IMG/VR virus record: IMGVR_UViG_3300037076_000291
Coordinates: 1 to 20,487 of that record
Strand: one strand, 5' to 3'
Length of the DNA stretch: 20,487 nt
From: a virus
Every line of letters starts with the position of its first letter. Within the stretch, counting starts at the first letter, position 1. Made by a program: the position numbers and the translations under genes. The notes beneath the pieces are model-generated. The model was not told the origin of the DNA. It searched no databases and saw only the letters and a program-made list of their open reading frames with translations. This document shows, one piece after another, positions 1 to 20,487 of the stretch.

Positions 1-1306
1 GCGCGAGAAGCTTCTCTGGCGCCGCGAGCTGCGCAGCCGTAGCGGCAGTCGGCGTAATTGGCTGTGGAGGCCGGCTCCCCGGCTTGATCGTGACCACTTC
101 GCCCGGCAGCCCGCCAAACCCGTCGATGTCAATTCCAGTATTTTCATCTATTACCCAGATTGCGTTGTTCATGCGCAAACCGTTCTCAAAAATCTGAGAG
201 TAGAACCGCTGGGCAAGCCTCTGCATGTTCTCGGTCATGCGAGTAACGGGGATCCCCCACGGGCCGAACAACGGGGGGAGTACATAATTCGGAAAAATCG
301 GAAAGCGGGGAGCTGCCATATCACGACGTTGCGGGTATGGGTTGTCCCCGTCCTGAAGGATAACGCCCTCGCACTCGACAAGCCAGCGACCGTTGGGGTA
401 CTTGAGCCGGACTTCCGGATCGATCAGGGATGTGGTGGGGACGTCAGGTTTCTCGACAGCTTCGCGCGTGTAGTCACGGCAGAAGCAGTGGTTGACCAAA
501 ACCCTGGATTCGGAATTCTGAGTTTTTGCGTTCTGACCAGGGCTCCCTGGCATCGTGCTCATCGGTCCCGGTGGCTGCGAGATCCCATATCCGGCATCGC
601 CTGAGAATGGTTGGAACCCACCGCTGGTGTGCCGCGGCGAAATCGCACGTGAAGTCACAGGCCACTTGAGGCGGACTTCTTCGAGATTCATCCACGTTCC
701 CCAGCCGGCGTAGCTGGGATTCCACGTGTAGTCGGTCCCTGGGTCGAAGAACACCAGCCTCGGGTCAGTCGACCGGGCCCACATGCCACCACGGGCGCGG
801 CCCAAGTCCGGATCAAATCCAGCGACGATCCACCCGGCGCCGCAATAGCGCGCGGTCAACCCTGCCATCAGCAGATGGAGATTCATCTTGGAGATTTGCC
901 ACTGAGCCTGGAGGGAGACTTCGCGAGAAAGATCTCGGGAAGTAGTGGAGCGTGTGGCTGGATCATCAGGATCAGCCTGCTGCGCAGATTTGTAAGCAGG
1001 GTCTCCGGCGCCGGCTGAAGGGAACACATACATACGGGGGCTGAGGTTTGAGACCTGATTCGCTTCTTCCAGCATGATGCGCTGTAGCATCGGAATCGAA
1101 AGCGAGGGCCGATAGACTGGACCAGGGGTCATCGCATCTTGCAGATTATATAAGTCCTCAGCGGCTTTAGCGAAGTTTTCTCCCAAAGCCTTATTGCGGG
1201 CGGAGTCACTAGCCTCCCGCCATTCCTGGATATGTCTTGCCCGAGGATCAATGGACTCCTGCTTTGCCGACTTTTTATTTGCACCAATGAAAACAATATT
1301 TGCCAT
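1..1306 (-). CDS. Phage portal protein (3' end outside the window)
   Basis: Portal proteins form the ring at the capsid vertex through which the terminase pumps DNA and to which the tail attaches. Translating the minus strand from the ATG at 1306 gives about 435 codons without a stop, so the gene continues past the left edge. The start has a strong ribosome site (GGGGAGGGG a few bases upstream). The protein begins MANIVFIGANKK. It contains a stretch reading SLSIPMLQRIMLEEANQVS, a segment with WNPSYAGWGTWMNLEEV near residues 200-220, and a helical region RMTENMQRLAQRFYSQIF near residues 360-380. This layout resembles P22/T7-like head-tail connector portals. The position downstream of the terminase supports the call. 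The immediate upstream neighbour is an oppositely oriented HNH gene, so transcripts reaching the portal must cross that gene in antisense. The assignment rests on pattern and context, not on a search. Confidence 0.72.
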   Translation of the reverse strand, partial: MANIVFIGANKKSAKQESIDPRARHIQEWREASDSARNKALGENFAKAAEDLYNLQDAMTPGPVYRPSLSIPMLQRIMLEEANQVSNLSPRMYVFPSAGAGDPAYKSAQQADPDDPATRSTTSRDLSREVSLQAQWQISKMNLHLLMAGLTARYCGAGWIVAGFDPDLGRARGGMWARSTDPRLVFFDPGTDYTWNPSYAGWGTWMNLEEVRLKWPVTSRAISPRHTSGGFQPFSGDAGYGISQPPGPMSTMPGSPGQNAKTQNSESRVLVNHCFCRDYTREAVEKPDVPTTSLIDPEVRLKYPNGRWLVECEGVILQDGDNPYPQRRDMAAPRFPIFPNYVLPPLFGPWGIPVTRMTENMQRLAQRFYSQIFENGLRMNNAIWVIDENTGIDIDGFGGLPGEVVTIKPGSRPPQPITPTAATAAQLAAPEKLLA

Positions 1307-1351
1307 CTAAACCCCTCCCCATGCTAAACTCGTACTAGGGAGCGTGCCTGT

Positions 1352-2056
1352 ATGAGTGATGGTCTTTGCAAGTGCGGCTGTGGTCAAAAAACGACAATCT
1401 CTAAGTGGGGAGAAAAGCGATCTGGATACAAAAAAGGCCAGTCGAAAGATTACATCAACGGCCATGCTCAAAAACTGCCCTACTCGTTTGTCTTGGAAGA
1501 TCGAGGCTACAGTTCTCCGTGCTGGATATGGAAGCGACATATCAGCCGCAGGACTGGCTACGGGCTTTTGGGAAATAGCGAAACGAAAATCCTCGGAGGC
1601 AGCAGGCGCGCACATCGGTACTTCTATAATCTGCTCATCGGACCTGTGCCTACCAAACTGCAGCTTCACCATCTCTGCCACGTAAAATGCTGCGTCAACC
1701 CCAACCACCTGGAGCCACTTACGAGTTCCCAGCACATGCGAAAAAGCCCGCAAGCTAAACTTTCTCTGGAACAGATTGACGAGATTGTGGAACTCCGGAA
1801 AAACAAAGCGCAACTGAACGACATTGCAACGCGATACAATATCCACCCAGTCTACGTACAGATGCTCTGCCGAAAAGCTGAAGTGTGGGTTTACTCCCGA
1901 CTCACAGAGACTCAAGTGCAAGAAATCTTGGAGCTTCGACGGAACAAAACAAAAATGAAAGACATCGCAGCGCTGTACGGAATCAATCCCGGATCTGTAG
2001 GCGCCCTCTGCTGCAAAGCGGGCGTGTGGGTCAACAAACGACCTGTCCGTAAATAA
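1352..2056 (+). CDS. HNH homing endonuclease with two HTH repeats
   Basis: A probable free-standing homing endonuclease of 234 residues, coded against the surrounding minus-strand genes. Residues 5-12 hold a short cysteine cluster (CKCGCGQK). The HNH/zinc core is LQLHHLCHVKCCVNPNHLE at residues 103-121, with the paired histidines H106/H107 and the conserved NPNHL. Two similar helix-turn-helix repeats follow, at about 138-178 and 184-226 (each reads roughly LxxxQxxEIxELRxNKxxxxDIAxxYxIxP); they probably recognise the DNA target. The ATG at 1352 has a GGGAG ribosome site nine bases upstream. The gene sits between the portal and a small basic gene, in a 48 to 45 nt wide frame of non-coding DNA. 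Its codons are AT-richer (many AAA, CAA, AAT) than the neighbours, which suggests recent arrival. Cleavage activity and target are inferred from the family. Confidence 0.9.
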   Translation: MSDGLCKCGCGQKTTISKWGEKRSGYKKGQSKDYINGHAQKLPYSFVLEDRGYSSPCWIWKRHISRRTGYGLLGNSETKILGGSRRAHRYFYNLLIGPVPTKLQLHHLCHVKCCVNPNHLEPLTSSQHMRKSPQAKLSLEQIDEIVELRKNKAQLNDIATRYNIHPVYVQMLCRKAEVWVYSRLTETQVQEILELRRNKTKMKDIAALYGINPGSVGALCCKAGVWVNKRPVRK

Positions 2057-2104
2057 TTCAGCGTTCGCCATCTACCCCTCAGATTAGCACTATATTGACC
2101 AGAA

Positions 2105-2290
2105 TCAACGCCTTTTCTTTGTACGCTTTGCCTGAGACTTCTTCACCGCGCTGTTTGCGCCGCGTATCGCACGAGAATCAGACCCAGTTCTCTCAAGAAT
2201 CGAGTTTGCCGTTGCAGCCCACTGCCTCTTGCGCTTCGGCGACTTCACGTGAGAATTGTGTTTGGAAACGTCTTTGGCCTGCCAGGGCAA
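2105..2290 (-). CDS. Small basic conserved phage protein
   Basis: A 61-residue lysine- and arginine-rich protein. It starts at TTG 2290, preceded by GAGG eight bases upstream; no ATG or GTG in frame fits better. The N-terminal PWQAKD, then KSPKRKRQWAATANSILERTG and DSRAIRGANSAVKK, match a pattern I associate with small proteins found next to phage head genes (W..ANS.L..TGDE.RAIR.AN). No enzymatic motif is visible. The basic composition suggests nucleic-acid binding, but that is inference. It is the last gene of a run of four small overlapping genes, and starts five bases after the stop of the previous one. It converges on the HNH gene at 1352-2056 across 48 nt in which no clear terminator was seen. 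Confidence 0.75.
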   Translation of the reverse strand: MPWQAKDVSKHNSHVKSPKRKRQWAATANSILERTGSDSRAIRGANSAVKKSQAKRTKKRR

Positions 2291-2294
2291 AGCA

Positions 2295-2444
2295 CTACCC
2301 TCGTTTCTTCGCCGAGCGCTTCCCTGACTTCTTCTCAGAGGCCTTCACAGCCTTGCGAAGAAAAGAGGTGGAGTGACTTTTCGCTTCATACTCCGGAGAT
2401 TCATCTTTTTCCTGCATGCCACATGCTTTGCTTCCTTGCTTCAT
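2295..2444 (-). CDS. Small basic hypothetical protein (49 aa)
   Basis: A short gene of unknown function. The ATG at 2444 overlaps the stop of the upstream gene as ATGA and is preceded by GGGAGGTAGACG, an excellent ribosome-binding site. The product has an acidic middle (EKDESPEYEA) and a very basic C-terminus (KKSGKRSAKKRG), with no membrane segment and one lone cysteine. The coupled ATGA overlap upstream and the five-base gap downstream make translation within the same operon likely. The charge suggests a nucleic-acid or capsid-interior role, but nothing identifies it. Confidence 0.6.
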   Translation of the reverse strand: MKQGSKACGMQEKDESPEYEAKSHSTSFLRKAVKASEKKSGKRSAKKRG

Positions 2445-2815
2445 CGTCTACCTCCCACGCGCGGGCGCCGGCGTCGAGCCGAGCTGCTGCGTGACCTGGT
2501 GACCATGGTTTGGGCAGCGGGGGATGCGAGCGAAGCTCCATCCCCCTCGGCAGCCGAAGACCCGGCCCCAGATTGCCCATCTCGAAGTGGTTTGCGTTTG
2601 GGGGATTTTGCCTTGCCTGTGCCGCTGAGCGCCATGCGGGCGTGGCCGAGCGCTTCATCGGCAGACATCGCTACCCGCTTGACCGTCCGGCCCGGCTCGT
2701 CCTTCTTGGCGCCGCGCTGGTGCCAGCGGACGACATGACCGTTATCTGCGGGAGAGATTGTGACTTCGGGGGAGGAGTCCATGGACGGATCGGAAGGAGA
2801 ATCATAATCACCCAC
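2441..2815 (-). CDS. Hypothetical protein with a basic tail
   Basis: A 124-residue protein of unknown function. The open frame extends further upstream, but I chose GTG 2815. It has AGGAG eight bases before it, and the frame upstream reads as a poor proline-rich translation that overlaps the preceding gene. A compact core near residues 16-57 reads VTISPADNGHVVRWHQRG followed by RTVKRVAMSADEALGHARMAL. This resembles small phage proteins with a beta-hairpin (ADNGHVVR) followed by a helix carrying a DEAL motif. The C-terminus is low-complexity and ends in an arginine-rich stretch (ARRRRPRVGGRR). The start overlaps the stop of the upstream gene by eight bases, and its own stop overlaps the next ATG. 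Core reading is fairly sure; role is not known. Confidence 0.65.
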   Translation of the reverse strand: MGDYDSPSDPSMDSSPEVTISPADNGHVVRWHQRGAKKDEPGRTVKRVAMSADEALGHARMALSGTGKAKSPKRKPLRDGQSGAGSSAAEGDGASLASPAAQTMVTRSRSSSARRRRPRVGGRR

Positions 2816-3011
2816 GGCGACGGCTCCTTGACTTGGACTTACGGGTGGAGGATGAAACACGGTGAGGGGTGGAGACGGCAGGGCCGCCACCGGAGCGGCC
2901 CGGAGGCCGTGCGCTGGGGTCGTTGTAATCCTTGCGAGGGTTCTGGGGGAGAGAAGAGGAGAACTCAGCAGGAGCGGTCGAGGAGTACTTGGGGCGGACA
3001 GAAATGGACAT
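2808..3011 (-). CDS. Small Ser/Pro/Arg-rich hypothetical protein
   Basis: A 67-residue product starting MSISVRPKYSS and ending in a basic run (STRKSKSRSRRRG). The frame is also open upstream to a GTG at 3092, but the ATG at 3011 has GGAGG about twelve bases before it and gives the more natural N-terminus. The protein is rich in serine, proline and arginine, with no recognisable domain. Its stop overlaps the GTG of the next gene. A 92-base non-coding stretch (3012-3103) separates it from the gene upstream. I see no clear promoter or terminator there. It may be a small DNA-associated or head-interior protein, but that is only a guess from composition. Confidence 0.5.
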   Translation of the reverse strand: MSISVRPKYSSTAPAEFSSSLPQNPRKDYNDPSARPPGRSGGGPAVSTPHRVSSSTRKSKSRSRRRG

Positions 3012-3103
3012 AGCTGGTGCGGTCCTCCAACGAGACGGTTCTGCATAGGAGGATAGCGGATACAATAGGTGGGTAGGGAGATTGAGCGCCACACTAAGAG
3101 CAT

Positions 3104-4252
3104 CTACGCCATGATGTCGGTAGGCTCAACCTCTTCTAGCTCGTCTTCTGCGTCTTCCTCCTCGGCTTCCGGATCGTTTGCATCAATCGCCTCGCCCTCT
3201 TCCACAGGCACCGTCAACCCAGCCACCTCAGCCGCGTCCATCCGCAGCCACCGGCCCAGGATCGTTGCTGGAGTCTCGACCGACTCTGCCTCAGTCTCGC
3301 GGGTGTACTGCTCCAGGTTGGTTATGATCGTAGTCGCTTCCTTGAGGTCGATCGCGCCACCCATGACCAGCGTGTCCAGGTTGTCCATCAAATCGTGACG
3401 GAAGCCGGCGTAGGCGGCGGTCTTCGACTTCTTGCGATTGTCGTTGAAGCGCTGGCCGATCTCGCGGAACAGGCGGGTCGCACTGGCACGCTCGTTCTCG
3501 GTCGGAATGATCGTGCGAGTTGATGCCGGGGCCTCGTCGGTTTTAGGGACTAGCTTTTTGATGGCGGCTGGGAGAGCCGGGGGCTTATCAACAGAAGGCC
3601 TACCGGGCTTCCTCTTCCAATCGGTCTGCTCTGGCCGAATAAACGTCTCGCCGTTGTTGCCATCCATAACCACCCGCTGCCCAAACCAACCCAGGCCATA
3701 TTGCTCTGGAAGACTGGTAACCGCGCCAGCATAGGTGTGAAAAGGGTGGGACGGATCAGTGACAGTCACGCGCGTGCCCACGGGAATGGCGTTCGCTATC
3801 GGGATGACGAGTCCTTTGGCTCCGCCGGCCTTAATCGGCTTCTCTTTCTTTCCGCTTCCGGGGGGACGGCCCCGTCGGCGAACGTCCCCTCCTGCTGAGC
3901 GCGCATCCGTGGGCTCGGCTGATTGGTCGGCTGCGGAACCTCCCCTGGTTTGCTGAACGGCAGAACGCCATCCCGCAAAGTGCTTTGAGCGCGAAGGAGT
4001 CGCTGCCGGGAAGACATTCCGTTCAGTCGTTGATTGGAGAGCGCCTCCAGGCGCTCGTCCGTCAAGACCGTGTGCCGGGATCTCGTGGGGGATTGGCCGG
4101 AAGGTGGCTCGGAGGTTGCGGGTACGGGGCTGCTTGTCGTCGGCAACCACGGGAGGATGGCTATCTCCAGGTACGCCTTGAACGACGCCGCCGCTTCCGG
4201 TGTCTGAAAGGAAATCAGCAAGAGACTGTTCTGCTGTTCGATCATCGTTCAC
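3104..4252 (-). CDS. AT-hook and KOW-like protein, unknown role
   Basis: A 382-residue protein between the SprT-like gene and the small genes leading to the portal. I chose GTG 4252 because AGGAGG lies seven bases upstream; the frame is also open to a GTG at 4270. Residues 125-137 read RRRGRPPGSGKKE, a good AT-hook (minor-groove DNA binding). A second, weaker one (KRKPGRPSVDK) is near 213-223. Between them is a small beta-rich segment (GTRVTVTDPSHPFHTYAGAV to about residue 205) that resembles a KOW/SH3-like fold. The helical part LFREIGQRFNDNRKK and onward is followed by an acidic tail (EAEEEDAEDELEEVE). Position between terminase and portal suggests a head or DNA-associated function. The first 150 codons overlap another open frame (3796-4245), so the N-terminal half is less certain than the C-terminal half. 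Confidence 0.7.
   Translation of the reverse strand: MNDDRTAEQSLADFLSDTGSGGVVQGVPGDSHPPVVADDKQPRTRNLRATFRPIPHEIPAHGLDGRAPGGALQSTTERNVFPAATPSRSKHFAGWRSAVQQTRGGSAADQSAEPTDARSAGGDVRRRGRPPGSGKKEKPIKAGGAKGLVIPIANAIPVGTRVTVTDPSHPFHTYAGAVTSLPEQYGLGWFGQRVVMDGNNGETFIRPEQTDWKRKPGRPSVDKPPALPAAIKKLVPKTDEAPASTRTIIPTENERASATRLFREIGQRFNDNRKKSKTAAYAGFRHDLMDNLDTLVMGGAIDLKEATTIITNLEQYTRETEAESVETPATILGRWLRMDAAEVAGLTVPVEEGEAIDANDPEAEEEDAEDELEEVEPTDIMA
3796..4245 (-). CDS. Possible overlapping gene inside 3104-4252
   Basis: A second open frame of 149 codons lies wholly within the first part of the AT-hook gene, in another frame. Its ATG (4245) is seven bases after the GTG of that gene. It could use GAGGTG five bases upstream or share the AGGAGG. 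The translation looks natural at first: MIEQQNSLLLISFQTPEAAA, then FKAYLEIAILPWLP, and a helical stretch LTDERLEALSNQRLNGMSSR. G and C at third codon positions are frequent in this frame. Near the end it turns into arginine-rich text that looks like a shadow of the AT-hook. It may be a real overlapping gene, an upstream part joined to the AT-hook gene by frameshifting, or an artefact. No family is recognised. Confidence 0.33.
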   Translation of the reverse strand: MIEQQNSLLLISFQTPEAAASFKAYLEIAILPWLPTTSSPVPATSEPPSGQSPTRSRHTVLTDERLEALSNQRLNGMSSRQRLLRAQSTLRDGVLPFSKPGEVPQPTNQPSPRMRAQQEGTFADGAVPPEAERKRSRLRPAEPKDSSSR

Positions 4253-4263
4253 CTCGTTGCCTC

Positions 4264-4686
4264 CTACCACAAACCATTGAACGCCCCGGCTTGGGCCAAC
4301 TCCGTCATGCGCCGATTAAACCGAAACCCACTTTTCCTACACGAGCCTTCTTTACCATAGAAGCCCAACATATCTAACTCTGCATGGACCATTTCGTGAT
4401 ACACGGTCATCATGCAGAGATCGCGCCAACGGCGAAGTCTGGGGTGTATGAAAATGAGTTGCATCTCTTTTTCTATCTTACGCGGAGGTAAACCGGAAGC
4501 CGATACCCATGTTTGCTCATACGCGACCGCTCGCATCCTCCCGTGGCTGGATTTGCATACCTTGGCCGAAAACTCTATCTTAGCTATCTGCAACTTGTCA
4601 CCAAAGTAGCGCTTGTTGGCTACAAGACAGAACCTCCGCAAATCCGCGTTAGTCTGCATATCAGTTAGTTTTTTCTTAGCTTTCAT
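4264..4686 (-). CDS. SprT-like putative zinc metallopeptidase
   Basis: A 140-residue protein of the SprT-like group, the small zinc metallopeptidase fold related to Spartan. The catalytic signature HEMVH is at residues 97-101, preceded by the usual amphipathic helix (LCMMTVY). The N-terminal half holds a strand pattern (IAKIEFSAKV, then EMQLIFIHP) typical of the fold. The frame is open further upstream, but the ATG at 4686 overlaps the terminase stop as ATGA and has GGAG five bases before it; upstream translation is an arginine-rich shadow. In the family the third zinc ligand is usually a histidine in an HG.xF context; here the matching place reads KSGFRF at 118-123, so that ligand appears to be missing. 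The role in phage is unknown; cleaving DNA-bound or head proteins is possible. Confidence 0.82.
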   Translation of the reverse strand: MKAKKKLTDMQTNADLRRFCLVANKRYFGDKLQIAKIEFSAKVCKSSHGRMRAVAYEQTWVSASGLPPRKIEKEMQLIFIHPRLRRWRDLCMMTVYHEMVHAELDMLGFYGKEGSCRKSGFRFNRRMTELAQAGAFNGLW

Positions 4687-6491
4687 ATCCACTCCAGCCT
4701 GTTCATCTTTGCTTTTTTCTTCGAGTATATCTCCAACTTGCGAAGGTGGTCGTTGCCGGTCGTCACCAGAGTCCCCATGCCGGTGACGCTGGGATCTTTG
4801 AGCCACTCGGGCATCTGACCGCGCTGAGAGGAGAGTCCTGCGGTTTCGAGTTCTTCTTTGGTGAAGAGTACGTTCTTCGATACTTTCGTTTGACAAGAAG
4901 TTGGATGGTACTGCTCTTTCGCGATCCACGCGAGTAAAACGCTCATTAAAATGTCATCGTGCCCGACAGATACGTTCCATCGCCAGCCCATCTCCATCTT
5001 CGCTTTTTTCATCTGCGACACCAAAGTTTTGTCCTTCGGCACTACCTCTTTGCGATGAAGCGCTGTGCGGTACAGATTGAACATCATCCTGCGATAGCGA
5101 TCAGAAGTCTCAAACCCGAAAGCGCTTCCCGACTTCGACTTATCCATCTTGTCGTCGCGGCCCTTCCAGAGATATTGATTAGGGTAGTAAATGCGATCAC
5201 GAAGTTCGCGCATCGTGATGTAGCCGATGTTGTTCAACTCGACGTTGAGCATGGCTGAATTGAAATAAAATCCAAGGGCGGCGGCGATGGACGAAAGCTC
5301 CTCGGGAGACACACGGGCCGCATATATCGCTGCGACGTTCCCGGTCTCGGCGTTGATGCAACCGAGCGCGGCATAATCACCGGGGGCCATCGTTGATTCT
5401 TCACCGCGCGCCGAATCTACACCTATGAAGTAATGGTGCTTGGGCTGAGGTGTCTCATACAAACAAAGTGGGCCATCGATGGACTTACGCAGCACACCGT
5501 GCTTATTGTCCGGAGTCAGATCGCAGTGCCCGCGCCACGGAATTTTCACAACTGAATTTTCAGCAAACTGCATCTCTTCGATGGTGAACGCGGGGTTGCC
5601 GGTGGCAACAAACGCCTCGGTTGGGTCAGCCGGAAATTCTGCTCTCCAGCGCTCGACAATCCCTTCGCACCGCGTTGAAAGAGTCTCACGGAACCAAGCC
5701 ATCTGCGACTTAGTGAGTTTGACTTTCTTCCCTGTCTTCCAGTGCCTGATGTCATTCATCAAATGCCGCTCATACTCATCGCGTGGAGCATCGAGCGCAA
5801 ACTCTTCCGGCAACTGATACGCTGGGTCGTCCCACCACGGTAGGAATATCGGCAAGAACTCATTGTCGCCCGCAACCGCAGCTTCCCACGCTTGATAGTA
5901 AGACTCTCCCGGCCCCTCCATTCCGTTTGCTGTACTCTCGATCATGCACACGTTGTTAGGGTCTTTACTGAGTGTGTTCATGAGCGAAGTGAACACGCCT
6001 TCGTAGGGATAAAATCCAGCCTCCGTGAGATGAAGAAAGCTAGATGTCAGCCCACGCTGACCATGAACTGTTGCTGCTGTGTGGTGCGTGAACTGCGAAT
6101 CGGGACCGTCGGAGTGAGGCCAAATCAAAGTCTTCTTCGTTGGCTTCTGCGCCCCTGGATAAATCTCCTTGCAGTCCTCACGGAACCCACAAGCCATCGC
6201 GAAATTTGCTGCAGCCACTTCAGCGTTTTGCGCAATGCATCGCGCAAGCGCTCCTGGATGCGCGATGCAATGCGCTTGGCCGACACCCGTAGCAAGAGTA
6301 GAGAGCCCCACACGACGCCCTTTCAAAAAGATCATGAACAGTCGGCGGCGTCGAGCGAGATGCTCGTCGGCCAATTGAAAAACTTCCTTCTGCTGCTGGC
6401 GAAGTGTGAACGGGATGAACGTGCCCTCATCACGGTCACGAATATTCAACTTCGCGAAGAACCGTTCGACATGGGCGAGACGCAACGGCAA
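4683..6491 (-). CDS. terL: Terminase large subunit
   Basis: The ATPase and nuclease motor that cuts the concatemer and pumps DNA into the prohead through the portal. The product has 602 residues. The ATPase part shows a Walker A variant KGRRVGLST (57-65), Walker B LHLTEAG (153-159) and the coupling motif IESTANG (184-190). RAEFPADPTEAFVATG (283-298) is the typical linker to the nuclease. The RNase H-like nuclease has acidic residues in GVDSARG (D359), NVELNN (E418) and GHDD (D512/D513). The only plausible start is TTG 6491, with AAGGA eight bases before it and a stop in frame just upstream. The N-terminus (LAHVERFFAKLNIRD then FIPFTLRQQQKEVF) looks nearly complete. An HNH gene lies directly upstream with only 11 bases between them. 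Downstream, the stop is coupled to the SprT-like ATG. Confidence 0.95.
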   Translation of the reverse strand: MPLRLAHVERFFAKLNIRDRDEGTFIPFTLRQQQKEVFQLADEHLARRRRLFMIFLKGRRVGLSTLATGVGQAHCIAHPGALARCIAQNAEVAAANFAMACGFREDCKEIYPGAQKPTKKTLIWPHSDGPDSQFTHHTAATVHGQRGLTSSFLHLTEAGFYPYEGVFTSLMNTLSKDPNNVCMIESTANGMEGPGESYYQAWEAAVAGDNEFLPIFLPWWDDPAYQLPEEFALDAPRDEYERHLMNDIRHWKTGKKVKLTKSQMAWFRETLSTRCEGIVERWRAEFPADPTEAFVATGNPAFTIEEMQFAENSVVKIPWRGHCDLTPDNKHGVLRKSIDGPLCLYETPQPKHHYFIGVDSARGEESTMAPGDYAALGCINAETGNVAAIYAARVSPEELSSIAAALGFYFNSAMLNVELNNIGYITMRELRDRIYYPNQYLWKGRDDKMDKSKSGSAFGFETSDRYRRMMFNLYRTALHRKEVVPKDKTLVSQMKKAKMEMGWRWNVSVGHDDILMSVLLAWIAKEQYHPTSCQTKVSKNVLFTKEELETAGLSSQRGQMPEWLKDPSVTGMGTLVTTGNDHLRKLEIYSKKKAKMNRLEWI

Positions 6492-6502
6492 AATGGATAT
6501 CC

Positions 6503-7207
6503 TTACTTAACTACAGCAATTTCTCCGTGAAACTTGAGCGCCGCTGCGTTGTAAATCTCACGACCTTCTTCCGCCGTGTCGCACATTCCTAAATTGTAAC
6601 TGACGCCTTTGTACATTATCTTCACTTGAAATCTACCGCTGTACACGCCGCCCTTCTTTATCGGAAAGACACCTTTTACTCCCGTTTCACTATCGCAGTG
6701 CGCAGGCGACACTGCTAAGTTTTGGTAATTAGTGACGGCAAGCAAATTCTCGTCTCTGTTGTCTAGAGTGTTTCCGCTGAGGTGATGTCCTACTCGTTTA
6801 TCTGACCTGTCCAAGCCGAGGATTTGACGCGCCATGGGTATGTTGTATTTCTCCCCGCCGACGTTGTACCGATACGCGTAGTATTTCTTACGAAGAAGTG
6901 TGGCACACCATTTGTACTTCTGCAACTCTTCAACCCGGTAAGGCTTGACCATAGTTACTTTACCCTGCGTCAACGGAATGTAACCTATACCGTCGATGAT
7001 CCACCCTTTACGAATGTCCAGGCAACCGCAAGATTTGTACGCACTACGAAGCAGATCGAATCTCTTCAGAGACTGTACCTCTCTACACACGCATCGGCAC
7101 ATCCACATAGGACTTGTACCGGAGTACCGATCAAAACTCAGCACCGTCCATGAATCGAAAACTTGCCCGACCATATCTAACTTCGGGTATGCTGGAACTG
7201 GGGTCAT
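6503..7207 (-). CDS. HNH homing endonuclease with AP2 domain
   Basis: A probable homing endonuclease of 234 residues placed directly before the terminase gene, on the same strand. Residues 12-62 form a cysteine-rich module (VGQVFDSWTVL, MWMCRCVCREV, SCGC) also found twice in the gene at 11855-12766. The HNH core is RVGHHLSGNTLDNRDENLLA (138-157), with H141, H142, N150 and N154. An AP2-type DNA-binding domain fills 174-230 (GVKGV, YSGRFQVKI, NLGMCDTAEEG, AAALKFHGE). I chose ATG 7207 because AGGAG stands six bases upstream; the frame upstream to 7330 is an unnatural translation through the regulatory leader. Cleavage near the terminase gene of related phages is the expected biology of such genes, but the target is unknown. 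It does not interrupt the terminase frame. Confidence 0.92.
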   Translation of the reverse strand: MTPVPAYPKLDMVGQVFDSWTVLSFDRYSGTSPMWMCRCVCREVQSLKRFDLLRSAYKSCGCLDIRKGWIIDGIGYIPLTQGKVTMVKPYRVEELQKYKWCATLLRKKYYAYRYNVGGEKYNIPMARQILGLDRSDKRVGHHLSGNTLDNRDENLLAVTNYQNLAVSPAHCDSETGVKGVFPIKKGGVYSGRFQVKIMYKGVSYNLGMCDTAEEGREIYNAAALKFHGEIAVVK

Positions 7208-7271
7208 AAGTCGCTCCTTCAAGCGATGAGGTCTTGGCCAGGTGCTCATACACCGTGACCCCACTATTATA
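7208..7271 (-). promoter_or_regulatory. Leader of the HNH-AP2 gene: TATAAT box and two hairpins
   Basis: Reading the minus strand, a perfect TATAAT (7271-7266) lies 58 bases before the ATG at 7207. No good -35 hexamer is seen 16-18 bases upstream of it. A small hairpin GGTG-TATGAG-CACC (7254-7241) is centred about 40 bases before the ATG. A second hairpin TCGCT-TGAAGG-AGCGA holds the ribosome site AAGG in its loop. The same order and spacing is found before the other minus-strand HNH gene (12767-12829). Confidence 0.5.
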
Positions 7272-7286
7272 CCCCAAAAATCCCTC

Positions 7287-7499
7287 CTACAGCGCGTGTT
7301 CGCAAGTGGATTCGAGTTCCTTGTAGACACGCAGCATCTCGATCACGTCGCCGCCCGCGATGGCCTGCTCGCCCTTTTTGATATCCCCTTGGAGCATGAT
7401 CTTGCCGAACACGCCTGCCTGACCGATCTCATCGTAACGAGGAATGATCTCGTCGCGAATGAAATTACACTTGGTCTGGATACCTTCGATCAGGTTCAT
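7287..7499 (-). CDS. Small hypothetical protein before terminase block
   Basis: A 70-residue helical, soluble protein of unknown function. It starts at ATG 7499, which overlaps the stop of the gene upstream (TAATG). The translation (MNLIEGIQTKCNFIRDEIIP and later GDVIEMLRVYKELESTCEHAL) looks like a two- or three-helix bundle with several acidic residues. Its position close before the terminase, with only the HNH gene in between, makes a packaging-related role thinkable. No small-terminase motif can be shown, so this is only context. No membrane segment or metal-binding cluster is present. Confidence 0.7.
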   Translation of the reverse strand: MNLIEGIQTKCNFIRDEIIPRYDEIGQAGVFGKIMLQGDIKKGEQAIAGGDVIEMLRVYKELESTCEHAL

Positions 7500-7813
7500 T
7501 ACTGCACCTTCCGAATCAAAGGCGCATGCAAATCGGTTATAATCCGTGAAACCTGCTCCTCAGCCTTCCCCTCATTCGCCGCCCTCTCATCCAAAATCCG
7601 AATCGCGTCCTGCAGATCTTCGCGCGTCGCCTTCTCCAGCCCGCCAGGAATCAATAGAACAGGATTCGCGTACTGAGAGAAGCCGACTCCCTGCTGTGTC
7701 ATCTCCAGGAACGTCGACATCGCCTCTTGCGACTTCACAATCAAAAGATCGTTGGGGCCAAGTGAGAGTTTCTCAACAGACTCACGCAGAATGTCCTCGT
7801 ACTTTTTGCTCAC
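7499..7813 (-). CDS. Hypothetical protein, 104 aa
   Basis: An unrecognised protein of 104 residues. The GTG at 7813 overlaps the stop of the upstream gene (GTGA), and GAGG lies four bases before it, so the start is well supported. The sequence opens with a charged helix (SKKYEDILRESVEKLSLG). It then has a strand (DLLIVKS), a helix (EAMSTFLEMTQQGVG), and a proline-glycine turn (LLIPGGLEKATREDLQDAIRIL). The pattern suggests a compact alpha/beta fold. The pairing with the 70-residue gene downstream through a TAATG junction suggests they are translated together. No function can be given. Confidence 0.72.
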   Translation of the reverse strand: MSKKYEDILRESVEKLSLGPNDLLIVKSQEAMSTFLEMTQQGVGFSQYANPVLLIPGGLEKATREDLQDAIRILDERAANEGKAEEQVSRIITDLHAPLIRKVQ

Positions 7814-8391
7814 CGAACCTCGCCCATGTCCGCCCCATCAAACCGCTTCTGATCGCGCAGTTCTTTTGGAAGCATCTTCTCCCGATTGCGCTCACGAACA
7901 CAAAGCACGCCACAGAATCGATACGGCATCGGGATGCCAGTTTCAGGATCTACCTCGGCGCCGCTCATAATCCATTGCGTCTTTCTGGCCTCTTCAAGCG
8001 TCTTCCCGCAGCCGGTGCAACGCTCGGTATTCCCTTCGTCCATGCGCTGCTGAAGAACCTCGGCCGCGAGATCGCACTGCTTGCGCATGCGCGCGAGCAT
8101 TTCAAGACCGGACGGAACTTCCAAAGAACGGAAGTACTTCCTGACTTCCAGTTCCTTCGCTTCAAGAGACAGCCACGCAGCCGTCACGGTCGCAGCCGCG
8201 GCAGAATGCGCTGAGCGCGGATTAACAGCAGGAGGCGTAGCAATAGCTTCCAAATCCTCCATCAGCAACGAGCCTGATGCCTCAGCCTCGGCGCGCTGAG
8301 CTTCGAGGGGAGATGCATGCTGACGTTTGGTAGGCGCGGCGCCGATGCCTTGTGTTGGCTGACCGGTTGTAACTGGTGCGAGACGTGACAT
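7810..8391 (-). CDS. Putative zinc-binding protein, C4 type
   Basis: A 193-residue protein with an alanine- and glutamate-rich first half and a cysteine cluster in the second half. The cysteines are C125 and C128 (CTGCGK) and C160 and C164 (CGVLC), which would bind one zinc ion. Residues 76-118 form long helices (WLSLEAKELEVRKYFRSLE, then MLARMRKQCDLAAEVLQQ), possibly a coiled coil. The C-terminus is basic with repeated KELRDQKRF-like segments. The ATG at 8391 has AAGGA seven bases upstream. A 49-base gap (8392-8440) precedes it, without a clear terminator. The helices and zinc site could fit a DNA- or terminase-binding adaptor, but I recognise no family. Confidence 0.72.
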   Translation of the reverse strand: MSRLAPVTTGQPTQGIGAAPTKRQHASPLEAQRAEAEASGSLLMEDLEAIATPPAVNPRSAHSAAAATVTAAWLSLEAKELEVRKYFRSLEVPSGLEMLARMRKQCDLAAEVLQQRMDEGNTERCTGCGKTLEEARKTQWIMSGAEVDPETGIPMPYRFCGVLCVRERNREKMLPKELRDQKRFDGADMGEVR

Positions 8392-8440
8392 TGTGGGATC
8401 CTTTCGAGGGTTGATAAATCGTAATTAAGCTGCGTAGGTG

Positions 8441-8740
8441 TCAGTCCGTTGTTACAGAGCCGTCTGGGTTGATGTGTATGGCGGGCTTCTCTGGTGAGTC
8501 AAGAATCGCCTGCAACGACTCAACAGTCGGAGCCTGATAGCAAGCAATCGCCAGATTCATCGCCATCGTGGTCTCGCGGAGGTGACGCATCGCCGCAGTC
8601 TTGTCCGCGCAGTCAGGTACCGAAGCGTCGAACAACTCGGCGAATTCCTTGGCCTTGTTGCGCAACGCGTTGTAGACCTCGACCTGCTCAGGACGAGGGG
8701 CATGGTACGAAAACCAATTGTTCAGATCGTCTTGCCACAT
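8441..8740 (-). CDS. Acb2/Tad1-type hairpin protein (anti-defence cyclic-nucleotide sponge)
   Basis: A 99-residue protein whose first 68 residues match the helical hairpin of the Acb2/Tad1 family. Characterised members bind cyclic oligonucleotide or cADPR-type signals and so block CBASS or Thoeris defence. The recognisable pattern is WFSYHAP (9-15), PEQVEVYNALRNKAKEFAEL (17-36), P42, and KTAAMRHLRETTMAMNLAIA (47-66). It parallels the family consensus Y.AP..EQ...Y..IR..AKELA.......P.S.EK..A...LE.A...ANA.IA. The C-terminal tail (residues 69-99, ending HINPDGSVTTD) is longer than in the smallest members. I chose ATG 8740, with AGGAG four to five bases upstream, rather than the TTG at 8755. Ligand and target system cannot be told from sequence. 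The assignment is from remembered consensus, not a search. Confidence 0.8.
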   Translation of the reverse strand: MWQDDLNNWFSYHAPRPEQVEVYNALRNKAKEFAELFDASVPDCADKTAAMRHLRETTMAMNLAIACYQAPTVESLQAILDSPEKPAIHINPDGSVTTD

Positions 8741-8751
8741 AAGTCTCCTTT

Positions 8752-9354
8752 TCAAAAAGTCTGTTGTTCCCTCAACGCCGATTCTTCCGGCGTCAACGGA
8801 TGCCTGGGGTCACCGTAGAGGTGGTACATCAGCTCCGATCCCCGTGCCACACGGCGCCAATACGCTTCCTCTGTCCTGAACTCCTCACGTGACGCGATGT
8901 GGTCGTCCATCTGCGGGCAGAGACTGCCATTGACCGCCATTTGAATTCGGACCCCGCCGTTGCCCAGGTCCTCATACTTGACCAGTTCGTACTTGCCGTC
9001 CTTCGTGCGTCGCGCGTGGTCGTCCCAATCAAACGCTTCGGATGCCTCCCGATTCCTCTTAGCATCGAGAGACATCTCCCGCATCAAACCCAATTCCATC
9101 GGGGACCGCTGGCGACGGCGCATGGGGCCTTGAAGCAACTGGCCATCCTTCGCAAGCTGCTTCCTGACCTCGCGCTTGAAGAACGAATCAGTCATCACCC
9201 GCACCGAGAGTTTGTGATTCACCTCCCGGCAGGCCTTGCAGCCGAAGACATAGGCGTTGTCCCGATACTGGAGGAAGTCCATGCGCCGGGGGCGGCCCTG
9301 GGGATGCTGCGGATTGTCGCAATTTGGGAGCGCTTGATCTGGGAGAGTAGCCAT
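8752..9354 (-). CDS. Zinc-ribbon hypothetical protein
   Basis: A 200-residue protein of unknown function with a zinc-ribbon-like N-terminus: C12 and H17 (NCDNPQHPQG), then C39 and C42 (FGCKACRE). A basic helical segment follows (SFFKREVRKQLAKDGQ and MRRRQRSPMELGLMREM), then an acidic C-terminus with strands (YELVKYEDL, VRIQMAV). I chose ATG 9354: it overlaps the stop of the upstream gene as TAATG, and the translation before it is not protein-like. It is followed after 11 bases by the Acb2/Tad1-like gene. A nucleic-acid-binding or regulatory role is plausible from the ribbon plus basic helices, but this is inference. Confidence 0.75.
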   Translation of the reverse strand: MATLPDQALPNCDNPQHPQGRPRRMDFLQYRDNAYVFGCKACREVNHKLSVRVMTDSFFKREVRKQLAKDGQLLQGPMRRRQRSPMELGLMREMSLDAKRNREASEAFDWDDHARRTKDGKYELVKYEDLGNGGVRIQMAVNGSLCPQMDDHIASREEFRTEEAYWRRVARGSELMYHLYGDPRHPLTPEESALREQQTF

Positions 9355-9710
9355 TAGGCGACCAACTTTCCCATTCGGGCTGCAAGTACTTCTTCTCGCG
9401 TCGCAAACACTCTGCACCCCGGATAACAATCCCACCAGAGTTCGCCGTCAAGCGCATACCCCTCTCCGTTCGGATAAAAGGGATGACGACCTGGATGGTA
9501 GTGACGCTCGCGGACCCGAGCCTGAACGATGGTGTACCCACCACGAGCCCGGCGCCACACCCCAGAGCCGTCGACTCTCGTATGCGCTCGATCCCGAACC
9601 CAAACATACTGACCGCGCCGGAACCGAAACACTCCCTGTGGCCAACGAGCGCGCAAACGCTGGCCTTTATTGCTAATGCCGTAGCCCTCAGCCTCTTGAA
9701 GTTCAATCAT
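9354..9710 (-). CDS. Hypothetical Arg/Tyr-rich protein, 118 aa
   Basis: An unrecognised protein of 118 residues, rich in arginine, tryptophan and tyrosine. The middle, from VFRFRRGQYVWVRDRAHTR to RRARGGYTIVQARVRER, alternates basic and aromatic residues like a small beta-barrel. The tail has WWDCYPGCRVFATREEVLAAR, with two cysteines. The ATG at 9710 has a weak AAGG site about ten bases upstream. It begins directly after a 13-base palindrome (9711-9723). Its stop overlaps the next start by one base. The barrel-like pattern would fit nucleic-acid binding, but there is no recognisable domain. Another frame of 172 codons across this region (9188-9706) was judged a shadow. Confidence 0.65.
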   Translation of the reverse strand: MIELQEAEGYGISNKGQRLRARWPQGVFRFRRGQYVWVRDRAHTRVDGSGVWRRARGGYTIVQARVRERHYHPGRHPFYPNGEGYALDGELWWDCYPGCRVFATREEVLAARMGKLVA

Positions 9711-9723
9711 AGGTTTGCAACCT
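9711..9723 (-). promoter_or_regulatory. 13-bp palindrome directly before the 9710 start
   Basis: The bases AGGTTTGCAACCT form a perfect 5-3-5 inverted repeat that touches the ATG of the gene at 9354-9710. The core TTTGCAA also makes up the arms of the larger palindrome at 19404-19418. A weak promoter may lie upstream on the minus strand (TTGAAG at 9752-9747, 16 bases, TAGGAT at 9730-9725), which would put the transcription start inside the palindrome. It could be an operator, or a small hairpin that limits translation. Chance is possible for a repeat this short. Confidence 0.3.
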
Positions 9724-9737
9724 TATCCTACACCAAC

Positions 9738-10514
9738 TTACCGAACCTTCAACGCGCGGTCCCAAGTCTTGATTTGTCCCTGGCCCAGGCAGACCGGACA
9801 GGCCCCCTGGAACCCGGATTCGCCGACGATCTGCCCGCCGCCGCCGCAGCGGCCGCACGGCCTGCCCGTCGTCGCCAGATTGCGCGGCTCACGCTTGCGC
9901 GGGCCGGGCTTGGCAGGAGCTTCAGCCTCGACCTCAACCGGGTCCGCTCCAGCCTGCACCGCCTGCTGGCGCTGGAATCGCTGGTCCTCAGCCACGCGCA
10001 CAGCGTCAGCTTCAGCCTGCGCAGCTTCTTCCAGCAGCCGCTCCATCTCAGCCTCAGCCAACTCCGGCGCAGGCGGCGCAGCGGCATCCTGGTAGATGCG
10101 TGGGGCGCGCTTGGCCGCGGGTATCTTGACCGGATCACTAGGACCGGGAGTGGGGGAAGGAACTTCACCTGTGGCTGCCTCGCCCGTGACTCCTGCTTCG
10201 AGGTCCGCGGTGAACTGATCCTGGATGTCAGGGGCGGGGGGAGTCTGCGCCTCAATAGCCGCCTTATGACGAGCAGCCACGACAGCGTAAGTAGAATACT
10301 CAGCGGCCGGTACTGCATCTGCACCTTTGCCGTTCCGCTTCATCACCCGCATCTCACCATCAACTATGATCGTGACGCGCTTCGCTGCTGCAGCCATGGG
10401 GAGAACGGCCTGCGACATGGCCTTGCCGATCGGGCCGACCGAGTTGATGATGAAGTCCCCATCATCCAAAGTTACGGTCAGAGCGGGTTTTACGCTTTCG
10501 ATTTCGTTGCTCAC
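9738..10514 (-). CDS. Protein with C-terminal DnaJ-type zinc finger
   Basis: A 258-residue protein. Residues 220-248 hold two CxxCxGxG-type repeats (CGRCGGGGQ and CPVCLGQGQ, with C220, C223, C239 and C242), the pattern of half a DnaJ cysteine-rich domain. The N-terminal 65 residues look folded (LTVTLDDGDFIINSVG, KRVTIIVDGEMRVMKR). The middle is an alanine-, proline- and glutamate-rich linker with a likely coiled coil (LAEAEMERLLEEAAQAEADAVR). No J domain is present, so it is not a true DnaJ. Such fingers in phage proteins usually serve zinc-dependent protein or nucleic-acid contacts. The GTG at 10514 has GAGGT six bases upstream and follows the preceding stop directly. Function is unknown. 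Confidence 0.78.
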   Translation of the reverse strand: MSNEIESVKPALTVTLDDGDFIINSVGPIGKAMSQAVLPMAAAAKRVTIIVDGEMRVMKRNGKGADAVPAAEYSTYAVVAARHKAAIEAQTPPAPDIQDQFTADLEAGVTGEAATGEVPSPTPGPSDPVKIPAAKRAPRIYQDAAAPPAPELAEAEMERLLEEAAQAEADAVRVAEDQRFQRQQAVQAGADPVEVEAEAPAKPGPRKREPRNLATTGRPCGRCGGGGQIVGESGFQGACPVCLGQGQIKTWDRALKVR

Positions 10515-11030
10515 TTAATTACCTCGTTTCAAATATTCTTGCAGCCGCGCGTCCACTTCCTCGTCTGAAGTTCCGGAGATTTCGAAGCCCGGTGCCTGCT
10601 CACCGGCCTCGCCGTGACTTACTCTTCCGGCTTGGGCATAAGTGGCGGAATCTCGATTGAGATCTTCGAGTTCATCTTGGATGCGCTTGCCGTCCTCGGA
10701 GACTTCGAGGATCTCAAACTCGTTGTCGGTGCGATGCCAGTTCTGTTCGGCCAACTCGCGAGGCTCTTGCTTCTTTGTGCCAATAGCAAATGCACCAGGC
10801 TTGCCATCCTTACCAGCATTAGCGAAGAGAACTTTGTCGACCTGTTGGCCTTGAGGGTTGAAGTAGTGGACGTTGCCGTTGTCGTCGAAACGGGTTTCGA
10901 GGGGAGTGCCTTCGGCATCGACAGGGGATGGAAGATTTTCGCGTTTACGGAGAGCGGTCAGGGCAGCGGCACGAAATTCGCGACGCTGTTCCCAAAAATT
11001 TTCAATACGCTGGAAGAGATTATTAGGCAT
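10515..11030 (-). CDS. Hypothetical acidic protein, 171 aa
   Basis: An unrecognised protein of 171 residues. I chose ATG 11030, with GAGGAG seven bases before it; nine codons of extra frame upstream lie inside the previous gene. The start overlaps the stop of the glycosyltransferase-like gene by eight bases. The N-terminus is a basic helix (LFQRIENFWEQRREFRAAALTALRKR). A short beta segment follows (TRFDDNGNVHYFNPQGQQVD), and the second half is acidic and helical (FEILEVSEDGKRIQDELEDLNRD, later TSDEEVDARLQEYLKRG). The composition fits a soluble scaffold or adaptor protein. Whether it belongs to the sugar cassette upstream or to the small-gene block downstream is unclear. Confidence 0.7.
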   Translation of the reverse strand: MPNNLFQRIENFWEQRREFRAAALTALRKRENLPSPVDAEGTPLETRFDDNGNVHYFNPQGQQVDKVLFANAGKDGKPGAFAIGTKKQEPRELAEQNWHRTDNEFEILEVSEDGKRIQDELEDLNRDSATYAQAGRVSHGEAGEQAPGFEISGTSDEEVDARLQEYLKRGN

Positions 11031-11874
11031 TAGTGGGCTCCTCAATCTTGCTCTCATGACCTGTCCGCACCACCATGCTGTTCCTATTCCTGACCTCCTG
11101 CATCAAGTCATCGAACCGGCTATCGTTCTTTTTCACAACCCCCGGATCGTGAATTGACAAAACCCGATCAGGATTATCGTTGGTAAAAAGCTGATCGTCT
11201 TCAAAAATAGAAATGCCATTCGCACCGTAGACTTCGACAGGCTGCATGCGTAAAGGATCGTCCCACGCAAGTTCTCCTTTGAGCACCTCGCCAAGCCAGA
11301 AATCGTCCCAAAGTCTATCGGGAGTAGGCAGGTGCAATCCAAAGCCGATATCCAAAGTTTTAGGCCACGCGGCAAAATAATCCTCGCGCCAAGTTGCTGC
11401 AACGATCATCTCCATCGCTTTGCGCGACAGCCAAATTCCAACTCCGCCGTGAAAAAAGTCAAAGTAGCGCATCGGCGTCTTAAAGACTCCGCCGAGTTGC
11501 AGTTTGCACGGAAACAAACCAGCGTACGAAAAACTTTCGAGACCGGCTTTGAGAAGACGATCCGGCCAAAACCAAGTATCGTCCATGGCCCTCCATAAGT
11601 AGCTGGCCCCTTGATCCAAAGCCCATCGGCACGCAGCTTGATTTTTCAAATGAAGATGCGTCTTCATATCCGATCCCGGAGAGTGGAGGATCTCCTCATC
11701 TCGCAGTCCCGTCCGTTCCCAGTCACCTTCGTGAACGGCATCGCCGAATACAAACTTGTACGGAATTGGAGAATCGACGAGGAACTGCGCGCGGGCTATC
11801 TGACGATAGTGCCAGCGGGAAGGGTGGTGCGCAGTTAAGATAGCCGCTACTACTTTAGGCTGTGGCTGAGGCAT
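11023..11874 (-). CDS. GT31/fringe-like glycosyltransferase
   Basis: A 283-residue cytoplasmic protein that looks like a GT-A glycosyltransferase of the galactosyltransferase/fringe kind. The donor- and metal-binding acidic motif is RAMDDTWFWPDRLLKAG (95-111). GGVGIWLSRKAMEMI (143-157) is the typical glycine turn and helix. WDDFWLGEVL (189-198) stands where the family has its catalytic EDV-like acid pair. The N-terminus (KVVAAILTAHHPSR) is the first strand of the fold. There is no signal peptide or membrane anchor. The ATG at 11874 has GGAG six bases upstream and overlaps the end of the HNH-type gene by 20 bases. It would transfer a sugar from a nucleotide donor; donor and acceptor are unknown. 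It is the last enzyme of the cassette. Confidence 0.72.
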   Translation of the reverse strand: MPQPQPKVVAAILTAHHPSRWHYRQIARAQFLVDSPIPYKFVFGDAVHEGDWERTGLRDEEILHSPGSDMKTHLHLKNQAACRWALDQGASYLWRAMDDTWFWPDRLLKAGLESFSYAGLFPCKLQLGGVFKTPMRYFDFFHGGVGIWLSRKAMEMIVAATWREDYFAAWPKTLDIGFGLHLPTPDRLWDDFWLGEVLKGELAWDDPLRMQPVEVYGANGISIFEDDQLFTNDNPDRVLSIHDPGVVKKNDSRFDDLMQEVRNRNSMVVRTGHESKIEEPTNA

Positions 11875-12766
11875 TACGTTTCTCCATTCTGTTTTTTCTT
11901 TGCCATGCGCTTTTAGTCGCGCTTAGACACATCTTGCAGCGACTCCTGGGCGTCTTTCTCTTTCCATCAGAAACTGTGACCTTATTGTCTCCCTCGATGA
12001 GATGCCCACGCATGCAACGCCCGCCATACTTCTTTCTCTTATTAACAGCCTGTTCTTGTGCAGTGGCCCATCGACAATTTCCCAATTCGTAGTTTCCATC
12101 ATTGTCGGGGAATCGGTCGATAGACTTACCGCCAGGGCATTCTCCCATGTCTCGAAAGAAATTTTCAAAATTCAACCACTCAGGACTCACAGTTATTCCC
12201 CTACCGCCATAGTCTTTCCACCTAGGCTTGCTGGGATTAAAACACCTTGCAAGCATCCCCTGCCAAATGTGATAAGTCCGAGTGTGAGACATCCCGTGCG
12301 TAGTCGAAGCCTTGCCTCGACTGTCCCGATACCAGCATCCACAACTTTTGGTCATACCATCAAGCAAATTAAATTTGCTTACTACCGTCTCTTTTCCGCA
12401 TTCGCACTGACACAACCAAAAGCGTGTCTTTTTCAATCTGCCTTCATTACGCAAGCAAATGACTGTTAGCCGCCCGAACACTCTGCCAGTCAAGTCTTGC
12501 TTCGAAGTATTTGCTTTGGAGCGAGCAATAAAACCTTCACGACCAATGCAGCCGCAACTAAGAGTACGACCAGCTCTTAACGTGTATTTACTGGTCGAAA
12601 CTTCTTTCCCGCAGTCACAACGACAGCGCCACAACTCCATTTGCTGAGCATTGCGACCGCCGGGGCCGATTACAGTCAATCGACCGAATTTTTTCCCGAG
12701 GTAATCTTCGATTAGAATGTAAGGCACAGCAGCGCCATGTGGTAAAGTTTTCTTTGGGGTCGTCAT
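11855..12766 (-). CDS. HNH-type putative homing endonuclease
   Basis: A 303-residue protein of a type common in phages as a free-standing homing endonuclease. Two tandem cysteine modules occupy 24-73 (FGRLTVIG, LWRCRCDCGKEV, SCGC) and 94-144 (FGRLTVIC, FWLCQCECGKET, SCGC). Each probably binds zinc and DNA, and each resembles the N-terminus of the HNH-AP2 protein at 6503-7207. The nuclease-like part spans about 160-242 (YHIWQGMLARCFNP, YGGRGITVSPEW, SIDRFPDNDGNYELGNCRWAT, EQAVNK). A last zinc ribbon has CMRGH (251-255) and CKMC (277-280). I chose ATG 12766, with GGAGGA just before it. It splits the sugar cassette, since the glycosyltransferase downstream starts within its end. The nuclease function is inferred from the family pattern. 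Confidence 0.85.
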   Translation of the reverse strand: MTTPKKTLPHGAAVPYILIEDYLGKKFGRLTVIGPGGRNAQQMELWRCRCDCGKEVSTSKYTLRAGRTLSCGCIGREGFIARSKANTSKQDLTGRVFGRLTVICLRNEGRLKKTRFWLCQCECGKETVVSKFNLLDGMTKSCGCWYRDSRGKASTTHGMSHTRTYHIWQGMLARCFNPSKPRWKDYGGRGITVSPEWLNFENFFRDMGECPGGKSIDRFPDNDGNYELGNCRWATAQEQAVNKRKKYGGRCMRGHLIEGDNKVTVSDGKRKTPRSRCKMCLSATKSAWQRKNRMEKRNASATA

Positions 12767-12853
12767 ATTCGTTCCTCCAGAACGATGAGACATGAATCGG
12801 GAGTTCACGCTCCCGGTTCCCCCATTATAGAACACGCTGGTGGCTAAAGTCAG
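12767..12853 (-). promoter_or_regulatory. Promoter and two-hairpin leader of the 12766 HNH-type gene
   Basis: On the minus strand, CTGACT (12853-12848) and a perfect TATAAT (12829-12824) are 18 bases apart, a good sigma-70-type promoter. It lies in the only sizeable gap of the sugar cassette. A hairpin CGGGAG-CGTGAA-CTCCCG (12815-12798) is centred about 40 bases before the ATG. The second hairpin, TCGTT-CTGGAGG-AACGA, carries the ribosome site GGAGG in its loop and ends two bases before the ATG. Order and spacing match the leader at 7208-7271. Confidence 0.62.
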
Positions 12854-12856
12854 CAC

Positions 12857-13402
12857 CTATTGCTTTCCTTTCGCAACAATCCGAAGCACATGCGGATCTT
12901 CAGCGCCGAACTTGGCGCGGCCGAATCCCTCTTCGTAATGGAGTACTCTCCACCCGCTGCCGATCATCTCTGACACAAGCCCCTGCCCATCGATCAACCT
13001 TCGCTTATGATCATTCCCCGGCTTGTCCAGATTCGACCTTGCTTCAATGTAAATCGTCGCACCCCACCGGAATGCCCAGTCCAGAATCTTCTTCTGCAAA
13101 CGCGCTTCGATCGCATGGAAGAGGAACCTGCAGTACACGACCTCGACCTCTGGATCCGCGCGCAGGTAGTCCTCCAGAGTCATCGGCAGGAACCCGGCTG
13201 CCTGCGGCGCGAACACGTCCACGCCGTACGCAAGAGGATTCTGCTGGCGGAAGTACCGGGTGTCCCGGCCTGTGCCGCAGCCCAAATCAACGATGCGCCG
13301 GTTGTGAAGGAACTGACCGGCCCAAATCGCGAATGACGACGGGACTGCAAGTTCGAGATGAGGCTTCGAGTAAAACTCCCGCCAGTGTTCTTCGTTCATC
13401 AT
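12857..13402 (-). CDS. Class I SAM-dependent methyltransferase
   Basis: A 181-residue methyltransferase of the Rossmann-fold class. Motif I, the SAM-binding loop, is RIVDLGCGTGRDTRYF at 36-51. Further strands follow (YGVDVFAP; VEVVYCRFLFHAIE, around motif IV; and ATIYIEARS). The N-terminus MNEEHWREFYSKPH resembles methyltransferases of sugar or tellurite-resistance type. The ATG at 13402 overlaps the LicD-like stop as ATGA; GAGGACAC is the likely ribosome site, and ATG 13399 is an alternative. The substrate cannot be read from the sequence. Being translationally coupled to sugar-transfer enzymes, it probably methylates a sugar or glycan intermediate, which is inference. The gene ends two to three bases before the promoter of the HNH-type gene. 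Confidence 0.85.
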   Translation of the reverse strand: MMNEEHWREFYSKPHLELAVPSSFAIWAGQFLHNRRIVDLGCGTGRDTRYFRQQNPLAYGVDVFAPQAAGFLPMTLEDYLRADPEVEVVYCRFLFHAIEARLQKKILDWAFRWGATIYIEARSNLDKPGNDHKRRLIDGQGLVSEMIGSGWRVLHYEEGFGRAKFGAEDPHVLRIVAKGKQ

Positions 13403-13989
13403 TTCGTGTCCTCGTAGTTCAATGGCGACTCCGCCCAATCCCAGGTTCCACCGCGCTCGACCGGTGCGACAGGCGTGCGCCAGTCAGGGCCGTAGTTCGC
13501 TTCGAGCCAGGCTTCAGCATTCGATGGGATGACAAACCTGCTGCCGCAGAACTCTATCGTAGAAGGGAACGACGGCCGAGCTGGAAACACCTGACGCCGC
13601 GGCCCGCTCGGGGTGTGGATCGTCGCATAGCAGTGATCTTCGTCCCGCTGGTAGAAGAACAGGTCCACATACACCCCGTCCGGCGACCAGAACGCAAACT
13701 GATGCCCATGGCCATGCGAACCGAATTCATGAGCCAGGCGGAAGTCGTTGGCTGCGAAAGCGACGTAAATCCGGAGATGAGAACCGCAGTCGTCCCAGAT
13801 CCCCAAGTCAATGTCCGAATCGTGAGGAAGGAAGTCGTGATCGCGAATGGCACCAAGCAACGTGCCGTGGGAGAGAAAGAAAGGAACTCCGAGAGTACCG
13901 AGAATCTTTTTCACATGCAGGAGGGTCTTCACTCCGGCTGCGTGCTTGGCGGGATCGGCGAAAGAGGTTTCTGTTGTCGTGGTGATCAC
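13399..13989 (-). CDS. LicD/fukutin-type phosphotransferase
   Basis: A 196-residue protein of the LicD family in the nucleotidyltransferase fold. The hallmark is FFLSHGTLLGAIRDHDFLPH (37-56), followed at once by DSDIDLGI (57-64), with catalytic acids D59 and D61. The later VYVDLFFYQRDED (105-118 region) gives the third acid. EAWLEANYGPDWRTP near the C-terminus is also typical of the family. LicD proteins transfer phosphocholine, and relatives transfer other phospho-groups such as ribitol phosphate, onto glycans from CDP-linked donors. GTG 13989 overlaps the stop of the upstream gene (GTGA), with AGGA about ten bases upstream. The protein has no membrane segment. Its place between a GT2-like enzyme and a methyltransferase supports a role in decorating a glycan. 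Confidence 0.85.
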   Translation of the reverse strand: MITTTTETSFADPAKHAAGVKTLLHVKKILGTLGVPFFLSHGTLLGAIRDHDFLPHDSDIDLGIWDDCGSHLRIYVAFAANDFRLAHEFGSHGHGHQFAFWSPDGVYVDLFFYQRDEDHCYATIHTPSGPRRQVFPARPSFPSTIEFCGSRFVIPSNAEAWLEANYGPDWRTPVAPVERGGTWDWAESPLNYEDTK

Positions 13990-14576
13990 TTTTGTGTCGT
14001 CCTTCCTCCACCAATGTGCCTGACGTACCCACCTGCTTCCGGCAGGATCGCTGCGACCAGGCCGATCTCTGCGTAGTAACCAGACAGATACCTCTCAGTC
14101 TTGTTGTCTATTTCTTGCCAGTGCTTCATGTAGCCGCCGATCCCCTTCCAGTCCGAGAGCCGGCGCAGGCCGGGGTTCCAGGAAAAGCCGCGCCAGCCAG
14201 TGGACCAGTTGGGATCGAGGATGGGGAAGCCGGGATCGTAATCGTAACGCAGAGGATGCCCATTCGTGTCGTTGTGCGCGCGAAGCCAAACCTGTAGCAC
14301 CGATGGGTACTGCTCCAGGATGTCGAGCGAGTAGTCCATGAAATCGCTACGATAGAACTCCCAGTCGTCTTCGCACGCAAAAATATATTTGGTCCTCACC
14401 CGCGCATAGGCGCGGTCGATGTTTTTCACCTGACCTTCACGCTCCCAGTCCTCGGCGACGATCACCTCAGCAAACGGGTAGTCGCAGTACTTGTACAGAG
14501 ACTCCAGAGTCCGGGCGAGCAGGTCATATCTTCCGCAACTCGTCACCACCAGCGTAACTGCACGATCAGTCCCCAT
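13986..14576 (-). CDS. GT2-like glycosyltransferase
   Basis: A 196-residue GT-A glycosyltransferase related to family 2. The first strand and helix are VTLVVTSCGRYDLLARTLES (7-26). VIVAEDWE (38-45) is the second strand, and YIFACEDDWEFYR (64-76) carries the acidic DxD-like metal site (E69, D70, D71). LQVWLRAHN and the aromatic GWRGFSWNPGLRRLSDW follow as an acceptor region. The protein is shorter than many GT2 enzymes and has no membrane helix. ATG 14576 lies eleven bases inside the previous gene, with a GGCGG site before it. It probably transfers a hexose-type residue from a nucleotide donor; the specificity is unknown. Its stop couples to the LicD-like GTG. Confidence 0.8.
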   Translation of the reverse strand: MGTDRAVTLVVTSCGRYDLLARTLESLYKYCDYPFAEVIVAEDWEREGQVKNIDRAYARVRTKYIFACEDDWEFYRSDFMDYSLDILEQYPSVLQVWLRAHNDTNGHPLRYDYDPGFPILDPNWSTGWRGFSWNPGLRRLSDWKGIGGYMKHWQEIDNKTERYLSGYYAEIGLVAAILPEAGGYVRHIGGGRTTQK

Positions 14577-15195
14577 CGCCGACCGCCTTTCGGATCGCGC
14601 ACACGTCCGGGGTCTCCCAGGTTGCGACCAGGCCGAAGCCGGAGACTATCCCTTCGATCACGCCGTCCCCGGAGAGGTTCCAGTTTGGATCGCCGGGAGC
14701 ATGAGCAAGCCCGGCACGATCGGTAAGGATCGCTCCGTCCTCCCTGAGCATCAGCGTGTAGTTGGTGAGAAGCGAATGGAAATGCTTTTGGCAGCAGGCA
14801 TAGCTGGCCAGGTTGTTGTCCACGATGAATGAATATGGAACCCAGTCGAGCCAGGAGAGCAACTGAGGATGGTACTTGTTGATGCGGTAGGTCTGGTAAT
14901 TAGGGATGCCCATTCTGTAGGCTGTCGCTCGCTCACGCAAGCCGACAGTCAGGCCATGGACTGCACGAACCAGAGGACAGAATCGTTTGGCAAAATCGGA
15001 GTTGCCGACACCGACATGAAGCAAGACAGCATCTTCAGCAACAATAGCGAGGTTATCGAGATGAGCTGAAAGCCAGGATTCAATTCGGATCTGGTCCGGG
15101 GTAGAATCCCCGAGCCAATTGAGGGCCGAGTCCGGGAATGGTAGCGTAAGGCCGGGAGTCTGATGACAATCGGACGGGCAGAGGGAGTAGGTCAC
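14566..15195 (-). CDS. Methyltransferase-like protein of the sugar cassette
   Basis: A 209-residue protein that appears to have the class I methyltransferase fold. The SAM-loop-like region is AVLLHVGVGNSDFAKRF (56-72), where VGVGNS takes the place of the usual DxGxGxG. SFIVDNNLASY (122-132) and YTLMLREDGAILTDRAGL (146-163) fit strands 4 and 5. The loop differs enough from consensus that SAM binding is not certain. GTG 15195 has GGAGG eight bases upstream and overlaps the deacetylase stop (GTGA). It starts with MTYSLCPSDCHQTPG, with a pair of cysteines. Coupled to sugar enzymes on both sides, it could methylate the same glycan, or the fold may serve another reaction. Confidence 0.65.
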   Translation of the reverse strand: MTYSLCPSDCHQTPGLTLPFPDSALNWLGDSTPDQIRIESWLSAHLDNLAIVAEDAVLLHVGVGNSDFAKRFCPLVRAVHGLTVGLRERATAYRMGIPNYQTYRINKYHPQLLSWLDWVPYSFIVDNNLASYACCQKHFHSLLTNYTLMLREDGAILTDRAGLAHAPGDPNWNLSGDGVIEGIVSGFGLVATWETPDVCAIRKAVGDGD

Positions 15196-15773
15196 AGACT
15201 TGTCCTCCTCGGCGTCCCCGGCAGAGTCATCTGGTCGAGTGAAACGAACTCGTAACCCTGAGCCTTGTATTTGGTAATGATCCGATCCGTTGCTTCAACG
15301 GTGGCCCAGCGGTCGCCGTTGGATTTGGTTGAATCGCCGTCATGAAGAAGGATGATCGCATCCTCGCCGTTCATCTGCTCGTCAACGACAGCGCAGATTT
15401 CGTCTGCAGTCTTGAGGCAATAGTCAAAAGAATCGATCACCCAAAGCACCATTTCGATGCCATAGAAACTCAAGTAGTTGAGAAGGCCGTCATCGTAGTG
15501 GCCGCCGGGAGGACGGAAGTACTTACCCCAGCCTCCAATTTCCAACTCCAGCTCGGACCAGGAGAGACCGCGCAAATCTCGATGGGTGTATCCGTGATTC
15601 TCGACTGCGTGCCCGCGGCGCTCGATCCTCTTGGCGAGGACAGACTGCATGAGAGACCGGGACTGAATCACAAAGAATGTCGCGAGAACTCCATGGCGCG
15701 AGAGGACGTCGAGGAGAGCGTCAGTGCAGGGTCCGTTCGGCCCATCATCAAAAGTAAGACTTAGCTTCTTCAT
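15192..15773 (-). CDS. Polysaccharide deacetylase (NodB/CE4 type)
   Basis: A 193-residue metal-dependent deacetylase of the NodB homology family, which removes N- or O-acetyl groups from sugars. Motif 1 is LTFDDGP (6-12, with D9 and D10). The zinc histidines are in ENHGYTH (58-64, H60 and H64). RPPGG is at 87-91 and LLHDG at 142-146. All the key residues are present. The protein is close to the minimal length for the domain, with a shortened segment between the histidine motif and RPPGG. It has no signal peptide, unlike secreted peptidoglycan or chitin deacetylases, so it should act in the cytoplasm. I chose ATG 15773: it overlaps the upstream stop (ATGA), and the nine codons before it lie within the neighbour. 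It probably acts on an acetylated sugar intermediate of the cassette. Confidence 0.92.
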   Translation of the reverse strand: MKKLSLTFDDGPNGPCTDALLDVLSRHGVLATFFVIQSRSLMQSVLAKRIERRGHAVENHGYTHRDLRGLSWSELELEIGGWGKYFRPPGGHYDDGLLNYLSFYGIEMVLWVIDSFDYCLKTADEICAVVDEQMNGEDAIILLHDGDSTKSNGDRWATVEATDRIITKYKAQGYEFVSLDQMTLPGTPRRTSL

Positions 15774-16585
15774 TGCGCCAGTCTCCTCTCCAGTTCCCAA
15801 CCGAATCGGTCCCAGAGCAAAGTGTCCTTGACCTGCTTCGCCTGGACGCCGTGGAATCTGGACTCATCGCGCGGGTACTGATTGCCGAGAATCGGACGGT
15901 CGATGGGGTGACGCTCTTCCCACTCGGGCCGGGACTTGGTGAAGTAGTGGTTGATCCTCAGCAAGTCAGCCGAGTGGTTCTCCCGCGGGCAAGTTGTCGG
16001 CTGACCGCATTCGTCGAAGGTTCCAAACTCGGTTTGAAAAATATGAGGGTCACCGAAGGTCGCGGAGATTTTTCCGCCAGATTTGAGATTGAGAATCGAC
16101 TTTGACCATTGATTGAAGTAGCACGAGTCGTCCGGGCGCCAAGTGAATCGTTGGGTGACGGGCTCGGGGGAGTAGGCTGTGTGGCCTGAGTCCCCAAAGC
16201 AGCGCCAGGGGATGGAGAGTGCGGACCATTGATCGGGGAGGGGGACCTGGGAGAGGGCTTCCTGAATTGTGTTGTAGGTTGGACTGAATAAGAACTCATC
16301 CACGTCAATGGCAGCAAGGAGATCGATGTCGTTGCCGCGCTTTGCGAGAGTCAGGGCGTGCTCATAAGCCTTGGACTGAACGCGGCCGTGGATGAGGGGG
16401 AACTCGATGAACTTGACAAGGCCGGATTCGCGGTAGGGCCGAAGGACAGGGAGATAGTCGTCGTCTGAGTTGTCGTTTAGCAAAATGAACTTCGAGACAC
16501 CAACGATCTGGTGGTAGGTTATCCACTCCTTGAGGTATCTGGCCTCATTGTGCATGATGGATGCGATGGCGAGATTGGGGGTCAT
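15770..16585 (-). CDS. GT92/GT2-like glycosyltransferase
   Basis: A 271-residue glycosyltransferase resembling the DUF23/GT92 and related GT2 group. The start IASIMHNEARYLKEWITYHQ (7-26) is the hallmark, followed by GVSKFILLNDNSDDD (29-43). The metal-binding DxD is AAIDVDEFLF (91-100, D94 and D96). Later motifs are DPHIFQ and RINHYFTKSRPEW, with the conserved NHY. The protein is soluble. ATG 16585 overlaps the upstream stop (ATGA), with GGAGG before it. It is the first enzyme of the cassette in the direction of transcription, so it may carry out an early step. Donor and acceptor are not known. Confidence 0.85.
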   Translation of the reverse strand: MTPNLAIASIMHNEARYLKEWITYHQIVGVSKFILLNDNSDDDYLPVLRPYRESGLVKFIEFPLIHGRVQSKAYEHALTLAKRGNDIDLLAAIDVDEFLFSPTYNTIQEALSQVPLPDQWSALSIPWRCFGDSGHTAYSPEPVTQRFTWRPDDSCYFNQWSKSILNLKSGGKISATFGDPHIFQTEFGTFDECGQPTTCPRENHSADLLRINHYFTKSRPEWEERHPIDRPILGNQYPRDESRFHGVQAKQVKDTLLWDRFGWELERRLAQ

Positions 16586-16920
16586 TGCTCACCGTCCTCC
16601 TCGACTTTTTCCAACCTGATCCCGTCCAGGGACTTCAACCACTCCAGCAACTGCTCGCGAAACCAGTCGGCTGTCTCCAAATCTTTGCAGTGAACCGTGG
16701 CACTCTCGCCCAGGAGCCAGTAGTAGCGCGCCTTGGGCTTGTCTTCCGTGCCAGGACCGTAGCAGCCGAGCATGATTCGAAGTTTCACAGAATTGAGTTC
16801 GCCGAGGCACGCCTCGAAAACCTTCTGGTTCTCAGGCTCGTCAGTGAGGCCGGACTGCTTGACCTCGACACGGATCGAGTCGTCGTTCCATTGCGTTTTG
16901 GGGAGGCGGGGGCGGGGCAT
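16582..16920 (-). CDS. Hypothetical protein, 112 aa
   Basis: An unrecognised soluble protein of 112 residues. I chose ATG 16920, with GGAAG before it; the frame runs further upstream but there it overlaps a better small gene. The sequence alternates strands and helices: SIRVEVKQSGL, VKLRIMLGCYG, ARYYWLLGESATVHCKDLE, then ADWFREQLLEWLKSLDG. This suggests a compact alpha/beta fold. The end is acidic (EKVEEDGEQ). It is coupled by ATGA to the first glycosyltransferase of the cassette and overlaps the zinc-finger gene upstream by one base. No function can be assigned. Confidence 0.68.
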   Translation of the reverse strand: MPRPRLPKTQWNDDSIRVEVKQSGLTDEPENQKVFEACLGELNSVKLRIMLGCYGPGTEDKPKARYYWLLGESATVHCKDLETADWFREQLLEWLKSLDGIRLEKVEEDGEQ

Positions 16921-17078
16921 CAGTTCACTTCCTTCGTGGATGGGCTCAGTGGCGCCAAGCGCTCGCCATGGTGCCGGCGCGCGTGATCGAGATAAAGGAA
17001 CAAGGCGAGGAATGGCTTGAAGCACAATGGGCAAAGATATTCATCGATAGTCGAGGGGTCGATACGGTCTTGAGTCAT
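16920..17078 (-). CDS. Small C2H2 zinc-finger protein (52 aa)
   Basis: A gene too short for most gene finders. It starts at ATG 17078, whose ATGA overlaps the stop of the upstream gene; an AGGA lies just before it, and GGAG further up. The 52 residues contain one classic C2H2 finger: C16 and C19 (LCPLC), a 12-residue hydrophobic spacer with F20 and the expected leucine, then H32 and H36. A basic patch (ARRHHGER) follows. Its stop overlaps the next ATG by one base. Coupled junctions on both sides make it a real gene of the operon. A single finger suggests DNA, RNA or protein binding, perhaps as a small regulator. Confidence 0.72.
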   Translation of the reverse strand: MTQDRIDPSTIDEYLCPLCFKPFLALFLYLDHARRHHGERLAPLSPSTKEVN

Positions 17079-17233
17079 TTTCCTGTCTGCTCCTTTCCTT
17101 TTCGCTGCGCCACGGCGTCCCGCCAGAGCTTGGTCGCGTACTTGGCAAGCTCGTCCTTGGGGAGAACCGGACCGTGCTTGAGCCGGCGCAGGATATCCTG
17201 GCGCTCTTTGGGGGTGAGATCGGGAGTGGTCAT
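17075..17233 (-). CDS. Small hypothetical protein (52 aa)
   Basis: A short gene between the HerA-like ATPase and the zinc-finger gene. The ATG at 17233 overlaps the ATPase stop as ATGA, and its own TGA overlaps the next ATG in the same manner, which is the best evidence that it is real. The product is helical and basic: LTPKERQDILRRLKHG, a turn (PVLPKDE), then LAKYATKLWRDAVAQRKGKEQ. No domain is recognised. It could be an ATPase partner or a DNA-binding accessory, because translation is coupled to the ATPase, but this is inference. Confidence 0.65.
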   Translation of the reverse strand: MTTPDLTPKERQDILRRLKHGPVLPKDELAKYATKLWRDAVAQRKGKEQTGK

Positions 17234-19011
17234 AACATCAATGTCTCCTCGTTCGCTCGCACGCCGTCACGATCCACCACAATCAATCCAGCCTGCTTGA
17301 GATCAGACAAGTACGCCGAGAAAGTTCCACCTGTATGCTCCATCTGAACCGCCGCACCTAAGTCTTCACGCGCCATGGCTCGACCACGCTTCGCCACGAG
17401 AATGTCCAACATGTTCCGCGCGCCCAGGCGCAGCTTCTCGCCCCAGAGTTCGACAACCTCTTCAGTCGTCGTTGGAGTATCAGGAATGTCCGCACCAAGA
17501 TACTCTCGACCATGATCCGTCGCATACCAGAGCCCGTCATTGCCAATCTCAATATACCCACCATTACGCAGGTCGGACTTGTACGCAGCCCAGGTTCCAC
17601 CGGTCTTCTTCATTTGAACCTGCGCGGCCACCTGAGATTCAGTGCGCCCAGCGGGCAGCCACTGGCAAAGACAGGCCAGCATCCGGCGAGCACCGGCACG
17701 AAGGTGACCGTTAGAATCCGACTTTACAGTTTGCCGAGGAACGAACTGGCGAGACTGCGTACGTGTAAAACTTTGCGTAGCGGATACCCGCGCTGAAATC
17801 GAAACTGGAAGAGAACTGACAGGGACTTCTACATCCGTTGCCGCACGAATCTGGCCCATCGCCGTGGTCAAATCCACCCAAGTATCCTTGAGCCTTTCAA
17901 TCTGCGGCCAAAACTTCGTATCTACCAATCCGTGCAAAGCCTCCGCACGACGCCGAGCCTCGACAAGATGCGCCGAGAGATCGCGAACCTGCTGACGAAG
18001 AGCAATCAACTCTTCGCTATAGTCGGACGTGGGTGTCGGTTGTTGCTTGGCCTGTTGCTGAGCCGCGCGCTCCAAGTCTGCAATCTTTCGACGCAGAACC
18101 TTCGGATCATCTTTCTCCGCACTCGCAATCACCGACTGTAGATCAGCTTTCAGCGCTTCAACATCCACTGCCGTCAGCAGCGCGGCCTTCGTCGCCTTCC
18201 CTACTTCCGGAGTAGCGCTGGCGTCGAATGTAACTTTCTTCGCAAAAATGACTCTCTTGAAAATTCGAAGCCACGAGGGCGACCACACATACCCTTCACC
18301 GCGGCTGAGACCCGGCAACTCACCGACCAGTTTACGATCCGCACCGGCTTCCTGCACCCACTCTTCCAGGGCTTTTCGTTCGTGCGACCCGTTGACCTGA
18401 AGAACGCAGAGGCATTCAACCTGGCTAAGAACCTCTTTGTTGATGCTCTGGGGCCTCTGGGAGATCATTGTGCAACCGACACCGTAGTTGCGGCCAAGGC
18501 GAATGATATTCTCGAACGCGCCCAGCATCCGAGCTTCTTCCGGACCAACGCGCTGTGGGGCGAACAACTGCGCTTCCTCAACGAAGAGATGAACTGCCGA
18601 GCGCTGCGTCTTTTTGAGATGAAAAAACTCCTCGGCGAAGTCTGCGGCAAAACGCTTGCGCTCGCCCTGCCGAAACCCGGAAACATCGAGGACCATCGAA
18701 ACATTACGCTCAACAACCAGGCGTGCGAACCGGGCGCCAGCTTCAGGAAGGACAGGCACGTCACCGTGCTCACCGCCGGCAATGAAAATGTCCTTTCCCT
18801 TCCCTTTGCCATCAGCAGCCACGCGTAATCCCCACCAGTTTCCTACCGGATCAAGGATCACAACCTGGGCACTGAGATCAAGCATCTGCTCGGCCAGCAT
18901 CGAAGCCAAGTAGGTCTTTCCCGCTCCCTTGCGCCCAATGCAGGCCAGAGTCTGTGTCACGGCGTCGGCAGGAAGCGTCAGGGTGCTGCTGATCTTGAGC
19001 TGATTCGTCAC
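17230..19011 (-). CDS. HerA/FtsK-type ATPase with C-terminal winged helices
   Basis: A 593-residue P-loop ATPase of the HerA-like superfamily, whose members translocate DNA as hexamers. Walker A is GRKGAGKT (26-33), Walker B HLFVEEAQ (141-148). The downstream motif is ISQRPQSINKEVLSQVE (183-199), typical of HerA/DUF87 enzymes. Residues 280-365 form a coiled coil. The C-terminus has two similar winged-helix repeats, about 437-506 and 527-587. They share LR.GAR.ML and a TGGT..AY.SDL...G stretch, which points to an internal duplication. The frame opens at GTG 19020, but GTG 19011 overlaps the upstream stop as GTGA, the junction form used throughout this operon. No NurA-like nuclease is nearby. 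It may serve phage DNA processing or segregation. Confidence 0.9.
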   Translation of the reverse strand: MTNQLKISSTLTLPADAVTQTLACIGRKGAGKTYLASMLAEQMLDLSAQVVILDPVGNWWGLRVAADGKGKGKDIFIAGGEHGDVPVLPEAGARFARLVVERNVSMVLDVSGFRQGERKRFAADFAEEFFHLKKTQRSAVHLFVEEAQLFAPQRVGPEEARMLGAFENIIRLGRNYGVGCTMISQRPQSINKEVLSQVECLCVLQVNGSHERKALEEWVQEAGADRKLVGELPGLSRGEGYVWSPSWLRIFKRVIFAKKVTFDASATPEVGKATKAALLTAVDVEALKADLQSVIASAEKDDPKVLRRKIADLERAAQQQAKQQPTPTSDYSEELIALRQQVRDLSAHLVEARRRAEALHGLVDTKFWPQIERLKDTWVDLTTAMGQIRAATDVEVPVSSLPVSISARVSATQSFTRTQSRQFVPRQTVKSDSNGHLRAGARRMLACLCQWLPAGRTESQVAAQVQMKKTGGTWAAYKSDLRNGGYIEIGNDGLWYATDHGREYLGADIPDTPTTTEEVVELWGEKLRLGARNMLDILVAKRGRAMAREDLGAAVQMEHTGGTFSAYLSDLKQAGLIVVDRDGVRANEETLML

Positions 19012-19379
19012 GCCAGCCACCGCCTTCCCGCGCGCTTCTCTTCGACCTCGCGCTGTTGTTTGGTTGATTGCCGTTCGCCGGATTTGATGAGCCGGCCGGA
19101 CTTGTGGGCTTTGATGATGGAACTGAAAGCAGAGCCGATCGAGTAGTTGTAGAGTGCTCCGGGATTCATCACCTGCTTGGCCTCAGATTCTGTGCATGGC
19201 CAGAACTCCATTTCAGAACCGTTGTACCTGTACCTCACACGAAGAAGAGAACAAGCCGGGTGATGATCGGTCGCCGGGGCCGCGGGATCGAACTCGATCC
19301 AGGAGAAAACTTTGGACGGCGAGGGGTCCAGTCGCACAATCGAGGACTGGACCGTGCCGGGGGTGGGAGACTTTTCCAT
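19008..19379 (-). CDS. KTSC-domain-like protein, first gene of the operon
   Basis: A 123-residue protein that resembles the KTSC domain in part. SSIVRLDPSPSKVFSWIEF (12-30), LLRVRYRYNGSEMEFWPC (45-62) and the helix ALYNYSIGSAFSSIIKAHKSG (75-95) echo the pattern of small KTSC proteins (S.I....Y......L.V.F..G..Y.Y...P...........A.S.G..F...I). A basic, glutamine-rich tail follows. KTSC domains are often found near nucleic-acid enzymes, for example fused to lysyl-tRNA synthetases. The ATG at 19379 has no ribosome site. The promoter ends ten bases upstream, so the message is probably leaderless or nearly so. The gene opens the long minus-strand unit, and its stop couples to the HerA-like GTG. Confidence 0.62.
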   Translation of the reverse strand: MEKSPTPGTVQSSIVRLDPSPSKVFSWIEFDPAAPATDHHPACSLLRVRYRYNGSEMEFWPCTESEAKQVMNPGALYNYSIGSAFSSIIKAHKSGRLIKSGERQSTKQQREVEEKRAGRRWLA

Positions 19380-19389
19380 TACGAAAAGG

Positions 19390-19418
19390 AGAATAGTCGA
19401 TAGTTGCAAACTTTGCAA
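19390..19418 (-). promoter_or_regulatory. Promoter of the long minus-strand operon
   Basis: On the minus strand, TTGCAA (19418-19413) and TATTCT (19395-19390) stand 17 bases apart, each matching four of six bases of the sigma-70 consensus. The expected start point is about 19382-19384, three to five bases before the ATG at 19379. That agrees with the absence of a ribosome site there. The -35 box and half the spacer are covered by the palindrome at 19404-19418, so a repressor bound there would block the polymerase. Confidence 0.55.
19404..19418. promoter_or_regulatory. Putative operator, 15-bp perfect palindrome
   Basis: TTGCAAACTTTGCAA is a perfect inverted repeat with 7-base arms and one central base. 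It overlaps the -35 region of the minus-strand promoter and lies in the 139-base divergent gap between the operon and the two plus-strand membrane genes. Size and place fit a dimeric repressor site. No cognate regulator is proven. The helix-turn-helix gene at 19862 and beyond is the nearest candidate. The core TTTGCAA recurs at 9711-9723. Confidence 0.5.
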
Positions 19419-19518
19419 GAGAAAACTTTCAAAAAAGTATTGGACAGCTCAAAACAGCATCCTCTTGGCGCATCCATCTGGAAATCGAGGCATCTAATCC
19501 CCCAAGTGAGGTGTTGCC

Positions 19519-19695
19519 ATGTCCCTTGGATTGCTTTTCTGGGTTGTCTACCTGATCGCCGTGTTGTTCCTCGGTTGGTCCAACTATGAAGCCGGTCAGC
19601 CATTCCCGCTCAAGCGCGCAGGATCTTCTTTCGTGTTCTGGCTATTGGTTGGGATACTCGGATGGGCCGTGTTTGGCGCTGTGGTGAAGACCTAG
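19519..19695 (+). CDS. Small two-helix membrane protein (58 aa)
   Basis: A 58-residue membrane protein on the plus strand, divergent from the long operon. ATG 19519 has GAGG seven bases upstream. Helix one spans about 4-20 (GLLFWVVYLIAVLFLGW). A short loop follows (NYEAGQPFPLKRAGSS), with two basic residues. Helix two spans about 38-56 (FVFWLLVGILGWAVFGAVV). I recall phage proteins of similar shape that contain FPF/PFP and GWxVFG near the second helix, but their role is not known to me. It could be holin-like or a superinfection factor. No clear promoter was found in the gap before it. Confidence 0.72.
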   Translation: MSLGLLFWVVYLIAVLFLGWSNYEAGQPFPLKRAGSSFVFWLLVGILGWAVFGAVVKT

Positions 19696-19698
19696 CCT

Positions 19699-19860
19699 AT
19701 GACCGCAGCAATCCTCTTTGTAATCCTGGCCCTTGGTGTGGCGGCCGGCACGTGGGGCCATCTGAATTGGGGAAATCAGAATCAGTTTGCCGGAGCGGGG
19801 ATCGGGCTGGGAACCGTGGTAGTGATCGCTCTAGCGTGCTATTTGCTTGGATGGTTGTGA
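19699..19860 (+). CDS. Small two-helix membrane protein (53 aa)
   Basis: A 53-residue hydrophobic protein directly after the previous gene (three bases between the stop and this ATG). Helix one covers about 3-17 (AAILFVILALGVAAG). A polar loop follows (NWGNQNQFAG), then helix two about 33-52 (GIGLGTVVVIALACYLLGW). There is almost no charge, which is typical of holins and other small membrane proteins, but family membership cannot be shown. Its ribosome site is weak, so it may be translated by coupling to the gene before. It ends one base from the stop of the convergent helix-turn-helix gene; no terminator is visible between them. Confidence 0.65.
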   Translation: MTAAILFVILALGVAAGTWGHLNWGNQNQFAGAGIGLGTVVVIALACYLLGWL

Positions 19861-19861
19861 T

Positions 19862-20487
19862 CTAGATTCCCGCTCTAACCAATCTACTCACAACTTGCTG
19901 CCTCGTTCCGCTAAGCGCTGCCACGCGCGCCTGGGATAGCGGAAGGTTTGTGTCCGGATCTCGCCACGCCAGCCAATCTTCGACCGCCACAACATTCACC
20001 TTCGCCCTCGGACCCCTCGGCTTCGCCAATCCTGCCGCGCGCCGGCAGCGCCAGCAGCCACCGCTGCGGGTCCCGTCCCCGCAGCCCTCCCGGCCCCTCC
20101 CATGGGGCTTCCTGATGGCCTTCACCCGGAAACCAGCTATTACCGCTCCTGACAAACTGATCCCAAGGCCATGGGCTGCAGCTTCCGCCGTGTGACCCTG
20201 CGCCACCAGCGCAGCCAGATCCTTGAGATGGGCTCGGGCCTGGTCCGTCTTCGGCGCCGGGCGGTTGGGCGCGGCACAGGTGGGACGGTTGAGCTTCCCA
20301 ACCATGTTGGCCACTGCCTGGCGGCTGATACTGAGAGCGCTGGCGACTTGCTTGAGAGTCAGGGTGGGGTGAGTCAGGAGGTAGTCGCGCAACCGGTTGT
20401 GAAAGTCCTTGGGACGGAGAGAGTCCCGCAGAGGAGGCAAGAAGGTAAGGAGAGTGTTTGGATCATGGGCGACGTCGACACGCTGAG
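19862..20487 (-). CDS. Helix-turn-helix DNA-binding protein (5' end outside the window)
   Basis: A protein with at least 208 residues. A TTG at 20440 could be taken as start, but it has no ribosome site. The frame stays open to the window edge with natural text (RVDVAHDPNTLLTFLPPL), so the true start lies to the right of 20487. Three helix-turn-helix-like segments can be seen. The first is TLTLKQVASALSISRQAVAN, the second GHTAEAAAHGLGISLSGAVI, the third LSQARVAALSGTRQQVVSRL at the C-terminus. A cysteine pair CWRC and a basic stretch lie between the second and third. It may be a regulator or a terminase-small-subunit-like DNA-binding protein. It is the closest candidate for the factor that binds the 19404-19418 palindrome. 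Confidence 0.75.
   Translation of the reverse strand, partial: QRVDVAHDPNTLLTFLPPLRDSLRPKDFHNRLRDYLLTHPTLTLKQVASALSISRQAVANMVGKLNRPTCAAPNRPAPKTDQARAHLKDLAALVAQGHTAEAAAHGLGISLSGAVIAGFRVKAIRKPHGRGREGCGDGTRSGGCWRCRRAAGLAKPRGPRAKVNVVAVEDWLAWRDPDTNLPLSQARVAALSGTRQQVVSRLVRAGI

Follow-up and report, generated by a model that had tools for sequence, protein, structure and literature searches.

A putative promoter-plus-RNA leader common to unrelated phage endonuclease genes, with a helix that may close the start region in read-through messages

Two HNH endonuclease genes on the minus strand of a viral DNA carry leaders, W1 and W2, built on one plan. Is this plan a selected RNA structure, how far does it extend, and what does it do for the genes behind it? 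The window, i.e. the whole stretch of DNA analysed, was 20,487 nt long (IMGVR_UViG_3300037076_000291, positions 1 to 20,487). A sequence-only reading had noted in both leaders a TATAAT 57–58 bases before the ATG, a hairpin with a six-base loop centred 40.5 bases before the ATG (here P2), and a hairpin with the Shine-Dalgarno (SD) sequence in its loop (P3), the fourth pair of which is T-A in one and C-G in the other. All of these features were present in the sequence (Table 1). On the minus strand, W1 reads TATAAT-GGGGGAAC-CGGGAG(cgtgaa)CTCCCG-attcatgtctca-TCGTTC(tggag)GAACGA-at-ATGACGACCCCA, and W2 reads TATAAT-ag-TGGGGTCA-c-GGTG(tatgag)CACC-tggccaagacctca-TCGCT(tgaagg)AGCGA-ctt-ATGACCCCA.

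The coding parts, which had been said to differ, do encode two distinct proteins, but these have the N-terminal zinc-ribbon domain and an M-T-(T)-P start in common (31% identity, E=4e-9 by BLASTP; phrog_374 matches both). The W2 gene lies immediately upstream of the terminase gene. No further copies of the leader were found in the window with covariance model R1 (see below) with filters off, the next match scoring 12.3 bits. A third HNH gene (1352-2056, plus strand), with HNH_3 and a resolvase-like HTH, is opposed to the minus-strand operon and is without the leader.

Table 1. Positions of the leader elements and genes in the window, and of the 164-171 aa family in other contigs
Feature	Positions	Strand	Basis or remark
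W1 -10-like TATAAT	12824..12829	-	57 bases before ATG 12766
W1 P1 5' strand UGGGG(G)	12819..12824	-	between -10 box and predicted transcription start ~12817; covariance model; weak form, 4-5 bp
W1 hairpin P2 CGGGAG(cgtgaa)CTCCCG	12798..12815	-	sequence and relatives' alignment
W1 hairpin P3 TCGTTC(tggag)GAACGA, SD in loop	12769..12785	-	sequence, shuffles, relatives' alignment
W1 P1 3' strand CCCCA, codons 3-4 of HNH gene	12755..12759	-	covariance-model match
W1 HNH endonuclease gene, 303 aa, zinc ribbons and HNH	11855..12766	-	phrog_374 E=3.4e-76
W2 -10-like TATAAT	7266..7271	-	58 bases before ATG 7207
W2 P1 5' strand TGGGGTCA	7256..7263	-	contains predicted transcription start ~7259; covariance model
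W2 hairpin P2 GGTG(tatgag)CACC	7241..7254	-	sequence and relatives' alignment
W2 possible mini-hairpin GG(ccaaga)CC, between P2 and P3	7230..7239	-	minimum-energy folds; tentative
W2 hairpin P3 TCGCT(tgaagg)AGCGA, SD in loop	7211..7226	-	sequence, shuffles, relatives' alignment
W2 P1 3' strand TGACCCCA	7199..7206	-	spans U and G of AUG and codons 2-3; covariance-model match
W2 HNH endonuclease gene, 234 aa, zinc ribbon and HNH	6503..7207	-	phrog_99 E=4.6e-20, phrog_374 E=4.9e-14
Leader-preceded 164-171 aa family	L277:11841-12332		
Leader-preceded 164-171 aa family	L270:6524-7015		
Leader-preceded 164-171 aa family	L324:2144-2656		

The compensatory pair had been taken to indicate selected RNA structure. 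In shuffles that kept the SD in place, the SD hairpin alone gave p=0.02-0.03 per leader, so the two leaders by themselves were insufficient proof; the proof was supplied by their relatives. A search of 2.9 million viral contigs for more homologous leaders with covarying stems gave 17 distinct leaders, W1 and W2 included, with compensatory changes in both hairpins. A 70% relative from protein searches (L006) carried TCGGA(tggagg)TCCGA at the equivalent place. L157, L162, L246 and L223 came from a DNA pattern of the SD hairpin, L270 and both copies in L277 from a stricter version, and L316, L324, L331, L338 (five contigs) and L359 from a pattern that required neither the SD nor the CGA arm. L324b (20.4 bits) and L430 (30.6 bits) had escaped every pattern and were detected only by covariance models, R1 and R2 respectively, for which the leaders had been aligned under guidance of the structure; each is positioned exactly where an HNH gene begins (phrog_3377, E=5.5e-48, for L324b; phrog_99, E=1.8e-37, for L430). 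The start of the -10 box was 59-64 bases from the ATG across the 17 leaders. Two more pattern scans, which returned many chance matches and no new members by the covariance model, were used as negative controls.

No credible leader match was found in 50,697 records of named phages, and the HNH genes of the window had no DNA-level match among named phages. Nor was a credible leader found among the listed candidates of a covariance-model scan of 17 cellular genomes, or in a pattern scan of 765 cellular genomes. Rfam gave no gathering-score match in the window, and at a relaxed E-value none over the leaders that reached a family threshold. Membership in described Rfam families, including OMEGA/HEARO and int-alpA, was rejected on these scores. 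Four HNH leaders with a CGGTAA loop (L007, L036, L059 and L063) had a P2-like hairpin but matched neither the models nor the third helix described below, and were left out. An SD hairpin is present in three of them (L007, L036 and L059), and the group is possibly a distant or parallel design.

Covariation was computed for 15 aligned leaders of the 17. In these, P2 and P3 were 100% paired, and paired cells amounted to 95.3% (85.3% when shuffled). Seven pairs were changed on both sides, with 26 double-change cells against 7.3 in shuffled alignments. The covariation score was 0.235, compared with 0.071 for shuffled alignments (0/500 as high) and 0.014-0.038 for slid controls. Examples are CGAGAG/CTCTCG in P2 of L277a, and TCGATC/GATCGA and TCGGA/TCCGA in P3 of relatives. 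The SD was within the P3 loop in all members. CATCG/CGA, CCTCAT and ATGACNCC were constants of the search patterns, and invariance there was partly imposed. On the other hand, the double-changed pairs (P2 pairs, P3 pairs 4-5 and the outer pair of P1, the third helix) and an insertion in P1 are free of this bias.

Which genes follow the leader? That it travels with phage HNH genes was right as to the association, but too narrow. Nuclease-family genes follow in 14 of the 17 cases: HNH genes of several kinds (phrog_374, phrog_99, phrog_3377, HNH_2 and HNH_3), endonuclease VII (L331, E=4.3e-11), PDDEXK_5 (L338, E=2.4e-7) and DUF559 (L157, E=8.6e-11). The L223 ORF, a cut-off zinc-ribbon ORF, was assigned from its N-terminus. 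The remaining three leaders precede one family of 164-171 aa with the pattern GQCHxLAxALHEILG...H(Y/F)V(I/V)QCPD, for which searches of Pfam, PHROGs, NCBIfam and phage records gave nothing. Its Cys-His pattern suggests a putative hydrolase; a structure prediction for the 164-aa family reached a pLDDT of 41, too poor for structure search. Both the RNA structure and its association with nuclease genes are well supported.

The element did not end at the ATG, where the sequence-only reading had closed the leader. The covariance-model matches extended into the gene, from 12824 to 12755 in W1 (48.6 bits) and from 7263 to 7199 in W2 (47.1 bits), because CCCC in codons 2-4 is the pairing partner of the GGGG just 3' of TATAAT. 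This third helix, P1, spans the start codon too in most relatives, W2 included. In type A leaders, GGGGTC(A) pairs with (T)GACCCC, or GGGGTGTC with GACACCCC, the outermost pair being either T-A or A-T. GGGGTC(A) was always coupled to ATGACCCC, and GTGTC to ATGACACCCC, which amounts to a two-base insertion matched on both strands. In type B (W1, L006 and L277a), P1 consists only of GGGG with the CCCC of codons 3-4 and falls short of the AUG.

The duplex energy of P1 was -15.5 kcal/mol for cognate strands, -11.1 for strands of the other subtype and -7.3 for shuffled ones, and 0/10000 re-pairings were as low. W1, the very leader named in the original finding, had the weakest P1 (-9.1 kcal/mol, as in L277a; W2, -15.0). 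The four pairs of the GGGG/CCCC core provide no covariation evidence, since the core never varies. The strand match holds between subtypes; within a subtype cognate and non-cognate strands were equal, so independent changes in P1 are few. As far as comparison of the leaders goes, P1 is supported by its subtype-matched strands. Moreover, all 17 ORFs start with M-T-(T)-P despite their unrelated families, as would be required by the P1 pairing. This fits a constraint acting on the RNA, in which case codons 2-4 of unrelated proteins would be set by RNA pairing.

Many minimum-energy folds of type A resembled a cloverleaf in which a mini-hairpin GG..CC separates P2 from P3; this mini-hairpin is tentative because it showed no covariation. 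A tRNA-like fold and known ribozymes were considered and set aside, the leaders having no Rfam or ARAGORN support for either.

A -10 box was found in 17/17 leaders, as TANA[AC]T (TATAAT, TATACT, TACAAT or TAGAAT), and the DNA upstream of it was unrelated. The box lies 0-3 bases before the G-run, and the predicted start at +7 falls within or past the G-run. There was no -35 consensus in the 17 leaders (2.94 matches vs 2.79 by chance), and TGn motifs were few and without consensus, so the TATAAT might not act alone; the promoter type would resemble those of an alternative or phage-modified polymerase. With a start 7 bases past the -10 box, in or after the G-run, the leader's own transcript should be without most or all of the P1 5' strand. 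Each of the two window genes follows, after 15-28 bases, another gene of a run on the same strand, and read-through is therefore expected.

These features suggested a switch. At roughly 55%, we favour the reading that the leader is a mobile promoter-plus-RNA cassette of about 75 nt, belonging to freestanding phage endonuclease genes and made up of the -10 box, an RNA in which helix P1 encloses two hairpins, and the first codons. The G-run, situated after the -10 box and before the transcription start, would form P1 with the CCCC of codons 2-4, mostly together with start-codon bases. Messages reading through from upstream phage genes would contain the whole G-run, so that P1 could form and hide the start region. 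Messages from the leader's own -10 box would begin in or after the G-run; their start region would be easier to open, with the SD exposed in the P3 loop, and the nuclease would be translated mainly when its own promoter fires.

Predicted energies agreed with the direction of this switch. Opening the start region was predicted to cost 13.1 kcal/mol in the read-through RNA vs 8.1 in the own-start RNA, and the cost was lower in the latter in 17/17 leaders. The real 5' part added 4.9 kcal/mol to the predicted cost, and a shuffled one 1.3. The two RNAs differ only in the energy needed to open the region as a whole: for the AUG, the mean predicted probability of being unpaired is 0.48 in either, and at about 8 kcal/mol the start region of the short RNA would still be partly paired. 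The GUC at the predicted start may pair either with the start codon (in P1) or with GGC behind P2, giving a bistable RNA.

The same parts could serve simply as a constant aid to expression, which appears unlikely. The promoter would start the message, P2 would shield its 5' end and P3 would present the SD; P1 would be no repressor, the G-run being a promoter discriminator and CCCC merely inherited first codons. The position of the SD in the P3 loop of every member would suit such an aid, as would the invariance of GGGG/CCCC and the predicted starts that adjoin P2, where the frequent GUC could extend P2 on the GGC. However, a discriminator is not expected to change jointly with the first codons, as the P1 strands do between subtypes (the two-base insertion and the T-A or A-T outer pair), and the preservation of codons 2-4 in unrelated nuclease families also speaks against this explanation.

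Control through a factor, either the nuclease product or a shared phage or host factor, is quite unlikely. Such a factor could account for the CUCA junction before P3, which is nearly constant (14/17) and has no role in the three helices, being unpaired in the model; in some members its CCUC could pair with GAGG of the SD. The autocontrol hairpin of T4 gp43 lies at a similar distance (PMC3014915). On the other hand, the P2 loop is poorly conserved, its fifth base, A, alone being nearly constant, and autoregulation by the product is hard to reconcile with downstream proteins from several unrelated families; a factor of the phage or host common to all could still act. The T4 gene 43 RNA operator, which is bound by protein in the autoregulation of DNA polymerase, also differs in that it includes neither a promoter nor a P1 (PMC3014915).

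For the switch cassette we have so far assumed mobility. The leader is carried by the phage group of the window (terminase identity 71-100%), and also by phages with a distant terminase (25%, G003 and G056) or with none detected (G002 and G054), some of the other records in this comparison being fragments. At least three terminase types are represented. The borders are sharp. In two relatives, BLASTN homology to W1 begins exactly at TATAAT (12829/12830), and W2 and the leader of G004 have 96% identity confined to 7275-7199, the upstream DNA and the following ORF being unrelated. In L270 and L277b, near-identical ORFs follow different leader alleles. Empty alleles were found for both window sites: site 1 is without leader or HNH gene in G004, and site 2 without either in G005. 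Presence and absence at a fixed site, as for freestanding homing endonuclease cassettes, was therefore seen at both, and together with the sharp borders and the mixing of alleles it indicates that the leader plus ORF behaves as a present-or-absent cassette, encoding in most cases a putative homing enzyme.

Homology between unrelated ORFs that ends at TATAAT and codon 3, and different leader alleles before near-identical ORFs, could also mean that the block acts mainly as DNA, as a recombination patch or a nuclease target (inverted repeat GGGGTCA...TGACCCC) through which cassettes exchange nuclease ORFs, but this is very unlikely in view of the P2/P3 covariation and the fixed distance to the SD and ATG, which indicate RNA and translation; ORF exchange may still occur as a by-product.

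Two other features of these phages were observed. The large terminase of L461 (G001:C1:62900-66700), G004 and G050 is a 965-aa frame with an insert of about 361 aa at residue ~518. The insert starts with C, ends in HN|S and matches LAGLIDADG_3 and an intein splicing domain, i.e. it is an intein; the window terminase (4683-6491) is uninterrupted. In G001, G004 and G050 the leader at the site neighbouring the terminase precedes the 164-171 aa family. In L308, an 82-kb phage (G002, around L246), seven above-threshold Rfam tRNA matches lie within 1.5 kb upstream of the leader, so that its nuclease cassette adjoins a tRNA cluster.

One design was reused across nuclease families and terminases, and control and enzyme thus seem to be inherited as separable parts. 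A bolder proposal, which we make tentatively, is that an undescribed RNA family is itself the travelling part. This promoter-plus-RNA-switch module, bordered by the -10 box and the CCCC codons, would move between phages, join nucleases of unrelated folds, dictate M-T-P, and silence a new mobile gene in read-through RNA upon its landing in an operon. Such a module may delay the expression of selfish mobile genes until the time is right. If the switch is real, it would explain how a mobile nuclease can settle in a late operon and yet escape expression by read-through. It would also provide a searchable signature of mobile nuclease genes (-10 box, G-run, two hairpins and ATGAC(N)0-3CCCC) that could reveal unrecognised families, such as that of 164-171 aa.

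The int-alpA RNA (Rfam RF02996) is a structured RNA directly upstream of related phage HNH genes, with another sequence and fold; we found it there at L013:1393-1458, L015:1423-1488 and L016:1004-1069, and L092, L032 and L044 looked similar by eye. The HNH relatives L033, L041, L056, L081 and L053 have other strong hairpins over the SD, e.g. a 15-bp stem in L041, and structure at the ribosome-binding site (RBS) seems common before such genes. In Aeromonas phage 25, the RBS of seg43(25) is unsequestered and is closely preceded by a stable hairpin (PMC2988022). P2 likewise stands 5' of an open SD, but no closing helix or second SD hairpin is described for seg43(25).

The closest parallel is in T4-type phages. 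In I-TevI, I-TevII, I-TevIII, segB and Aeh1 mobE, a hairpin forms on the read-through RNA, and the transcript of the gene's own late promoter is unable to form it (PMC2988022). The likeness to the T4 control hairpins that the sequence-only reading had drawn was apt, although it overlooked the decisive helix, P1. In both systems the genes encode endonucleases; in the present leaders, too, a structure is predicted at the translation start, with a putative own promoter overlapping its 5' strand, so that only the read-through RNA should be closed. They differ in construction. The T4-type control is a single hairpin, whereas the present leaders have two hairpins within a closing helix, and in type A it is the start codon with codons 2-3 that lies in the closing stem, the SD being in a loop. 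The T4 late promoter TATAAATA is absent, its place being taken in all members by one of the four -10 boxes given above. Finally, every T4 homing endonuclease so far described has a hairpin of its own, whereas here one RNA design is common to several unrelated nuclease families.
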